Assembly: GCF_001419765.1 (NCBI RefSeq)
Contig: NZ_LIRK01000126.1
Coordinates: 1 to 64,000, forward strand
DNA length: 64,000 bases
Direction: 5' to 3'
Origin: Streptomyces torulosus
Lineage (GTDB): Bacteria > Actinomycetota > Actinomycetes > Streptomycetales > Streptomycetaceae
Below, piece after piece: positions 1-64,000 of this stretch. The notes under the pieces are model-generated. The model did no database searches. It worked only from the letters and a program-made list of their open reading frames with translations, and had not been told where the DNA came from. The stretch's first letter is position 1; the number at the start of each line of letters is the position of its first letter. The translations under genes were made by a program, and so were the position numbers.

Positions 1-391
1 CCCCCGCCCCCGTCGGCCTGGCCCCCAGAACAGGACCGTAACCCTCCGCAAATGCGGCGGACCTCTCCTGGGGAGTTCGTTCGGGAATCGTGTGGGTACA
101 CGAGGTAGGAGCACCGGTCGTGGCCCTGCTCGACTACCTCTGGCCATGTCTGACCGCTTTTGAGCGCTTACGGGGTGTGACTCGGGCCACGCAGATTGGG
201 CGTAACGCTCGCGGGAACCACGCGATGACCTAAGAGGTGACAGCCGCGGAGGGAATACGGACGCCGTTCACGGCGCTGTGCATCTTCCCGGCCCCCGCCC
301 GCACCGTCGGCCCATCCCCAAGCCGGTGGTCGGCTCCTGTCCACAGTGGACGGGGCCGGAAGCCGTTTTCCAACGTTCCGAGAGGTTGTTC
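1..391. other. Region upstream of hrdB, no gene seen
   Basis: No coding sequence with Streptomyces-like codon use was found here. It should hold the hrdB promoters. Two GGGAAT hexamers (83-88 and 251-256) resemble the -35 element of stress sigma factors such as SigR, but neither has a clear GTT -10 at the usual 18-19 base distance. I therefore do not call a specific promoter. Confidence 0.4.
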
Positions 392-1930
392 GTGTCGGCC
401 AGCACATCCCGTACGCTCCCGCCGGAGATCGCCGAGTCCGTCTCTGTCATGGCGCTCATTGAGCGGGGAAAGGCTGAGGGGCAGATCGCCGGCGACGATG
501 TGCGTCGGGCCTTCGAAGCTGACCAGATCCCGGCCACTCAGTGGAAAAACGTACTGCGCAGCCTCAACCAGATCCTCGAGGAAGAGGGTGTGACGCTGAT
601 GGTCAGTGCCGCGGAGCCCAAGCGCACCCGAAAGAGCGTCGCAGCGAAGAGTCCGGCCAAGCGCACCGCCACCAAGACGGTCGCGGCGAAGACGGTGACC
701 ACCAAGAAGGCCACCGCCGCCGCGCCGACGGCACCCGCGGCCGAAGCCTCCGCCGAGGACGCCCCCGCCAAGAAGGCCGTCGCCAAGAAGGCGACTGCCA
801 AGAAGGCGGCCCCCGCCAAGAAGACCGTCGCCGCCAAGAAGACGGCGGCGAAGAAGACCACCGGAAAGAAGGACGACGTCGAGCTCATCGAGGAAGAAGT
901 CCTCGAGGAGACCCCCGGCGGCAAGCCCGGTGACGAGCCCGAGGGCGCCGAGAGCGCCGGTTTCGTGCTCTCCGACGAGGACGAGGACGACGCGCCGGCC
1001 CAGCAGGTCGCCGCCGCCGGCGCCACCGCCGACCCCGTCAAGGACTACCTCAAGCAGATCGGCAAGGTCCCCCTGCTCAACGCCGAGCAGGAGGTCGAGC
1101 TCGCCAAGCGCATCGAGGCCGGTCTGTTCGCCGAGGACAAGCTGTCCAACGCCGACAAGCTCGCCCCCAAGCTCAAGCGCGAGCTGGAGATCATCGCCGA
1201 GGACGGCCGCCGCGCCAAGAACCACCTCCTGGAGGCCAACCTCCGTCTGGTGGTCTCCCTGGCCAAGCGCTACACCGGCCGCGGCATGCTCTTCCTGGAC
1301 CTCATCCAGGAGGGCAACCTCGGTCTGATCCGCGCCGTCGAGAAGTTCGACTACACCAAGGGCTACAAGTTCTCCACGTACGCCACCTGGTGGATCCGTC
1401 AGGCGATCACCCGAGCCATGGCCGACCAGGCCCGCACCATCCGTATCCCGGTGCACATGGTCGAGGTCATCAACAAGCTCGCGCGCGTGCAGCGCCAGAT
1501 GCTCCAGGACCTGGGCCGCGAGCCCACCCCGGAGGAGCTGGCCAAGGAACTCGACATGACCCCGGAGAAGGTCATCGAGGTCCAGAAGTACGGCCGCGAG
1601 CCGATCTCCCTGCACACTCCGCTGGGCGAGGACGGCGACAGCGAGTTCGGTGACCTCATCGAGGACTCCGAGGCCGTCGTCCCGGCCGACGCGGTCAGCT
1701 TCACGCTCCTCCAGGAGCAGCTGCACTCCGTCCTCGACACGCTCTCCGAGCGTGAGGCGGGCGTCGTCTCCATGCGCTTCGGCCTCACCGACGGTCAGCC
1801 GAAGACCCTCGACGAGATCGGCAAGGTGTACGGCGTCACGCGTGAGCGCATTCGCCAGATCGAGTCGAAGACGATGTCGAAGCTGCGCCACCCGTCCCGC
1901 TCGCAGGTCCTGCGCGACTACCTCGACTGA
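392..1930 (+). CDS. hrdB: Principal RNA polymerase sigma factor HrdB
   Basis: This is the essential group 1 sigma-70 factor that directs core RNA polymerase to housekeeping promoters. The 512-residue product starts at a GTG; the longer reading frame back to 278 lacks conservation with known HrdB. After a short conserved N-terminus comes a lysine/alanine-rich stretch (about residues 75-170, repeated AKKA/AKKT units) and then an acidic segment, both typical of Streptomyces HrdB. Region 1.2 begins near residue 214 ([12 protein letters not shown]). Region 2 with the core-binding and -10 recognition helix lies near residues 285-345, including [19 protein letters not shown]. Region 4.2 with the HTH ([18 protein letters not shown]) is near residue 484. 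The gene is complete and the sequence matches known HrdB almost throughout. Confidence 0.98.
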
Positions 1931-1973
1931 CCCCACCGCGGACCCGTCCGCGCGACAGGCCGAGACAGGCATC

Positions 1974-2007
1974 GAAGGCCCGGTTCCCTCGAAGGAGCCG
2001 GGTCTTC
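1974..2007 (+). terminator. Probable hrdB terminator hairpin
   Basis: A 14-base stem (1974-1987 with 1994-2007, two G-U pairs) and a short loop lie 44 bases after the hrdB stop codon. There is no strong U tract, which is usual in this genus. Confidence 0.6.
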
Positions 2008-2086
2008 GGCGTGTGCGCGGCATGCGGGCGCCCGCCACGTGGATAACTCTGGGTGTGCCATCCATCTCCCAGAGTCAGGAGCGCGC

Positions 2087-2902
2087 ATGCGTCCCACCAT
2101 CGCCCGACTGCTGGCCCTCGCGGCCGCCACGGCCGTCATATCGCTGGCCGCCCGTCCGACCGCGACCGCCGATGTCGTCATCGGCGGTCATCCCGTCGAG
2201 ATCTCCCAGGCGCCCTGGACGGTGGCACTGTCCAGTCGTGACCGGTTCGGGGGTACGAGAGCCGGGCAGTTCTGCGGCGGCGTCGTGGTGGCCCGCTCCA
2301 CGGTCATGACGGCCGCCCACTGCCTCAGCGAGGAGGTGCTGGGAGGGCCCCCGGCACGGCTCCCCGACCTGAAGGTCATCGCGGGCCGCGCCGATCTGCG
2401 GTCGAACGAGGGCCGGGAGATCCCGGTGAGCGACACCTGGGTCAATCCGCGGTACGACGCCTATACGAACGCGGGGGACTTCGCCGTGGTCACGCTGGCG
2501 ACGCCGCTCCCCGAGAGTTCCGTACTCCCGTTGGCGGAAGCCGGCGATCCGGCGTACGAGGCGGACACGGCCGCGGCCGTCTACGGCTGGGGCGACACCA
2601 CGGGCGCCGGGGACTACGCGCTGAGCCTGCGGGCCGCGTCGGTGCGGGTGCTGGCCGACTCCGTGTGCGAGAGGGCCTACCCGGGCGGCGCGGAGGGCCG
2701 GTACCGGGCCGACTCCATGGTGTGCGCGGGAGAGCTGAACGGCGGCCGGGACGCCTGCCAGGGGGACAGCGGAGGACCGCTCGTCGCCCAGGGGAAGCTG
2801 ATCGGACTCGTGTCGTGGGGCAGCGGCTGCGGACTGGCCGGGAGCCCGGGGGTGTACACCAGGGGCTCCTACGCGGCCCAGGTGCTGGCGGAGAGCCGCT
2901 GA
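2087..2902 (+). CDS. Secreted trypsin-like serine protease (S1 family)
   Basis: The product is an extracellular S1 endopeptidase of 271 residues. It has a signal peptide (residues 1 to about 28, hydrophobic core LLALAAATAVISLAA, Ala-x-Ala end). The mature enzyme begins near VVIGG, where trypsins are normally activated. The catalytic triad is visible: His78 in TAAHC, Asp131 in the segment AGDFAVVTL, and Ser228 in CQGDSGGP. Asp222, six residues before the catalytic Ser, fits trypsin-like preference for Arg/Lys. Six cysteines can form the usual disulfides. The ATG at 2087 is preferred over the longer frame because AGGAGC lies just upstream and the signal peptide starts there. It follows hrdB in the same direction but after a hairpin, so it is probably transcribed on its own. 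Confidence 0.93.
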   Translation: MRPTIARLLALAAATAVISLAARPTATADVVIGGHPVEISQAPWTVALSSRDRFGGTRAGQFCGGVVVARSTVMTAAHCLSEEVLGGPPARLPDLKVIAGRADLRSNEGREIPVSDTWVNPRYDAYTNAGDFAVVTLATPLPESSVLPLAEAGDPAYEADTAAAVYGWGDTTGAGDYALSLRAASVRVLADSVCERAYPGGAEGRYRADSMVCAGELNGGRDACQGDSGGPLVAQGKLIGLVSWGSGCGLAGSPGVYTRGSYAAQVLAESR

Positions 2903-3027
2903 GAGGTCGTTGAACGCCGTACCGCCGCTCGACACCGCCGTACGTACCCGACGCGGCACCGCCACGGTGCCGTACAGGGCCGCGGAGCGACAGCGGGCGC
3001 GGAACGAGTGCGGCCGCGGAACGAGAG

Positions 3028-3064
3028 CGGGCGGCCACCCCGTGTGTGCGGGAGTGGCCGCCCG
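3028..3064 (+). terminator. Terminator hairpin after the serine protease
   Basis: An 11-base perfect stem (3028-3038 with 3054-3064) lies between the protease gene and the opposing small gene at 3110-3340. It can end transcription in either direction. Confidence 0.65.
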
Positions 3065-3109
3065 GTCACCGGCCTCGAGCCGGCGTCGGCTCGTCGTTGG
3101 TGCGAAGCG

Positions 3110-3340
3110 TCAGCGTTCGTCGGTTTCCGCGGTGGCGGGAACGGACGTCAGCCGCTCCGTCTCGTCCTGTATCTCCGCAGCGATCTTCTTGAGCTCAGGC
3201 TCGAACTTACGCCCGTGGTGGGCGCAGAACAGCAGCTCTCCACCGCTCAGCAGGACGACGCGCAGATAGGCCTGGGCGCCGCAGCGGTCGCATCGGTCAG
3301 CGGCCGTCAGCGGGGTCGCGGGGGTCAGAACAGTAGTCAC
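3110..3340 (-). CDS. Small zinc-ribbon-like protein (DUF7455 type)
   Basis: This 76-residue protein is of a kind found next to parE across Streptomyces. It has a CDRCGAQA knuckle (residues 17-24) and a second FCAHHG group (residues 38-43), which together resemble a Cys2/Cys-His zinc site. A charged C-terminal helix follows. It starts at GTG 3340 with GAAGAGG just upstream. The function is unknown. A nucleic-acid or protein-binding zinc ribbon is an inference from the cysteines only. Confidence 0.8.
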   Translation of the reverse strand: MTTVLTPATPLTAADRCDRCGAQAYLRVVLLSGGELLFCAHHGRKFEPELKKIAAEIQDETERLTSVPATAETDER

Positions 3341-3807
3341 GTCGCCTCTTCTCTAGCTCGACGAGCTGTCGTACCAGGGTCAACATCCAACCAGGCCGAA
3401 AACGTTCCCGCTCGCGGCTTTTCCTCGAAAAAATCTTTCCAGGCCGGCTGTCTGTTGCCGGTTGGCGGCGAATGAGCCGTAGTGCGTGTCTTCGTGTCGT
3501 ACGGGTTCGCGCTGTCTGTCGGTGGTTCTGGCGGTTGCTCTCTTGGTTGTACGGTCCTCCCGGCTGGGTTGCCGGTTGTTCATGAGGACGTGCCCGGAGC
3601 CTAAATGGTTCATGCCTCGAAGGGAACGTGATATGTACTTCACCCCATCGAGGGATCGAACACGCATGCGAGCCTGGACTACCCTGAGTTTCCAGCGAGG
3701 GTGGCGTTACAACGGCTCTACCAGGGCTCGGTACCCTCGGACCGGCAACCGAGCCGGGCCCCTTACCCAAAAGGGCCTCACCTGAAATTCAGCGAGGAGC
3801 GAACCGC
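3341..3807. other. Intergenic region before parE
   Basis: These 467 bases are less G+C-rich than their surroundings and hold no reading frame with Streptomyces codon use. They should contain the divergent promoters of parE and the small gene at 3110-3340. No tRNA, riboswitch or clear palindrome was recognised. Confidence 0.4.
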
Positions 3808-5931
<2,124 letters not shown>

Positions 5932-6065
5932 GCGCCGCGCCCGGCCGCCGGTCGGTCGGTCGGGCGCACCGTCTCAGGCGCGAAGTCGGCCCGCGCTTCA
6001 CCTGATGGGGTGAACAATGGCGAAGGGGATCGGCGGGGATCCGTGCGGTCTGTCCATGCTTGGGC

Positions 6066-6593
6066 ATGCAGTCAAGCACCGGCCGGTCCCGCCGTCGCGC
6101 GGGTGGTTCCGAGAGCGCGGTCGAGGGGCGAGGGGCAGCCCCGGCGGACGTGCGGTTCGATGATCCCTGGTATGACGCACTGGCCTCGGGCTGGGGAGAG
6201 GTGGACGGCACGGGAGGGGCGCCGCCCGTCGTGCCGGCCGCTCGGGAGGAGGGGCGGGCCGCGGGCGACGTGTATGTGGAGGTGCAGCGCAGCGCCGCCT
6301 TCCAGGAGGTCCGTCGCCGGTACCGGAGATTCGTGATCCCGGGAGTCGCGATCTTCTTCAGCTGGTACGTCGGATACGTGGTCACGGCCACCACCGCGCC
6401 GGGGCTGATGGCGCGACCCGTGGCGGGCGCGGTCAACGTGGCGATGCTGGCGGGGCTCGGACAGTTCCTCACGACGTTCCTGTTCACCTGGGCCTACGCG
6501 CGCCACGCACGGCTGCGGCGGGACCGGGCGGCCCTCGATCTGCGGTGGGACACACAGGAGTTGACGCGCGGCATCGCGGGGGGCGAGCGGTGA
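6066..6593 (+). CDS. DUF485 membrane protein, acetate-symporter partner
   Basis: This 175-residue protein ends in a DUF485 domain with two transmembrane helices (about residues 95-118 and 128-155), separated by a short loop. DUF485 proteins (YjcH family) are usually encoded just before ActP-type symporters, as here. The N-terminal ~75 residues are polar and low in complexity. The stop codon overlaps the start of the next gene (GTGA), so the two are translationally coupled. The ATG at 6066 has no good ribosome site, and a GTG at 6150 is a possible alternative start. Confidence 0.82.
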   Translation: MQSSTGRSRRRAGGSESAVEGRGAAPADVRFDDPWYDALASGWGEVDGTGGAPPVVPAAREEGRAAGDVYVEVQRSAAFQEVRRRYRRFVIPGVAIFFSWYVGYVVTATTAPGLMARPVAGAVNVAMLAGLGQFLTTFLFTWAYARHARLRRDRAALDLRWDTQELTRGIAGGER

Positions 6594-8182
6594 CCGGGAA
6601 CCATCAGACACTGGCCCTGCTGCTGTTCAGCGTGTTCATCGCGATCACCCTGGGCATCACGACCTGGGTCAGCCGCAACCGCCATGGTTCGGCGGAGGAG
6701 TTCTACGCCGGCGGCCGGTTGTTCTCGCCGATGGAGAATGGTTTTGCCATCGCGGGCGACTACATGTCCGCCGCGTCCTTCCTCGGTATCTCCGGCCTGA
6801 TCGCGCTCTTCGGGTACGACGGACTGCTGTACTCGGTGGGCTTCCTGGTGGCCTGGCTCGTGGTGCTGTTCCTGGTGGCCGAACTGGTGCGCAACTGCGG
6901 GCGGTTCACGCTCGCCGACGTGGTCGCGGCACGGATGAGCGAGCGCCCGGTCAGGATCGCGGCGGGAACCTCCTCGGTCACCGTGTCCGTTCTGTACCTG
7001 GTGGCGCAGATGGTGGGCGCGGGCACCCTCGTCGCGCTGCTGCTGGGCGGCGAGGGCGAGGCGGCGCGGGCCTGGACGGTCATCGGCGTCGGCGCGCTCA
7101 TGGTCGTCTATGTGTCGCTGGGAGGGATGCGGGCCACCACCTGGATTCAGATCGTGAAGGCGGTCCTGCTGATGGGCGGGGCGATCGCGCTGACCGTGCT
7201 CGTCCTGATGCGGTTCCACGGAGACTTCGACGACCTGCTGAGGACGGCCGCGGAGCGCAGCGGGCACGGGGCGGCCTTCCTCGCGCCGGGGTTGAAGTAC
7301 GGCGGCGACTGGACCGCCCGCCTCGACTTCATCAGTCTCGGGCTCGCCCTGGTCCTGGGCACGGCCGGGCTGCCGCACATCCTGTCCCGCTTCTACACGG
7401 TGCCGACCGCGCGCGCCGCGCGCCGCTCGGTCGTATGGTCGATCGGCCTCATCGGCGGCTTCTACCTGATGACGATCGTGCTGGGCTTCGGCGCGGCCGC
7501 GATCGTCGGCCCGGCGGCCGTTCGAGCCTCGAACGCGGCCGGCAACACGGCCGTTCCGCTTCTCGCGCTCGATCTGGGCGGCGGAGCGGGCTCCACGGGT
7601 GGAGCGGTTCTGTTCGCGATCGTCGCAGCCATCGCCTTCGCGACGATCCTCGCGGTCGTCGCCGGCATCACCCTCGCCTCGTCCGCCTCGGTCGCCCACG
7701 ACCTGTACGCGTCACTGCGGCGCCGACGCTCGAAGCCGTACAGCGAGGTGGCCGTGGCGCGTACCGCCGCCGTCGGTATCGGGGCCGTCGCCATCGCGCT
7801 CGGGCTGCTCGCCCGCGATCTCAATGTGGCCTTCCTCGTCGGGCTGGCCTTCGCCGTCGCCGCCTCGGCCAATCTGCCCGTGCTGCTGTACTCCCTGTTC
7901 TGGCGCGGCTTCACCACCCGCGGCGCCGTGTGGTCCGTGTACGGCGGACTCGTCCCGGCGGTGGTGCTGGTGCTGCTGTCGCCGGTGGTGTCCGGCAGCC
8001 CCGAATCCCTGTTCCCCGGCGTCGACTTCCAGTACTTCCCGCTGCAGAACCCGGGCCTCGTCTCGGTGCCCCTGGGCTTCCTCGCCGGCTGGCTGGGCAC
8101 GGTCACCTCCGTCGAACCGGCCGATGAGGCGAAGCACGCGGAGACCGAGGTGCGGTCGCTGACGGGCGCCGGGGCGGTCTGA
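6590..8182 (+). CDS. actP: Sodium/acetate (monocarboxylate) symporter, ActP-like
   Basis: This sodium:solute symporter (SSS family) imports acetate or related short monocarboxylates. The 530-residue product has about 13 hydrophobic helices. Its N-terminal hallmark EFYAGGRLFSPMENGFAIAGDYMS matches the ActP branch, which is followed by the segment AASFLGISG. It starts at a GTG that overlaps the stop of the DUF485 gene. Next door on the opposite strand is a CitA/DcuS-type two-component system, which often senses carboxylates. That suggests, but does not prove, that the system controls this transporter. The exact substrate cannot be read from sequence. Confidence 0.9.
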   Translation: MTGNHQTLALLLFSVFIAITLGITTWVSRNRHGSAEEFYAGGRLFSPMENGFAIAGDYMSAASFLGISGLIALFGYDGLLYSVGFLVAWLVVLFLVAELVRNCGRFTLADVVAARMSERPVRIAAGTSSVTVSVLYLVAQMVGAGTLVALLLGGEGEAARAWTVIGVGALMVVYVSLGGMRATTWIQIVKAVLLMGGAIALTVLVLMRFHGDFDDLLRTAAERSGHGAAFLAPGLKYGGDWTARLDFISLGLALVLGTAGLPHILSRFYTVPTARAARRSVVWSIGLIGGFYLMTIVLGFGAAAIVGPAAVRASNAAGNTAVPLLALDLGGGAGSTGGAVLFAIVAAIAFATILAVVAGITLASSASVAHDLYASLRRRRSKPYSEVAVARTAAVGIGAVAIALGLLARDLNVAFLVGLAFAVAASANLPVLLYSLFWRGFTTRGAVWSVYGGLVPAVVLVLLSPVVSGSPESLFPGVDFQYFPLQNPGLVSVPLGFLAGWLGTVTSVEPADEAKHAETEVRSLTGAGAV

Positions 8183-8252
8183 CGGCCTTCCGGGGCGCCC
8201 GTCGGCGGTGCTCACCGCGCGCGTCCCCGGGTGAGGCCAGGGGCGGGTGACG

Positions 8253-8933
8253 TCAGGGGCGGGTCGCCCACTCGTAGCGGTGCTCCGGGCGGCCCGCGTC
8301 GCCGTACTTGAGGGTCAGGCGGGCGCGTCCGGTGCGCTCCAGGAGCTTCAGATAGCGCTGGGCGGTCTGGCGGCTCAGGCCGGTCCGATCGGCGATCTCC
8401 TGGGCGGACAGCGGGCCCTCGGCGGTCATCAGGGCCCGGCGCACGACCTCGGTGGTGGTGGCCGAGTGCCCCTTGGGCAGGTCCGGCTCGCCGCCCGCCG
8501 AGAGCGCGCCGAAGATCCGGTCCACCTCCGCCTGCTCGGCCTCGCCCCCGCCGTCCAGGGTGCGCCGCAGCTCCGCGTACGCCTCCAGCTTGGCCCGCAG
8601 CCCCGCGAACGCGAACGGCTTCACCAGGTACTGCAGGGCGCCCTGCCGCATCGCCGCCTGGACCGTCGAGACGTCACGCGCCGCCGTCACCATGATCACA
8701 TCGGTCTGGTGGCCACGTCGGCGCATCTCCTGGACGACCATGAGGCCCGTGTCGTCCGGGAGGTAGTGGTCCAGCAGGACGAGGTCCACCCGGGGCAGCT
8801 TCTCCAACTGCTCCAGCGCGTCGGCCGCGTTGTGCGCCACGCCCGCCACCCTGAAGCCGGCGACCTTCTCGACGTAGGCGGCGTTCACCCGGGCGACCCG
8901 CAGGTCGTCGTCCACGACCAGGACCTCGATCAT
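8253..8933 (-). CDS. Response regulator, CitB/DcuR (DctR) type
   Basis: This 226-residue cytoplasmic regulator has an N-terminal receiver domain: acidic pocket VDDD (residues 7-10), phospho-acceptor Asp near 55 in LVLLDHYLPDDTGL, and a Lys in YLVKPFAF near 105. A linker leads to a C-terminal winged-helix DNA-binding domain with helix-turn-helix SAQEIADRTGLSRQTAQRYL (about residues 178-197), typical of CitB-family regulators. Its ATG overlaps the end of the kinase gene by 4 bases (ATGA), so the two form one operon. The opposing actP operon is a plausible target. Confidence 0.92.
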   Translation of the reverse strand: MIEVLVVDDDLRVARVNAAYVEKVAGFRVAGVAHNAADALEQLEKLPRVDLVLLDHYLPDDTGLMVVQEMRRRGHQTDVIMVTAARDVSTVQAAMRQGALQYLVKPFAFAGLRAKLEAYAELRRTLDGGGEAEQAEVDRIFGALSAGGEPDLPKGHSATTTEVVRRALMTAEGPLSAQEIADRTGLSRQTAQRYLKLLERTGRARLTLKYGDAGRPEHRYEWATRP

Positions 8934-10699
8934 CGCGACTCCTTCTCGGCGGCTGGGACGGCGGCCTCCGGCTCGTGCGCCGTGCCCGGTCGCGCGTCAC
9001 GGCCCGCCGCCGGCTGGTCGTGCGGGCCGGCTCCCTCGTCGGGTGCCGTAGACGTAAGCGCCGACGCGGACGATTGCGTCACCAGTCCCGGCTCCGCCAG
9101 CGCCTCCGGCAGGACGACCGTGAACTCCGCGCCGCCGCCGTCCGCCTCGGTGACCCGGGCGCTGCCTCCCTGCCGTTCGGCGAGCCGGCGCACCAGGGAG
9201 AGCCCGATACCGCGCTCGCGGTGGGCCGGGGGCGTCTTGGTTGACCAGCCCTCCGTGAAGATCAACTCACGTTGTTCGGGCGGGACTCCGGGCCCGGTGT
9301 CGCGGACCCGGAGGATCGCCGTACGTCCCTCGGCCCGCAACTCGACCTCCACGCGCGCGTGCGGGGTGCCCGCGACGGCGTCGAGGGCGTTGTCGACGAG
9401 GTTGCCGACGATGGTGACCAGTCCACGTGGATCGATCAACCTGTCCGGCAGTGGAGTCCCGCCGGTGACCGTCAGGGCCACGCCGCGCTCGGCCGCGACG
9501 GTCGCCTTGCCGACCAGTACCGCGGCGAGCAGCGGATCGTGGATCTTCTCGGTGACCTGCTCGGCGGTCGCGCGATGGTCGCCGACCACCTCACCGACGA
9601 AGTCCACGGCCTCGTCGTACATCTCCAGTTCGAGCAGGCCGAGGAGGGTGTGCATCCGGTTGGCGTGCTCGTGGTCCTGGGCGCGCAGGGCGTCGATCAG
9701 GCCGCGCGTGGAATCGAGTTCGCGGCCCAACTGCTCCAGCTCGGTACGGTCGCGGAGGGTGGCCACGGCACCGCCGTCGTCGGTGGGCATGCGGTTGGCG
9801 ACCAGGACGCGGCGGCCGCGGACGGTGAGCAGATCGGTGCCGGTGACCCGGCCGGCCAGCACATCGGTCGTACGGCCCGCGCCGAGCGCCTCGTCGAGCG
9901 ACCGGCCGACCACCTCGTCGCCGAGCCCCAGGAGGCGCTGCGCCTCGTCGTTGAGGAGGCGCACGCGGCCCGCGCGGTCCAGGGCGACCACACCCTCCCG
10001 GATGCCGTGCAGCATCGCCTCGCGCTCCGCGAGGAGCCCAGCGATGTCGGAGAAGGCCAGGTCACGGGTCTGGCGGTGGACCCGCCGGGAGATCAGATAC
10101 GCCGCCAGCGCGCCGACCGCCATCGCCCCGCCCGCGTACGCGAGGAGCCCGGGAATCGCGTGGATCAACCGGGCGCGCACATTGTCGTACTCGATACCGA
10201 CCGAGACGGCCCCGACGATCCTCCCGTCGGCGTCGCGCAGCGGCACCTTGCCCCGGGCGGACCGCCCCAGGGTGCCCGAGTCGATCTCCATGACCTCGTT
10301 CCCCGCGAGGGCGCGGCGCGGGTCGGTCGAGACGAGGCCGCCGATCTCGGTGGGGTCCGGGTGGGACCAGCGCACCCCGCGGCCGTCCATCACCACGACG
10401 TACTCGGCGCCGCTGGCCCTGCGGATCCGCTCGGCCTCGACCTGCACCGGCCCCTTCACGGACGGCTCGGTCGTGACCAGGTCCTCGGCGATCTGCGGCT
10501 GGGCCGCCGTGGTCTGGGCGATCGCGAGGGCGCGGCGCATCGCCTGGTCGTCCAGCTGGTCGCTGAGCGGTGCGAGGAACAGCCCGGTCGCGAGGACGGC
10601 GACACCGGCGGCGATCGCCACCTGCATCAGCAGGACCTGCGAGAACACCCGCCGCGGCATCCCGAGACGCAGGCGGCGTGCGGGGGGAGTGGGGCTCAT
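8930..10699 (-). CDS. Sensor histidine kinase, CitA/DcuS type
   Basis: This 589-residue membrane kinase is predicted to sense a di- or tricarboxylate or similar small acid. It has a first transmembrane helix near residues 22-42 and an extracytoplasmic PAS/Cache sensor. The second helix is near 180-200. A cytoplasmic PAS domain includes GIREGVVALDRAGRVRLLN. The phospho-acceptor segment contains DHEHANRMHTLLGLLELEMY, as in CitA/DcuS kinases. The ATPase domain has an N box (VGNLVDNALDAV), a G1 box (RVRDTGPGVP) and a G2 region (RERGIGLSLVRRLAE). The C-terminal tail (about 45 residues) is disordered. I chose the ATG at 10699 with AGGGG upstream; the frame continues to 10759 without support. Confidence 0.92.
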   Translation of the reverse strand: MSPTPPARRLRLGMPRRVFSQVLLMQVAIAAGVAVLATGLFLAPLSDQLDDQAMRRALAIAQTTAAQPQIAEDLVTTEPSVKGPVQVEAERIRRASGAEYVVVMDGRGVRWSHPDPTEIGGLVSTDPRRALAGNEVMEIDSGTLGRSARGKVPLRDADGRIVGAVSVGIEYDNVRARLIHAIPGLLAYAGGAMAVGALAAYLISRRVHRQTRDLAFSDIAGLLAEREAMLHGIREGVVALDRAGRVRLLNDEAQRLLGLGDEVVGRSLDEALGAGRTTDVLAGRVTGTDLLTVRGRRVLVANRMPTDDGGAVATLRDRTELEQLGRELDSTRGLIDALRAQDHEHANRMHTLLGLLELEMYDEAVDFVGEVVGDHRATAEQVTEKIHDPLLAAVLVGKATVAAERGVALTVTGGTPLPDRLIDPRGLVTIVGNLVDNALDAVAGTPHARVEVELRAEGRTAILRVRDTGPGVPPEQRELIFTEGWSTKTPPAHRERGIGLSLVRRLAERQGGSARVTEADGGGAEFTVVLPEALAEPGLVTQSSASALTSTAPDEGAGPHDQPAAGRDARPGTAHEPEAAVPAAEKESR

Positions 10700-10844
10700 A
10701 CCCCTGACGGTACGTGGACGGCGTGCGTCGGACGTAGAGGGGTGTGGCGGGTATCTCAAGGAGGCGCGGGGGCGTGGAGGGGCGCGAAGGGCCGACCGCT
10801 AGAAACCCCGGCCAGCGCCGCGATCCGCGCCCGCGGGCCGGGCC

Positions 10845-11783
10845 CTAACCGGCGAGCGCCGTCGGTACCAGTTCGCGTACGGCCGTCACGTCCATCCGGG
10901 CCGGCGAGCCCAGGGGAGAGCCGCAGCTCTCGGGGCGGGGCGGCTGGGCCGCGCCCCGGGAGACGGTGACGTTCCAGCGCCGGCCGTCGACGTGGGCGAC
11001 GGTGACCTCCCAGCGCGGGGCGGCGCCGTCCGTGCGCAGGACGGTGAAGGCGTCGGCCGCGTCCTCGCCCGTCGCCGCGCGCACCGCCAGCTCCGCCGCC
11101 TGCCCGGGGCGCTCCCAGGCGGAGTTGCCGCGGCAGCCCTCGGTGACGACCCGCCCCTCCCGTACGGCCTGGAGGACCTCCTTGACGTGGTGGGCCTCGG
11201 CGCGGCCGTACACGTAGCCGGAGGGGAGGACGAGGAGCGTGGGCGAGAAGCGGTGCCCACCGAGATGGGTGACCTCCCAGGTGCCCTCGACGCCGGAGGC
11301 GGCCAGCTCGGCGGCGAGCGGTCGGCCTAGGAGGGCACAGCAGCGGTCGCGTTTGCCGTTGGTGCACACGAGCGCGAGGGGCCGGCCGGTGTGGGGCCGG
11401 CCCTGAAGGACCGCCTCGAAGGAGCGGGGGTCGCCGTCGCCGAGTGCGGCGAAGTCGAGGTCGAGCAGGCGCTCCGGGGCGGTCGTGGTGGCGCGGTGCA
11501 GCCAGACGTTCCCGGGGACCGTGTGCGCCACGTACACCTGGCGCTCATGGACCTCGCGGCAGTCGGCGTGGCGGCCCGGCCGCCGGATGAGCGCGACGCG
11601 GACGCCGGTGCCCTCGGTGGCGGCTTCGAGGGCCCGGCCGAGCGCGGGGTCCAGGTGGCTCGATGTGAGCGCCTGGGCGCCCCAGGGGCCCGGCTGTTCC
11701 AGCAGCAGCCATGTCCTCGCCGTGGCGGCGGTCCCCGCGAGAGGCTCGGCGAGGTGTCGGGACGCGGATGTGCACGTACTCAC
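10845..11783 (-). CDS. Sucrase/ferredoxin-like family protein (thioredoxin-like [2Fe-2S])
   Basis: This 312-residue protein belongs to the sucraseferredoxin-like family, whose thioredoxin-like fold can carry a [2Fe-2S] cluster. The cysteine pattern CREVHER near 75 and the pair CTNGKRDRCC near 140-150 fit such a site. The HLGGHRFSPTLLVLPSGYVYGR stretch that follows is typical of the family; it is written here in two parts, HLGGHRFSP and TLLVLPSGYVYGR. Cellular role is unclear; an electron-transfer or iron-release job is inferred from its iron-type operator. The start is a GTG with no ribosome site. A near-perfect iron box covers the 19 bases just upstream, and TAGGCT lies 7 bases before the GTG, so the mRNA is probably leaderless. 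Confidence 0.85.
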   Translation of the reverse strand: MSTCTSASRHLAEPLAGTAATARTWLLLEQPGPWGAQALTSSHLDPALGRALEAATEGTGVRVALIRRPGRHADCREVHERQVYVAHTVPGNVWLHRATTTAPERLLDLDFAALGDGDPRSFEAVLQGRPHTGRPLALVCTNGKRDRCCALLGRPLAAELAASGVEGTWEVTHLGGHRFSPTLLVLPSGYVYGRAEAHHVKEVLQAVREGRVVTEGCRGNSAWERPGQAAELAVRAATGEDAADAFTVLRTDGAAPRWEVTVAHVDGRRWNVTVSRGAAQPPRPESCGSPLGSPARMDVTAVRELVPTALAG

Positions 11784-11802
11784 AGAGGTGAGCCTAACCT
11801 GA
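11784..11802 (-). promoter_or_regulatory. DmdR/IdeR-type iron box overlapping the promoter
   Basis: The 19 bases read AGAGGTGAGCCTAACCTGA on the + strand and match 15 of 19 positions of the DtxR-family consensus TWAGGTWAGSCTWACCTWA. On the gene strand the core AGGTTAGGCTCACCT equals the iron-box core known from Streptomyces siderophore genes. The -10 hexamer TAGGCT (11791-11796) lies inside it, so bound repressor would block RNA polymerase directly. Confidence 0.75.
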
Positions 11803-11910
11803 CTTCGGCCCGCGCGACCTCCGGGCGGGCCGAAGGGGTGGAAACGGCGCGGCGAGCGGTGCGTTCGGCGCGCCTCGGCGGTGGCCGTTCCGGCCGGTCA
11901 CTCCGACAGG

Positions 11911-13191
11911 TCACTCCGGCAGTGGTTGCGGCGGTCGCACCCCCACGTACTGGCCGCTCGGGCGCATCCGCAGGGGGCGCTCGCCGTACTCCTCCAGCGC
12001 GTGGGCGATCCAGCCCGCCGTGCGGGCGACGGCGAAGATCGTCTCGCCGGCCGTCGGGGGCATGCCGCAGGAGGCGGTGAGGACCGCCAGGGCCAGGTCG
12101 ACGTTGGCGTGCAGGGGGGTGTGCCGGGCGGCGGTCGACACGATGTCGCGGGCGGCCGCGAGGGCGGGGGCCGCGCGGGGCATGTCGGCCAGGAGCGCGA
12201 ACAGGGCACGCGCGCGTGGGTCCTCGCCCGTGTAGAGACGGTGGCCGAGGCCGGGGATGCCCCGACCGGCGCGCAGTTCCTCCGCGATCACCGGGACGGC
12301 GCTGCCGTGGTCCAGCACATCGGTGAGCAGCCGGTGGGCGAGGGCGCTGGCCGAACCGTGCAGCGGGCCCTCCAGGGCGCCCAGCCCCGCGGAGACGGCC
12401 GCGTACGTGTGCGCGCGGGCCGAGGCGGCGACGCGGACCGCCAGGGTGGAGGCGGCGAGGTCGTGGTCGGCGAGCAGCCCGAGCGCGGTGTCCAGCGCCC
12501 GCAGGGCGGCTTCGTCGGGCGCGCGTCCGCTGAGCCGCGGCCAGAGGCGGTGGGCGAGCGGACCGGTGTCGCGATGGCCGCGCGAGGAGAGGGGGAGGGC
12601 GGCGACGAGCGTGGGGATGAGGGTGCGCGCGGTGCCGAGCACCGCCTCCTCGGAGAGGTCGAAGCGCAGGGGGTCGGCGGCCGCCGCCGCGACCGCCGCG
12701 ACCCGCAGCCGGTCGACGGGGCCGCTGTGCTCCGGCAGCGCGTCGACCGCGCGGCGGGCGGCGGTCACGGACGTCCTCGGGGCGGTGAAGGTCGCGCCGG
12801 GGTGCGGCTCGCCGGTCCACAGCCACTCGGCGACCTCTTCGTAGGAACGGTGCGCGGCCAGTTCCGCCGCGTCGACGCCGCGGAAGTAGTAGTGGTCGTG
12901 CTCGATGAGGGTCAGCCGGGTGCGGACGGACAGCTCGCCCCCGCCGGACGAGGTCGTGCCGCTCTCCCGCCGGTTGCGGCGCGCGAGTGCCGCGACCTCC
13001 TCGGCGTCGAAGGTGCTGCCCCGGCCCGCCGCGTCCCGGCGGCTGCTGAGCTGGCCGCGGCTCACATAGGCGTACACGGTCTCCGGCTTCACGCCGAGCA
13101 GTTCGGCGGTCTCCCTCGTGGTGAGCCGCCGCCCCGGGCGGGCGGAGGTGTTCGCCGGGTTCGTCGATGCGCGCGCGCCTTGCTCCGTCAT
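11911..13191 (-). CDS. Citrate synthase paralogue fused to an N-terminal HTH domain
   Basis: The 426-residue protein is an unusual fusion. Residues about 20-75 form a MerR/excisionase-like helix-turn-helix (LTTRETAELLGVKPETVYAY, then a basic wing with SSRRDAAGRGS). Residues 90-426 form a citrate synthase domain. The three catalytic positions are kept: His in GPLHGSA, His in GLGHRLY and Asp in HANVDLAL. It may condense acetyl-CoA with oxaloacetate (or propionyl-CoA), regulate transcription, or both; sequence alone cannot decide. The gene is divergent from citA, and a 15-base palindrome lies in the 97 bases between them. The ATG at 13191 was chosen because the domain begins soon after; in-frame ATGs at 13221 and 13254 would run through the palindrome. 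Confidence 0.88.
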   Translation of the reverse strand: MTEQGARASTNPANTSARPGRRLTTRETAELLGVKPETVYAYVSRGQLSSRRDAAGRGSTFDAEEVAALARRNRRESGTTSSGGGELSVRTRLTLIEHDHYYFRGVDAAELAAHRSYEEVAEWLWTGEPHPGATFTAPRTSVTAARRAVDALPEHSGPVDRLRVAAVAAAAADPLRFDLSEEAVLGTARTLIPTLVAALPLSSRGHRDTGPLAHRLWPRLSGRAPDEAALRALDTALGLLADHDLAASTLAVRVAASARAHTYAAVSAGLGALEGPLHGSASALAHRLLTDVLDHGSAVPVIAEELRAGRGIPGLGHRLYTGEDPRARALFALLADMPRAAPALAAARDIVSTAARHTPLHANVDLALAVLTASCGMPPTAGETIFAVARTAGWIAHALEEYGERPLRMRPSGQYVGVRPPQPLPE

Positions 13192-13219
13192 GAGTGTCAC
13201 CGTATCCGTTGAGCATGAC

Positions 13220-13234
13220 ATTGATTTAATCAAT
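13220..13234. promoter_or_regulatory. A+T-rich 15-bp palindrome between divergent citrate synthase genes
   Basis: ATTGATTTAATCAAT has perfect 7-base arms around one central T. It lies 28 bases before the HTH-citrate synthase start and 54 bases before citA. Such an A+T-rich element is rare in this G+C-rich DNA and is a likely operator. The binding protein is unknown, but the HTH-fused synthase next to it is an obvious candidate. Confidence 0.6.
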
Positions 13235-13288
13235 ATTGACAGGGATCGAGTCAAGCATGGACAGTCGAATCAAGTTCAAGGAGGAGAC

Positions 13289-14455
13289 ATGCAGATCAAC
13301 AGGGCCGCGACCGCCTCCGTCGACGTGCCGCGAGGACTCGCGGGCGTCGTCGTCACCGACACCGAATTGGGTGACGTCAGAGGGCAGGAGGGCTTTTACC
13401 ACTACCGCCAGTACTCCGCCGTCGAGCTCGCGCAGACCCGCGGCTTCGAGGACGTCTGGCACCTGATGATCCACGGCGAGCTGCCGGACGCCGCGCGACG
13501 GGCCGCGTTCGCCGCGGAGGTCGGCCCCCTGCGCCGGCTGCCCGCCGACGTGCGGGGCGCCCTGCCCGCGATCGCGGCGGCGAGCGCGCACTCGGGGCCG
13601 CTCTCCGGCCTGCGCACCGCGCTGTCGCTGCTCGGCGCCTCCAAGGGCTTCCGCCCGGTGTACGACCTCGACGAGGGTCGGCGCCGTGCGGACGCCCTCG
13701 CCGCCTCGGCGGCCGTACCGACGCTGCTCACCGCGCTGTACCGGCTCGGGCAGGGGCTCGACCCGGTCGAGCCCCGCGACGATCTGCCGTACGCCGCGAA
13801 CTACTTGTACATGTTGACGGGCACGGAACCCGATCCCTGGGCTGCACGGGCGATCGAGCAATACTTGATCTCAACCATTGATCATGGATTCAATGCATCA
13901 ACATTCACCGCCCGCGTGATCACCTCGACGGGTGCCGACGTCGCCGCCTGTCTGGTGGGCGCGGTGGGCGCGCTCTCGGGGCCCCTCCACGGGGGCGCCC
14001 CCAGCCGCGCGCTGGACACGCTCGACGCGATCGGTACCCCGGACCGCATCGACGCGTGGATCCGGGAACGTGTCCTCGCCGGGGACCGCATAATGGGCTT
14101 CGGCCACCCCGTGTACCGTACCGAGGACCCCCGCTCCCGCATGCTGCGCGGCATCGCGGAACAGTTCGGCGGACCGCGCGTCGCCTTCGCGGTGGAGGTC
14201 GAGCGGCAGGTGGAGGCCATCCTCGCTGAGTTGAAGCCGGGCCGTGAGCTGCACACCAATGTCGAGTTCTACGCGGGCGTCGTCATGGAGCTGTGCGGAT
14301 TGCCCCGCGAGATGTTCACGCCGACCTTCGCCGCCGCCCGCGTCGTCGGCTGGAGCGCCAACATCCTCGAACAGGCCCGGGACTCGAAGATCATCCGCCC
14401 GGCGGCACGCTATGTGGGACCGGTGCCCCCGGCAGCCGTACCGCTGGTGGCCTGA
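13289..14455 (+). CDS. citA: Citrate synthase (citrate synthase 2 type)
   Basis: This 388-residue enzyme condenses acetyl-CoA and oxaloacetate to citrate at the entry to the TCA cycle; methylcitrate synthase activity is an alternative. The active-site motifs are GPLHGGAP (His), MGFGHPVYRTEDPRS (His) and HTNVEFYAG. In the last motif the usual catalytic Asp is replaced by Glu. The C-terminal arginine motif is RPAARYVGP. The start at ATG 13289 has an excellent ribosome site AAGGAGGAG (13278-13286). A block of codons near 13862-13905 is strikingly A+T-rich, unlike the rest of the gene. The last 14 coding bases are the first unit of a short tandem repeat that continues downstream. Confidence 0.92.
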   Translation: MQINRAATASVDVPRGLAGVVVTDTELGDVRGQEGFYHYRQYSAVELAQTRGFEDVWHLMIHGELPDAARRAAFAAEVGPLRRLPADVRGALPAIAAASAHSGPLSGLRTALSLLGASKGFRPVYDLDEGRRRADALAASAAVPTLLTALYRLGQGLDPVEPRDDLPYAANYLYMLTGTEPDPWAARAIEQYLISTIDHGFNASTFTARVITSTGADVAACLVGAVGALSGPLHGGAPSRALDTLDAIGTPDRIDAWIRERVLAGDRIMGFGHPVYRTEDPRSRMLRGIAEQFGGPRVAFAVEVERQVEAILAELKPGRELHTNVEFYAGVVMELCGLPREMFTPTFAAARVVGWSANILEQARDSKIIRPAARYVGPVPPAAVPLVA

Positions 14456-14509
14456 CACCCCTGGTCGCCTGACGTCCCTGGTGGTCTGACGTCCCTGGTG
14501 GTCTGACGT
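14442..14509. repeat. 17-bp tandem repeat at the 3' end of citA
   Basis: Four consecutive 17-base units (14442-14458, 14459-14475, 14476-14492, 14493-14509) share the pattern CCCTGGTSGYCTGACGT. The last two are identical. The first unit is the end of the citA coding sequence including its stop, so the array seems to have grown from the gene end. Confidence 0.8.
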
Positions 14510-14564
14510 CTCCGGGCGTCGTACCGCTGCTGATCTGACGTTCACCGGTACCACCTCATGGACG

Positions 14565-14596
14565 GAGCCCGGCACCACGGGGGAGGTGCCGGGCTC
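14565..14596 (+). terminator. Terminator between citA and the opposing small gene
   Basis: A perfect 11-base stem, GAGCCCGGCAC (14565-14575) with GTGCCGGGCTC (14586-14596), has a 10-base loop. It sits between convergent genes and can serve both. Confidence 0.75.
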
Positions 14597-14630
14597 GTGC
14601 GACGCGCTCCGTCACATGAGCGCGACCGTC

Positions 14631-14885
14631 TCACGCATCGGGGATGTCGGCTTTGGCGCGGACCAGGGTCTCGCGCGAGATGATCACGATGCGTTCGTAG
14701 GGAGCGCGCGCCGCGTCGGGCGGCAGCTCACCGTCGAGGGCGGCGGTGGCTTCGGTGCCGATGACAGCGAAGCTGCCGTCGCTGAGTTCGAAGATGTCGG
14801 GGCAGGTCTGGCCCGTGGAGCTGCCGCGCTCCCTGGGCGAGGCGCCAACTCGACGCACGATCTTCAAGTCCGGTCCTAGAGGCAT
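14631..14885 (-). CDS. Small conserved hypothetical protein
   Basis: The 84-residue protein is of a kind found repeatedly in Streptomyces, often near regulatory genes, with the conserved centre CPDIFELSDGSFAVIGTEAT and a C-terminal ERIVIISRETLVRAKADI. There is no signal peptide, membrane helix or known motif. Codon use is typical of the genome, which supports a real gene. The function is unknown. Confidence 0.7.
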   Translation of the reverse strand: MPLGPDLKIVRRVGASPRERGSSTGQTCPDIFELSDGSFAVIGTEATAALDGELPPDAARAPYERIVIISRETLVRAKADIPDA

Positions 14886-15122
14886 TGAGCGAGAAGGGCC
14901 TCAGCCGGGGCGCTGCGCGAGTTGATGACCCATGGTGCGTCCGGTCGGTTCATGAGCGGGCCCACGGATGCTCATGAACGGGCTGCTGCCTCGGGTGGGG
15001 ATCTGCAGCCCTACGCCGCACATGCAAGGACCTGAGCAGGAGGTTCTTCCCGAGCAGGATGCGGAGAGATTACCGGTCCGGGTGTCCCAACGTCTCGCCG
15101 CCTCACGGGACTTGAGAGTGAA
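14886..15122. other. Gap between two small genes
   Basis: These 237 bases show no reading frame with good codon use. Nothing was recognised apart from space for the promoter of the gene at 14631-14885. Confidence 0.4.
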
Positions 15123-15638
15123 TCACTCGTCCGGCGGTTGCCCTATGACCCACCACTCGTCTCCGTCGTCCCGGTCCTCGACCAGATGGTTCATCTCCTC
15201 GACGAGACCGTTCATCATGTCGCCCAGCGCCGCCTCCTCCGAGGCGTCGGGCAGGCTGTCCCGGTGGTGACGCGTGGCCGCCCAGTACTCCCGGAAGATC
15301 GTGTTGCGCGCCATCACCCGCAGGTGCCCGTACAGCTCGCCCAGGCTGAGCGCACCGATGCGGTGGTAGTAGAGCGCGTTGACGTACAGGGCGTTCGCGA
15401 AGAGGTACTGGCGCTGCCGCTCCGGCGGGACCTCGGTCTCGTAGGTGTCGAGCACGGCCGCCAGGGCCGGGTCCTCCATGGCCTTGCACAGCAGGTCGAA
15501 GTGGAGCCGGTGCTGTTCGGCGAGCGCGGCGTGCCTGCGCTGTCGGGAGCCTCTCTCCGTCAGGGCCTGCGCGGCCGAGGCGAGCCGGTCCCGGGCGGCG
15601 GAGCCCAGCCTCCGTATCCCAAAGTTCTGTGTGGCCAT
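15123..15638 (-). CDS. DUF6082 family protein
   Basis: This 171-residue soluble protein resembles the DUF6082 family, which is common in Streptomyces and has no known function. It is mainly helical. The middle motif includes ERQRQYLFANALYVNALYYH, and an acidic tail ends in EWWVIGQPPDE. A basic N-terminal 35 residues precede the domain. It stands alone on the minus strand, with poorly coding DNA on both sides. Confidence 0.75.
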   Translation of the reverse strand: MATQNFGIRRLGSAARDRLASAAQALTERGSRQRRHAALAEQHRLHFDLLCKAMEDPALAAVLDTYETEVPPERQRQYLFANALYVNALYYHRIGALSLGELYGHLRVMARNTIFREYWAATRHHRDSLPDASEEAALGDMMNGLVEEMNHLVEDRDDGDEWWVIGQPPDE

Positions 15639-16011
15639 GTCAACCCCCGGTTCAGGCGTCCATCCGCCGGTCGTCGGACATGGGTCGACAGGATGGGGAC
15701 CGGCGAGCGGTGGGCGGCGCGCTTGCCGTCTCCCAGTGTCGCCGAGCGGCCCTGGTCGGCTGGGAGGCGGAGAGGAGGCGCACGGAAGGATGTGCGGGTG
15801 TCAGAAACCGGCGCCATGCACATCGTGTGCCCTGCGGGCGCCGCTGACAATCGTTCCCTTCGTGTGGGCTGTGTGCCCACTCGTATCCTGGGGCAGCAGT
15901 ACAAGGCCGTACGGGAGCTGCGGTGTTCCGGCGAACGCCGGTCCGTGAGCCGTCCCGCTACGGCGGCCGGCTGCGAGCCGGCGCACGCAACGGTGTGAGA
16001 GAGGGCGCGCG
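15639..16011. other. Intergenic region before the cobW-like gene
   Basis: No convincing gene lies here. A TGACAATCGTT element near 15845 resembles half of a zinc-uptake-regulator (Zur) box, but the second half does not match, so it is not called. The region should carry the divergent promoters of the flanking genes. Confidence 0.4.
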
Positions 16012-17175
16012 TTGAGCCAGTCGTCGAGTCCCGGCCCCCGGGGGCCGCAGCAGATCCCGGTCGTGGTCCTCGCCGGATTCCTGGGCTCCGGCAAGACCAC
16101 CCTCCTCAACCATCTCCTGCACCGCAGCGGCGGCACCCGCATCGGTGCCGTCGTCAACGACTTCGGGGCCATCGAGATCGACGCGATGGCGGTGGCCGGC
16201 GCGCTCGGCGACTCCACGGTGTCGCTGGGCAACGGGTGTCTGTGCTGTGCCGTCGACGCCAGCGAGCTGGACGTGTACCTGGAGCGGCTCGCCGACCCCG
16301 CCACCGGCATCGACGTCATCGTCATCGAGGCCAGTGGGCTCGCCGAGCCTCAGGAACTCGTGCGGATGGTGCTCGCCAGCGAGAACCCCCGGGTCGTGTA
16401 CGGCGGGCTGGTCGCGGTCGTCGACGCGGCCGAGTTCCTCGACACCAGGCAGCGGCACCCCGAGATCGACCGGCACCTCGCCATCGCCGACCTCGTCGTC
16501 GTCAACAAGGTCGACCGGGCCGAGGACGGTGAGCGCGTCCTCGGACTCGTCCGGTCGCTCAGTGAGGGCGCCGCCGTCGTGGCCGCGACGTACGGGCGTA
16601 TCGACCCCGCGTTCCTCTTCGACTGCCGTCCCAGTGAGGAACGCATCGGGCAGCTCTCCTTCGACGACCTCCACCTGCACGACGACCTCCACGGGAACGA
16701 CGGCGCCGAACCGCATGGCGGGGACGACGCCACCGGAGGCCTCGGCGGCGACGCCCACGAGGATCACCTCGGGCATCTGCACACCGCGTACGACAGCGTC
16801 GCCTTCGTCTCCGACCTGCCGATGAACCCCCGGCGGCTGCTGGACTTCCTCGACGGCAGGTCGGACGGGCTGTACCGCATCAAGGGGTACGTCGACTTCG
16901 GGCCCCACGACACCCGCAACCGGTACTCCGTGCACGCGGTCGGGCGGTTCCTGCGGTTCTACCCCGAGCCGTGGGCGCCGGGCGACGAGCCGAGGCTCAC
17001 CCAGCTCGTCCTCATCGGCACCGGTATCGACGCCGCCGCCCTCACCAAGGAGCTGGAGGCGTGCAAGGACGACGCCCCCCGGGCCGACGAGCACAGCATG
17101 TGGGGCGTCCTGCGCTACGTACCGGACAAGGAGCAGGAGGCCGGCGAACCGGACCCCTCCTACGACACCCCCTGA
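16012..17175 (+). CDS. CobW/COG0523 family GTP-binding metal chaperone
   Basis: This 387-residue cytoplasmic G3E GTPase probably inserts or moves a metal such as zinc or cobalt. It has a Walker A motif GFLGSGKTTLLNHLL (residues about 22-36), the metal-binding CxCC motif in GNGCLCCAV (near 79), a Walker B-like IVIEASGLAEP and the guanine motif NKVD. Between about residues 220 and 265 is a loop rich in His, Asp and Gly (HLHDDLHGND, then HEDHLGHLH), a likely metal store. The C-terminal CobW domain begins near SVAFVSDLPMNP. The start is a TTG at 16012 with a purine-rich stretch upstream. It is convergent with parC across a strong hairpin. Confidence 0.9.
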   Translation: MSQSSSPGPRGPQQIPVVVLAGFLGSGKTTLLNHLLHRSGGTRIGAVVNDFGAIEIDAMAVAGALGDSTVSLGNGCLCCAVDASELDVYLERLADPATGIDVIVIEASGLAEPQELVRMVLASENPRVVYGGLVAVVDAAEFLDTRQRHPEIDRHLAIADLVVVNKVDRAEDGERVLGLVRSLSEGAAVVAATYGRIDPAFLFDCRPSEERIGQLSFDDLHLHDDLHGNDGAEPHGGDDATGGLGGDAHEDHLGHLHTAYDSVAFVSDLPMNPRRLLDFLDGRSDGLYRIKGYVDFGPHDTRNRYSVHAVGRFLRFYPEPWAPGDEPRLTQLVLIGTGIDAAALTKELEACKDDAPRADEHSMWGVLRYVPDKEQEAGEPDPSYDTP

Positions 17176-17185
17176 AGCGACCTTC

Positions 17186-17232
17186 GGGCCGCGGCACCCT
17201 CTGACGTCTTTCGCCCGAGGGTGCCGCGGCCC
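17186..17232. terminator. Bidirectional terminator between cobW-like gene and parC
   Basis: A perfect 16-base stem (17186-17201 with 17217-17232) and a 15-base loop lie exactly between the two converging stop codons. Confidence 0.85.
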
Positions 17233-17246
17233 GCCGTCCGCCTCGA

Positions 17247-19703
17247 TCAGACGGGGCCCGCCACCGAGGTCACCGGCTTGCCCAGGGAGACGCCCGAGCC
17301 GTCGCGGCGCGGGTCCATCTCGGGGAGGTCGGCCGGAGTGCCGTTCTTCTGGGCGGCGCGGGCCGGAGTCGGGCCCGCCCAGGCGAAGGACAGGCAGTCC
17401 TCGCCCTTCAGATACCGCTGGCAGCGGACACCGCCCGTGGCGCGGCCCTTGCGCGGGTACTGGTCGAACGGGGTGAGCTTGGCCGTGGTCTGGACGGAGT
17501 CGTCCAGCGTGCCGCGCGAGCCCGCCACCGTGAAGACCACCGCGTCCACAGCCGGGTCGACCGCCGTGAACGAGATGACCTTCGCGCCCTCGGTGAGCTT
17601 GATGCCCGCCATACCGCCGGCCGGGCGGCCCTGCGGGCGGACCTGCGAGGCCTGGTAACGCAGCAGCTGGGCGTCGTCCGTGATGAAGACCAGGTCCTCC
17701 TCGCCCGTGCGCAGCTCGATCGCGCCCACGATCCGGTCGCCCTCCTTGAGGGTGATGACCTCCAACTCCCCCTTGTTGGTCGGGTAGTCGGGCACCACCC
17801 GCTTGACCACACCCTGTTCGGTGCCGATGGCGAGGCCCGGCGACGACTCGTCGAGCGTCGTCAGACAGACCACCGTCTCGCCGTCGTGGAGGGAGACGAA
17901 CTCCGCGAGCGGGGCGCCGCCCGCGAGATTCGGGGCCGCCGCCGTGTCGGGCAGCTGGGGCAGGTCGATCACGTTCAGCCGCAGCAGACGGCCCGTGGAC
18001 GTCACCGCGCCGATCTCGCCGCGGGCCGTCGCCGGGACCGCCGACACGATCACATCGTGCTTGGTGCGCTTGGCTTCCGCGTCCGCAGCGAAGGGCTCGG
18101 CGTCGGCCGTACGGGCGAGCAACCCCGTCGAGGACAGCAGCACCCGGCACGGGTCGTCCGCGACCTGGAGCGGAACCGCGGCCACCGGGGCGCCCGAGGA
18201 CTCCAGCAGCACCGTACGGCGCTCGGTGCCGAACTTCTTCGCCACCGCGGCCAGTTCCCCGGAGACCAGCTTGCGCAGCTCGGCGTCCGACTCCAGGATG
18301 CGCGTCAGCTCCGCGATCTCCGCGTTGAGCCGGTCCTTCTCCGCCTCAAGCTCGATGCGGTCGTACTTGGTGAGACGGCGCAGCGGGGTGTCGAGGATGT
18401 ACTGCGTCTGGACGTCCGACAGGGAGAAGTGCTCCATCAGGCGCTCCTTGGCCTGCGCGGAGTTCTCGCTGGAGCGGATCAGGCGGATGACCTCGTCGAT
18501 GTCCAGCAGCGCCGTGAGCAGTCCCTCGACCAGGTGCAGCCGGTCGCGCTTCTTGCCGCGGCGGAACTCCGAGCGGCGGCGCACGACCTCGAAGCGGTGG
18601 TCGAGGTAGACCTCCAGGAGCTCCTTGAGGCCCAGGGTGAGGGGCTGGCCGTCGACCAGCGCCACGTTGTTGATGCCGAAGGACTCCTCCATCGGCGTCA
18701 GCTTGTAGAGCTGCTCCAGGACCGCCTCCGGCACGAAGCCGTTCTTGATCTCGATGACGAGCCGCAGGCCGTGCTGGCGGTCGGTGAGGTCCTTGACGTC
18801 GGCGATGCCCTGGAGCTTCTTCGAGCCGACCAGGTCCTTGATCTTGGCGATCACCTTCTCGGGGCCGACGGTGAACGGCAGCTCCGTGACGATGAGGCCC
18901 TTGCGGCGCGCCGTCACGTTGTCCACGGCCACGGTGGCGCGGATCTTGAAGGTGCCGCGGCCCGTCTCGTACGCGTCCCTGACGCCGGTGAGTCCGACGA
19001 TCCGCCCGCCCGTGGGCAGGTCGGGGCCCGGGACGTGCTTCATCAGGGCGTCCAGGTCCGCGTTCGGGTATCTGATCAGGTGGCGGGCGGCCGCGATGAC
19101 CTCGCCCAGGTTGTGCGGCGGCATGTTGGTGGCCATACCGACGGCGATGCCCGAGGCGCCGTTGACCAGCAGGTTCGGGAAGGCGGCGGGCAGCGCGACC
19201 GGCTCCTGTTCCTGGCCGTCGTAGTTCGGGGCGAAGTCGACCGTGTTCTCCTCGATCGACTCCGTCATCAGGCTCGTCGCGGCGGCCTGACGGCACTCCG
19301 TGTACCGCATGGCCGCGGGCGGGTCGTCGTTGCCGAGGGAGCCGAAGTTGCCGTGGCCGTCGACCAGGGGGACCCGCATCGAGAAGGGCTGGGCCATGCG
19401 CACCAGGGCGTCGTAGATCGACGAGTCGCCGTGCGGGTGCAGCTTGCCCATGACCTCGCCGACGACGCGGGCGCACTTCACATAGCCGCGGTCGGGGCGC
19501 AGACCCATCTCGTTCATCTGGTAGACGATGCGGCGGTGCACCGGCTTCAGACCGTCACGGGCGTCGGGCAGGGCTCGGGAGTAGATGACCGAGTACGCGT
19601 ACTCCAGGAAGGAGCCCTGCATCTCGTCGACGACGTCGATGTCGAGGATCCGCTCCTCGAACGCGTCGTCGGGCGGCGGGGTCTTCGTGCTGCGGCGGGC
19701 CAT
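17247..19703 (-). CDS. parC: Topoisomerase IV (type IIA) subunit A, ParC
   Basis: This is the DNA-cleaving and rejoining subunit of topoisomerase IV, partner of ParE at 3808-5931. The 818-residue product has the winged-helix breakage domain with the quinolone-region motif [20 protein letters not shown] (near residues 89-108) and the catalytic Tyr134 in AAMRYTECR. Tower and coiled-coil domains follow. The C-terminal beta-pinwheel lacks a clear GyrA box, as expected for a decatenase. The start at ATG 19703 has AAGGAG 9 bases upstream; the longer frame to 19790 is not supported. Confidence 0.93.
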
Positions 19704-20037
19704 CGCTGCCGGCTCCTTGCTGCAAGTGAACGGACTCTGACGCGGACCATTGTGGACTGCCGCACTGACAACCCGGACACGACCCGGCATTCCCCGCCGG
19801 GGCGGGTGCCCGGCGCCGCCGCGTCAACCGCGTGCGCCGACCTTAACCACTGCCCGTCGGTGACCACCGGCGGTCCCGCTCCCGGCATCCGGGGTTCTCG
19901 CTCTCGGCGTAAGGCGTTCTCGCCGTCGCGTACGGGCTCCGGGAACTTCGCCGAGCGTCCGCACGCTTGCATACAGTGGCAGGACCGGCAGGACAACCGC
20001 GGTTCCAGCGACCGCGCTCGCCATCGAAGGGACGTAC
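19704..20037. other. Divergent promoter region of parC and the M16 operon
   Basis: These 334 bases separate two divergent operons. The sequence TTGCATACAGT near 19970 may hold a -10 element (TACAGT) for the M16 genes. No gene or strong palindrome was found. Confidence 0.4.
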
Positions 20038-21420
20038 ATGCCCATGGGTCACACGGCCACAGCCGAGGCAGGCTCCGAAGGCCTGACAGTGAAGGAGCAC
20101 CGCCTGGACAACGGCCTGCGCGTGGTGCTCTCCGAGGACCACCTGACCCCGGTCGCCGCGGTGTGCCTCTGGTACGACGTCGGCTCCCGCCACGAGGTCG
20201 AGGGCCGCACCGGCCTCGCCCACCTCTTCGAGCACCTGATGTTCCAGGGCTCCAAGCAGGTCTCGGGCAACGGCCACTTCGAGCTGGTCCAGGGCGCCGG
20301 CGGCTCGCTCAACGGCACCACCAGCTGGGAGCGAACCAACTACTTCGAGACGATGCCCGCCCACCAGCTGGAGCTCGCGCTGTGGCTGGAGGCCGACCGC
20401 ATGGGCAGCCTGCTGTTCGCGCTCGACCAGAAGAACCTGGACAACCAGCGGGACGTCGTCAAGAACGAGCGCCGGCAGCGCTACGACAACGTGCCGTACG
20501 GCACCGCGTTCGAGCGGATCTTCCGGCTCGCCTACCCGGAGGGCCACCCCTACCGGCACACCCCGATCGGTTCCATGGAGGACCTGGAGGCGGCCAGCCT
20601 GGAGGACGCCCGTCAGTTCTTCCGGACCTACTACGCCCCCAACAACGCCGTCCTCTCGGTCGTCGGCGACATCGACCCGGAGCAGACCCTCGCCTGGATC
20701 GAGAAGTACTTCGGCTCCATCCCGTCCTACGACGGCAAGCCGCAGCCGCGTGACGGCGGGCTGCCCGACGTCATCGGCGAGCAGCACCGCGAGGTCATCG
20801 AGGAGAAGGTGCCCGCGCGGGCGCTGATGGCCGCCTACCGCCTCCCGGAGGACGGCACACGCGCGTGCGACGCGGCCGACCTGGCCCTCGCCATCCTCGG
20901 CGGCGGCGAGTCCTCCCGCCTCTACAACCGGCTCGTCCGCCGCGACCGTACGGCGGTGACGGCCGGGTTCGGTCTGCTGCGTCTGGCCGGCGCGCCCTCC
21001 CTGGCCTGGATGGACGTCAAGACCTCCGGCGACGTCGAGGTGCCCGTCATCGAGGCCGCCGTCGACGAGGAACTCGCCCGGTTCGCCGCGGAGGGCCCCA
21101 CGGCCGAGGAGATGGAGCGCGCCCACGCCCAGTTGGAGCGCGAGTGGCTGGACCGGCTCGGCACGGTCGCGGGCCGCGCCGACGAACTGTGCCGCTTCGC
21201 GGTCCTGTTCGGCGACCCCAAGCTCGCCCTGACCGCCGTCGACCGGGTGCTCGACGTGACCGCCGAGGAGGTCCAGGAGGTCGCCAAGGCGCGCCTGCGG
21301 CCCGACAACCGCGCGGTGCTCGTCTACGAGCCCGTCGACGACGACACCGACGACGAGGCCGAGAGCGCGGCGACGGACGCCGACGCGACCACCGACGAGA
21401 ACGAGGAGTCGGCGAAGTGA
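20038..21420 (+). CDS. M16 family zinc metallopeptidase, catalytic subunit
   Basis: This 460-residue pitrilysin-type (M16B) peptidase keeps the inverted zinc motif HxxEH, seen as GLAHLFEHLMFQGS (near residues 58-71). The distal zinc-ligand Glu is expected about 75 residues on, in the KNLDNQRDVVKNERRQRYDN segment. Its C-terminal half lacks the Arg/Tyr substrate-binding pair. The next gene has that pair but no zinc site, so the two probably form a heterodimer like mitochondrial processing peptidase. The acidic C-terminus (EPVDDDTDDEAESAA) is unstructured. The ATG has AAGGGA upstream, and the stop overlaps the next GTG start. Confidence 0.9.
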   Translation: MPMGHTATAEAGSEGLTVKEHRLDNGLRVVLSEDHLTPVAAVCLWYDVGSRHEVEGRTGLAHLFEHLMFQGSKQVSGNGHFELVQGAGGSLNGTTSWERTNYFETMPAHQLELALWLEADRMGSLLFALDQKNLDNQRDVVKNERRQRYDNVPYGTAFERIFRLAYPEGHPYRHTPIGSMEDLEAASLEDARQFFRTYYAPNNAVLSVVGDIDPEQTLAWIEKYFGSIPSYDGKPQPRDGGLPDVIGEQHREVIEEKVPARALMAAYRLPEDGTRACDAADLALAILGGGESSRLYNRLVRRDRTAVTAGFGLLRLAGAPSLAWMDVKTSGDVEVPVIEAAVDEELARFAAEGPTAEEMERAHAQLEREWLDRLGTVAGRADELCRFAVLFGDPKLALTAVDRVLDVTAEEVQEVAKARLRPDNRAVLVYEPVDDDTDDEAESAATDADATTDENEESAK

Positions 21421-22805
21421 CCGAGCTCGCGACCATGGACTTCCACCCGCAGCCCCAGGCCGGCGAGGCCAGGCCCTGGGCGTTCCCGGCGCCCGAGCGC
21501 GGCACCCTGGACAACGGTCTGACGGTGCTCCGCTGCCACCGCCCCGGCCAGCAGGTCGTCGCCGTCGAGGTCCTCCTCGACGCCCCCCTGGACGCCGAGC
21601 CCGCCGGACTCGACGGCGTCGCCACGATCATGACGAGGGCCTTCTCCGAGGGCACCGACAAGCACTCCGCCGAGGAGTTCGCCGCCGAGCTGGAGCGCTG
21701 CGGCGCCACCCTCGACTCGCACGCCGACCACCCCGGCGTCCGCCTCTCCCTCGAAGTACCCGTGTCGCGGCTCGGCAAGGCGCTCGGCCTCCTCGCCGAC
21801 GCCCTGCGTGCCCCCGCGTTCGCGGACAGCGAGATCGAGCGGCTCGTGGCCAACCGGCTCGACGAGATCCCGCACGAGACCGCGAACCCGGGCCGCCGGG
21901 CCGCGAAGGAGCTCTCCAAGCAGTTGTTCCCGGCGGACTCCCGTATGTCCCGGCCCCGCCAGGGCACCGAGGAGACGGTGGCGAGCATCGACTCCGCGGC
22001 CGTACGCGCCTTCTACGAGCGGCACATCCGGCCGGCGACGGCCACCGCCGTGATCGTCGGCGACCTCACCGGCGTCGACCTCGACACGCTGCTCGGCGAC
22101 ACCCTGGGCGCCTGGACGGGCTCCCCGGCCAAGCCCCGCACCATGCCGGCGGTGAGCGCCGACGACACCGGGCGCGTCGTCATCGTCGACCGGCCCGGCG
22201 CCGTCCAGACGCAGCTGCTCATCGGCCGCGTGGGCGTCGACCGGCACGACCGGGTGTGGCCGGCCCAGGTGCTCGGCACCTACTGCCTCGGAGGCACCCT
22301 CACCTCCCGTCTGGACCGTGTCCTGCGCGAGGAGAAGGGCTACACCTACGGCGTGCGCGCGTTCGGCCAGGTGCTGCGCTCCGCGCCCGACGGCTCCGGT
22401 GTCTCGATGCTCGCCATCAGCGGTTCCGTGGACACACCGAACACCGGTCCGGCGCTCGACGACCTGTGGACGGTGCTGCGCACCCTCGCCGCCGAGGGCC
22501 TGACCGACACCGAGCGGGACGTCGCCGTGCAGAACCTCGTCGGGGTCGCCCCCCTCAAGTTCGAGACGGCGGCGGCCGTGGCGAGCACCCTGGCCGACCA
22601 GGTCGAGCAGCACCTGCCGGACGACTACCAGTCGACGCTGTACCGACAGCTCGCCGCCACCGGCACCGTGGAGGCCACCGCGGCCGTCGTGAGCGCCTTC
22701 CCGGTGGACCGTCTGGTGACCGTCCTCGTCGGTGACGCCGCGCAGATCGAGGAGCCGGTCAGGGCTCTCGGGATCGGCGAAGTCACCGTCGTACCGGCCG
22801 AGTAG
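21417..22805 (+). CDS. M16 family peptidase-like subunit without zinc site
   Basis: This 462-residue protein is homologous to the preceding one and translated from an overlapping GTG (GTGA). Where the HxxEH motif should be, it reads GVATIMTRAFSEGT, so the zinc ligands are gone. Its C-terminal half keeps the motif LREEKGYTYGVRA, which carries the Arg and Tyr that bind substrate in M16B partners. Together with gene 20038-21420 it should make one complete active site. The natural substrate is unknown; signal or processing peptides are possible. Confidence 0.9.
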   Translation: MTELATMDFHPQPQAGEARPWAFPAPERGTLDNGLTVLRCHRPGQQVVAVEVLLDAPLDAEPAGLDGVATIMTRAFSEGTDKHSAEEFAAELERCGATLDSHADHPGVRLSLEVPVSRLGKALGLLADALRAPAFADSEIERLVANRLDEIPHETANPGRRAAKELSKQLFPADSRMSRPRQGTEETVASIDSAAVRAFYERHIRPATATAVIVGDLTGVDLDTLLGDTLGAWTGSPAKPRTMPAVSADDTGRVVIVDRPGAVQTQLLIGRVGVDRHDRVWPAQVLGTYCLGGTLTSRLDRVLREEKGYTYGVRAFGQVLRSAPDGSGVSMLAISGSVDTPNTGPALDDLWTVLRTLAAEGLTDTERDVAVQNLVGVAPLKFETAAAVASTLADQVEQHLPDDYQSTLYRQLAATGTVEATAAVVSAFPVDRLVTVLVGDAAQIEEPVRALGIGEVTVVPAE

Positions 22806-22831
22806 AGAAGGCCCGCGGACGAGCGGAACGA

Positions 22832-22865
22832 GGGGCCCCGGTGACGGAAGAGTCACCGGGGCCCC
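22832..22865 (+). terminator. Strong terminator of the M16 operon
   Basis: A perfect 14-base stem, GGGGCCCCGGTGAC with GTCACCGGGGCCCC, has a 6-base loop and is followed by TGTTTGT. Confidence 0.9.
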
Positions 22866-23015
22866 TGTTTGTCCGATTGATGGCGGAGGTTGCCTGTCTG
22901 GCCTGTGGCGTACGCCTCAAAACCCGTGATGCGTTTGTTATTTCGGAGGCGACCCGCTTAGCGTCGGTCCGGCTGTTCGCCAGCAGTTCGCCGCACCCGC
23001 GGCACCGGACAGTCA

Positions 23016-23170
23016 TCGCCGAGTCCCCCCACGGCGCGAGCCAGGGGAGCCGGGGACCCAACCGCAGTCCCTGGGGTGAATCGGGTGCCCTTCGCGAGCT
23101 TCGCGAAACGAGGGGTGTCCGTAGGAGACCTTCCTGCTCCGAACCCGTCAGCTAACCCGGTAGGCGAGAG
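23016..23170 (+). ncRNA. c-di-AMP riboswitch (ydaO-yuaA type)
   Basis: The 5' leader of the M23 peptidase gene shows the hallmarks of the ydaO-yuaA riboswitch. These are GAGCCAGGGGAGCCGGGGA near 23039, CCTGGGGTGAATCGGGTG near 23072, the GAACCCGTCAGCTAACC block near 23140 and a closing GGTAGGCGAG near 23160. TCGCC at 23016-23020 can pair with GGCGA at 23163-23167 to close P1. In Streptomyces this element commonly precedes cell-wall hydrolase genes and turns them off at high cyclic di-AMP. The boundaries are approximate. Confidence 0.9.
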
Positions 23171-23193
23171 GGAAGGAAAGGATCAGCCACTCC

Positions 23194-23979
23194 ATGGCGT
23201 TCACCCGCGCTCCCGGGAAGCACCGCCGTCCCGGCCGCGTGAAGCGCACGACCACGAGGACCGTGGGCGTCGCCGCTCTCACCACCACCGGTGTCGTCGG
23301 CACCGTCGCCGTCCCGGCGCTCGCCGCGGAGCCCGCCCCCGAGCAGACGGGGCTGAACCAGATCATCGTCCTCGGTGACACGGTCGCCGAGCAGGTCGAC
23401 GCCCAGGCCGCCGCGCAGCAGCAGGCCGCCGAGCTGGCCGCCGTCAAGCAGAAGGCGCAGGAGGAGGCCCGCAAGGCCGCCGCCGAGAAGGCGAAGCAGG
23501 AGCGCGCCGCCGCCAAGGAGCGCGAGGAGATCAAGGCACGTGCCGCCCGCGCCGCCGAGCGCGAGCGCCTCAACGCGTATGTCTCTCCCATCACCGGCTC
23601 CTACATCTCCACCGGCTACAAGGCCGGCGGCGCAGTCTGGTCCTCCGGCAGCCACACCGGTGTCGACTTCCACGCCGCCTCCGGCACGCCCGTCCACGCC
23701 GTGGGCGCCGGCACCGTCGTCGAGGCCGGCTGGGGCGGCGCGTACGGCAACAACGTCGTGATCAAGATGAACGACGGCACGTTCACCCAGTACGGCCACC
23801 TGTCGTCCATCGGCGTCTCCGTCGGCCAGACGGTCACCCCCGGCCAGCAGATCGGCCTCTCCGGGGCGACCGGCAACGTCACCGGCCCGCACCTGCACTT
23901 CGAGGCCCGCACGACGGCCGAGTACGGCTCGGACATCGACCCCGTCGCGTACCTGCGCTCGCACGGCGTGAACGTCTGA
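23194..23979 (+). CDS. Secreted M23 family (LytM) peptidoglycan endopeptidase
   Basis: This 261-residue exported protein probably cuts peptidoglycan peptide bridges during growth or spore germination. It has a long basic signal peptide (twin-basic start, hydrophobic VGVAALTTTGVVGTVAV, Ala-x-Ala end near 45). An alanine/lysine/glutamate-rich coiled coil follows at residues about 70-125. The C-terminal M23 domain shows HTGVDFHAASGTPVHA (first zinc ligands His and Asp) and GPHLHFEAR (His-x-His). The zinc ligands are present, so it should be active. The c-di-AMP riboswitch directly upstream implies control by cell-wall or osmotic state. The ATG has AAGGAAAGGA upstream. Confidence 0.93.
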   Translation: MAFTRAPGKHRRPGRVKRTTTRTVGVAALTTTGVVGTVAVPALAAEPAPEQTGLNQIIVLGDTVAEQVDAQAAAQQQAAELAAVKQKAQEEARKAAAEKAKQERAAAKEREEIKARAARAAERERLNAYVSPITGSYISTGYKAGGAVWSSGSHTGVDFHAASGTPVHAVGAGTVVEAGWGGAYGNNVVIKMNDGTFTQYGHLSSIGVSVGQTVTPGQQIGLSGATGNVTGPHLHFEARTTAEYGSDIDPVAYLRSHGVNV

Positions 23980-24002
23980 CGAAAGCTTCACCGCTTCAGG
24001 AG

Positions 24003-24025
24003 GCCCCGGCTCACCGAGCCGGGGC
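24003..24025 (+). terminator. Terminator of the M23 peptidase gene
   Basis: A perfect 10-base stem, GCCCCGGCTC with GAGCCGGGGC, has a 3-base loop and is followed by TTTCCTTGTT. Confidence 0.9.
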
Positions 24026-24122
24026 TTTCCTTGTTGCGGTGTACCCGCTGTCCAAAAAATATCCATGGATTCCGGCCCGCCATCGGAAATTCCGGCCCAC
24101 TGCAATAGAGTCACCTGAACAC

Positions 24123-24139
24123 ACGTCAATCAATGACGT
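24123..24139. promoter_or_regulatory. Palindrome upstream of the GntR gene, likely operator
   Basis: ACGTCAATCAATGACGT has perfect 6-base arms around 5 bases. It lies 28 bases before the GntR start codon. GntR-family regulators often bind such sites in their own promoters, so autoregulation is likely. Confidence 0.5.
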
Positions 24140-24167
24140 TTCACGGGGATTAAGACGGAGGTCGGTC

Positions 24168-24872
24168 ATGCGTATTCCGGCGCACTCGGTATGCACGGCG
24201 ATCCGTGATGACATCGTCGCGGGTGTCTACGAGCGCGGCAGCCGGCTCACCGAGGAACTGCTCGCCCGCCGGTACGGCGTGAGCCGCGTCCCTGTGCGCG
24301 AGGCGCTGCGCACGCTGGAGGCCGAGGGCTTCGTGGTGACGCGTCGGCACGCGGGCGCGTGCGTCGCCGAGCCGACCGAGCAGGAGGCCTCCGACCTGCT
24401 GGAGATGCGCATGCTGCTGGAGCCGCTCGGCGCCGCCCGCGCCGCCCAGCGCCGCACGGAGGCGCACCTCAAGGTCCTGCGCGGCCTGGTCAGGCTGGGC
24501 CAGGAGCGGGCCAGGCGGGGCAACAGCGAGGATCTGCGCTCGCTGGGCGGCTGGTTCCACGAGACGCTCGCCCAGGCCTCGGGGAGCCCCGCCCTGACCT
24601 CGACGCTCGCCCAGCTGCGGCACAAGATCGCCTGGATGTACGCGGTCGAGGCGCCTGCCAACCCTGTGGAGTCCTGGGCCGAGCACGGCGGCATCGTGGA
24701 CGCCGTGGCCCGCGGTGACAGCGAGCGCGCGCGGGCGATCACCGCTCTGCACACCGAGCGGGCGACCTCGGCGCACCGGCTGCGCTTTCCGGGCCGGCCC
24801 GCGGCGGCGGAGCGAACGGATCGTGTGAGGACTTCGCAACACCCCGTAAACATGCCGAGTCTGCGGCATTAA
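24168..24872 (+). CDS. GntR family transcriptional regulator (FadR/FCD subfamily)
   Basis: This 234-residue DNA-binding regulator has an N-terminal winged helix (residues about 10-70) with RLTEELLARRYGVSRVPVRE as helix-turn-helix. A C-terminal all-helical FCD ligand domain (about 80-215) contains the motif EMRMLLEPLGAARAA. An Arg-rich tail follows. The ligand is unknown; FCD proteins often bind small carboxylates with a metal. The start has ACGGAGG 8 bases upstream. The gene stands alone, and no catabolic gene is adjacent, so its targets lie elsewhere or are itself. Confidence 0.9.
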   Translation: MRIPAHSVCTAIRDDIVAGVYERGSRLTEELLARRYGVSRVPVREALRTLEAEGFVVTRRHAGACVAEPTEQEASDLLEMRMLLEPLGAARAAQRRTEAHLKVLRGLVRLGQERARRGNSEDLRSLGGWFHETLAQASGSPALTSTLAQLRHKIAWMYAVEAPANPVESWAEHGGIVDAVARGDSERARAITALHTERATSAHRLRFPGRPAAAERTDRVRTSQHPVNMPSLRH

Positions 24873-24990
24873 CACGAGGGCCGTATACAAAGAAGGCATG
24901 AATTCGAGGGGCGTCATTTCTGCTGCCCGCGGACGGATTTCCCGACGTCGCAGACAATTTAACCGCACCCTCTGCCCAGCGAAATGCGAA

Positions 24991-25018
24991 GGGCTCGCCC
25001 GATAAATCGGACGAGCCC
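24991..25018. terminator. Bidirectional terminator between GntR gene and ptsH
   Basis: The stem GGGCTCGCCCGAT with ATCGGACGAGCCC has one mismatch and a 2-base loop. It is flanked by short A and T runs, and lies between the converging genes. Confidence 0.75.
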
Positions 25019-25061
25019 TTCAGTGCTGCCGCGAGTGGCCTTCCGGCCGGTGTCGCGTGGG

Positions 25062-25343
25062 TCAGACCGTCTCGGGGAGCTCCTCGAGGCCCTCGGCGAC
25101 GAGCTTCGCCAGACGGTCGAGCGCGGCGTCCGCGCCCTCGGCGTCGGAGGCGAGGACGATCTCCTCGCCGCCCTGGGCGCCCAGACCCAGGACCGCCAGC
25201 ATGGAACCGGCGTTGACGGGGTTGCCGTCGGCCTTGGCGATCGTCACGGGGATACCGGAGGCCGTGGCGGCCCGGACGAAGATGGAAGCGGGGCGGGCGT
25301 GGAGGCCCTCGGCCCAGCCGACGTTGACGCGGCGCTCAGCCAT
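25062..25343 (-). CDS. ptsH: Phosphocarrier protein HPr
   Basis: This 93-residue protein passes phosphate from Enzyme I to the sugar-specific Enzyme II components of the PTS. The active-site His15 lies in GLHARPAS. The regulatory-serine region reads NPVNAGSMLAVLGLG, with Ser47 at the place phosphorylated in Firmicutes; whether that happens here is unknown. The length is normal. It stands alone, without ptsI or crr, as usual in Streptomyces. Confidence 0.95.
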   Translation of the reverse strand: MAERRVNVGWAEGLHARPASIFVRAATASGIPVTIAKADGNPVNAGSMLAVLGLGAQGGEEIVLASDAEGADAALDRLAKLVAEGLEELPETV

Positions 25344-25525
25344 GTGATGCTGCCCTTCAGGTGTGTCTCGGGTACCTCGAAGAGGTCTAGACCGGGTTGT
25401 CTAGACCAGTTTCCCATATCGTGAAGCGTCACCGGAACGGGCCCACGGCCTGACCGCGCACCGGCTGTTGTGTTTCCCCAGACTGCCCCGCGCCGTTGTC
25501 GGACGCGAGCCGTACTCTGGGGCCC

Positions 25526-28474
25526 ATGCAGACCTCGTCGGACCGGCATGAGTACCCCGCCCACTGGGAGGCCGACGTGGTGCTGCGCGACGGCGGCACC
25601 GCACGCATCCGGCCCATCACCGTTGATGACGCCGAGCGTCTGGTCAGCTTCTACGAGCAGGTCTCCGACGAGTCGAAGTACTACCGCTTCTTCGCGCCGT
25701 ACCCTCGCCTGTCCGCCAAGGACGTCCACCGCTTCACGCACCACGACTTCGTGGATCGGGTGGGTCTCGCCGCCACCGTCGGCGGCGAGTTCATCGCCAC
25801 CGTACGCTATGACCGCATCGGCGCCGACGGAATGCCCGCCTCGGCCCCCGCCGACGAGGCGGAGGTCGCCTTCCTCGTCCAGGACGCCCACCAGGGCCGC
25901 GGCGTCGCCTCCGCCCTCCTCGAACACATCGCCGCCGTCGCCCGCGAGCGCGGCATCCGGCGCTTCGCCGCCGAGGTGCTGCCCGCCAACAGCAAGATGA
26001 TCAAGGTGTTCACCGACGCCGGGTACCAGCAGAAGCGCAGCTTCGAGGACGGCGTCGTACGCCTGGAGTTCGGCCTGGAGCCGACCGACCGATCCCTCGC
26101 CGTGCAGCGCGCGCGGGAGCAGCGCGCCGAGGCCAGGTCGGTGCAGCGGCTCCTCGCCCCCGGCTCGGTGGCCGTCATCGGCGCCGGGCGCACACCGGGC
26201 GGCGTGGGCCGCAGTGTGCTCGCCAACCTCCGGGACGCGGGCTTCGCGGGCCGGCTCTACGCGGTGAACAAGGCCGTGCGGGAGAAGGAGCTGGACGGGG
26301 TCCCGGCGTACCCCTCCGTCCGTGACATCGAGGGCCCCGTCGACCTCGCCGTCGTGGCCGTCCCCGCCGCGCAGGTCCCCGAGGTCGTCGCCGAGTGCGG
26401 TGAACACGGTGTGCAGGGCCTCGTGGTGGTCTCCGCCGGGTACGCCGAGAGCGGCCCGGAAGGGCACGACCGCCAGCGTGAACTCGTCCGCATGGCACGC
26501 GCGTACGGCATGCGCATCATCGGGCCGAACGCGTTCGGCATCATCAACACCGCCCCCGACGTACGACTCAACGCCTCGCTCGCCCCGGAGATGCCGCGCT
26601 CCGGGCGCATCGGCCTCTTCGCCCAGTCCGGCGCCATCGGTATCGCCCTGCTGTCCCGGCTGCACCGGCGCGGGGGCGGGGTGACCGGCGTGACGGGCGT
26701 GTCCACGTTCGTGTCGTCCGGCAACCGGGCGGACGTCTCCGGCAACGACGTCATCCAGTACTGGTACGACGACCCCGACACCGATGTCGTGCTGATGTAC
26801 CTGGAGTCCATCGGCAACCCGCGCAAGTTCACCCGCCTCGCCCGGCGGACCGCCGCGGTCAAACCGCTCGTCGTCGTCCAGGGAGCACGCCACGGGGCGG
26901 CCCCGCAGGGCCACGCGGTGCGCGCCACGCGGCTGCCGCACGCCACGGTGTCCGCGGTGCTGCGGCAGGCGGGGGTGATCCGGGTCGACACGATCACGGA
27001 GCTGGTGGACGCGGGGCTGCTGCTGGCCCGGCAGCCGCTCCCGGCGGGCCCGCGGGTGGCGATCCTCGGCAACTCCGAGTCGCTAGGGCTGCTCACCTAT
27101 GACGCGTGCCTCGCGGAGGGGCTCCGTCCGCTGCCGCCGGTCGATCTGACGACGGCCGCCTCGGCGGACGACTTCCACCGGGTGCTGTCGGACGCCCTGG
27201 CCGACGACGCGTGCGACGCGGTCGTCGTGACGGCCATACCGGCACTGGGGGAGACGTCCCCCGACGACGCGGCCCTCGCCGAGGCGTTGCGCTCCGCGGC
27301 GGCGGCGACCCCCTCGAAGCCGGTGCTCGTCGTGCATGTCGAGCTGGGCGGCCTCGCCGAGGCACTGTCGGCCGCGGCGAGCACCGCACCCCAGGCCGGC
27401 GACCGGACCCCTGCCGCCACGAACGGTGCCCCACAGCCCCCGGCCGCCCCGGCCCAGGGGGAGACACGGCACCCCGTGGAACGACCGCCCACCGAGGCGA
27501 CGGCCACTCCGGCGGCATCCCCCTCCGCCTTCACCCGTCCCCTCGCGGCGGAAGCCGCCGCGACTGCCCGGTCCGCCGACTCCCGGCTCACCCCTGTCCA
27601 GCCCGCCGACTCCCGGCTCATCCCCGCCTATCCCGCCGCCGAGCGGGCCGTCCGCGCCCTCGCCGAAGCCGTGAAGTACGCGCAGTGGCGGCGCGAGGCG
27701 GCGGAGCCGGGCAAGGTGCCCGAGTACGAGGACATCGACGAGAAGGGCGCCGCGCGGCAGATCGACGAGCTGCTCGCGCGGGACGAGGGGCTCGCCCTCG
27801 GCGCGGAGGACACCTGCGCCCTGCTCGGGCGGTACGGCATCCAGGTCCGGGAGGCGCGGCCCGCGCCCACGCCCGACGAGGCGGTGGCGGCGGCCGAGGC
27901 GCTCGGCTATCCCGTCGCGTTGAAGACGACCGCCCCGCACCTGAGGCACCGGGCGGACCTGGGCGGCGTACGGCTCGACCTGGCGGACGAGGAGCAACTG
28001 CGGCGGGCGTACACGGAGTTGACGGAGCTGTTCGGCGGGCCGGAGGAGCTGCGTCCGGTCGTCCAGGCCATGGCCCCGCGCGGTGTCGACACGATCGTAC
28101 GGACGGTGGTCGACCCGGCGGCCGGAGCGGTGCTCTCCTTCGGGCTGGCCGGACCGGCGTCGCAGTTGCTCGGGGACATGGCGCACCGGCTCATTCCGGC
28201 AACCGAACGGGACGCCGCCTCCCTGGTCCGGTCGATCAGGACCGCCCCCCTCCTCTTCGGCTGGAGAGGTTCGGCGCCGGTCGACACCGGTGCCCTCGAG
28301 GAACTGCTGCTGCGGGTCTCCCGGCTGGTGGACGACCACCCCGAGGTCGTGGCCGTCTCCCTGGAGCCGGTCGTCGTCGCCCCGCACGGGCTCAGCGTGC
28401 TCGGCGCCACCGTACGGCTCGCCCGCCCGCCCGCTCGGGACGACCTCGGCCCGAGGACCCTTCCGGTCTACTGA
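25526..28474 (+). CDS. patA: Protein lysine acetyltransferase, GNAT plus acyl-CoA synthetase-like (PatA type)
   Basis: The 982-residue protein has an N-terminal GNAT domain (residues about 15-185; acetyl-CoA loop VQDAHQGRGVASALLEH). A CoA-binding Rossmann domain follows (from about 205, SVAVIGAGRTPGGVGRSVL), then succinyl-CoA-ligase-like domains (FAQSGAIGIALLSR near 370) and a C-terminal ATP-grasp domain (from about 750). This order, acetyltransferase first, matches PatA of Streptomyces lividans, which acetylates and silences acyl-CoA synthetases. A Pro/Ala-rich linker (about 625-710) includes a doubled PADSRL unit. The ATG at 25526 is preceded by TACTCT plus 7 bases and no ribosome site, which suggests a leaderless mRNA. 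Confidence 0.92.
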   Translation: MQTSSDRHEYPAHWEADVVLRDGGTARIRPITVDDAERLVSFYEQVSDESKYYRFFAPYPRLSAKDVHRFTHHDFVDRVGLAATVGGEFIATVRYDRIGADGMPASAPADEAEVAFLVQDAHQGRGVASALLEHIAAVARERGIRRFAAEVLPANSKMIKVFTDAGYQQKRSFEDGVVRLEFGLEPTDRSLAVQRAREQRAEARSVQRLLAPGSVAVIGAGRTPGGVGRSVLANLRDAGFAGRLYAVNKAVREKELDGVPAYPSVRDIEGPVDLAVVAVPAAQVPEVVAECGEHGVQGLVVVSAGYAESGPEGHDRQRELVRMARAYGMRIIGPNAFGIINTAPDVRLNASLAPEMPRSGRIGLFAQSGAIGIALLSRLHRRGGGVTGVTGVSTFVSSGNRADVSGNDVIQYWYDDPDTDVVLMYLESIGNPRKFTRLARRTAAVKPLVVVQGARHGAAPQGHAVRATRLPHATVSAVLRQAGVIRVDTITELVDAGLLLARQPLPAGPRVAILGNSESLGLLTYDACLAEGLRPLPPVDLTTAASADDFHRVLSDALADDACDAVVVTAIPALGETSPDDAALAEALRSAAAATPSKPVLVVHVELGGLAEALSAAASTAPQAGDRTPAATNGAPQPPAAPAQGETRHPVERPPTEATATPAASPSAFTRPLAAEAAATARSADSRLTPVQPADSRLIPAYPAAERAVRALAEAVKYAQWRREAAEPGKVPEYEDIDEKGAARQIDELLARDEGLALGAEDTCALLGRYGIQVREARPAPTPDEAVAAAEALGYPVALKTTAPHLRHRADLGGVRLDLADEEQLRRAYTELTELFGGPEELRPVVQAMAPRGVDTIVRTVVDPAAGAVLSFGLAGPASQLLGDMAHRLIPATERDAASLVRSIRTAPLLFGWRGSAPVDTGALEELLLRVSRLVDDHPEVVAVSLEPVVVAPHGLSVLGATVRLARPPARDDLGPRTLPVY

Positions 28475-28645
28475 ACGCGATTCTGACTTTACCCGGAGGT
28501 AATCCGGACGCCTTTCCGGGGCGGCAATCATCATCCCTTCATAAAGGCCCCCTTTTCCTCAGTCGAAGCTCAAATACATTGTCCTTGCAATGTCCGCGTA
28601 ATTACGGTCGACGCGCATCCACCCCCACGGACTCGAAGGAGAGTC
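28475..28645. other. A+T-richer promoter region of the small secreted protein
   Basis: The spacer is clearly less G+C-rich than its neighbours and holds no gene. It presumably carries the promoter for the gene at 28646. Confidence 0.4.
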
Positions 28646-29083
28646 ATGCGGACATCACGCATGCGTCGTGGCCTTCGGCAGGCGGGACTCCTCGCCGTCG
28701 CCGTCGCGGCGCTCATGGTCACCTCGGGCCCCGTCACCGGCACGGCGTACGCCGAGTCCGGCCGCCGGCTGTGCGTCTACACCGAGAACGAGGACGGCTG
28801 GACCGAGCTCCGGAGCAACCGCGCCTTCAACGCGTACGTCGCGGTCGACTACAAGAAGGACGGCGCCTGCCCGGTGGTCGATCCGCAGAAGTTCCGGTGG
28901 AAGGTCGGCGCCCAGCCGGTGAAGAAGATCCGCTGCGAGGACTGGCCGGCCCGCGCCAACCCGTGGCCGGGCAGCGACGTGTGTACCCACCTGCCCGCGG
29001 ACGCGGTCTTCGAGGCCCGCGTGTACGACGACGGCAAGGGCATCGGCTGGTCGCTCGGCGCGGACATCCGGCAGTTTTGGTGA
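28646..29083 (+). CDS. Small secreted cysteine-containing protein, function unknown
   Basis: This 145-residue protein has a signal peptide (residues 1 to about 36, core LLAVAVAALMVTSG, ending TAYA-E). The mature part of about 109 residues has four cysteines (RRLCVYTEN, GACPVVD, IRCEDWPA, DVCTHLP), enough for two disulfides. It opens with a LCVYTENEDGW segment. I do not recognise a family. The ATG has GAAGGAGAG just upstream. The gene stands alone between an A+T-rich leader and a terminator, so it is probably independently regulated. Confidence 0.8.
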   Translation: MRTSRMRRGLRQAGLLAVAVAALMVTSGPVTGTAYAESGRRLCVYTENEDGWTELRSNRAFNAYVAVDYKKDGACPVVDPQKFRWKVGAQPVKKIRCEDWPARANPWPGSDVCTHLPADAVFEARVYDDGKGIGWSLGADIRQFW

Positions 29084-29092
29084 AATACGGCC

Positions 29093-29119
29093 GCGGTCCC
29101 GCCCGATATACGGGACCGC
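29093..29119 (+). terminator. Terminator of the small secreted protein gene
   Basis: A perfect 9-base stem, GCGGTCCCG with CGGGACCGC, and a 9-base loop lie 9 bases after the stop codon. Confidence 0.8.
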
Positions 29120-29426
29120 AGCCCTGTTCCGGGAATTCCCGGACCGGATCCGGCGGAGAGAATCCATGGCTCTGCCGGTGACGGAATTCGCTTTCTTCCG
29201 GTGTCTCGGGAAATGCGGGCGCACCTTTTCCCGAGGTCCAGGAGGGCCGCTCTCGCAGAGGGGGCGGCCCGCCGTCAGGGCCACCGCGGTGCCGTGACCG
29301 CACGCCCTTCCGTGGGCAGGCTCCGGGCGCCGGATGCGAGAAGGCACGTCGGCCCGCTGTTCGAATGCCCCCGGGATGCCCTTGACTGAGCCGGACCGCC
29401 CTTGCCCACGGACTAGGATGGACGTC
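29120..29426. other. Intergenic region before the DUF5998 gene
   Basis: No gene is seen. A perfect 14-base palindrome, CCGGGAATTCCCGG (29129-29142), lies just after the terminator. It may be a second hairpin or a protein site. Confidence 0.4.
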
Positions 29427-30014
29427 ATGGCCAAGACCAGTACGACGACCCAGGGGCTGCGTGCGGCGATCGAGCGCAGCGGCTACTACCCGGCTCTCGT
29501 GGCCGAGGCGGTGGAGGCCGCTGTCGGCGGCGATGCCATCAAGTCGTACCTGGTCCACCAGGAGACGACGTTCGACGCGAACGAGGTGCGGCGCCATGTG
29601 ACCGTGCTCGTCCTCACGGCCAACCGGTTCATCGTCAGCCACACCGACGAGCAGGCCGCGGACAGCACGTCGCCGACGCCCTACGCCACCACGTCCACCG
29701 AGTCGGTGAAGCTCGGCCGGATCTCCTCGGTCGTGGTCAGCCGGGTCGTCGCCAACCCCGAGTCGTACACGCCCGGCACCCTGCCGCGCGAGGTCGTCCT
29801 GACCATCGGCTGGGGCGCCGTCTCCCGTATCGACCTGGAGCCCGCCGCCTGCGGGGACCCCAACTGCGAGGCCGACCACGGCTACACGGGCAGCTCCACG
29901 GCGGACGACCTCAGCCTGCGCGTCAGCGAGGCCGGGGACGGCCCGGAGACCGTTCGCCAGGCCCTCGCCTTCGCGCAGTCCCTCTCCGAGGCGACCGCGG
30001 ACCTCGCCCGCTGA
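29427..30014 (+). CDS. DUF5998 family protein
   Basis: This 195-residue cytoplasmic protein is of the DUF5998 family, which is widespread in actinobacteria and whose role is unknown; older annotations call it a phosphodiesterase only because of its neighbour. It has no signal peptide or membrane helix. A CGDPNCEADHGYTG segment near residue 150 may bind metal. The start was placed at ATG 29427, because TAGGAT lies exactly 7 bases before it (a leaderless -10 pattern) and the ATG at 29418 has no support. Its stop overlaps the next start (TGATG), so the two genes are coupled. Confidence 0.82.
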   Translation: MAKTSTTTQGLRAAIERSGYYPALVAEAVEAAVGGDAIKSYLVHQETTFDANEVRRHVTVLVLTANRFIVSHTDEQAADSTSPTPYATTSTESVKLGRISSVVVSRVVANPESYTPGTLPREVVLTIGWGAVSRIDLEPAACGDPNCEADHGYTGSSTADDLSLRVSEAGDGPETVRQALAFAQSLSEATADLAR

Positions 30015-31201
30015 TGGCACTGCCCACCTGGGACCACCCGGAACCCCTCGCCGTCGGCTCCGCGCCCGTCCCCGAGTACGGCGCCGGCTCGCTCGCCGAC
30101 CTCCTGCCCACCCTCGCGGCGGGCATGGAGGTCCCCGGTACGACCGCCGCGATACAGGAACTGGCGCCGGCCGACCGTGCCTGCGTCTTCCTGATCGACG
30201 GGCTCGGCTGGGAGCAGCTGCGGACGCACCCCGACGAGGCGCCCTTCATGACGTCCCTGCTGGCGTCCTCGCGCGGCGGCACCGGCCGCCCCATCACCGC
30301 CGGCTACCCCGCCACCACGGCGACCTCCCTGGCCTCCGTGGGCACCGGACTGCCACCGGGCGCGCACGGGCTCCCCGGCTACACGGTCCGCGACCCCGAG
30401 ACCCGGGAGCTGATGAACCAGCTCCGCTGGCAGCCCTGGACCGCACCGCACGTGTGGCAGCCGTACCCGACGGTCTTCCAGCTCGCCCACGAGGCCGGTG
30501 TGCACACCGCGCAGGTCTCGTCCCCCACCTTCGAACACACCCCCCTGACCAAGGTCGCGCTGAGCGGCGGCACCTTCCACGGCCGCCTCTCCGCCGAGGA
30601 CCGCATGGACCTGGCCGCCGCGCAACTGGGCGCCGGTGACCGGGCCCTGGTCTACACGTACTACTCCGAGGTCGACGGCGCCGGACACCGCTACGGCCTC
30701 GACTCGGACACCTGGCGCGGCCAGCTCATGCGCGTCGACCGCCTCGTCCAGCGGCTCGCGGAGCAACTCCCGCCGCGCAGCGCCCTCTACGTCACCGCCG
30801 ACCACGGCATGATCGACGTCCCTTTCGACGAGCAGCACCGCATCGACTTCGACGAGGACTGGGAACTGCGCGCCGGGGTCGCCCTGCTGGGCGGCGAGGG
30901 CCGCGCCCGCCATGTGTACGCCGTGCCGGGCGCAGAGTCGGACGTCCTGACCTGCTGGCGCGAGGTTCTCGGCGAACAGTTCTGGGTCGCCTCGCGGGAC
31001 GAGGCCATCGCCGCGGGCTGGTTCGGGCCGACGGTGGACGAACGGGTGTACGGCCGCATCGGTGACGTGGTCGCGGCCGCCCGCGACGACGTCCTGATCA
31101 TCGCCTCCGAGCGGGAGCCCAAGGAGTCGGCGATGGTCGGCAACCACGGCTCGATGACCCCGGCGGAACAACTGGTCCCGCTCCTCGAAGTACGCTCCTG
31201 A
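30014..31201 (+). CDS. Alkaline phosphatase superfamily phosphodiesterase/pyrophosphatase
   Basis: The 395-residue protein is of the nucleotide pyrophosphatase/phosphodiesterase type. The two-metal site is visible: Asp in VFLIDGLGWEQL, the nucleophilic Thr region YPATTATSLASVGTG, Asp/His in EVDGAGHRYG, and the pair in TADHGMID. A final His lies in GNHGSMTP. It probably hydrolyses phosphodiester or pyrophosphate bonds of a nucleotide or similar molecule. No signal peptide is seen, so it should be cytoplasmic. It is coupled to the DUF5998 gene and followed 62 bases later by thymidine kinase. Confidence 0.88.
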   Translation: MALPTWDHPEPLAVGSAPVPEYGAGSLADLLPTLAAGMEVPGTTAAIQELAPADRACVFLIDGLGWEQLRTHPDEAPFMTSLLASSRGGTGRPITAGYPATTATSLASVGTGLPPGAHGLPGYTVRDPETRELMNQLRWQPWTAPHVWQPYPTVFQLAHEAGVHTAQVSSPTFEHTPLTKVALSGGTFHGRLSAEDRMDLAAAQLGAGDRALVYTYYSEVDGAGHRYGLDSDTWRGQLMRVDRLVQRLAEQLPPRSALYVTADHGMIDVPFDEQHRIDFDEDWELRAGVALLGGEGRARHVYAVPGAESDVLTCWREVLGEQFWVASRDEAIAAGWFGPTVDERVYGRIGDVVAAARDDVLIIASEREPKESAMVGNHGSMTPAEQLVPLLEVRS

Positions 31202-31263
31202 CGTCCCGCCGCACACCCCGACCGTTCCGCTGCCCTCCTTTGCCGAAAGGTGCTCACCTCACC

Positions 31264-31911
31264 ATGTCCGAGCTGGTGTTCTTCTCCGGAACCATGGACT
31301 GCGGGAAGTCGACGCTGGCCCTCCAGATAGAGCACAACCGCTCGGCGCGGGGCCTCCAGGGCATGATCTTCACGCGCGACGACCGCGCGGGCCAGGGCAA
31401 GCTCTCCTCCCGCCTCGGCCTGGTCACCGACGCGGTCGAGGTCGAGGACGGCCAGGACCTCTACGCGTACCTCGTCGACCACCTCTCCCAGGGACGCCGC
31501 GCGGACTACGTCATCGCCGACGAGGCCCAGTTCCTCGCGCCCGAGCAGATCGACCAACTCGCCCGCGTCGTGGACGACCTGGGCCTCGACGTGTACGCCT
31601 TCGGCATCACCACCGACTTCCGCTCCAAGCTCTTCCCCGGCTCCCAGCGGCTGGTCGAGCTCGCCGACCGTGTGGAGGTCCTCCAGGTCGAGGCCCTCTG
31701 CTGGTGCGGCGCCCGCGCCACCCACAACGCCCGCACCATAGGCGGCCACATGGTCGTCGAGGGCGCCCAGGTCGTCGTGGGCGACGTCAACCAGCCCGAC
31801 GACATCGGCTACGAGGTGCTCTGCCGTCGCCACCACCGCCGGCGCATGACCGCCGCGACGGCCCACGCGGGAGCCCTCTCCCCGGACGTCCTCCCGGTCG
31901 AGACGGCCTGA
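31264..31911 (+). CDS. tdk: Thymidine kinase
   Basis: This 215-residue type II thymidine kinase phosphorylates thymidine to dTMP in nucleotide salvage. The P-loop reads GTMDCGKSTLAL (residues about 9-20). The Walker B-like segment is VIADEAQFL. The structural zinc site is formed by CWCGARAT and CRRHH. Length is normal for the family. The start is ATG 31264 with AAGGTG upstream. Confidence 0.95.
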   Translation: MSELVFFSGTMDCGKSTLALQIEHNRSARGLQGMIFTRDDRAGQGKLSSRLGLVTDAVEVEDGQDLYAYLVDHLSQGRRADYVIADEAQFLAPEQIDQLARVVDDLGLDVYAFGITTDFRSKLFPGSQRLVELADRVEVLQVEALCWCGARATHNARTIGGHMVVEGAQVVVGDVNQPDDIGYEVLCRRHHRRRMTAATAHAGALSPDVLPVETA

Positions 31912-32006
31912 GCCGCCCCCCGCGGCCGCTTCCGCGCGAAGGTCACCCTCGGGCCCGCGCCTCACCACCCGCGCACGCCCGTCCCGGCACCCCCGCGCTC
32001 CGAACC

Positions 32007-32807
32007 TCAGCGCTCCATGTGCACCAGCGCGAAGACTGCCCCCTCCGGATCCGCCACGGTGGCCACACGGCCCTGCGGGGTGTCATCGGGCGGGGTGAGG
32101 ACATGGCCGCCGAGGGCGAGGACCCGCTGGGCCGCCTCGTCGGTGTCGGTGGCCTCGAAGTACGTCAGCCAGTGCGGGCCGCGGTCACGGGGGAGCGCGG
32201 CGCCCACGCCATGGATGCCGGCGACGGGGCGGCCCTTGATGTGGAGGGTGACATGGTCGGTGTCGGGGTCGGGGGACGCCACCGGTCTCTCCTCGTAGCC
32301 GAAGGCCACCTCGTAGAACTTGGCGACGCCCTCCGTGTCATAGGTGAGCAGCTCGTCCCACGCGGGGGTGCCCGGCACACCGGTGATGTCCCTGCCGAGG
32401 TGCGCCGCCGCCTGCCAGATGCCGAAGACGGCACCCGTGGGATCCGAGCCGATCGCGAGGCGCCCCGCCTCCCCGGCGTCCAGCGGCCCGACCCCGACGG
32501 TCCCACCGCAGTGCCGCACGGTCGCCGCCGTCAGATCCACGTCGTCGGAGGCGAAGTACGGCGTCCATGCGATCGGAAGGTGCCGGTCCGGCGGCAGCTG
32601 CCCGATCCCCGCCACCTCACGCCCGTCGAGCAGCGCCCGCACATACAGGCCGAGCTGCTGCGGACCGGGCTGGAACTCCCAACCGAACAGCGCTCCGTAG
32701 AACTCCTGGGTCGCGGCCATCCCGTGCACCATCAGGCTCACCCAGCAGGGCGTGCCCGGTGGGTACGCCCCACCGTTCGGGCCGATCGACCCCCGTGCGT
32801 CGGTCAT
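32007..32807 (-). CDS. VOC family protein with two glyoxalase-like domains
   Basis: This 266-residue protein has two tandem vicinal-oxygen-chelate domains (about residues 15-130 and 140-262). Each carries a similar C-terminal segment: DPTGAVFGIWQAA and DPEGAVFALVHMER. Similar proteins are often annotated as hydroxylases or as relatives of Mycobacterium CFP30B, but the substrate is unknown. The start at ATG 32807 has GAGGAGAG upstream. The reading frame extends to 33038 without support. Confidence 0.88.
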   Translation of the reverse strand: MTDARGSIGPNGGAYPPGTPCWVSLMVHGMAATQEFYGALFGWEFQPGPQQLGLYVRALLDGREVAGIGQLPPDRHLPIAWTPYFASDDVDLTAATVRHCGGTVGVGPLDAGEAGRLAIGSDPTGAVFGIWQAAAHLGRDITGVPGTPAWDELLTYDTEGVAKFYEVAFGYEERPVASPDPDTDHVTLHIKGRPVAGIHGVGAALPRDRGPHWLTYFEATDTDEAAQRVLALGGHVLTPPDDTPQGRVATVADPEGAVFALVHMER

Positions 32808-33133
32808 CGTCACTCTCTCCTCGGCCCCTCGCGGCCGCGTCCGTCCGCCCCGCCGTACACGTGTACCGCGTCCACCCGCGATCACGCCCCGTGCCGATGC
32901 TCGCACCACCCGTGGTGCCCGGCGTTTGCGCCGCACCGCCGCGCCCTGGCGCACGTACGTACGCGACGGGACGCGGTCGACCGTGACGCGCCGCTTTCCG
33001 CGGGGCAGGACGTGTGGTGGCCGTCGACTGTACGGCATGTGTCCGACCCCGTACGCGCGGTGATCGGAACCGTCCGGCGGGCAGAGTAGCCGGACCCGGG
33101 CGAAGGGGCCACCCCGTGCGCGAGGATGGGGCC
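32808..33133. other. Divergent promoter region, VOC gene and sulfurtransferase
   Basis: No gene with typical codon use is seen in these 326 bases. It should hold the promoters of both flanking genes. No strong palindrome was noticed. Confidence 0.4.
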
Positions 33134-33961
33134 ATGAACGCCATCATCACCGCATCCGAGCTCGCCGAGGAGCTGGCCGGCCCCCGCCCGCCGGTCCTGC
33201 TGGACGTGCGCTGGCAGTTGGGCGGCCCGAACCTGCGGCCCGAGTACGACAAGGCGCACCTCCCGGGGGCCGTCTTCGTCGACCTGGACGCCGAACTCGC
33301 CGGCCCGGCGGGCGCGGCCGGCCGCCACCCGCTGCCGGACCCCGAGACCTTCGGCGCGGCGATGCGGGCGGCCGGGGTGTCCGCCGACCGCCCGGTCGTC
33401 GTCTACGACGGCGGCCTCAACTGGGCCGCCGCGCGCGCCTGGTGGCTGCTGAGCTGGTCGGGCCACCCCTCGGTGCGTGTCCTCGACGGCGGTCTCACGG
33501 CCTGGGACGGCCCGGTGACGGCCGAACTCCCCGACCCCGAGCCGGGAACCTTCACCCCCGCCCCGGGCGCCCTCCCGTTGCTCGACGCGGACGGCGCCGC
33601 GGCGCTCGCCCGCGGTGGTCTGCTCCTCGACGCGCGGGCCGCCGAGCGCTACCGCGGCGACGTGGAGCCCATCGACCCGGTCGGCGGCCACATCCCGGGC
33701 GCCGTGTCCGCACCCACCACCGAGAACGTGACCGCATCCGGTCACTTCCGTTCCGCCGCCGAACTCGCCGACCGTTTCAAGGCACTCGGCGCGACCGGGG
33801 ACACGGAGGTCGGCGTGTACTGCGGCTCGGGCGTCTCCGGCGCCCACCAGGTGCTCGCCCTGGCCGTGGCGGGCATCCCGGCCGCCCTGTACGTCGGCTC
33901 CTGGTCGGAGTGGTCCCGCGACGGCGGCCGCCCGGTCGCCACCGGACCCGACCCCCAGTGA
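33134..33961 (+). CDS. sseA: Sulfurtransferase with two rhodanese domains
   Basis: The 275-residue enzyme moves sulfur from thiosulfate or 3-mercaptopyruvate to cyanide or a thiol acceptor. The N-terminal rhodanese domain (residues about 8-130) is non-catalytic. The C-terminal one (about 150-270) carries the catalytic Cys in VGVYCGSGVSGAH. The CGSGVS loop is closer to mercaptopyruvate sulfurtransferases than to thiosulfate enzymes. A GAGGAT sequence lies 6 bases before the ATG; whether it acts as a ribosome site or a -10 element is unclear. Confidence 0.9.
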   Translation: MNAIITASELAEELAGPRPPVLLDVRWQLGGPNLRPEYDKAHLPGAVFVDLDAELAGPAGAAGRHPLPDPETFGAAMRAAGVSADRPVVVYDGGLNWAAARAWWLLSWSGHPSVRVLDGGLTAWDGPVTAELPDPEPGTFTPAPGALPLLDADGAAALARGGLLLDARAAERYRGDVEPIDPVGGHIPGAVSAPTTENVTASGHFRSAAELADRFKALGATGDTEVGVYCGSGVSGAHQVLALAVAGIPAALYVGSWSEWSRDGGRPVATGPDPQ

Positions 33962-33984
33962 CCCACCGCTGACAGGCATGCCAT

Positions 33985-34013
33985 GGGGCCCGCGTCTGAA
34001 CGACGCGGGCCCC
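33985..34013. terminator. Terminator between sseA and sepH
   Basis: A perfect 12-base stem, GGGGCCCGCGTC with GACGCGGGCCCC, has a 5-base loop. It lies between convergent genes. Confidence 0.85.
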
Positions 34014-34144
34014 ACACACGTATGAGAGACCGAACCCCCACCCATGGAAGAAGAACCGGAAGCAGAAGAAAGCAGAAACGGATCGGCATGCACGACCGTT
34101 CCTGCTCGCAGCCGCCGACCCCCACCTCCTACCGCTGTTTCCCG

Positions 34145-35164
34145 CTACTCCTGTTTCTTGCGGCGCGTGCCGAACACGATCTCGTCCCAGCTGGGCACCG
34201 CCGCGCGCCGACCCGGTCGTACGCCGTCGGCCTCGGCCTGGCGGTCCGTGGAGCCGATGAGCCGGTCGCGGTGGCCGTTGACCGACCGCGGCGGCATGAG
34301 GACGTCCGCGTAGGCGGAACCGGCCGAGGCCGCGGGGGCGGCGGACTCCTCGTCCACCTCCTCGACGGACTCGTCCTGCGGTTCGGCGGCGGGCAGTTCG
34401 GGCACCACCAGGTCGCCCCGGTAGCTGGGAACGGCCTCCAGGATGCTCGTGAGCGAGTCGCGCTCGCTCACGCTCTCCTCGTCGGACTCCGGTGTCACGG
34501 CCGGCAGGACGGGACGTTCCGCCTGGCGGTCGCGGGGCAGCCGGGCGATCCGCGGCACGAACGGGAAGCTCGGTTCGGGCGCGCCCAGATCGTCGGACTC
34601 GCCGATCAGGGAGCGCGCCTCGTCGTCGACGGCCTGGACCAGCCGCCGGGGCGGGTCGTACGTCCAGCTCGCCGAGTGCGGTTCGCCCGCGACCCGGTAC
34701 ACCAGCAGGACCTCCCAGGTGCCGTCGTCGCGGCGCCACGAGTCCCACTGGACGGTGTCCTTCTCGGCGCCGCGGATCAACAGCCGTTCCTGGACGGCCT
34801 CGCCGAGCTGCGGGCCTGCGGCGTTCTCGCCGGGGCGGCGGACCGGGGTCTTGCGTGCCCGCTCGGCCATGAAGGCGCGCTCGGCCAGTACCGGCCCCTC
34901 GAACCGGCGCACCCGGTCGACGGGGATACCGGCGAGCTGCGCGACCTCCTCGGCCGTGGCACCCGCACGTATACGCGCCTGGATGTCACGGGGACGGAGA
35001 TGGCTCTCGACCTCGATCTCGATCTGGCCGAGACGGGGACGGTCGCCGCGCACGGCGGCACGCAGGCGCTCGTCGATCGGAAGCGTGTACTCCGTGGAAT
35101 CGGCAGCCTTCAGCACCAGCCGTGTGCCGTCATTGGAGACGGCCACGACACGCAGTTCGGGCAT
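34145..35164 (-). CDS. sepH: Cell-division protein SepH
   Basis: SepH is an actinobacterial protein that promotes FtsZ filament assembly during septation, including sporulation septa. This 339-residue protein has the conserved N-terminal DUF3071 domain starting MPELRVVAVSNDGT. Its helix-turn-helix-like segment is GATAEEVAQLAGIPVDRVRR (about residues 73-92). A long acidic and variable middle follows, and the C-terminus ends in the conserved PSWDEIVFGTRRKKQE. The start has GGGAGG upstream. It stands alone on the minus strand. Confidence 0.93.
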   Translation of the reverse strand: MPELRVVAVSNDGTRLVLKAADSTEYTLPIDERLRAAVRGDRPRLGQIEIEVESHLRPRDIQARIRAGATAEEVAQLAGIPVDRVRRFEGPVLAERAFMAERARKTPVRRPGENAAGPQLGEAVQERLLIRGAEKDTVQWDSWRRDDGTWEVLLVYRVAGEPHSASWTYDPPRRLVQAVDDEARSLIGESDDLGAPEPSFPFVPRIARLPRDRQAERPVLPAVTPESDEESVSERDSLTSILEAVPSYRGDLVVPELPAAEPQDESVEEVDEESAAPAASAGSAYADVLMPPRSVNGHRDRLIGSTDRQAEADGVRPGRRAAVPSWDEIVFGTRRKKQE

Positions 35165-35567
35165 GGGGACCTCCCGGGTGGTGCCTGCCGACGTCACGTG
35201 CGTCGCTGCTTCCGCTAGTCGAGTGTGGCCTGCCCGGGTGCAGCCTGCCACAACCTTGCCGAGTTGCCCGGCGTGTCGGGCGTGGGCCCGAGGCCGCCGT
35301 TATGGCACGGTTACCTATTCGCAACGCTAAGTGACGAACCTCATCACCCTGTGCAACGATCCCCCTCCCGGCGGTCCTCGTGGGCCCCGGACACCCTGGC
35401 GGGAGTCCGGACCCAGGGCTCGCAACAGTACTCCATTCGGGCCACTTGCGTGGATCGGCACGCCGCTCGACTTCTGGTGAGAGACGGCAATCGGCCGCAG
35501 GGGAGGGCCCTTTCGTCACGCCGGGTAGGGGGAGGTCGTCACGCGATCACCGGCACCGGCCGCCCGG
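35165..35567. other. Intergenic region between FAD oxidase gene and sepH
   Basis: These 403 bases contain no credible gene. They include the sepH promoter region and the 3' end of the oxidase transcript. Nothing else was recognised. Confidence 0.4.
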
Positions 35568-36887
35568 CTACGCGCCGAGGACGCGGCGCAAGTAGTCGTT
35601 CTGGAAACGCCGTTCGGGGTCGAGCCGGTCGCGCAGGGCGGTGAACTCGCCGAAGCGGGGGTAGACCTTGGCGAAGTAGTCCGTGTCCCGTGTGTGCACC
35701 TTGCCCCAGTGCGGGCGCCCCTCGTGCGCCGTGAAGATCCGCTCGGCGGCCGTGAAGTACGCCTGATAGGGCGTACCCCTGAACATGTGGACGGCGATGT
35801 AGGCGCTGTCCCGGCCGGAGGCGGTGGAGAGGGTGATGTCGTCGGCCGGCGCGGTGCGGACCTCCACCGGGAAGCTGACGCGGAGGTTGGAGCGATCGAC
35901 CATCGCCTTGAGTTCACGCAGTGTGTCCACCAGGGCCTCACGCGGAACGGCGTATTCCATCTCCACGAAGCGCACCCGGCGCGGAGAGGTGAAGACCTTG
36001 TAGGGGATGTCGGTGTAGCTGCGCGCGGACAGGGCGCGGCTGGAGATCTGGGCGATCGTCGGGATGGTGGCGGGCACGGCCTGGCCGACCAGGTTGGCCA
36101 CCTGGAAGACGCCGTTGGAGAGGAACTCGTCCTCGAACCAGCTGTTCAGCTGAGGGACGGGCTTCTCCGGGCCGGCGCTGCGGTTGTTGCGCTTGGTGTT
36201 GGTGTTGCCGGTGTGCGGGAACCAGTAGAACTCGAAGTGCTCGTTCTCGGCGTGCAGTTCGTCGAACTCGGCCAGCACCTTCTCGAACGGCATCGGCTCC
36301 TCGCGGGCCGTGAGCAGGAAGATCGGCTCCACGGCGAAGGTGATCGCGGTGACGATGCCGAGCGCGCCGATGCCGACGCGGGCGGCCGCGAAGACGTCCG
36401 CGTTCTCCGTGGCGGAACAGGTGAGGATCGAGCCGTCCGCGGTGACCAGCTCAAGTCCCTTGATCTGGGCGGCGATCGAGGCGGACTCGCGGCCCGTGCC
36501 GTGGGTGCCGGTACTGGTGGCCCCGGAGACCGTCTGCTCCATGATGTCGCCCATGTTCGTGAGCGACAGGCCCTCGCGCGCGAGCGCCACATTGAGTCTC
36601 TTGAGCGGAGTGCCCGCGCCCACCGTGACGGTCATGGCGTCACGATCGATGTTGCGTATGCCCGTCAACAGTTGAGGGCGGATCAATACGCCGTCGGTCG
36701 CGGCGGCGGCCGTGAAGGAGTGCCCCGTGCCGACGGCCTTCACCCTGAGGTCGTCCTCGGCGGCCCGGCGCACCGCCGCGGCGAGTTCCTCGACGGTGGC
36801 AGGGGTGACCTCCCGTACGGGCCGGGCGGTCACGTTCCCCGCCCAGTTACGCCACGTGCCGCTCTTGCCGATCACTGTGGTGCTCAT
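35568..36887 (-). CDS. FAD-linked sugar-lactone oxidase (D-arabinono-1,4-lactone oxidase family)
   Basis: This 439-residue flavoenzyme belongs to the vanillyl-alcohol-oxidase superfamily. The N-terminal FAD domain has VKAVGTGHSFTAAAATDGVLI (written as VKAVGTGHSF and TAAAATDGVLI), where family members attach FAD to the His. SGATSTGTHGTG and GIGALGIVT are further FAD contacts. The C-terminal ALO domain contains the conserved HWGK motif near residue 400. It probably oxidises an aldono-lactone or polyol; xylitol/alditol oxidase is an alternative. It overlaps the end of the upstream MFS gene by 41 bases, so the two are one operon. The start has GGGAGGG upstream. Confidence 0.88.
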   Translation of the reverse strand: MSTTVIGKSGTWRNWAGNVTARPVREVTPATVEELAAAVRRAAEDDLRVKAVGTGHSFTAAAATDGVLIRPQLLTGIRNIDRDAMTVTVGAGTPLKRLNVALAREGLSLTNMGDIMEQTVSGATSTGTHGTGRESASIAAQIKGLELVTADGSILTCSATENADVFAAARVGIGALGIVTAITFAVEPIFLLTAREEPMPFEKVLAEFDELHAENEHFEFYWFPHTGNTNTKRNNRSAGPEKPVPQLNSWFEDEFLSNGVFQVANLVGQAVPATIPTIAQISSRALSARSYTDIPYKVFTSPRRVRFVEMEYAVPREALVDTLRELKAMVDRSNLRVSFPVEVRTAPADDITLSTASGRDSAYIAVHMFRGTPYQAYFTAAERIFTAHEGRPHWGKVHTRDTDYFAKVYPRFGEFTALRDRLDPERRFQNDYLRRVLGA

Positions 36888-38088
36888 GGGGCCCTCCCCG
36901 CTCCGGTGCCGGCCTGCGCAGCCGGCGGTACCCAAGAAAACCGACCGCGACCGCGACGGCACCGGACACCGCCGGAACCCCGTACCCGGCGTCCGCCCCG
37001 GCTGCGTCGATCACCCAGCCGGACACGGAGGAGCCGAGCGCGACGCCGACCGCGAGTCCGGTGCTCACCCAGGTCATGCCCTCGGTCAGTTGCGCGCGTG
37101 GTACGTGCTCTTCGATCAGGGACATCGTCGTGATCATCGTGGGTGCGATGGACAGCCCCGCGACGAAGAGCGCCACGGCCAGAAACGGCAAGTTTCCGAC
37201 CAGTAGGAGGGGGATCATACTCACGGCCATGCCGCAGACGCCCAGCAGCCAGCGAAGCTCGGCCGCCCCGGAGAACCGCATCAGTCCGAACACGACGCCG
37301 GCGAGGCAGGACCCGGCCGCGTAGACGGCCAGGACGACGCTCGCGGCGGCCTTGTGGCCCTGCTCCTCGGCGAAGGCCACGGTGACCACGTCGACGGCCC
37401 CGAAGATCGCCCCGGTCGCCACGAACGTGGCCACCAGCACCTGCAGTCCGGGCGAGCGCAGCGCGGAACGGCCGCGTCCCTGCTGCCCGCGCGGGTGCGG
37501 GGCGGGCTCGGTGGCCCGCTGGGAGGTCAGCCAGAACACGCCGACCGCGAGGAAGCAGGCGGCGAGCAGCGGCCCGGCCTCCGGGAACCACGCCGTCGAC
37601 AGGCCGATGGAGATGATCGGCCCGAAGATGAAGCAGACCTCGTCCACCACGGACTCGAACGAATAGGCGGTGTGCAGCCGCGGAGTGCCCCGGTACAGGG
37701 CCGCCCAGCGTGCCCGGGTCATCGCGCCGAGGCTCGGCACGCAGCCGATGCCGGCCGAGCACACGTACAGCACCCAGTCCGGCCAGCCGAAGTGCGCGGC
37801 GCACAGCAGCCCCGCGGCCGCGGTCAGCGCGACGAGCGTCGCCGGGCGCAGCACCCGCCGCTGCCCGTACTGGTCCACCAGGCGGGAGATCTGCGGGCCG
37901 AGCACGGCGGCGGACAGCGCGATGGTCGCCGACAGGGCGCCGGCGAGGCCGTACCGCCCCGTGAGCTGCGAGATCATCGTGACCACGCCGATGCCCATCA
38001 TCGACAGCGGCATACGGCCGATGAAGCCCGCGGCGGTGAAGCCCTTGGTGCCGGGCGCGGCGAACAGAGCGGTGTACGGGCTGGGCAC
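36847..38088 (-). CDS. MFS transporter
   Basis: The 413-residue protein has about 12 hydrophobic helices in two halves, separated by a polar loop near residues 195-212 (EPAPHPRGQQGRGRSALRSP). The N-terminal half carries the usual basic loop SRLVDQYGQRRVLRP after helix 2. The substrate is unknown. The overlap with the oxidase gene suggests it moves that enzyme's substrate or product. The start is an ATG at 38088. It is divergent from ferrochelatase, with a possible iron box in between. Confidence 0.85.
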   Translation of the reverse strand: MPSPYTALFAAPGTKGFTAAGFIGRMPLSMMGIGVVTMISQLTGRYGLAGALSATIALSAAVLGPQISRLVDQYGQRRVLRPATLVALTAAAGLLCAAHFGWPDWVLYVCSAGIGCVPSLGAMTRARWAALYRGTPRLHTAYSFESVVDEVCFIFGPIISIGLSTAWFPEAGPLLAACFLAVGVFWLTSQRATEPAPHPRGQQGRGRSALRSPGLQVLVATFVATGAIFGAVDVVTVAFAEEQGHKAAASVVLAVYAAGSCLAGVVFGLMRFSGAAELRWLLGVCGMAVSMIPLLLVGNLPFLAVALFVAGLSIAPTMITTMSLIEEHVPRAQLTEGMTWVSTGLAVGVALGSSVSGWVIDAAGADAGYGVPAVSGAVAVAVGFLGYRRLRRPAPERGGPHEHHSDRQERHVA

Positions 38089-38171
38089 GGCGGGTCTCCG
38101 AAAGGTGCGGGAAGCGGAGGGAACCGGTCCCTGGCCGGTGCTGTAAGGCGTGAAGGCAGCCGATACAGCTT

Positions 38172-38190
38172 ACGGGTCAGGCAAACCTAA
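38172..38190. promoter_or_regulatory. Possible DmdR/IdeR iron box upstream of ferrochelatase
   Basis: On the minus strand the bases read TTAGGTTTGCCTGACCCGT and match 14 of 19 positions of TWAGGTWAGSCTWACCTWA. The site lies 59 bases before the ferrochelatase start and 83 before the MFS start. It could control either gene. Confidence 0.45.
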
Positions 38191-38249
38191 GTCATCTCCG
38201 AAAACGGGCCGGAATCCCGCCCGTCGGTGCCGGGTGGCAGGATCGACCC

Positions 38250-39377
38250 ATGCCACACGCGCACGACGCCACCCCCTACGACGCCCTGCTCCTGCTCTCG
38301 TTCGGCGGCCCGGAGGGCCCGGACGACGTGATCCCCTTCCTGGAGAACGTGACGCGGGGGCGCGGTATCCCCAAGGAACGTCTCAAGGAAGTCGGCGAGC
38401 ACTACTTCCGGTTCGGCGGGGTCAGCCCCATCAACGACCAGAACCGCGCCCTCCTCGACGCCCTCCGCAAGGACTTCGCCGAGCACGGCCTGGACCTGCC
38501 GATCTACTGGGGCAACCGCAACTGGGCGCCCTACCTCACCGACACCCTGCGCGAGATGGTCGCCGACGGCCGCCGTCGCATCCTGGTCCTCGCCACCAGC
38601 GCCTACGCCTCCTACTCGGGCTGCCGCCAGTACCGCGAGAACCTCGCCGACTCGCTCGCCGCCCTGGAGGCCGAGGGCCTGGAGCTGCCGAGGATCGACA
38701 AGATCCGGCACTACTTCAACCACCCGGGCTTCCTGGAGCCCATGATCGACGGGGTGGTCGAGTCCCTCGCCGACCTCCCCGAGGACGTCCGCGACGGCGC
38801 GCACATCGCCTTCTGCACGCACTCCATCCCGAACGCGTCGGCGGACACCTCCGGCCCGGTCGAGGGGCACGGCGGGGGCGGCGCCTACGTCGAGGAGCAC
38901 CTGGACGTCTCCCGGCTCATCGTGGAGGCCGTGCGCGAGCGGACCGGCGTGGAGCACCCCTGGCAGCTCGTCTACCAGTCCCGTTCGGGGGCCCCGCACA
39001 TCCCGTGGCTGGAGCCCGACATCTGCGACCACCTGGAGGAGCTGAGCGGGTCCGGCGCCCCGGCCGTCGTGATGGCGCCCATCGGGTTCGTCTCGGACCA
39101 CATGGAGGTCCTGTACGACCTCGACACCGAGGCCATGGCCAAGGGCGAGGAGCTGGGACTGCCGGTGCGCCGCTCGGCCACCGTGGGCGCCGACCCGCGC
39201 TTCGCCGCCGCGATCCGCGACCTGGTCCTGGAGCGCGCCGCCGTCGAGCGGGGCCAGGACGTGACGCCCTGCGCCCTCGGCGCCCTCGGCGCGAGCCACC
39301 AACTCTGCCCGGTCGGCTGCTGCCCGGCCCGCGCCCCGAAGCCCGCCGCCGCGGGCGCCGACAGCCCGTACGCGTGA
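38250..39377 (+). CDS. hemH: Coproporphyrin ferrochelatase (ferrochelatase)
   Basis: This 375-residue enzyme inserts Fe2+ into the porphyrin in haem synthesis. In actinobacteria the substrate is coproporphyrin III, and the gene is also called cpfC. The catalytic region has the motif FCTHSIP (His). The acidic metal path includes the [18 protein letters not shown] block, which starts VVMAP. Cysteines in CALGALG and CPVGCCP near the C-terminus fit the [2Fe-2S] cluster of actinobacterial enzymes. The start is ATG 38250. The inositol phosphatase gene follows 8 bases after the stop. Confidence 0.95.
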
Positions 39378-39385
39378 GGAGCACC

Positions 39386-40204
39386 GTGAACGACCAGCCG
39401 AACCACCCGGACGGGCTCAAGGCCGAACTGCTGGAGATCGCCCTGGAGGCGGCCCACCGCGCGGGCGCCTTCCTCCACGACGGCCGACCCGAGGACCTCG
39501 GGGTGGCCGCCACCAAGTCCAGCGCGGTCGACGTCGTCACCGAGATGGACATCGCCTCCGAGAAGCTGATCACCGGCCTGCTGGCCGAGCGCAGGCCGCA
39601 CGACGGCGTGCTCGGCGAGGAGGGCGCCAGCGTCGAGGGCACCAGCGGTGTCCAGTGGGTGATCGACCCGATCGACGGCACCGTCAACTACCTGTACGGC
39701 CTGCCGAGCTGGGCCGTGTCCATAGCGGCCCGCGTGGACGGCGAGACGGTCGTCGGCGTGGTCCACGCCCCCGTGCGCGGCGAGACCTACCGCGCGGTCC
39801 TCGGCGAGGGCGCGTACGTGAACGACCGCCCCGCGCGCGTGCGGCCCGCCCCCGCCCCCGCGCTGGCCCTGGTCGGCACGGGCTTCGGCTACCGCGCCGA
39901 GCGCCGGGCCAGGCAGGCCGACGTGCTGCGCGAGCTGATCCCCGAGGTCCGCGACATCCGCCGCGGCGGCTCGGCCGCGATCGACCTGTGCGACGTCGCC
40001 GTGGGCCGCCTGGACGCGTACTACGAGCGCGGCCTGAACGCCTGGGACTACGCGGCGGGCGACCTCATCGCCCGGGAGGCGGGCGCCCTGACCGGTGGAC
40101 GCCCCGGACAGCCCCTCTCACCCGACCTGACCATCGCCGCCCCACCCGGCCTCTTCGAGGCCCTCCAGACCCGCCTGGAGGAGCTCGGCGCCTGGCACGA
40201 CTGA
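39386..40204 (+). CDS. Inositol monophosphatase family protein
   Basis: This 272-residue Mg2+-dependent phosphatase hydrolyses inositol monophosphate or a related sugar phosphate. The metal-binding motifs are GEEGAS (Glu near residue 75), WVIDPIDGTVNY (Asp, Ile, Asp, Gly; near 90-101) and NAWDYAAGDLIAREAG (Asp near 215). The GTG at 39386 has GAGGAG right upstream, within the end of the ferrochelatase gene region, so they are one operon. The physiological substrate (inositol-1-P, histidinol-P or FBP) cannot be told from sequence. Confidence 0.92.
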   Translation: MNDQPNHPDGLKAELLEIALEAAHRAGAFLHDGRPEDLGVAATKSSAVDVVTEMDIASEKLITGLLAERRPHDGVLGEEGASVEGTSGVQWVIDPIDGTVNYLYGLPSWAVSIAARVDGETVVGVVHAPVRGETYRAVLGEGAYVNDRPARVRPAPAPALALVGTGFGYRAERRARQADVLRELIPEVRDIRRGGSAAIDLCDVAVGRLDAYYERGLNAWDYAAGDLIAREAGALTGGRPGQPLSPDLTIAAPPGLFEALQTRLEELGAWHD

Positions 40205-40242
40205 GCGGGCCGGCGGCGGCACGCGTAAGCGGCACACAAAAG

Positions 40243-40277
40243 AGCGGGACCCCAGGCCGGCTGCCTGGGGTCCCGCT
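40243..40277. terminator. Strong bidirectional terminator
   Basis: A perfect 15-base stem, AGCGGGACCCCAGGC with GCCTGGGGTCCCGCT, has a 5-base loop. It lies between the inositol phosphatase gene and the opposing small gene. Confidence 0.9.
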
Positions 40278-40297
40278 GTCGTTCGCGTGGGTCCGGA

Positions 40298-40471
40298 TCA
40301 GACGCTGAACGCGCCGACCTCCACACCGTGGTCGGCGGCGAGGCGGTGCAGGTCGTCGAGCTCGGCCTGCTCCACTTCGACGAGGAAGTCGTCGCCCTCG
40401 TCACGAGCCCTGGTCAGGTCGGACTCGGTCGCCCTTATGCGCTGCAGAAGTCCTGCGGTGAATGCGTCCAT
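40298..40471 (-). CDS. Small conserved helical protein, 57 residues
   Basis: The product begins MDAFTAGLLQRIRATESDLTR in two parts (MDAFTAGLLQRI, RATESDLTR). It is predicted to be one or two charged helices and ends in VEVGAFSV. The ATG at 40471 has a GAGGGGGC ribosome site. The codon use and the terminator just after it support a real gene. Similar short proteins accompany cutRS in Streptomyces. The function is unknown. Confidence 0.72.
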   Translation of the reverse strand: MDAFTAGLLQRIRATESDLTRARDEGDDFLVEVEQAELDDLHRLAADHGVEVGAFSV

Positions 40472-40875
40472 GCTGCGCCCCCTCGTCCTGGTCGTGGGTC
40501 GATGGCACGGGGGTGTGCCGGTTCGGAAGGGACGATCACGCTTCTTGTGGATGCCCAGCGCCACCCGTGCCGGGCGGCGTCGGTGCCGGACACCCACGCC
40601 CGCTCTGCGGAAAGCGGATCGCCGTGTACCGCATGGTGGTGCGGCACAAGCAGAGCGTGATCGCGGGGTGTAAAGCCTGTCCTCCCCTCGCCGTCTCGGA
40701 CGGAAACCTCAACCGGACGAAAAAATCCCGCATTCCCGGTCGGCTCCGGGCAGGAGATCGCCTTACCGCCGACTTACGGCCGAAAAAGGCAGGATGGAGG
40801 TCACACACCCACGAACACCCTGCCTGTGTGCGCCTTCGGCGCGCTACGCGGGTGGACACAGGAAGGACAAGCGAC
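40472..40875. other. Promoter region of cutRS and the small gene
   Basis: No credible gene lies in these 404 bases. The part nearer cutR (about 40690-40800) is A-rich compared with its surroundings. The divergent promoters should be here. Confidence 0.4.
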
Positions 40876-41529
40876 GTGCGCGTACTCGTCGTCGAGGACG
40901 AGCAGCTGCTCGCCGATGCGGTGGCCACCGGACTGCGCCGGGAGGCCATGGCCGTCGACGTCGTGTACGACGGAGCGGCCGCCCTGGAGCGCATCGGCGT
41001 CAACGACTACGACGTGGTCGTCCTCGACCGCGACCTCCCCCTCGTCCACGGCGACGACGTCTGTCGCAAGCTCGTCGAGCTGGGCCTGCCCACGCGCGTG
41101 CTGATGCTCACCGCGTCCGGCGACGTCAGCGACCGCGTCGAGGGCCTGGAGATCGGCGCCGACGACTATCTGCCCAAGCCGTTCGCCTTCAGTGAGCTGA
41201 TCGCGCGCGTGCGGGCCCTCGGCCGGCGGACGAGCGTGCCCCTGCCGCCGGTCCTGGAGCGCGCCGGGATCAAGCTCGACCCCAACCGCCGCGAGGTCTT
41301 CCGCGACGGCAAGGAGGTCCAGCTCGCGCCCAAGGAGTTCGCGGTCCTGGAGGTGCTGATGCGCAGCGAGGGCGCCGTCGTCTCCGCGGAGCAGCTGCTG
41401 GAGAAGGCCTGGGACGAGAACACCGACCCGTTCACCAACGTCGTCCGCGTCACCGTCATGACGCTGCGCCGCAAGCTCGGCGAGCCACCGGTGATCGTCA
41501 CCGTGCCCGGCTCCGGCTACCGGATCTGA
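40876..41529 (+). CDS. cutR: Response regulator CutR (OmpR family)
   Basis: The 217-residue regulator matches Streptomyces CutR in length and sequence. Its receiver domain has VEDEQLL (acidic pocket), phospho-acceptor Asp in VVVLDRDLPL (near residue 51) and Lys in YLPKPFAF. The C-terminal winged helix (about 120-217) includes PKEFAVLEVLMRSEGAVVSA and TVMTLRRKLGEPP. It starts at GTG 40876 with GGAAGGA upstream. CutRS of Streptomyces is linked to repression of antibiotic production and, more recently, to secretion or envelope stress. Confidence 0.95.
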   Translation: MRVLVVEDEQLLADAVATGLRREAMAVDVVYDGAAALERIGVNDYDVVVLDRDLPLVHGDDVCRKLVELGLPTRVLMLTASGDVSDRVEGLEIGADDYLPKPFAFSELIARVRALGRRTSVPLPPVLERAGIKLDPNRREVFRDGKEVQLAPKEFAVLEVLMRSEGAVVSAEQLLEKAWDENTDPFTNVVRVTVMTLRRKLGEPPVIVTVPGSGYRI

Positions 41530-41534
41530 TCGCC

Positions 41535-42794
41535 ATGGCCACGACCCCGGCACCCCCCGCAGCTCCGCCCAAGCCCACCTGGGACCCCCAGCGGCCGCAG
41601 GTCCCGTTCCCGTGGCTGCGCCCGACCATCCGCATACGGCTCACGCTGCTGTACGGCGGCATGTTCCTGATCGCCGGCATCCTGCTGCTGTCGATCATCT
41701 ATCTGCTGGCCGCCCAGGCGATCAACACCGGCAACCAGCCACTGTTCAAGATCGTCGGCGGCGATCGCATCAGCGTCTCCAGCGAGCAGTGCCCCGCCGT
41801 CGACGCCGACTCGTCGGTCAACGTCCCGCTCACCGACTTCAACGCGGCGATCGCCAACTGCATCGACGACCAGCGCCGGGCCGCCCTGGACGCCCTGCTC
41901 AGCCGCTCGCTGCTGGCCCTGCTGGGGCTCGCCGTGATCGCGTTCGCCTTCGGCTACGCGATGGCGGGCCGGGTGCTCGCACCGCTCGGCCGCATCACGC
42001 GCACCGCGCGCGCGGTGGCCGGGTCGGACCTCTCCCGCCGTATCGAGCTGGACGGGCCGGACGACGAGCTGAAGGAGCTGGCGGACACCTTCGACGACAT
42101 GCTGGAGCGGCTCCAACGGGCCTTCACGGCCCAGCAGCGCTTCGTCGGCAACGCCTCGCACGAGCTGCGCACCCCCCTGGCGATCAACCGCACGCTGCTG
42201 GAGGTGCACCTCTCCGATCCGAACGCGCCCGCGGAGCTGCAACAGCTGGGCAAGACCCTGCTGGCCACCAACGAGCGCAGCGAGCAGCTCGTCGAGGGGC
42301 TGCTGCTGCTCGCCCGCAGCGACAACCAGATCGTCGAGCGCAAGCCCGTGGACCTCGCCGAGGTCGCCTCCCAGGCCGTCGACCAGGTGCACGCCGAGGC
42401 GGACGCCAAGAAGGTGGAGATCCGCGGCGAGCGGGCTCCTGCGGTCGTCCAGGGCAACGGCGTCCTGCTGGAGCGGATCGCGCTGAACCTCGTCCAGAAC
42501 GCCGTCCGGTACAACGTGCCGGGGCCGGGCGGCTGGGTCGAGGTGACGACGGAGCTCCAGCAGGGCCAGGCGGTCCTCGTGGTCACGAACACCGGCCCCG
42601 TGGTGCCGGCGTACGAGATCGACAACATCTTCGAACCGTTCCGGCGGCTGCGGACGGAGCGCACGGGAAGCGACAAGGGCGTGGGCCTCGGCCTGTCGAT
42701 CGTCCGGTCCGTGGCCCGCGCGCACGGCGGCCACATCGCCGCCCAGCCACGTGAAGGGGGCGGGCTGGTGATGCGCGTGACCCTGCCCGTCTGA
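41535..42794 (+). CDS. cutS: Sensor histidine kinase CutS
   Basis: The 419-residue membrane kinase is the partner of CutR, 5 bases upstream. Transmembrane helix 1 is near residues 32-55. An extracellular loop of about 65 residues contains two cysteines (SSEQCPAV and AIANCIDD). Helix 2 lies near 118-140, and a HAMP domain follows (RVLAPLGRITRTARAVAGSD). The H box is NASHELRTPLAINRTLL. ATPase motifs are NLVQNAVRYN (N), EPFRRLRTERTG (F) and KGVGLGLSIV (G). The pair of exported cysteines could sense redox or disulfide state; that is an inference. Confidence 0.95.
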   Translation: MATTPAPPAAPPKPTWDPQRPQVPFPWLRPTIRIRLTLLYGGMFLIAGILLLSIIYLLAAQAINTGNQPLFKIVGGDRISVSSEQCPAVDADSSVNVPLTDFNAAIANCIDDQRRAALDALLSRSLLALLGLAVIAFAFGYAMAGRVLAPLGRITRTARAVAGSDLSRRIELDGPDDELKELADTFDDMLERLQRAFTAQQRFVGNASHELRTPLAINRTLLEVHLSDPNAPAELQQLGKTLLATNERSEQLVEGLLLLARSDNQIVERKPVDLAEVASQAVDQVHAEADAKKVEIRGERAPAVVQGNGVLLERIALNLVQNAVRYNVPGPGGWVEVTTELQQGQAVLVVTNTGPVVPAYEIDNIFEPFRRLRTERTGSDKGVGLGLSIVRSVARAHGGHIAAQPREGGGLVMRVTLPV

Positions 42795-42855
42795 GAAAAT
42801 GTGCCGGCTTCCGGGACATGTTCGCTTCACGCGGAATTTCCCGGAGGGCCCATGA

Positions 42856-42901
42856 GTTCTGATCAGAACAGTCGCGCACGACCAATGTGTGATCGATCAC
42901 A
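42856..42901. promoter_or_regulatory. Pair of perfect 14-bp palindromes
   Basis: GTTCTGATCAGAAC (42856-42869) and TGTGATCGATCACA (42888-42901) are both perfect palindromes. Their centres are 32 bases apart, about three helical turns, so a protein could bind both on one face of the DNA. The second recalls a Crp-like site but with a 4-base instead of 6-base centre. Confidence 0.55.
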
Positions 42902-43025
42902 TGGGCGAATATTCAGCCATCTACTAAGCGTGATCATGTGCCTGTCGGAACGCCGGGAACATCCGGGTTTTCGGGGGTTGAGATCACGGGAAGTACATGC
43001 TGAGGCGCCTTTGAAAGCAGCCTGA

Positions 43026-43041
43026 GGACCGTGTACGGTCC
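43026..43041. promoter_or_regulatory. 16-bp inverted repeat upstream of the DUF4193 gene
   Basis: GGACCGT and ACGGTCC (7-base arms) flank GT. The site lies 164 bases before the DUF4193 start. It could be a repressor site or a small hairpin. Confidence 0.45.
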
Positions 43042-43205
43042 GGTTCGCCATCCAAGCCGATCACTCTTGAGGGGTCCGGTTGGGTGTCGATTGAGTAACA
43101 GACCTTGATGTGAGGCAAAATCTCCGCCTCAGGTCGGGCACAAGTCCGGCCTCTCACGCGTTAGTGCGCTGGAGACACCGCAGACACCCAGAGGGGGAGA
43201 GCGAC

Positions 43206-43502
43206 ATGGCAACGGATTACGACACCCCACGCAAGACCGACGACGACGTCGATTCGGACAGCCTGGAAGAACTCAAGGCGCGCCGGAACGACAAGTCGAC
43301 CTCCTCGGTGGACGTCGACGAGTTCGAGGCCGCCGAGGGCCTGGAACTGCCGGGCGCCGACCTCTCGAACGAGGAACTGGCCGTCCGCGTCCTGCCCAAG
43401 CAGCAGGACGAGTTCACCTGCATGAGCTGCTTCCTGGTGCATCACCGCAGCCAGCTGGCCCGCGAGAAGAACGGTCAGCCGATCTGCCGCGACTGCGACT
43501 GA
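43206..43502 (+). CDS. DUF4193 family protein
   Basis: This 98-residue acidic protein belongs to DUF4193, a family found throughout actinobacteria and often highly expressed. The N-terminal half is rich in Asp/Glu. The C-terminal zinc ribbon is formed by FTCMSCFLVHHRSQL and PICRDCD (two CxxC pairs). An RNA polymerase- or ribosome-linked role is plausible but unproved. The start has a GAGGGGGAGA ribosome site. Confidence 0.9.
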   Translation: MATDYDTPRKTDDDVDSDSLEELKARRNDKSTSSVDVDEFEAAEGLELPGADLSNEELAVRVLPKQQDEFTCMSCFLVHHRSQLAREKNGQPICRDCD

Positions 43503-43515
43503 GGCAGGGTCGGCC

Positions 43516-44466
43516 GTGACTGGCTCGACCCCTCCTTGGAAGCGCCGCTTCCGCAAGGGGGCGGACCATGGGCCGTACAGCGGCCCTGACGGCGTGCGTG
43601 ATGACGAGCGGGGCTCCTCCGATCCTGGAGCGGCCTCGCTCGAACGTACGTCGGACACGGCGTCGGGGGGCGCCACGGATGAGCAGGGACGCCTGCCCGT
43701 ACCGGTGGACACTCCGGCGCCGGTCGCCAGAAGGCGCGCGGCGGTCGTCCGGGCGAGCGTCAGACAGGGCCTGAGCGTCGGGGCCCGCAAGAGCGGTGAC
43801 CGCGCGCGGGCAGGGCTCGCGTACCTCACCGACCGGATCATCGACATGGCCCCGAGGATCCCCCTACGGGACCTCGCGACCCTGCGCGCCCAGTTCCCGG
43901 GCCTCGGGCCCGAGCAGCTCGCCGACAAGCTCGTGGCGGGCGCCGCGAACGCGTCCTCCACCGTGGGCGCCGGGGTCGGGGCCGCCGCCATGCTGCCCAC
44001 ACCGCCGGCCATGCCCGCGGAGCTGGCCGCCGAGATCACCGGCGTCGCCGCGATCGAGCTGAAACTCATCGCCGAGCTGCACGAGGTGTACGGGGTACGA
44101 CCGCCCGGCAACCTCCGGCAGCGCAGCACCGCCTACCTCGACTCCTGGTCCGGTGAGCGCGGGATCGACGTGACCAGGCCCACGACGATCGACGCGGCGC
44201 TCGGCGGACAGCTGAAGCGGCAGCTGCGCCAGCAGATCATGAAGCGCATGGTGCGCAACCTGCCGAACCTCATGCCGTTCCTGGTCGGGGCCGCCGTCGG
44301 CGCCGTCATGAACCGCCGGGACACCAAGCACCTCGCCCAGCGCGTCCGCAAGGACCTGCGGCGGACCCAGGTGCCCTGGGAGGCGCTGCCGGACCTCCCG
44401 GCGCTGGAGAAGCCGACGGACCCCGTGGCGGTGGCCGAGCTGCCGCAGAACCCCGACGAGGACTGA
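43516..44466 (+). CDS. Conserved hypothetical protein with two hydrophobic segments
   Basis: The 316-residue protein has a disordered N-terminal ~75 residues. A helical domain follows, including IPLRDLATLRAQFPGLGPEQ. Two hydrophobic stretches lie at about residues 148-165 (GAGVGAAAMLPTPPAMPAEL) and 250-265 (LMPFLVGAAVGAVMN). The middle AAEITGVAAIELKLIAELHE recalls EcsC-like proteins, but I cannot confirm that. It starts at GTG 43516, 13 bases after the DUF4193 gene, and is probably cotranscribed. The function is unknown. Confidence 0.78.
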   Translation: MTGSTPPWKRRFRKGADHGPYSGPDGVRDDERGSSDPGAASLERTSDTASGGATDEQGRLPVPVDTPAPVARRRAAVVRASVRQGLSVGARKSGDRARAGLAYLTDRIIDMAPRIPLRDLATLRAQFPGLGPEQLADKLVAGAANASSTVGAGVGAAAMLPTPPAMPAELAAEITGVAAIELKLIAELHEVYGVRPPGNLRQRSTAYLDSWSGERGIDVTRPTTIDAALGGQLKRQLRQQIMKRMVRNLPNLMPFLVGAAVGAVMNRRDTKHLAQRVRKDLRRTQVPWEALPDLPALEKPTDPVAVAELPQNPDED

Positions 44467-44609
44467 CCGCGGCCCTGCGAGACGTGGCAACCCACCGACC
44501 CCCGGAACAAGTCCGCGAACCCGTCACCCCCGGCGACTGTCGCCGACCGTAAGAATCAGGCGAGAAATCAGACGAGAAATCGGTGGTGGCGGGGAAGCCG
44601 ACGCCGCGG

Positions 44610-45071
44610 CTACGCCGCTGCCCTGGCCGCCTCCAGGGCGGCGATCAGCCGCTGCGGCTGCCGGGTCGACAGATACAGGTACGGCGTCGGGTCGGCCGGG
44701 TCCGTGACCGGGATGCGCAGGGCGCCCGGGATGTAGGCGCGCAGCAGCATGAACGCCCGGGTGTCGGCCTTGTACGTGCGCCAGGCCCGCGCCTCCTCGG
44801 CGTCGAGGACCTCCGGCTCACCGAGCGCGCTCACCGGGATCTTCGCCTCGCCCGCGATCAGGGCGCCCCCGACCACGCGGATGCGGACCGAGCCGTAGGA
44901 GCTGGCCACGACCGCCGCTGCGGCGGTGCCGCCCGCCAGACCGCCGAGGAGCGGCAGGGTGCCGAAGGGCAACAGGATCAGGGCCATGGAGACGCCGACC
45001 AAGAGGCAGACCAGCCACCACGAACGGGGCGCGGTGAGGCGTTCTTCGTACGGCGAGGCGGAGAGCTGCAT
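44610..45071 (-). CDS. DUF3093 membrane protein
   Basis: This 153-residue protein of the DUF3093 family has two transmembrane helices near residues 17-60 (WWLVCLLVGVSMALILLPF, then LLGGLAGGTAAAAVVASSYG). A cytoplasmic C-terminal part contains the conserved DPTPYLYLSTRQPQRLI. The role is unknown. The start at ATG 45071 gives the standard family length; the longer frame (to 45254) overlaps the divergent gene. Confidence 0.85.
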   Translation of the reverse strand: MQLSASPYEERLTAPRSWWLVCLLVGVSMALILLPFGTLPLLGGLAGGTAAAAVVASSYGSVRIRVVGGALIAGEAKIPVSALGEPEVLDAEEARAWRTYKADTRAFMLLRAYIPGALRIPVTDPADPTPYLYLSTRQPQRLIAALEAARAAA

Positions 45072-45184
45072 GGCGTCAAGCTTGGCACGGGGAGCGTCGG
45101 CCCCCGGAAATGGGGGCACCCGAGGGGAAACCCTGTCCGCCGGGACGATGGCCGGAGCCTGACGGACGGGTAAGGTCTGCGGCT

Positions 45185-45769
45185 GTGAGAGGTACTTCCG
45201 CGGCCCTGCAGCCCCCGGCGGACGCCACGGCGCCCGTCCGGCACCCCGAGGCACCCGCCCCGGGCGAGCTGCTGGGCGCGCACTACGGGCAGTGTTTCGG
45301 CTGCGGCGACGAGCAGCCCCACGGGCTGCACCTTCAGGCCCGGGCCGGCGAGGGGGTCTCCCTCACCGCCGAGTTCACGGTCAAGGCCGCCCACCAGGGC
45401 GCGCCCGGCCTGGCGCACGGCGGGGTCCTGGCCACCGCCCTCGACGAGACGCTCGGCTCGCTCACCTGGCTGCTGCGCACCATCGCGGTGACCGGGCGGC
45501 TGGAGACCGACTTCGTACGGCCCGTGCCCGTCGGCGCCGTACTGCACCTCCAGGCGGAGGTGACGGCCGTGGCCGGGCGGAAGATCTACGCGAGCGCCAC
45601 CGGGCGCGTGGGCGGCCCCGACGGCCCGCTCGCCGTCCGCGCCGACGCGCTCTTCGTCGAGGTGAAGGTCGACCACTTCATCGACAACGGTCGTCAGGAG
45701 GAGATCCAGGCGGCCATGAACGACCCGGACCAGGCCCGGCGGGCCCGCGCCTTCGAGGTGAACCCGTGA
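45185..45769 (+). CDS. PaaI/hotdog-fold acyl-CoA thioesterase-like protein
   Basis: This 194-residue protein has a hotdog domain (residues about 50-165). Its substrate-site segment is LAHGGVLATALDETLG, where HGG-x(n)-D-E is the usual thioesterase signature. The segment CFGCGDEQPHGLHL near 38-51 is typical of this subgroup. It should hydrolyse an acyl-CoA, but the acyl chain is unknown. It starts at GTG 45185 with TAAGGT 8 bases before it and no ribosome site, so the mRNA may be leaderless. Its stop overlaps the dut start. Confidence 0.86.
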   Translation: MRGTSAALQPPADATAPVRHPEAPAPGELLGAHYGQCFGCGDEQPHGLHLQARAGEGVSLTAEFTVKAAHQGAPGLAHGGVLATALDETLGSLTWLLRTIAVTGRLETDFVRPVPVGAVLHLQAEVTAVAGRKIYASATGRVGGPDGPLAVRADALFVEVKVDHFIDNGRQEEIQAAMNDPDQARRARAFEVNP

Positions 45770-46287
45770 GCGGCGGCCGTACCCCCGTCGACGTGCTGAT
45801 CCGGCGCGTCGACCCGGACGTTCCGCTGCCGGAGTACGCGCACCCCGGAGACGCGGGCGCCGATCTGCGCACCACGGAGAGCCGTGAACTGAAGCCGGGC
45901 GAACGGGCCGTCCTGCCCACGGGAGTGTCCATCGCGCTCCCGGAGGGGTACGCGGCCTTCGTGCACCCTCGATCCGGTCTCGCCGCCCGCTGCGGTGTCG
46001 CCCTGGTGAATGCCCCAGGGACGGTTGATGCCGGGTACCGTGGGGAGATCAAGGTCATTGTGGTGAACCTCGACCCGCGGGAGGCCGTGGTGTTCGAGCG
46101 CTTCGACCGGATTGCCCAACTGGTCGTCCAGCAGGTCGAGAAGGTGCGCTTCCAGGAGGTGGCGGAGCTTCCCGACTCGGCGCGGGCCGAGGGGGGCTTC
46201 GGGTCCACCGGCGGTCATGCCGCCGTGGGCGGCACAACGGGTGGGAATCGATACGCTTCGGTCGTATCCGACCGGGAAGGACAGTGA
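45766..46287 (+). CDS. dut: dUTP diphosphatase (dUTPase)
   Basis: This 173-residue trimeric enzyme splits dUTP to dUMP and pyrophosphate, keeping uracil out of DNA and feeding dTMP synthesis. All five motifs are visible: HPGDAGADLRT (I), PRSGLAAR (II), VNAPGTVDAGYRGEI (III), RFDRIAQLVV (IV) and the Gly-rich EGGFGSTGGH (V). A 20-residue tail follows motif V. It is coupled by a GTGA overlap to the thioesterase gene and followed 1 base later by the DUF3710 gene. Confidence 0.96.
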   Translation: MSGGRTPVDVLIRRVDPDVPLPEYAHPGDAGADLRTTESRELKPGERAVLPTGVSIALPEGYAAFVHPRSGLAARCGVALVNAPGTVDAGYRGEIKVIVVNLDPREAVVFERFDRIAQLVVQQVEKVRFQEVAELPDSARAEGGFGSTGGHAAVGGTTGGNRYASVVSDREGQ

Positions 46288-46288
46288 C

Positions 46289-47059
46289 GTGTTCGGACGT
46301 CGCAAGAAGAAGGGCTCCGCTGAGGACGCGGCGGACGCGGCGAGCGAGGCCGAGCAGGTCGTCGACGCAGTCGGCACTGAGACGGACGAGGTCGAGCGGG
46401 AGCGGGTGCGGCTGGAGCCGGAGCCGCGGCCCGACGGACCCTGGGACAGCTCCGAGGTCTCCAACCCCGGCGAGGGCCGGGTCGACCTCGGCGGTCTCTT
46501 CGTGCCCGGGGTCGAGGGCATGGAGCTGCGGGTCGAGGTCGCGGGCGACGCGATCGTCGCGGCCACCGTCGTCCTGCGCGACAGCGCGGTCCAGCTGCAG
46601 GCCTTCGCCGCGCCCAAGCGCGAGGGCATCTGGGGCGAGGTCCGCGAGGAGATCGCCACCGGCATCACCCAGCAGGGCGGTGTCATCGACGAGGTCGAGG
46701 GCCCGCTGGGCTGGGAGCTGCGGGCCCAGGTGCCCGTGCAGCTGCCGGACGGCACGGGCGGCTTCCAGGTCGTCCGCTTCGTGGGCGTGGACGGGCCGCG
46801 CTGGTTCCTGCGCGGTGTGATCTCCGGCCGGGGCGCGGTCGAGCCGCAGACCGCCGGGCTGCTGGAGCAGATCTTCCGGGACACCGTCATCGTCCGCGGT
46901 GAGGGCCCCATGGCCCCGCGCGACCCGATCGTCCTGAAGCTCCCGAACGACGCGCAGATGGTGCCGGAAGGTGTCCAGCAGGAGGAGCAGAGCGGCTCCC
47001 GCTTCTCCGGCGGCATGGGCCAGCTGCAGCGGGGCCCGGAGATCACCGAGGTCCGCTGA
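46289..47059 (+). CDS. DUF3710 family protein
   Basis: The 256-residue protein begins VFGRRKKKGSAEDAADAA and belongs to DUF3710, an actinobacterial family found next to dut. The N-terminal 50 residues are charged and disordered. The globular part begins near GPWDSSEV and contains APKREGIWGEVREEIATGI. No catalytic motif is recognised. It starts at GTG 46289 with GGGAAGGA upstream and is in the dut operon. Confidence 0.9.
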   Translation: MFGRRKKKGSAEDAADAASEAEQVVDAVGTETDEVERERVRLEPEPRPDGPWDSSEVSNPGEGRVDLGGLFVPGVEGMELRVEVAGDAIVAATVVLRDSAVQLQAFAAPKREGIWGEVREEIATGITQQGGVIDEVEGPLGWELRAQVPVQLPDGTGGFQVVRFVGVDGPRWFLRGVISGRGAVEPQTAGLLEQIFRDTVIVRGEGPMAPRDPIVLKLPNDAQMVPEGVQQEEQSGSRFSGGMGQLQRGPEITEVR

Positions 47060-47209
47060 CCCACCGCACAGGCGCACGGGCCGTACTCCTTTGGGGGTGC
47101 GGCCCTTCGTCGTACCGGGAACGCGAAACGGGGTCCTCGGGCCCTGGCGATCAGAGGTGGCTCGTACGGGGGTGCGGGTCTGTCGGCGCTCCCCGGTAGG
47201 CTTTTTGCC

Positions 47210-47608
47210 ATGAGTGCTGTTCCTCGTTCAGAGAAGCCGGCGGGCCGGTTCCGGCGCATGCTCGACCGGCTGTCCTCGTCCCAGGAGGACCTGGAGAGCG
47301 AGGAGCTGCGGGAGGACACGGACACCGCGGGCTGTACGCGGATCTGTGACTGCCACGACCGACAGATAGTGACGGTTACTGGTACCTTGCGCACGGTCAC
47401 GCTGCGCCCGCGGGCCGGTGTGCCGGCCCTGGAGGCCGAGCTGTTCGACGGTTCGGCCGCCCTGGACGTGGTGTGGCTCGGCAGGCGCTCCATCGTCGGG
47501 ATAGAGCCGGGGCGCAAGCTGATCGCATCCGGTCGGGTCTCGATGAGCCGGGGCCGTAGGGTGCTCTTCAACCCGAAGTACGAACTCAGACCGCTCGGAC
47601 GGGAGTAG
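47210..47608 (+). CDS. OB-fold nucleic-acid-binding domain protein
   Basis: This 132-residue protein has an OB-fold of the tRNA-anticodon/RecG-like type in residues about 50-130 (VTVTGTLRTVTLRP, then LEAELFDGSAALDVVWLGR). A CTRICDC cysteine cluster lies just before it. It is conserved beside DUF3159 and TrkA genes in actinobacteria. The role is unknown, with single-stranded DNA or RNA binding likely from the fold. The ATG has TAGGCT exactly 7 bases before it and no ribosome site, so it is probably leaderless. Confidence 0.87.
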   Translation: MSAVPRSEKPAGRFRRMLDRLSSSQEDLESEELREDTDTAGCTRICDCHDRQIVTVTGTLRTVTLRPRAGVPALEAELFDGSAALDVVWLGRRSIVGIEPGRKLIASGRVSMSRGRRVLFNPKYELRPLGRE

Positions 47609-47611
47609 CCG

Positions 47612-48379
47612 GTGACGTCGCTCGACAAGCCGACGGAGGACGCCGCCCGCGGCGCCCAGGACACGACCGGTGTCCAGGACGACCCCCAGGATTCCAGGGC
47701 GGTGACCGAGGCCGCGCTGTTCGAGGCCTTCGGCGGGGTGCGGGGCATGGTCGAGACCGTGCTGCCCGGCCTCCTCTTCGTCACCATCTACACGATCAAC
47801 AAGGACCTGCACTCGTCGGCCCTCGCGGCCCTCGGTGTCTCCCTGCTGCTGGTCGTGGTGCGGCTGGTCAGGAAGGACACCGTGAAGCACGCCTTCAGCG
47901 GTGTCTTCGGCGTCGCCTTCGGCGTGGTCTTCGCGATGATGACCGGCAACGCGAAGGACTTCTACCTGCCGGGCATGCTCTACACGCTCGGCATGGGCCT
48001 CACGTACATCATCACCACGCTCGCGGGCGTGCCGCTGATGGGGCTGATGCTCGGGCCGGTGTTCAAGGAGAACCTCTCCTGGCGGACCCGCAACCCCGGC
48101 CGCAAGAAGGCGTACGCGAAGGCGAGCTACGCCTGGGGCGCGATCCTGCTCGGCAAGTGCGCCATCCTCTTCCCGCTGTACTGGTGGGCCGACACCGAGC
48201 AGCTCGGCTGGGTGCTCGTCGCGCTGAAGATCCCGCCGTTCCTGCTGGCCGTCTGGCTGACCTGGGTGTTCCTGGCCAAGGCGCCGGCGCCGATCGACGT
48301 GTTCGCGGAGATGGAGGCGGCCGAGCAGGCCGAGAAGGAGCGCAAGGCCGCCGAGCGGGCGGCCCACACGGGCGACTGA
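47612..48379 (+). CDS. DUF3159 integral membrane protein
   Basis: The 255-residue protein has five or six transmembrane helices (for example VLPGLLFVTIYTIN, ALGVSLLLVVVRLV, AFSGVFGVAFGVVFAMM, IPPFLLAVWLTWVFL). A charged C-terminal helix follows. DUF3159 is conserved in actinobacteria next to an OB-fold gene and TrkA proteins, so it may belong to the same ion-transport module; no function is established. It starts at GTG 47612, 3 bases after the OB gene, and is cotranscribed with it. Confidence 0.88.
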   Translation: MTSLDKPTEDAARGAQDTTGVQDDPQDSRAVTEAALFEAFGGVRGMVETVLPGLLFVTIYTINKDLHSSALAALGVSLLLVVVRLVRKDTVKHAFSGVFGVAFGVVFAMMTGNAKDFYLPGMLYTLGMGLTYIITTLAGVPLMGLMLGPVFKENLSWRTRNPGRKKAYAKASYAWGAILLGKCAILFPLYWWADTEQLGWVLVALKIPPFLLAVWLTWVFLAKAPAPIDVFAEMEAAEQAEKERKAAERAAHTGD

Positions 48380-48382
48380 ACC

Positions 48383-48482
48383 ACGGACGAGGCACCGGCG
48401 GCCGATCCACGGAGGAAGCGCCGACGGCCGGCTCTCAGACGAAAGCGCCGGCGGCCGCTCCTCGGTCGAAGGCACTGCCGAC
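48383..48482. repeat. Degenerate ~28-bp tandem repeats after the DUF3159 gene
   Basis: About four imperfect copies of a unit with the core GAAGCGCCGGCGGCCG follow the stop codon. They lead directly into the long palindrome at 48483-48540. Their boundaries are approximate. Confidence 0.5.
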
Positions 48483-48540
48483 CGAACCACGCGCGAAGGG
48501 GCGCCCGGAGATCTCCGGGCGCCCCTTCGCGCGTGGTTCG
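48483..48540. terminator. 58-bp perfect palindrome acting as bidirectional terminator
   Basis: Arms 48483-48511 and 48512-48540 (29 bases each) are exact reverse complements with no spacer. It begins CGAACCACGCGCGAAGGGGC and ends 5 bases before the stop of the opposing TrkA gene. It is far longer than needed for termination. Confidence 0.85.
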
Positions 48541-48545
48541 GTGGG

Positions 48546-49223
48546 TCAGCTCGTCGCGTCCTCGCGGCGGACCGACAGCAGATCCTCCAGCTGTTCCTCG
48601 CGGGCCTGGGCGGCGACGAAGAGGAGCTCGTCGCCGGCTTCTAGGGAGTCCTCCTGGGTCGGGGTGAGGACCCGGGTGCCGCGGATGATCGTCACCAGGG
48701 ACGTGTCCTCCGGCCACTCGACCTCGCCCACCTGCGTGCCGGCCAGCGCCGACTCCGGCGGGAGGGTCAGCTCGACCAGGTTGGCGTCACCGTGGCTGAA
48801 GCGGAGCAGACGCACCAGGTCGCCGACGCTCACCGCCTCCTCGACCAGGGCCGACATCAGCCGGGGCGTCGACACGGCGACGTCCACGCCCCACGACTCG
48901 TTGAACAGCCATTCGTTCTTCGGGTTGTTGACGCGGGCGACCACACGCGGGACGCCGTACTCCGTCTTCGCCAGCAGCGAGACGACCAGGTTGACCTTGT
49001 CGTCGCCCGTCGCGGCGATCACTACGTTGCAGCGCTGCAGCGCGGCCTCGTCCAGCGAGGTGATCTCGCAGGCGTCGGCCAGCAGCCACTCCGCCATGGG
49101 GACGCGCTCGACCGAGATCGCGGTCGGCGCCTTGTCGATGAGCAGGATCTCGTGGCCGTTCTCCAGCAGTTCGCCCGCGATCGAGCGGCCCACCGCACCG
49201 GCTCCGGCAATGGCGACCCTCAT
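48546..49223 (-). CDS. TrkA-family potassium uptake regulator (CeoC)
   Basis: This 225-residue cytoplasmic RCK protein has a Rossmann NAD-binding domain starting MRVAIAGAGAVGRSIAGELL (GxGxxG) and Asp at the end of strand 2 (LLIDKAP). A C-terminal RCK_C (TrkA_C) domain spans about 140-220. RCK_C domains in several bacteria bind cyclic di-AMP. It should gate a potassium channel or transporter. It overlaps its paralogue by one base (TGATG), forming the ceoB-ceoC pair known in actinobacteria. The KimA-like transporter lies nearby in the opposite orientation. Confidence 0.92.
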   Translation of the reverse strand: MRVAIAGAGAVGRSIAGELLENGHEILLIDKAPTAISVERVPMAEWLLADACEITSLDEAALQRCNVVIAATGDDKVNLVVSLLAKTEYGVPRVVARVNNPKNEWLFNESWGVDVAVSTPRLMSALVEEAVSVGDLVRLLRFSHGDANLVELTLPPESALAGTQVGEVEWPEDTSLVTIIRGTRVLTPTQEDSLEAGDELLFVAAQAREEQLEDLLSVRREDATS

Positions 49224-49894
49224 CAGTGACCGCCCTCCTCGTCGGGACCCTCGGCGAAGGAGGCCTCGACCTTCTCGACGTCGTCCGTACGCATCATCAC
49301 GTGCACCAGGTCGCCCTCCTGCAGCACCGTCTGCGAGGTGGGCAGGATGGCCTCACCCAGGCGGGTGAGGAACGCGACGCGGACGCCCGTCTCCTCCTGC
49401 ATCTTGCTGATCTTGTGGCCCACCCAGGCCGAGGAGGCGTGCACCTCGGCGAGCTGGACGCCCCCGGTGGGGTCGCGCCACAGCGGTTCGGACCCGGCGG
49501 GCAGCAGCCGGCGGAGCATCTGGTCGGCCGTCCAGCGGACCGTGGCGACCGTGGGGATGCCCAGACGCTGGTAGACCTCGGCGCGGCGGGGGTCGTAGAT
49601 CCTCGCCGCCACGTTCTCGATGCCGAACATCTCGCGGGCGACGCGGGCGGCGATGATGTTCGAGTTGTCGCCGCTGGAGACGGCCGCGAACGCGCCCGCC
49701 TCCTCGATGCCCGCCTCACGCAGGGTGTCGCGATCGAAGCCGACACCGGTGACACGGCGGCCACCGAATCCCGAGCCCAGACGACGGAAGGCAGTGGGGT
49801 CCTGGTCGATCACGGCGACCGTGTGCCCCTGTTGCTCCAGGGTCTGGGCGAGGGTCGACCCCACTCGCCCGCAGCCCATGATGACGATGTGCAC
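49223..49894 (-). CDS. TrkA-family potassium uptake regulator (CeoB)
   Basis: The 223-residue RCK protein starts at a GTG (HIVIMGCGRVGSTLAQTL) with a GGAAGGA site upstream. The nucleotide-binding GxGxxG is followed by the acidic VIDQDPTAF. The RCK_C domain spans about 135-215 (PTGGVQLAEVHASSAWVGHK). It probably forms a hetero-oligomeric ring with the next gene product and controls K+ flow. No transmembrane TrkH/TrkG subunit is encoded here, so the partner may be the nearby KimA-like protein or an unlinked channel. Confidence 0.92.
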   Translation of the reverse strand: MHIVIMGCGRVGSTLAQTLEQQGHTVAVIDQDPTAFRRLGSGFGGRRVTGVGFDRDTLREAGIEEAGAFAAVSSGDNSNIIAARVAREMFGIENVAARIYDPRRAEVYQRLGIPTVATVRWTADQMLRRLLPAGSEPLWRDPTGGVQLAEVHASSAWVGHKISKMQEETGVRVAFLTRLGEAILPTSQTVLQEGDLVHVMMRTDDVEKVEASFAEGPDEEGGH

Positions 49895-50011
49895 GACCGT
49901 CCTTCCGGTGTCAATAGCTGGTGTTCAGCCGAAACGGCAAAAACAGGGTCTCAGACCGTGGCCCAAGCTACACACGCGCGGTCCGCCAAGGGCACCCCCG
50001 TGCAGCACCCG

Positions 50012-50122
50012 TCAGGTGGGCGAGCGCCGACGGCTGATCCGGCGGACGCTGATCATCGTCAGGACACCGAGGCCGACGAGGGACACGAGTGCGCCGATCA
50101 GCTCCGCGGTCGCCGCCTGCAT
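50012..50122 (-). CDS. 36-residue single-helix membrane protein
   Basis: A very short gene reads MQAATAELIGALVSLVGLGV then LTMISVRRISRRRSPT. It is one transmembrane helix (about residues 7-25) followed by an Arg-rich cytoplasmic end, like small K+-transport subunits such as KdpF. A strong GGAGG ribosome site lies 5 bases before the ATG, and codons end in G/C as in real genes here. It precedes ceoB in the same direction (117 bases away) and is divergent from the KimA-like gene. A role as a regulatory subunit of one of these is inferred only from position. Confidence 0.7.
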   Translation of the reverse strand: MQAATAELIGALVSLVGLGVLTMISVRRISRRRSPT

Positions 50123-50193
50123 GGGGCCTCCAGAGATGAGGTGGGACGGGATTCGTCATATAGACATCAGGACGCCCCCATTAGGCCTGAGGA

Positions 50194-50263
50194 TGCGTCA
50201 CGTGACGCACCTCGCAGTGACGCCCGGGGAGATTTCACCCAGGGGCCCGCCGGGATTTCACCC
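50194..50263. promoter_or_regulatory. Operator-like region upstream of the KimA-like gene
   Basis: TGCGTCACGTGACGCA (50194-50209) is a perfect 16-base palindrome. Downstream, GATTTCACCC occurs twice (50230s: 50231-50240, and 50254-50263), 23 bases apart, about two helical turns. These lie 42-111 bases before the transporter start and are likely regulator sites. Confidence 0.5.
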
Positions 50264-50304
50264 GGATGTGCCCAGAACCAGTCGGGGCGCTTACGATCCT
50301 CTGC

Positions 50305-52368
50305 GTGTCCAAACTGACCGACCTGCCCAAACGGATTCTGATCGGGCGCGCTCTGCGCAGCGACCGGCTCGGCGAAACGCTCCTGCCGAAGCGCATCGCA
50401 CTTCCCGTCTTCGCCTCCGACCCGCTCTCGTCCGTGGCGTACGCACCCGGCGAGGTTCTGCTGGTCCTCTCCATCGCGGGCGTGTCGGCCTACCACTTCA
50501 GCCCCTGGATCGCCGTCGCCGTCGTCGTGCTGATGTTCACCGTGGTGGCGTCCTACCGGCAGAACGTGCACGCCTATCCGAGCGGCGGCGGCGACTACGA
50601 GGTGGCGAACACCAACCTCGGTCCCAAGGCCGGTCTCACCGTCGCCAGCGCGCTCCTCGTCGACTACGTCCTCACCGTCGCCGTGTCGATCTCCTCCGGG
50701 GTGGAGAACCTCGGCTCGGCCATCCCCTTCTTCGTCGAGCACAAGGTGCTGTGCGCGGTCGGCATCATCGTGCTGCTCACGCTGATGAACCTGCGCGGGG
50801 TGAAGGAGTCCGGCAAGCTCTTCGCGATCCCGACGTACGTCTTCGTCGTCGGCGTCTTCGCGATGATCGCCTGGGGTGCCTACCGCGGGCTGGTCCTCGA
50901 CGAGACGATGCGGGCACCCACCGCGGACCTGGAGATCAAAGCCGAGCACGAGGGACTCGCCGGCTTCGCGCTGGTCTTCCTGCTGCTGCGCGCCTTCTCC
51001 TCCGGCTGCGCCGCGCTGACCGGCGTCGAGGCCATCTCCAACGGCGTCCCCGCCTTCCGCAAGCCCAAGTCGAAGAACGCGGCCAGCACGCTCGCCGCGA
51101 TGGGCCTGCTCGCCGTCACCATGTTCTGCGGCATCATCGGCCTCGCCATGGCCACCAACGTGCGGATGGCCGAGAACCCGGCGGTCGACCTCGTGCGCGA
51201 CGGCACCCCGGTCGGCGAGTCCTACGTCCAGAACCCGGTGATCTCGCAGGTCGCGGCCGCCGTCTTCGGCGACGGAACGTTCTTCTTCATCGTGCTGGCC
51301 GCCGCCACCGCCCTGGTCCTCTTCCTGGCCGCCAACACCGCGTACAACGGCTTCCCGCTGCTCGGCTCGATCCTCGCCCAGGACCGCTACCTGCCGCGAC
51401 AGCTGCACACCCGCGGCGACCGCCTCGCCTTCTCCAACGGCATCGTGCTCCTCGCGGGCGCCGCCGTACTGCTGGTGTGGATCTACGGCGCCGACTCGAC
51501 CCGTCTGATCCAGCTGTACATCGTCGGCGTGTTCGTCTCCTTCACGCTGAGCCAGACGGGCATGGTCCGGCACTGGAACCGCCATCTGCGCACCGAGAAG
51601 GACCAGGCCAAGCGGCGCCACATGGTCCGCTCGCGGGCCATCAACGCCTTCGGCGCCTTCTTCACCGGGCTCGTCCTGATCGTCGTCCTCGTCACCAAGT
51701 TCACTCACGGTGCCTGGGTCGCCCTGCTCGGCATGGTGATCTTCTACGCGACGATGACCGCGATCCGTAAGCACTACGACCGGGTCGCCGCGGAGATCGC
51801 CGCCCCCGAGGGCCCCAGCGACGACGTCGTACGGCCGTCCAGGGTCCACTCCGTGGTGCTGATCTCCAAGATCCACCGCCCGACCCTGCGGGCCCTCGCC
51901 TACGCCAAGCTGATGCGCTCGCACACCCTGGAGGCGCTCAGCGTCAACGTCGACCCGGCCGAGACCAAGGCGCTCCAGGAGGAGTGGAACCGGCGCGGCA
52001 TCGACGTACCGCTGAAGGTCCTCGACTCGCCGTACCGGGAGGTCACCCGGCCGGTCATCGAGTACGTCAAGGGGCTGCGCAAGGAGTCCCCGCGCGACGC
52101 GGTGTCGGTCATCATCCCCGAGTACGTGGTCGGCCACTGGTACGAGCATCTGCTGCACAACCAGAGCGCGCTCCGGCTCAAGGGACGCCTGCTGTTCACG
52201 CCGGGTGTCATGGTGACCTCCGTGCCGTACCAGCTGGAGTCCTCCGAGGTCGCCAAGCGGCGCGCGCGCAAGCGGCAGGAGTGGAACGCGCCGGGTTCGG
52301 TACGGCGTGGTCCGGCGCACGAGCAGTCCAAGACACCGGCGAAGGAGTCCTCGGCCAACCAGAGCTGA
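50305..52368 (+). CDS. KimA-like APC-superfamily potassium transporter
   Basis: This 687-residue permease has about 12 transmembrane helices in residues 30-480. A cytoplasmic C-terminal domain (about 495-650) follows. Key segments such as SDPLSSVAYAPGEVLL, YRQNVHAYPSGGGDYEVANT, LLVDYVLTVAVSISSG and SSGCAALTGVEAISNGVPAF closely match Bacillus subtilis KimA, a high-affinity K+/H+ symporter inhibited by cyclic di-AMP. Older annotation calls such proteins amino-acid permeases. Its place beside ceoBC supports a potassium role. The GTG start has TACGAT exactly 7 bases upstream and no ribosome site, so it is probably leaderless. Confidence 0.88.
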   Translation: MSKLTDLPKRILIGRALRSDRLGETLLPKRIALPVFASDPLSSVAYAPGEVLLVLSIAGVSAYHFSPWIAVAVVVLMFTVVASYRQNVHAYPSGGGDYEVANTNLGPKAGLTVASALLVDYVLTVAVSISSGVENLGSAIPFFVEHKVLCAVGIIVLLTLMNLRGVKESGKLFAIPTYVFVVGVFAMIAWGAYRGLVLDETMRAPTADLEIKAEHEGLAGFALVFLLLRAFSSGCAALTGVEAISNGVPAFRKPKSKNAASTLAAMGLLAVTMFCGIIGLAMATNVRMAENPAVDLVRDGTPVGESYVQNPVISQVAAAVFGDGTFFFIVLAAATALVLFLAANTAYNGFPLLGSILAQDRYLPRQLHTRGDRLAFSNGIVLLAGAAVLLVWIYGADSTRLIQLYIVGVFVSFTLSQTGMVRHWNRHLRTEKDQAKRRHMVRSRAINAFGAFFTGLVLIVVLVTKFTHGAWVALLGMVIFYATMTAIRKHYDRVAAEIAAPEGPSDDVVRPSRVHSVVLISKIHRPTLRALAYAKLMRSHTLEALSVNVDPAETKALQEEWNRRGIDVPLKVLDSPYREVTRPVIEYVKGLRKESPRDAVSVIIPEYVVGHWYEHLLHNQSALRLKGRLLFTPGVMVTSVPYQLESSEVAKRRARKRQEWNAPGSVRRGPAHEQSKTPAKESSANQS

Positions 52369-52504
52369 GTCACCGGTCACCGGGAGCGGCGCCTCGTGAG
52401 GGCGGGGCGCCGCTCCTGTGGTCGGCGGCCGGACGGCACCCACGTAGACTGGTGGGCTGTTGTCCGGCCGTTGTCGCTTCCCTCTCTCCTGGAGTCACCC
52501 CGCC

Positions 52505-53833
52505 ATGCAGGCAGAACCGAAGAAATCGCTGGTGGGGGAGGAGTACGAGGTCGAGGTCGGCCTCGTCGCCCATGGTGGCCACTGCATCGCCCGTACGGCG
52601 GAGGGCCAGGTCCTCTTCGTCCGGCACACGCTGCCCGGTGAGCGCGTCGTGGCCCGGGTGACCGAGGGCGAGGAGGGTGCGCGCTTCCTGCGGGCCGACG
52701 CCGTCGAGGTGCTCGACGCGGCCAAGGACCGCATCGAGGCGCCCTGCCCCTACGCCGGCCCCGGCCGGTGCGGTGGCTGCGACTGGCAGCACGTGAAGCC
52801 GGGCGCGCAGCGCCGCTTCAAGGGCGAGGTCCTCGCCGAGCAGCTGCGGCGGCTCGCGGGCCTCACGCCCGAGGAAGCGGGGTGGGACGGCACGGTGATG
52901 CCGGCCGAGGGCGACAAGGTCCCGGCGGGCGAGGTCCCGGCGTGGCGCACGCGCGTGCAGTACGCGGTGGACGCCTCGGGGCGCGCGGGTCTGCGCCGTC
53001 ACCGCTCACACGAGGTCGAGCCGATCGACCACTGCATGATCGCGGCGCCGGGCGTGAGCGAGCTGGGTATCGAGAAGCGGGACTGGTCCGGCATGGAGTC
53101 GGTCGACGCGATCGCGGCGACGGGTTCGCAGGACCGCCAGGTGATCCTCACGCCGAAGCCGGGGGCGCGGCTGCCGATCGTGGAGCTGGACAAGCCGGTG
53201 TCGGTGATGCGGGTCGGGGAGAAGGACCGGGGTGTGCACCGCGTCCACGGGCGCCCCTTCGTCCGTGAGCGCGCCGACGACCGCACGTACCGGGTCGGGA
53301 GCGGTGGTTTCTGGCAGGTCCACCCCAAGGCCGCGGACACCCTCGTCAAGGCCGTCATGCAGGGCCTGCTGCCCCGCAAGGGCGACACCGCGCTCGACCT
53401 GTACTGCGGGGTCGGGCTGTTCGCGGGCGCCCTCGCCGACCGGGTCGGCGAGAAGGGGGCCGTCCTCGGCATCGAGTCCGGCAAACGGGCGGTCGAGGAC
53501 GCGCGGCACAACCTCGCGGAGTTCGACCGCGTACGGATCGAGCTGGGCAAGGTCGAGGCGGTGCTGCCGCGCACCGGGATCACCGAGGTCGACCTCGTCG
53601 TCCTGGACCCGCCCCGCGCGGGCGCGGGCCGCAAGACGGTGGAGCACCTCTCCACGCTGGGCGCCCGCCGCATCGCCTACGTCGCCTGCGACCCGGCCGC
53701 CCTGGCACGCGACCTCGGGTACTTCCGCGAGGGGGGTTATCGGGTGCGGATGCTGAGGGCGTTCGATCTGTTTCCGATGACGCATCACTTGGAGTGCGTG
53801 GCGATTCTGGAGCCTGCGGGGAAGCGTGCCTGA
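52505..53833 (+). CDS. Class I SAM-dependent RNA methyltransferase (TrmA/RlmCD family)
   Basis: This 442-residue enzyme should make 5-methyluridine in tRNA or 23S rRNA. It has an N-terminal TRAM domain (about residues 5-62). A possible [4Fe-4S] site is formed by APCPYAGPGRCGGCDW (near 80-95). The SAM-binding motif ALDLYCGVGLFAG lies near residue 296. The catalytic cysteine region is YVACDPAALARDL, preceded by LDPPRAGAG. The C-terminal MTHHLECVAIL holds the catalytic Glu. Which uridine is modified cannot be told. It is the last gene of the conserved block before accessory DNA. Confidence 0.93.
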   Translation: MQAEPKKSLVGEEYEVEVGLVAHGGHCIARTAEGQVLFVRHTLPGERVVARVTEGEEGARFLRADAVEVLDAAKDRIEAPCPYAGPGRCGGCDWQHVKPGAQRRFKGEVLAEQLRRLAGLTPEEAGWDGTVMPAEGDKVPAGEVPAWRTRVQYAVDASGRAGLRRHRSHEVEPIDHCMIAAPGVSELGIEKRDWSGMESVDAIAATGSQDRQVILTPKPGARLPIVELDKPVSVMRVGEKDRGVHRVHGRPFVRERADDRTYRVGSGGFWQVHPKAADTLVKAVMQGLLPRKGDTALDLYCGVGLFAGALADRVGEKGAVLGIESGKRAVEDARHNLAEFDRVRIELGKVEAVLPRTGITEVDLVVLDPPRAGAGRKTVEHLSTLGARRIAYVACDPAALARDLGYFREGGYRVRMLRAFDLFPMTHHLECVAILEPAGKRA

Positions 53834-54488
53834 CCTGCGGGTTTGTGGAAGCTGGGGATGATTTCGACGTCCCTGCCAGTGGAAACAGATCGAGGCGTGA
53901 CGGCTTGGCCCTAAGGCCTCTGGCCTGGGCTTTCCCGATGCTGTGGCTGATTGTTGCCTGCTCTGAGGACGGGGCGTCCTGGAAGCAGGAGAGAGGTCGA
54001 CCGCGTCTCGAATACGTGGGGCAGGCCCGGAGCGGTCGCCCCGCCGGGATCTTCCAGCGTGTGGTCGAGGTGACTCAACCCCATCGAGTCGCGCCTCCGG
54101 TCCGGATGGAAGAACTGTCCGACCAGCTTCCGCTCCGACACGGGAACGCAGTTGACCGGTCCGGCGTGTTGACGAAGCGGTCCGGCGAAGTGTTGAACGG
54201 CCTTACCACGCCCCGTGCTGATCTGGCCCCGGTCATGGCCCAGTTGAAGGAAAGGGTGGGCGGTGTCCGGATCCTCGGCAGAGTGCGGGAACTGTTCCTG
54301 GAGCAGAGAGACGCCACAGGACTGGCATTTCAACTGGGCGGATCCGACCGGAGCATCATTGAAGAGGCGAAGTTCCCGGAAGATTGAAGAGGCGAAGTTC
54401 CCGGAAGAGGGCGGGGACAGATCCCCGTCCTCGCCACTCTGCCGGGACATCCGGCGCACGAGGACCACCTCGTCGCTCACGTGCGCAG
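53834..54488. other. Decayed or non-coding accessory DNA
   Basis: Frames of 150-200 codons exist on both strands here, but none has Streptomyces codon bias or a recognisable domain. G+C content is visibly lower than in the flanking core genes. A 25-base tandem duplication lies near its end. I read it as remnants of past insertion events. Confidence 0.5.
54358..54407. repeat. Perfect 25-bp tandem duplication
   Basis: Two identical 25-base units (54358-54382 and 54383-54407) begin ATTGAAGAGGCGAAGTTCCC. The second copy shifts any reading frame that crosses it, since 25 is not a multiple of three. Confidence 0.9.
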
Positions 54489-54722
54489 CGCTTCTCCGAC
54501 TGGATCGGAGGTGACGCGGAGCATCTCGCGAAGCGTGTATTCCACAAGGGCGACCAGTAACTGTTCATCGCCAACGTGAACCGCCTGTCGGCTGAGGACA
54601 CGTTGGGGGTCGACTTGATCCATCACCACGTGAGCCAGGACAGCTTCATCCTTGTCCAGTACAAGAAGATGGGTCAGGACGGAGCCGGGCGCAGTGATTC
54701 AAGGAACCCTCGGCTCTGCTGA
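54489..54722 (+). pseudogene. C-terminal remnant of a gene with an in-frame stop
   Basis: In one frame this reads RFSDWIGGDAEHLAKRVFHK then GDQ, a TAA stop at about 54558, and continues LFIANVNRLSAEDTLGVDL, IHHHVSQDSFILVQYKKMGQ to a TGA at 54720-54722. The second part looks like a genuine protein end (GVDLIxxH...FILVQYKKM), so the TAA is probably a disabling mutation. The family is not identified. No intact upstream part is seen. Confidence 0.5.
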
Positions 54723-54793
54723 TGGTCGTCGTCTGCCTCAGCGGTTTGGTTGCGATCGGACTTCTGCCCTGACGGAAAGCCGGGCGATTCCCG

Positions 54794-55210
54794 TCAGATC
54801 TTGATCACGGTGACCCGTGTCCCGCAGAGGGTGGTGAGGTCCTCCGGGTCGGAGGTGAGCACGGTGGTGGGGCCTGGGGCGGAGAGCGCGGTCGCGGCGA
54901 GTATGGCGTCGATGGCGTATGTGTGGCCGTGGACTCCGGCGTCGGCGAGGAGTGTGGCGGCGTGCCGGGCGAGCGGCTCGGTGACCGGTTCCACGACCAG
55001 CCGGGAGAGGGTCCACTCGAGGGCGGGGCGGTTGATCCGGGGGTGGATGACCTCGACCAGGGTGGCCGCGGAGGTGATGACCCGGAGATCGTCGGCGCGG
55101 GCGAGGGCGAGCCAGGTGGTGACCGTGCGGTCGCGCAGGACGGCCTTCGCCAGTCCTTCGCTGTCCAGGACGAGGGTGCCGCCCGGGACCGCGGGGGAGG
55201 TGCGAGTCAC
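54794..55210 (-). CDS. PIN-domain toxin (VapC-like ribonuclease)
   Basis: The 138-residue protein is a PIN-domain nuclease, probably a toxin that cuts RNA. The four acidic residues of the metal site are present: Asp16 in LVLDSEGLAKA, Glu53 in ATLVEVIHP, Asp101 in YAIDAILAATAL and Asp121 in LTSDPEDL. It starts at GTG 55210 and overlaps the upstream antitoxin gene by 4 bases, the usual antitoxin-first order. It lies in accessory DNA next to a decayed gene. Confidence 0.87.
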   Translation of the reverse strand: MTRTSPAVPGGTLVLDSEGLAKAVLRDRTVTTWLALARADDLRVITSAATLVEVIHPRINRPALEWTLSRLVVEPVTEPLARHAATLLADAGVHGHTYAIDAILAATALSAPGPTTVLTSDPEDLTTLCGTRVTVIKI

Positions 55211-55470
55211 GCGGCGTCCGCCCGGCCCGAGCCCTGCTGCCGCCGGGCCTGGTGGAGTTCTTCGCGCAGGGCCTGGATCTCCTCGTCGGTGATGGGGCCG
55301 TGTTCTGCTTCCGCGGTGGCGATGAGCTCGTTGAGATTGTCGCGCTCGATCTGGCGGGCGACCGCAGCGGCGACGTAGGCGGAGAGGCCGGAGGGGCCGC
55401 TGCGGTCGCGGGCAGCCTCGGCGATGTCCCGCGGCATGGTGATGGAGTACTTGCCGGTAGCTTCACTCAT
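55207..55470 (-). CDS. Antitoxin of the PIN-toxin pair (ribbon-helix-helix type)
   Basis: This 87-residue protein has an N-terminal ribbon-helix-helix-like segment (KYSITMPRDIAEAARDRSG, then LSAYVAAAVARQIERDN), which should bind operator DNA. A C-terminal helix rich in Glu and Arg (DEEIQALREELHQARRQQG) should wrap the toxin. The ATG at 55470 was chosen because TAGGAT lies exactly 7 bases before it, which fits a leaderless mRNA (or an AGGATGG ribosome site). An in-frame ATG lies 9 bases earlier. Confidence 0.83.
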   Translation of the reverse strand: MSEATGKYSITMPRDIAEAARDRSGPSGLSAYVAAAVARQIERDNLNELIATAEAEHGPITDEEIQALREELHQARRQQGSGRADAA

Positions 55471-55809
55471 GCCACCCATCCTACCGCTGGTATTCCCTCG
55501 GGGTTCGGCGTCGATCGGGCTGTGCGATGACTCAGTCTCTGTGAGCTGAGGGCGCCCGTGCCCCCGGGGCGGCCGGCACCTCACTGCCTGCCGCCTGGTG
55601 ATCGCGTCGGCGGTTGCCGCCGATGTCCGGTGTCCTTGTCGTGCCGCTCACGCCGGGCGGTTGTGCGCGCAGCAGCAGCCGACGTCTTTCGTCCTCCCCC
55701 TCTGCCTTCTGAGATGTGAGTCACTCGACCTTGTCAAACAACTCGTTTGACTGACATTGTCGCTCGACAAGGTCATTAGCTTGAGGTGTTGGAAGGATTG
55801 TGGTCCGCC
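55471..55809. other. Divergent promoter region of the antitoxin and alcohol dehydrogenase genes
   Basis: No gene is seen. The left part carries the antitoxin -10. The last 85 bases, nearest the dehydrogenase, are filled with inverted repeats (listed separately). Confidence 0.45.
55726..55775. promoter_or_regulatory. Nested operators upstream of the alcohol dehydrogenase gene
   Basis: CGACCTTGTC (55726-55735) is the exact inverse of CGACAAGGTC at 55765-55774 (outer arms). Between them TCAAAC/GTTTGA (55734-55750) form another repeat, and TTGTCGCTCGACAA (55757-55770) is a perfect 6-base-arm palindrome. The 24 bases 55752-55775 match the repeat before the CYP102 gene. The TetR regulator at 62045 is the likely binder. 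Confidence 0.7.
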
Positions 55810-56871
55810 ATGAAGACCATGCTTGCCGGGCGGCTCCGCCTGGACACCCGCACGTTCGCCGTCGAAGAGGTTCCCGTGCCCACGCCGGGGCCGGGCGAGG
55901 TGCTGGTCGAGGTGCGGGCCGCCGGGGTGTGTCTGTCCGACGTTCATCTGATCGACGGCAGTATCAGCCCGGCGTTCCCCGTCGACTCCGTCGCCGCCGC
56001 CCGTGCCGTCACGCTCGGGCATGAGGTCGCCGGTGTCATCCATGCCGTGGGACCGGGGGTGGCTGGTGAGTGGGGGCCCGGCACCCGGGTCGTGCTGCAG
56101 GCCGGGCAGGCGTGCGGCGGGTGCGGTGGCTGTCTGCGCCGCACCTCGTGTCGGCAGCCCCTCACCCGTGGTGTGGACTACGACGGCGGCTGGGCCCAGT
56201 ACGCCGTGGCGCGCGAGGACACCCTGCTCGCCATCCCGGACGACCTTCCCTTCGACCAGGCCGCCATCATTCCCGACGCCGTCTCCACCCCGTACGCCGC
56301 GATCGTCGAGACAGGTGCGGTGCGTCCCGCGCAGGCGGTCGGGATCTGGGGTGCGGGCGGTCTCGGCGCGCATGGCATCCGGCTTGCCCGCATGGTCGGC
56401 GCGGCGCCGATCATCGCCGTGGATCCCCTGTCCACCGCCCGGGAGCGGGCCCTCGCCTTCGGTGCCGACTTCGCTCTCGACCCGATGGCGGACGGCTTCG
56501 CCGAAGCGGTGGCGGAGGCCACGGCGGGCCGGGGGATCGACGTGGCGTTCGACTTCGCCGGCGTTCCCGCCGCTCGCGCTCAGGCGGTCGCCGTGCTCGG
56601 GGCCGGCGGCGTCCTGGTGCTCGCGGGGCTCACGCCTGAGCCGATCGTCGTCGGCGACAGCACCGGGTTCTGCTTCCGGGGCAGCCAGATCCGCGGTCAC
56701 TACGGCTCCGGCTTCGAGCATGTGGAGCAGCTCATCGGCCTGACCTCCGCCGGGCGGATCGATCTGGCCCCTTCCATCACCGCTCACATCCCGCTGGCCG
56801 ATGCCGCGGACGCCGTCCATCGGCTGGAGAAGAAGATCGGCGATCCGATTCGGTTCGTCCTCACCCCCTGA
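55810..56871 (+). CDS. Zinc-dependent alcohol dehydrogenase (MDR family)
   Basis: This 353-residue NAD(P)-dependent medium-chain dehydrogenase interconverts an alcohol and an aldehyde or ketone. It has a catalytic zinc site with Cys in AAGVCLSDVH and His-Glu in LGHEVAG. The structural zinc lobe CGGCGGCLRRTSC is present, and the Rossmann motif is GIWGAGGLGAHGIRL. Its operator matches that of the CYP102 gene downstream, so it probably oxidises the hydroxylated product of that P450 or acts on the same substrate. The start ATG 55810 has GGAAGGA about 12 bases upstream; a TTG at 55798 is an alternative. Confidence 0.9.
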   Translation: MKTMLAGRLRLDTRTFAVEEVPVPTPGPGEVLVEVRAAGVCLSDVHLIDGSISPAFPVDSVAAARAVTLGHEVAGVIHAVGPGVAGEWGPGTRVVLQAGQACGGCGGCLRRTSCRQPLTRGVDYDGGWAQYAVAREDTLLAIPDDLPFDQAAIIPDAVSTPYAAIVETGAVRPAQAVGIWGAGGLGAHGIRLARMVGAAPIIAVDPLSTARERALAFGADFALDPMADGFAEAVAEATAGRGIDVAFDFAGVPAARAQAVAVLGAGGVLVLAGLTPEPIVVGDSTGFCFRGSQIRGHYGSGFEHVEQLIGLTSAGRIDLAPSITAHIPLADAADAVHRLEKKIGDPIRFVLTP

Positions 56872-56872
56872 G

Positions 56873-56981
56873 TCCTCTGAAATTCCTGCCCGGTCCTCCA
56901 CACTCCCTGCCCAGTCCTCCGAAGTCTCTGGCCGGTCCCGTGGACTCCCTGCCGGGTCCCGTCCCGTGAACTCCTGCCGGG
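56873..56981. repeat. 21-bp tandem repeats after the alcohol dehydrogenase gene
   Basis: Five imperfect units start at 56873, 56894, 56915, 56936 and 56957 (the last has a 4-base insertion). The pattern is TCCTCCGAANTCCCTGCCCGG-like; the first 20 bases are TCCTCCGAANTCCCTGCCCG. The array begins one base after the stop codon region and ends before the terminator. Confidence 0.75.
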
Positions 56982-57006
56982 TCCCGCCGGCCTTCGAGGG
57001 TCCGAG

Positions 57007-57043
57007 AAGCCCCTCCCGCGACAGCGTGTCGCGGGAGGGGCTT
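57007..57043 (+). terminator. Strong terminator of the alcohol dehydrogenase gene
   Basis: A perfect 17-base stem (57007-57023 with 57027-57043) has a GCG loop and is followed by TGCCTGTTT. It separates the dehydrogenase from the P450 gene, so the P450 needs its own promoter. Confidence 0.92.
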
Positions 57044-57122
57044 TGCCTGTTTCATGCGTATTTGCGGCGCTCCCGCGAGGGCGCTCGGCGGTCAATCGAT
57101 CGACTGTGTCAGGCGCCACAAT

Positions 57123-57160
57123 CAAGCGACATTGTCGAGTGACAAGGTCGCTTGTATGGT
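57123..57160 (+). promoter_or_regulatory. CYP102 promoter with 32-bp operator
   Basis: Outer arms CAAGCGAC (57123-57130) and GTCGCTTG (57147-57154) are perfect. Inside, TTGTC (57132-57136) and GACAA (57141-57145) form the same core as before the alcohol dehydrogenase gene. A promoter reads TTGTCG (57132-57137), 17 bases, TATGGT (57155-57160). The operator covers the -35 and the whole spacer, as expected for repression by a TetR protein. Confidence 0.75.
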
Positions 57161-57202
57161 TCTAGCCAGCGGACAGCCTGTGCGGCAACGAAAGGCAAGC
57201 TC

Positions 57203-60200
57203 ATGACCCACGAGACCCTGCGCGGAACCGAACCGATTCCTCAGCGCCCGGCTCTGCCCCTGGTGGGCCACGCGTTCGACATCCCCAGTGGGGCCGACGG
57301 CCTGCTCTATGTGATGAAGGAGGCCAAGGAGCTGGGGCCGCTGTTCAAGCTCCGCGTCTTCGGCAACGAGATCAACTTCGCCTCCGGTCTCGACCTGGTC
57401 ACCGAGCTGGCGGACGAGAGCCGGTTCCGCAAGAACGTCCACCCCGACCTGGTGATCCTCCGGGGGATCGGCGGCGACGGGCTGTTCACCGCGTACAACG
57501 ACGAGCCCAACTGGCGCAAGGCGCACGACGTCCTGATGCCGGCGTTCTCACTCGGCGCGATGCGCGGCTACCACGCGACGATGCTCCGGGTCGCCCGGGA
57601 GCTGATCGGGAAGTGGGACCGGGCGGCGGGCGAGGAGTCCGTGGACGTCGCCGACGACATGACGCGTCTGACGCTCGACACGATCGGACTGTGCGGCTTC
57701 GGCTACGACTTCGAGTCGTTCGACCGCGACGAGCCGCACCCCTTCGTCTCCGCGCTGTCCAGGGCGCTGGCCTTCGCCCAGGACAAGGGCGAGTCGATCC
57801 CGGGCGCGGAGCTGTTCAAGTGGAAGCAGGCGGAGCGGTTCCGTGAGGACGTGGCCCTGATGGAGGGCCTGGTGGACGACGTGATCCGGCAGCGCAGGGC
57901 GTCGGGAGACCTGAGCACCGACGACCTGCTCGGGCGGATGCTGCACACCGTCGACGCGGTGACGGGCGAGCCGTTGGACGACGTCAACATCCGCTACCAG
58001 GCGATCACGTTCCTCATCGCCGGCCACGAGACCACCAGCGGGGCGCTGTCGTTCGCCCTCTACTACCTGACCAAGCACCCTGAGGTCCTCGCCCGGGCCC
58101 AGGCCGAGGTCGACGCCCTGTGGGGGGACACGGACGCCCCCGAGCCCGACTACGGGGACATCGGCAAGCTGACGTACATCCGTCAGGTGCTCAACGAGAG
58201 TCTGCGGCTGTGGCCGACGGCGCCCGCCTTCGCGGTGGAGCCGATCGAGGACACGGTCATCGGCGGGAAGTACGCCGTGCGCGCGGGCGAGTCCATCCAG
58301 ATCCTCATCCCGCAACTGCACCGCGACCCCGCCTGGGGCGAGAACGTCGAGCTGTTCGACCCGGACCGGTTCCTGCCGGAGCGGGAGGAGGAGCGGCCGG
58401 TCCATCTGTTCAAGCCGTTCGGCAGCGGTGAACGCGCCTGCATCGGTCGGCAGTTCGCGCTGCACGAGGCCACACTGGTCCTCGCGCTCGTGATCCACCG
58501 CTACCGCCTGATCGACCACACCAACTACCAGCTGAAGATCAAGCAGTCGCTCACCCTCAAGCCGGACGAGTTCACCCTGAACCTGGCCCGGCGCACCAGC
58601 GGGGAGCGGCGCTCGCCCGCCGCCGCGGCCCTCGTGGCGGGCGGCGCTCCCGCAGGCCAGGACCGCCCCGTCGTCCGGCGTGCCACCGGTACCTCGCTCA
58701 CGCTCCTGCACGGCTCCAACCTGGGCACCTGCGTGGGCATCGCCCGCGACCTGGCCGACGACGGCGGCGAGCGCGGCTTCACCGCGTCCGTCGCCCCCCT
58801 CGACGACGCCGTCGGCAAGCTCGCCGCGGTCGACGGGCCGGTCGTGATCGTCGCCGCCTCCTACAACGGCAGGCCCACCGACGACGCCACAAAGTTCGTC
58901 ACCTGGCTGGAGGGGCTGGAGCCCGGCGCCCTCGACGGCCTGCGGTACGCCGTACTCGGCGTCGGCGACCGCAACTGGGCCGCCACCTACCAGCGCGTCC
59001 CCACCCTCATCGACGAGCGGCTCACCGCCGCGGGCGCCACACCGCTGCTGGAGCGCGGCGCCGCCGACGCCGCCGGTGACTTCGCCGGCACGGTGGACCG
59101 CTGGACCGGCGACCTGTGGACCACGCTCCTGGAACGCTACGGGACCGCCGGGGAAGCAGCCGCCGCCGAACCGGAGGACGACCAGGACTCGGGCCTGTAC
59201 GTACTGGAGGACGCGACCGACTCGGTCATCGGCGGGCTCGCCGCGCGGCACGGCGTCCAGCCGATGGAGGTGCTCGACGCCGGTGAACTCGTCGACATGG
59301 ACCACGGGCTGGGCCGCTCCAAGCGTTTCCTCAAGCTGCGGCTGCCCGAAGGCGTCACCTACCGCACCGGCGACCACCTCGCCGTCCTCCCGAGCAACCC
59401 GGCCGACCTCGTGCGGCGGGTGGCCGACCGTTTCGCCCTCGACCTGGACCGCACCGTCCGGCTCCAGACCCGCCGCCGCAGCCGGGGCGCCCTGCCCGTC
59501 GACCGCCCGCTGACCCTGCGCCGTCTGCTCACCGACTTCGTCGAACTCCAGGACCCCGCCACCCGGGAGCAGGTCGCCGTGCTCGCCGAGCACACCGCCT
59601 GCCCGCCCGAGAAGCGCCCCCTGGCCGAACTCGCCGCGGCGGACGAGGAGACCTTCCGCGAGCAGGTGACCGCCGCCGGACGCAGTCTCCTCGACCTGCT
59701 GGAGCGGTACCGGGCCTGCGAGCTGCCGTTCGAGGTCTTCCTTGAGCTGCTGCCGGTGCTGCGCCCGCGCCACTACTCGATCTCCTCGTCCGCCGCGGCG
59801 GCACCCGGTGAGGTCGACCTGATGGTGTCGCTGCTCGCCGCGCCCCACCGCTGCGGCGAGGGCACCTTCCGCGGCATCGGCTCGCACTACCTCCAGACGG
59901 TGAGCGCCGGCGACACGGTCCAGGCCCGGGTGCTGCCCTGCAGCGAGGCGTTCCGGCTGCCCGAGGACGACTCGGTGCCGGTGATCCTGGTCAGCGCGGG
60001 CACCGGTCTCGCCCCCTTCCGCGGGGCCGTGCTCGACCGCCACCACACCGGGTCGACCGGCACCCTGCTGTGCTACTTCGGCTGCGACCACCCCGATGTC
60101 GACTACCTGCACCGCACGGAGTTCGAGGCGGCCGAGGCCGCCGGAGCCGTCAGCATGCGGCCCACCTTCTCCTGCGCGCCCGAGGACGGGGCCCGCTTCG

Positions 60201-60424
60201 TCCAGGACCGCATCGCCAAGGAGAGCGACGAGGTGTGGGCGGCCCTGGAGGCCGGCGGCCGAGTCCATGTCTGCGGCGACGGCCGCCGGATGGCCCCCGC
60301 CGTGCGGGAGGCGTTCATGGCGATCTACCGCACGCACACCGGCGCCGGGGACGACGAGGCGAGCGCCTGGCTGAACGCGCTGATCGAGTCCGGAACCTAC
60401 GTCGAGGACGTCTGGGCGGGCTGA
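57203..60424 (+). CDS. Self-sufficient cytochrome P450 (CYP102 family, P450-reductase fusion)
   Basis: This 1073-residue enzyme resembles P450 BM3: one chain takes electrons from NADPH through FAD and FMN to haem and hydroxylates a substrate, probably a fatty acid. The haem domain (1 to about 460) has the oxygen-binding AGHETTSG near 272, the ExxR helix in NESLRLWP, and the haem ligand Cys413 in FGSGERACIGRQF. The FMN domain (about 497-650) shows LLHGSNLGTC and AASYNGRP. The FAD/NADPH part (about 680-1073) shows RHYSISSS and VSAGTGLAPFRG. All cofactor sites are intact. The start ATG 57203 has AAAGG upstream. Adjacent MFS and TetR genes fit inducible oxidation and export of a hydrophobic compound. 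Confidence 0.95.
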   Translation: MTHETLRGTEPIPQRPALPLVGHAFDIPSGADGLLYVMKEAKELGPLFKLRVFGNEINFASGLDLVTELADESRFRKNVHPDLVILRGIGGDGLFTAYNDEPNWRKAHDVLMPAFSLGAMRGYHATMLRVARELIGKWDRAAGEESVDVADDMTRLTLDTIGLCGFGYDFESFDRDEPHPFVSALSRALAFAQDKGESIPGAELFKWKQAERFREDVALMEGLVDDVIRQRRASGDLSTDDLLGRMLHTVDAVTGEPLDDVNIRYQAITFLIAGHETTSGALSFALYYLTKHPEVLARAQAEVDALWGDTDAPEPDYGDIGKLTYIRQVLNESLRLWPTAPAFAVEPIEDTVIGGKYAVRAGESIQILIPQLHRDPAWGENVELFDPDRFLPEREEERPVHLFKPFGSGERACIGRQFALHEATLVLALVIHRYRLIDHTNYQLKIKQSLTLKPDEFTLNLARRTSGERRSPAAAALVAGGAPAGQDRPVVRRATGTSLTLLHGSNLGTCVGIARDLADDGGERGFTASVAPLDDAVGKLAAVDGPVVIVAASYNGRPTDDATKFVTWLEGLEPGALDGLRYAVLGVGDRNWAATYQRVPTLIDERLTAAGATPLLERGAADAAGDFAGTVDRWTGDLWTTLLERYGTAGEAAAAEPEDDQDSGLYVLEDATDSVIGGLAARHGVQPMEVLDAGELVDMDHGLGRSKRFLKLRLPEGVTYRTGDHLAVLPSNPADLVRRVADRFALDLDRTVRLQTRRRSRGALPVDRPLTLRRLLTDFVELQDPATREQVAVLAEHTACPPEKRPLAELAAADEETFREQVTAAGRSLLDLLERYRACELPFEVFLELLPVLRPRHYSISSSAAAAPGEVDLMVSLLAAPHRCGEGTFRGIGSHYLQTVSAGDTVQARVLPCSEAFRLPEDDSVPVILVSAGTGLAPFRGAVLDRHHTGSTGTLLCYFGCDHPDVDYLHRTEFEAAEAAGAVSMRPTFSCAPEDGARFVQDRIAKESDEVWAALEAGGRVHVCGDGRRMAPAVREAFMAIYRTHTGAGDDEASAWLNALIESGTYVEDVWAG

Positions 60425-60517
60425 CCCCGCACCAGCTGATCACAGACCGACAGGGTCACGGACTTCCCCCTCATCCGTGGCCCTGTCTCTTTCGCACCGT
60501 TTCCCGCGCCCTCCTGA

Positions 60518-60615
60518 CCTGTGCTCCTGGACCGGTGCTCCAGAACCCGTGCTCCTGAACCCGTGCTCCTGAACCCGTGCTCCCCGTGCATTCGAACCCG
60601 TGCTCCTGAATCCCC
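60518..60615. repeat. 14-bp tandem repeats after the CYP102 gene
   Basis: The unit GAACCCGTGCTCCT occurs at 60543-60556, 60557-60570 and (one change) 60571-60584, and again at 60594-60607. Degenerate copies flank them on both sides. The array lies between the P450 and MFS genes. Confidence 0.85.
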
Positions 60616-60709
60616 GCTTTCGAACTCGTGAGGTCCTCATGCTCATCGCCCGCTCGGCGCCCCGCCGAGGAACAGCCGTCGCCCGCAACACCTCGCAGAG
60701 GAGCGGACG

Positions 60710-61927
60710 TTGAACGCCCGCGGCGGTACCGCGCTCGGCTTCGGCGTGGCGGTCGCCCTCGTCGCCGGAGTGACGCTGGGCAACGGCGGAGCGAACGTGA
60801 TGCCCGTCTTCGTCGACGACTTCGCGACACGCTTCGCGCTGTCCGACTCCGCCGCCGGGCTCGTGGCCGCGACCCAGCTGATGGCGACCGCCGTCGTCAC
60901 GCTGCTGCTGGCCGGGCGGGCGGCGCGGCCGGGCCGGGTGCGGATGGCCCGGCTGGGCCTGGCCGTCTCGTGCGTCGGCTTCCTGGGCGCGGCGGCGGTC
61001 ACCGACCCGGTCACCCTGGTCCTCGCCAACCTGGTCCTCGGCGCGGGGCTCGGCGCGGTCTACGCGGCGGCCACGGCCGCGCTCGCCGCCACCGACGACG
61101 CCGACAAGGCCTCCGCGGTCACCATCTGCGGTGTCGTTGGCGTGACAGCGCTACTGATCATGGGCGTCCCCATGGCCAACCACGACCTGGGGGAGGGCGC
61201 CGGCTTCCTGCTCATGGCGGTGTGCTGTCTCGTCGCCTGGCCGCTGCTGCGCCGACTCCCCGACGGCCCCGCCGGTCCTACCACGCCGGGCGCCGGTCCC
61301 GTGCCACCGGCCGCCGGGTCCGCCGGTGCGCGAGGGGCGGCGGCGTCGAGGCCGTCGGTCGTGCTGCTCGTCGGTACCGGGCTCCTGTGGGCCGTCACCC
61401 AGGGCGCGTGGTCGTACGCCTCGGTCCTGGGGCGTCAGCACACCGGTATGTCGCACTCGGCGGTGTCGGCCGTCCTCGCCGTCTCCAGCGTCGTGGCACT
61501 CGTCGGCGCGGTGGTGGGGCCCGTCGCCGCGCGGCACTTGGGGCGCATGCGGTCGATGGCCGCCTTCGTCATGGGGCAGGCCGTCGCGATGGCGATCCTG
61601 ATCTTCACCCATGACCCCGTGTTCTTCATCGTCGCGGCCGTCCTCTGGCAGGGCTGCCAACTGGCCGTCCTGGTACAGATGCTCGCCGCCGCGGCGCTCC
61701 TGGACCCGACCGGCCGACTCGTCGCCTCCCTCAGCGGCGCGGGTGCGCTGGGCACCGGCGTGGGACCGTTGGCCGTCGGCGCCGTGCTCGACGGGGCCGG
61801 GGCCGGCGTACTGAGCGTCGTCCTGGCGAGCGGCACCTGCCTCGCCTCGCTGCCCCTGCTGAGGATGACGGTGGCCAGTGGGGAGACCGTCGGCGCATCA
61901 CAGCCCGGACGTGTGCCGGCGGCCTGA
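60710..61927 (+). CDS. MFS exporter of the CYP102 cluster
   Basis: The 405-residue permease has about 12 hydrophobic helices in two halves, joined by a Pro/Gly-rich loop (about residues 185-215, GPAGPTTPGAGPVPPAAGSA). An early helix has GNGGANVMPVFVDDFATRFA. It starts at a TTG with a strong GAGGAG site 6 bases upstream. It probably exports a product or toxic substrate of the neighbouring oxidases. It lies 285 bases after the P450 with no terminator recognised in between, so read-through is possible. Confidence 0.85.
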   Translation: MNARGGTALGFGVAVALVAGVTLGNGGANVMPVFVDDFATRFALSDSAAGLVAATQLMATAVVTLLLAGRAARPGRVRMARLGLAVSCVGFLGAAAVTDPVTLVLANLVLGAGLGAVYAAATAALAATDDADKASAVTICGVVGVTALLIMGVPMANHDLGEGAGFLLMAVCCLVAWPLLRRLPDGPAGPTTPGAGPVPPAAGSAGARGAAASRPSVVLLVGTGLLWAVTQGAWSYASVLGRQHTGMSHSAVSAVLAVSSVVALVGAVVGPVAARHLGRMRSMAAFVMGQAVAMAILIFTHDPVFFIVAAVLWQGCQLAVLVQMLAAAALLDPTGRLVASLSGAGALGTGVGPLAVGAVLDGAGAGVLSVVLASGTCLASLPLLRMTVASGETVGASQPGRVPAA

Positions 61928-61975
61928 GGAGGTCGCACGGGACGCGCGTGCCTACAGACTGCCGACCAACTGCCG

Positions 61976-62015
61976 AAGGGCCGGCGCGGACGGAACACCG
62001 TCCGCGCCGGCCCTT
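61976..62015. terminator. Bidirectional terminator between MFS and TetR genes
   Basis: A perfect 18-base stem (61976-61993 with 61998-62015) has an AACA loop and is flanked by A and T runs. Confidence 0.93.
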
Positions 62016-62044
62016 TCTCGGCTCGCCGTCAGCCCGTCAGCCCA

Positions 62045-62668
62045 TCAGCCCGTCGGCAGGGTCACGAACTCCATGCGGCCGCCCGCCAGTGCGACGACGG
62101 CGGAGACCAGGGCCTGGAGGCAGGCGAGTTCGGCCTCCTCGTCGGGCAGGGAGAGACGCTGCGACGAGAGGCCGTCGAAGCCGGCCAGGAAGAACCGGGC
62201 GAGGGTCTCCGGCGGCTGGGCCAGCTGGTGACCGGTGCGCTCGGCCACCTCGGTCACCAGTTTCGCCGTCACGGCCGTCACCTCGCGGTAGTGGCCCTCC
62301 AGGGCCTCCTTCAGCCGTGGGGTCCGGAGCGCGAACATGGACAGCTCGGTGAGCAGCAGGTGCGTGGTCGGCTGCTCGCGCACGGTCCGCCACAGGGCGG
62401 TGGCGAGTGCCGCGACCGTGTCCTCGAAGCCGGCGTCCGTGGGCGCCGACCGTCCGACCTGGGTGATCAGATCATGGGTGAGCTGCTCCATGACGGCGCG
62501 GTACAGGTCTTCCTTGGTGCCGAAGGTGTAGTGCACCGTGGCCTGGGCCACGCCCAGTTCGGCCGCGATGGCACGGGTGCTGCCGGCGGCCACGCCCTCC
62601 CTCGTCATGAGGTCGATGGCGGCCTTGATCAGCTGAGGACGGCGCTCGGCCGCGGAAACGTGAGCCAT
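62045..62668 (-). CDS. TetR family repressor of the CYP102 cluster
   Basis: The 207-residue regulator has an N-terminal TetR DNA-binding domain (residues about 8-55) with helix-turn-helix STRAIAAELGVAQATVHYTF. A helical ligand-binding domain follows (about 70-200). The inferred targets are the repeats before the alcohol dehydrogenase and CYP102 genes, and its own promoter. It would act like BM3R1, which represses P450 BM3 in Bacillus megaterium and is released by hydrophobic acids. The start ATG 62668 lies 6 bases after a perfect TATAAT, so the mRNA is leaderless. Confidence 0.9.
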   Translation of the reverse strand: MAHVSAAERRPQLIKAAIDLMTREGVAAGSTRAIAAELGVAQATVHYTFGTKEDLYRAVMEQLTHDLITQVGRSAPTDAGFEDTVAALATALWRTVREQPTTHLLLTELSMFALRTPRLKEALEGHYREVTAVTAKLVTEVAERTGHQLAQPPETLARFFLAGFDGLSSQRLSLPDEEAELACLQALVSAVVALAGGRMEFVTLPTG

Positions 62669-62674
62669 GAAGCC

Positions 62675-62706
62675 ATTATATCGACTTAGTCCCGCGAACA
62701 AGTCGA
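62675..62706 (-). promoter_or_regulatory. Leaderless TetR promoter with overlapping operator
   Basis: On the minus strand TATAAT (62675-62680 complement) ends 6 bases before the ATG. TCGACTT (62681-62687) and AAGTCGA (62700-62706) form a 7-base-arm inverted repeat in the -35/spacer region. The half-site CGACTTRGT resembles CGACAAGGT in the two other operators of the cluster. Confidence 0.65.
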
Positions 62707-62796
62707 CCGATCATGTCGGAATCTCCGGAGACCGGTGCGCCGCGGCTGACTGCGCCTGGCTGAGGCCGGTTCTGGCCGCGGCCGGTGGGATGGAGA

Positions 62797-62832
62797 GGTC
62801 CCTCCCACACTCCGCCGGGTGTGGGAGGGACC
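62797..62832 (-). terminator. Terminator of the hydrolase gene
   Basis: A perfect 14-base stem, GGTCCCTCCCACAC with GTGTGGGAGGGACC, has an 8-base loop and lies just past the hydrolase stop on the minus strand. Confidence 0.85.
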
Positions 62833-62844
62833 CTTCAGCGATCC

Positions 62845-64000
62845 TCAGGGAGTCGCATGGGCGCTCAGCGGCTGTCCTAGGCGGCCCGTGCTCAGCAGGT
62901 CGGGCAGGGGGTTGGTGAGGCCGCCGCTCGGGGACTGGCGCTGGGCCGAGGGGGCGGCCGGCCAGATCGCGGGGCAGTGGGTGTTCTTGCGGGGGGTCTT
63001 CAGAGTGAGCAGGTACGTGTCGATGGCCTTGCGGGCGCACGGGCTCAGCCAGTAGTCGCCGTGGCCGACGCCGTCGTAGGTGAGGAGGACGGCCTCGCGG
63101 CCGATCTGCCGGGCCGCCTGGGAACCCCAGGAGTACGGGGTCGCCACGTCGTAGCGGCTGTTGGTCACGAGGATCGGCGGGGTGCCGTCGACGCGGAGCC
63201 GGTGCGGTGGGTTGGCCACCTCGGTCGGCCAGTTCTGGCAGCCGGTCAGGTCGGTCCACGCCAGGGAGCTCAGCCGGGTGACCGGGGCGAGACGGGCCAG
63301 CTTGCGTTCGTAGCGGGCGAGCGTGCCGTACGAGGCGACGTCGAAGTCGTAGTCCTGGCACGTCACCGGGAGGTACGGGAACTGCGTCGGCTCACCGCGC
63401 CGCCCGAGGGACTCCGCCGAGGAGGGGGCGCCCGCGTTCAGGTCGGCGAGGTACTGGGCGAACTCGAACCAGGAGGCCGGGTCGTACATGTTGCCGAACG
63501 CCGCACCTTGGAGTTCCTCGGTGGTCACGGTGTGCGGCGGGTCGCCCGGCAGGACCAGCTCACCGGCGGCCGCGCGCCGGTAGAGCGAGTCGAACAGGGC
63601 GCGGGCGTCCCGGCCGTGCAGCGCGCAGGTGGACGTACGGGCGCACCAGTCGGCGAACTGGCCGTACGACTCCTCCATCGCGATCGTCTCGGTCCTCTGG
63701 TAGTCCCACCTGCCCAGGCTGTGGTCCATGTTGGAGTCGAGGGTCATCGCGCGGACGCGGTGGGGATAGCGCTCGGCGTACTGCTGGCCGATGCCGGTGC
63801 CGTAGGAGACGCCGTAGTAGCTGATCCGCTTCTCGCCGAGGCCGGCGCGGATCGCGTCCATGTCGCGGATGACGCTCCCCGTGTCCATGTGGTCGACGAG
63901 GGGGCCGGTGAGGGCGCGGCAGCTCTTGCCGAGGGCGCGGTTCGCCCGGCGCAGGGAGGTGAAGGACGCGGCGCTGTCCGGGTAGAGCAGTCCCGACTGC
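62845..64000 (-). CDS. Alpha/beta hydrolase, tripeptidyl aminopeptidase type (partial)
   Basis: The gene runs off the window, so the N-terminus (including any signal peptide) is missing. The visible 385 residues include the end of the first half (QSGLLYPDSAASFTSLRRAN) and the nucleophile elbow YYGVSYGTGIGQQYAERYP (Ser). The catalytic Asp is in NSRYDVATPYSWG and the catalytic His in DGVGHGDYWLSP. The C-terminal TAP-like domain is included. Such Streptomyces enzymes are secreted S33 peptidases that release tripeptides or dipeptides. The in-frame ATG at 63888 is internal, because conserved coding continues beyond it. Confidence 0.9.
   Translation of the reverse strand, partial: QSGLLYPDSAASFTSLRRANRALGKSCRALTGPLVDHMDTGSVIRDMDAIRAGLGEKRISYYGVSYGTGIGQQYAERYPHRVRAMTLDSNMDHSLGRWDYQRTETIAMEESYGQFADWCARTSTCALHGRDARALFDSLYRRAAAGELVLPGDPPHTVTTEELQGAAFGNMYDPASWFEFAQYLADLNAGAPSSAESLGRRGEPTQFPYLPVTCQDYDFDVASYGTLARYERKLARLAPVTRLSSLAWTDLTGCQNWPTEVANPPHRLRVDGTPPILVTNSRYDVATPYSWGSQAARQIGREAVLLTYDGVGHGDYWLSPCARKAIDTYLLTLKTPRKNTHCPAIWPAAPSAQRQSPSGGLTNPLPDLLSTGRLGQPLSAHATP

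Follow-up and report, generated by a model that had tools for sequence, protein, structure and literature searches.

In the 64-kb window (the whole stretch of DNA that was analysed, 64 000 nucleotides of a Streptomyces torulosus assembly, G000, of 9.85 Mb in 1054 contigs), a 411-bp spacer (42795-43205) separates a sensor kinase gene, cutS, from the gene encoding a DUF4193 protein (Table 1). The name cutS, given in an earlier note on this DNA, appears to fit a gene that follows a response regulator gene and encodes the expected domains. That note had described the spacer as A+T-rich and as carrying a cluster of symmetric sites, which it took to suggest a strongly regulated promoter for DUF4193. 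The spacer is indeed A+T-rich, with 55.5-61 % G+C in 200-bp windows vs 63-79 % in the other, surrounding windows of 40000-46000, and it contains six copies of GATC (14.6 per kb vs 5.9 per kb across the window). Both of the perfect palindromes that the note had listed are present (palindrome 1 and palindrome 2, TGTGATCGATCACA, with centres 32 bp apart), and these are the only ones of at least 10 bp in the spacer; the further TGATCA motif is found as a second copy at 42931-42936, and the GGACCGT and ACGGTCC arms are joined by an imperfect centre. Of 5000 first-order Markov sequences modelled on the spacer, a fraction of 0.0006 had at least two perfect palindromes of 14 bp or longer (mean number 0.03). 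Taken singly, either palindrome is ordinary, since the window contains 15 perfect palindromes of this length or more. A 62-bp perfect palindrome at 48481-48542 probably represents an intergenic terminator hairpin.

Table 1. Features of the cutS-DUF4193 spacer and its flanking genes (window coordinates; identities are mean pairwise values over 110 Streptomyces unless stated otherwise)
Feature	Position	Strand	Remarks
cutS, sensor kinase, upstream neighbour	41535-42794	+	HATPase_c, HAMP and HisKA domains
Box TGTTCGCTT..GCGGAAT, after cutS	42819-42841		Identity 0.767; 0.897 over 30 genomes
Palindrome 1, GTTCTGATCAGAAC	42856-42869		Local, without conservation; 2/110 Streptomyces
Crp/GlxR-type 16-bp site, TGTGTGATCGATCACA, containing palindrome 2 (42888-42901)	42886-42901		TGTG-N8-CACA in 105/110 Streptomyces
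GTGATC word	42930-42935		Identity 0.838; 1.000 over 30 genomes
GATCAC word, opening GATCACGGGAAGTACA	42982-42987		Identity 0.833 for 42982-43000
Inverted repeat GGACCGT-GT-ACGGTCC	43026-43041		Identity 0.917
GATCAC word	43059-43064		Identity 0.841
Block A, GGGTGTCGATTGAGTAACAG	43082-43101	+	Streptomycetaceae-restricted
P1 candidate -35, TTGAGT	43091-43096	+	19-nt spacer to -10
P1 -10, CAAAAT (often CACAAT in the class), probably housekeeping	43116-43121	+	GGCA(A/G/C)AATCT in 109/110 Streptomyces and 43/48 other family loci
P2 -35-like element, GGGCACAA	43136-43143	+	P2 in 107/110 Streptomyces and 45/48 other family loci
P2 -10-like element, CGTTA	43159-43163	+	Rigid spacing to the -35-like element
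Ribosome-binding site, in GAGGGGGAGA	43192-43199	+	AGGGGG invariant in 47 aligned Streptomycetaceae
DUF4193 gene, 98 aa	43206-43502	+	Pfam PF13834, 152.3 bits

Upstream DNA of DUF4193 from 110 Streptomyces genomes, the source genome included, was aligned to obtain a footprint. Across the genus, the spacer has the appearance of a densely conserved regulatory region, in keeping with the regulated promoter proposed in the earlier note. Its most conserved part, 43081-43163, lies outside the palindromes and has a mean pairwise identity of 0.976 (97.6 %). Among 30 Streptomyces genomes with longer flanks, identity over 43081-43165 was 0.990 vs 0.695 at codon position 3 of cutS and 0.824 at position 3 of DUF4193. 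The inverted repeat (as GGACCGTnnACGGTCC) was present in 83/110 Streptomyces and in 0/48 other loci of the family, and block A (as GTGTCGATTGAGTAAC) in 108/110 Streptomyces, 40/48 other family loci and 0/63 class loci. A BLASTn search of plasmids with the spacer returned one Streptomyces record (NZ_CP081497.1, positions 1643729-1644051; 78 % of the spacer, 83 % identity); since it bears this much of the spacer, this 2.8-Mb ‘plasmid’ may be chromosomal or a chromid.

The conserved part contains two candidate promoters in tandem, P1 and P2. The putative -10 hexamer of P1, CAAAAT, has been proposed as a sigmaA -10 element in C. glutamicum (PMC10012870), and the P1-type motif (GGCACAATCT; GGCAAAATCT in the window) was found in 30/63 class genomes vs 3.0 in shuffles. 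Set against a housekeeping pattern of TANNNT and TTGNNN spaced by 16-19 nt, P1 offers CAAAAT at 19 nt from TTGAGT; a simple sigma-70-type promoter scan of 42700-43300 returned no match, P1 included. P2, from which transcription would start near 43171, was found in 42/63 class genomes vs 0.7 in shuffles when a loose pattern was used (GGGCACAA-N15-CGTT with close variants). The strict pattern (GGGCAYRA..CGTT) occurred in 13 of the 32 other families sampled (31 genomes) and the loose one in 20/32, one of which (family f8, locus L189) is doubtful since it overlaps P1. Of the 31 class cases, 29 had 15 nt between GGGCAYRA and CGTT, one had 14 nt and one had 16 nt. Both promoters were present in 19 of the 63 class genomes, at least one of them in 53 and neither in 10. 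The distance between P1 and P2 differs between families and the distance within P2 hardly does, which is the pattern expected of two independent promoters.

Read as GGCAC-N17-CGTT, P2 has the same geometry as ECF promoters of the sigmaR/SigH/SigE type, for which the consensus sequences given are GGAAT-N18-19-GTT (sigmaR, PMC9205884), GGAAYR-N17-GTT (M. tuberculosis SigH, PMC4803200) and GGAAC-N17-18-cGTT (C. glutamicum SigH/SigE, PMC10012870). However, these promoters have A at the third -35 base, where most P2-bearing families have C; the sigmaR/SigH core GGAAY is replaced by GGCAC in the window and in 107/110 Streptomyces, and the A-to-C position lies outside those called tolerated in the available part of the M. 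tuberculosis SigH paper (PMC4803200). Five class loci (L202, L215, L218, L222 and L223) carry GGGAACAA or GGGAATAA, although the copies in L218, L222 and L223 lie further upstream and possibly reflect chance.

P2 also differs from the sigmaR/SigH/SigE promoters in that its exact copies are concentrated at one gene. The source genome has one exact copy, and 118 class genomes yielded 61 (in 50 genomes) vs 6 for a reversed-pattern control; 41 of these precede DUF4193, 19 lie elsewhere (two incompletely checked) and one could not be placed. With 41/61 copies before DUF4193, the exact form is chiefly tied to a single gene; the 19 copies elsewhere exceed the 6 of the control and may therefore mark further P2 targets. 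Such an element could belong to a special sigma factor or regulator, or to a known ECF sigma factor at a promoter locked by other constraints. We put forward only tentatively, as possible but doubtful, the proposal that P2 is an ECF-type promoter that serves a single gene and is marked by a -35 word of its own (GGGCACAA), rigidly spaced before DUF4193 in 13 (strict) to about 20 (loose) families beside Streptomycetaceae and rare elsewhere. This small actinobacterial protein, which is almost universal, would in that case have a sigma factor dedicated to it or an autoregulatory circuit. ShbA was considered as the P2 sigma factor and rejected. The pair GTAACGCT..CGATGA (window ~201-230), which precedes what we take to be hrdB, the principal sigma factor gene, resembles an ECF promoter; this region is presumably the ShbA promoter, and it is unlike P2. 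In the available text of PMC9205884, the ShbA targets given are hrdB and shbA only.

Upstream of the promoters, palindrome 2 keeps a near-constant position in the Streptomyces alignment, ~318 bp before the start codon. Conservation spans 16 bp (-320 to -305) and falls off on either side, and the centre of this element is one base left of that of the 14-bp palindrome. The comparison between related species that the earlier note had proposed for the palindromes goes against palindrome 1 and favours palindrome 2, the latter as a 16-bp site. Among other Streptomycetaceae (44 primary loci from 16 genera, many of them close relatives), TGTG-N8-CACA was present in 25/44, while the 14-mer was found in 0/44 and TGTG-N6-CACA in 2/44. 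The shorter GTG-N8-CAC occurred in 36/44 vs 3.4 in shuffles, and a stronger Crp pattern in 34/44 vs 0.15. Counted by genus, TGTG-N8-CACA was present in 9 of the 16 and the stronger pattern in 11; neither was found in 5. Other spacings from 3 to 13 reached at most 3/44 in these loci and at most 4/110 in Streptomyces, except for N6 at 87/110, which is palindrome 2 overlapping the 16-bp site. Substitutions such as TGTGATGAACATCACA and TGTGACCAAGTTCACA preserve the N8 spacing, and some of the other Streptomycetaceae loci have the classical TGTGA-N6-TCACA form. The Crp pattern was missing between -335 and -285 in 5/110 Streptomyces. In the source genome, TGTGNGATCGANCACA occurs once.

The 16-bp element has half-sites of the Crp/GlxR pattern, GTG-N8-CAC, at fixed spacing, which lends weight to Crp, one of two regulators that the earlier note had singled out, and Crp is predicted to bind 42886-42901. 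The other, CutR, is unlikely to be the binder, because its published motif, TAWATAAA (PMC12802291), was not found on either strand of the spacer, although cutS adjoins it. Published patterns are GTG-N6-GNCAC for S. coelicolor Crp (SCO3571) and GTG-N8-CAC for C. glutamicum GlxR (PMC10033298). The GlxR pattern fits the Streptomyces element, whereas the S. coelicolor consensus wants G where 92/110 Streptomyces elements have A. Outside the family, a Crp-like pattern within 450 bp was found in 5/63 class genomes vs 0.27 in shuffles; Crp input is therefore not general in the rest of the class. Two loci of distant families have a Crp-like site near P1 (L189, site at -172 and P1 at -138; L210, site at -170 and P1 at -112), a hint at several separate gains or relocations of Crp control over DUF4193.

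The M. tuberculosis ortholog, Rv2699c, belongs to the same gene family and has the same type of upstream site, TGTGA-N6-TCACA. It has the second-highest CRP ChIP peak in Table 1 of PMC4117774, where its consensus CRP site is placed at -62.5 from the start, and it is tabulated among genes with strong changes (ratio 10.42, start 3015010; PMC3898074). In the Streptomyces element, by comparison, the fifth base of the left half-site is T, and the predicted start of P2 is ~277 bp away rather than 62.5 bp. Our search for mycobacterial-type loci demanded a consensus CRP site together with P2 as GGGCACGAA, with a gap of 17-21 allowed. The gap was 19 in 115/118 loci and 18 in 3/118, and a DUF4193-like start lay within 200 nt in 115/118. 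If the layout of these loci is applied to M. tuberculosis, a gap of 19 combined with the -62.5 given in the paper would put its start 9 nt after CGTT.

A close Crp-like protein, which we take to be the SCO3571 protein, was found in 5/5 near-complete Streptomyces genomes (cAMP-binding domain scores of 92-97 bits). It was not found in the drafts of the source genome and of genome G139 (about 1000 contigs each), where the best matches scored 76 and 68 bits, respectively. An assembly gap is the simpler reading; gene loss may be the alternative. These two drafts are also the sole carriers of palindrome 1 among the 110 Streptomyces.

Other explanations of these elements were weighed against Crp control and tandem promoters. 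That the two palindromes form a cooperative operator pair for one repressor, as the earlier note had suggested, would suit their perfection, their shared TGATC, their 32-bp separation (~3 helical turns) and their low joint frequency in simulation. However, palindrome 1 was present in the source genome and G139 only, within an insertion missing from nearly all other aligned Streptomyces, and the 14-mer of palindrome 2 does not extend to the other Streptomycetaceae. Cooperative pairing is unsupported because palindrome 1 is so restricted and insertion-borne, and we regard it as highly improbable. Palindrome 1 is outside the conserved design of the control region; a repeated or mobile element was also rejected, as it has a single location in the source genome. 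As a cluster, the palindromes are half fortuitous; the observation nevertheless gives a good lead towards a conserved promoter. It seems quite unlikely that the 16-bp site is bound not by Crp but by Rex, a redox sensor, or by some other regulator that recognises TGTGA/TCACA half-sites. The S. aureus Rex site, TTGTGAAW4TTCACAA, which is stated to match those of Rex in S. coelicolor, shares the outer half-sites (PMC2883068), but the inner AA/TT are not kept (TGTGTG..ATCACA in Streptomyces; TGTGACC, TGTGATG or TGTGAGG in other genera), and the site of the mycobacterial ortholog is CRP-bound (PMC4117774).

Nearer the gene, P2 might not be a sigma site at all, and GGGCACAA-N15-CGTT might instead be bound as an operator by a dedicated regulator, perhaps the DUF4193 protein itself (autoregulation). 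The preponderance of exact copies at DUF4193, the sole copy in the source genome and a C-terminal cysteine pattern in DUF4193 that resembles a zinc ribbon would all be compatible with this. We nevertheless hold an operator to be unlikely, as the element is asymmetric, CGTT and the rigid spacing suit an ECF promoter and the M. tuberculosis start would fall just downstream of CGTT. Conservation of 43081-43205 could also reflect a structured, riboswitch-like leader RNA that controls DUF4193 after transcription starts. This stretch is predicted to adopt a multi-branched fold (-53.7 kcal/mol) with a closing helix GGGTGTC/GACACCC, conservation reaches the start codon, and 87.7 % of cells form the named pairs vs 28-48 % with partners slid by 1-3 columns, although the fold used in this comparison came from one of the same sequences. 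Yet the fold z-score was only -1.84, with 6/200 shuffles folding equally well, and Rfam gave no match up to E=1. In 47 Streptomycetaceae, both-side changes were seen at 2 pairs vs 3.3 in letter shuffles, the covariation score was 0.068 vs 0.072, paired cells equalled those of shuffles and the RNAalifold covariation term was only -0.53. A leader RNA was rejected as very unlikely on account of covariation not beyond shuffles and the lack of an Rfam match; since compensatory base-pair change does not exceed that in shuffles, we read the conservation as acting at the DNA level.

We consider it reasonably probable that the spacer acts as a composite, DNA-level control region of DUF4193, made up of the tandem promoters P1 and P2 and an upstream Crp-type site. 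This reading builds on the observed conservation, motif identity and spacing, and from these we infer that Crp binds, which sigma classes are used, where transcription starts and in which direction control works. At P1, the principal sigma factor would probably read the -10 element, and at P2 an ECF-type sigma factor would probably read GGGCACAA-N15-CGTT. The dimer site TGTG-N8-CACA, centred at 42893.5, would make the gene responsive to cAMP or nutrient supply. Mycobacteria have their Crp site 19 bp (rarely 18) upstream of P2, a position common in direct activation. The Streptomyces site is distant from both P1 and P2, and because it lies so far from the predicted P2 start, it may act by looping of the DNA, through partner proteins or on a further, upstream promoter that escaped notice. 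Additional proteins may bind at GGACCGT/ACGGTCC, GTGATC/GATCAC and block A.

The gene under this control was found in 159/159 genomes of the genus and in 192/197 sampled class genomes (173/173 of those of good quality). Extra copies were seen in some Streptomycetaceae (L168, L178, L182, L185 and genus g103), and genome G386 gave six matches, some of them partial; among four second-copy upstream regions, that of L168 retains GGGCACAA..CGTTAC and three are without P2. Two AlphaFold runs on the protein gave low mean pLDDT values (57.9 and 55.4), a PDB sequence search returned one match (E 0.69) and NCBIfam returned none. Literature searches gave no description of DUF4193 function among the matches listed, and the titles and abstract openings of the matches listed described neither a promoter before DUF4193/Rv2699c/SCO5864 nor a role of Crp with cutS. 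The deep conservation of the control region suggests that the dose and timing of DUF4193 are important. Its make-up also suggests a link between DUF4193 and cAMP/Crp in Streptomyces, as in mycobacteria, with the P1/P2 region as a compact promoter carrying an ECF-like element.
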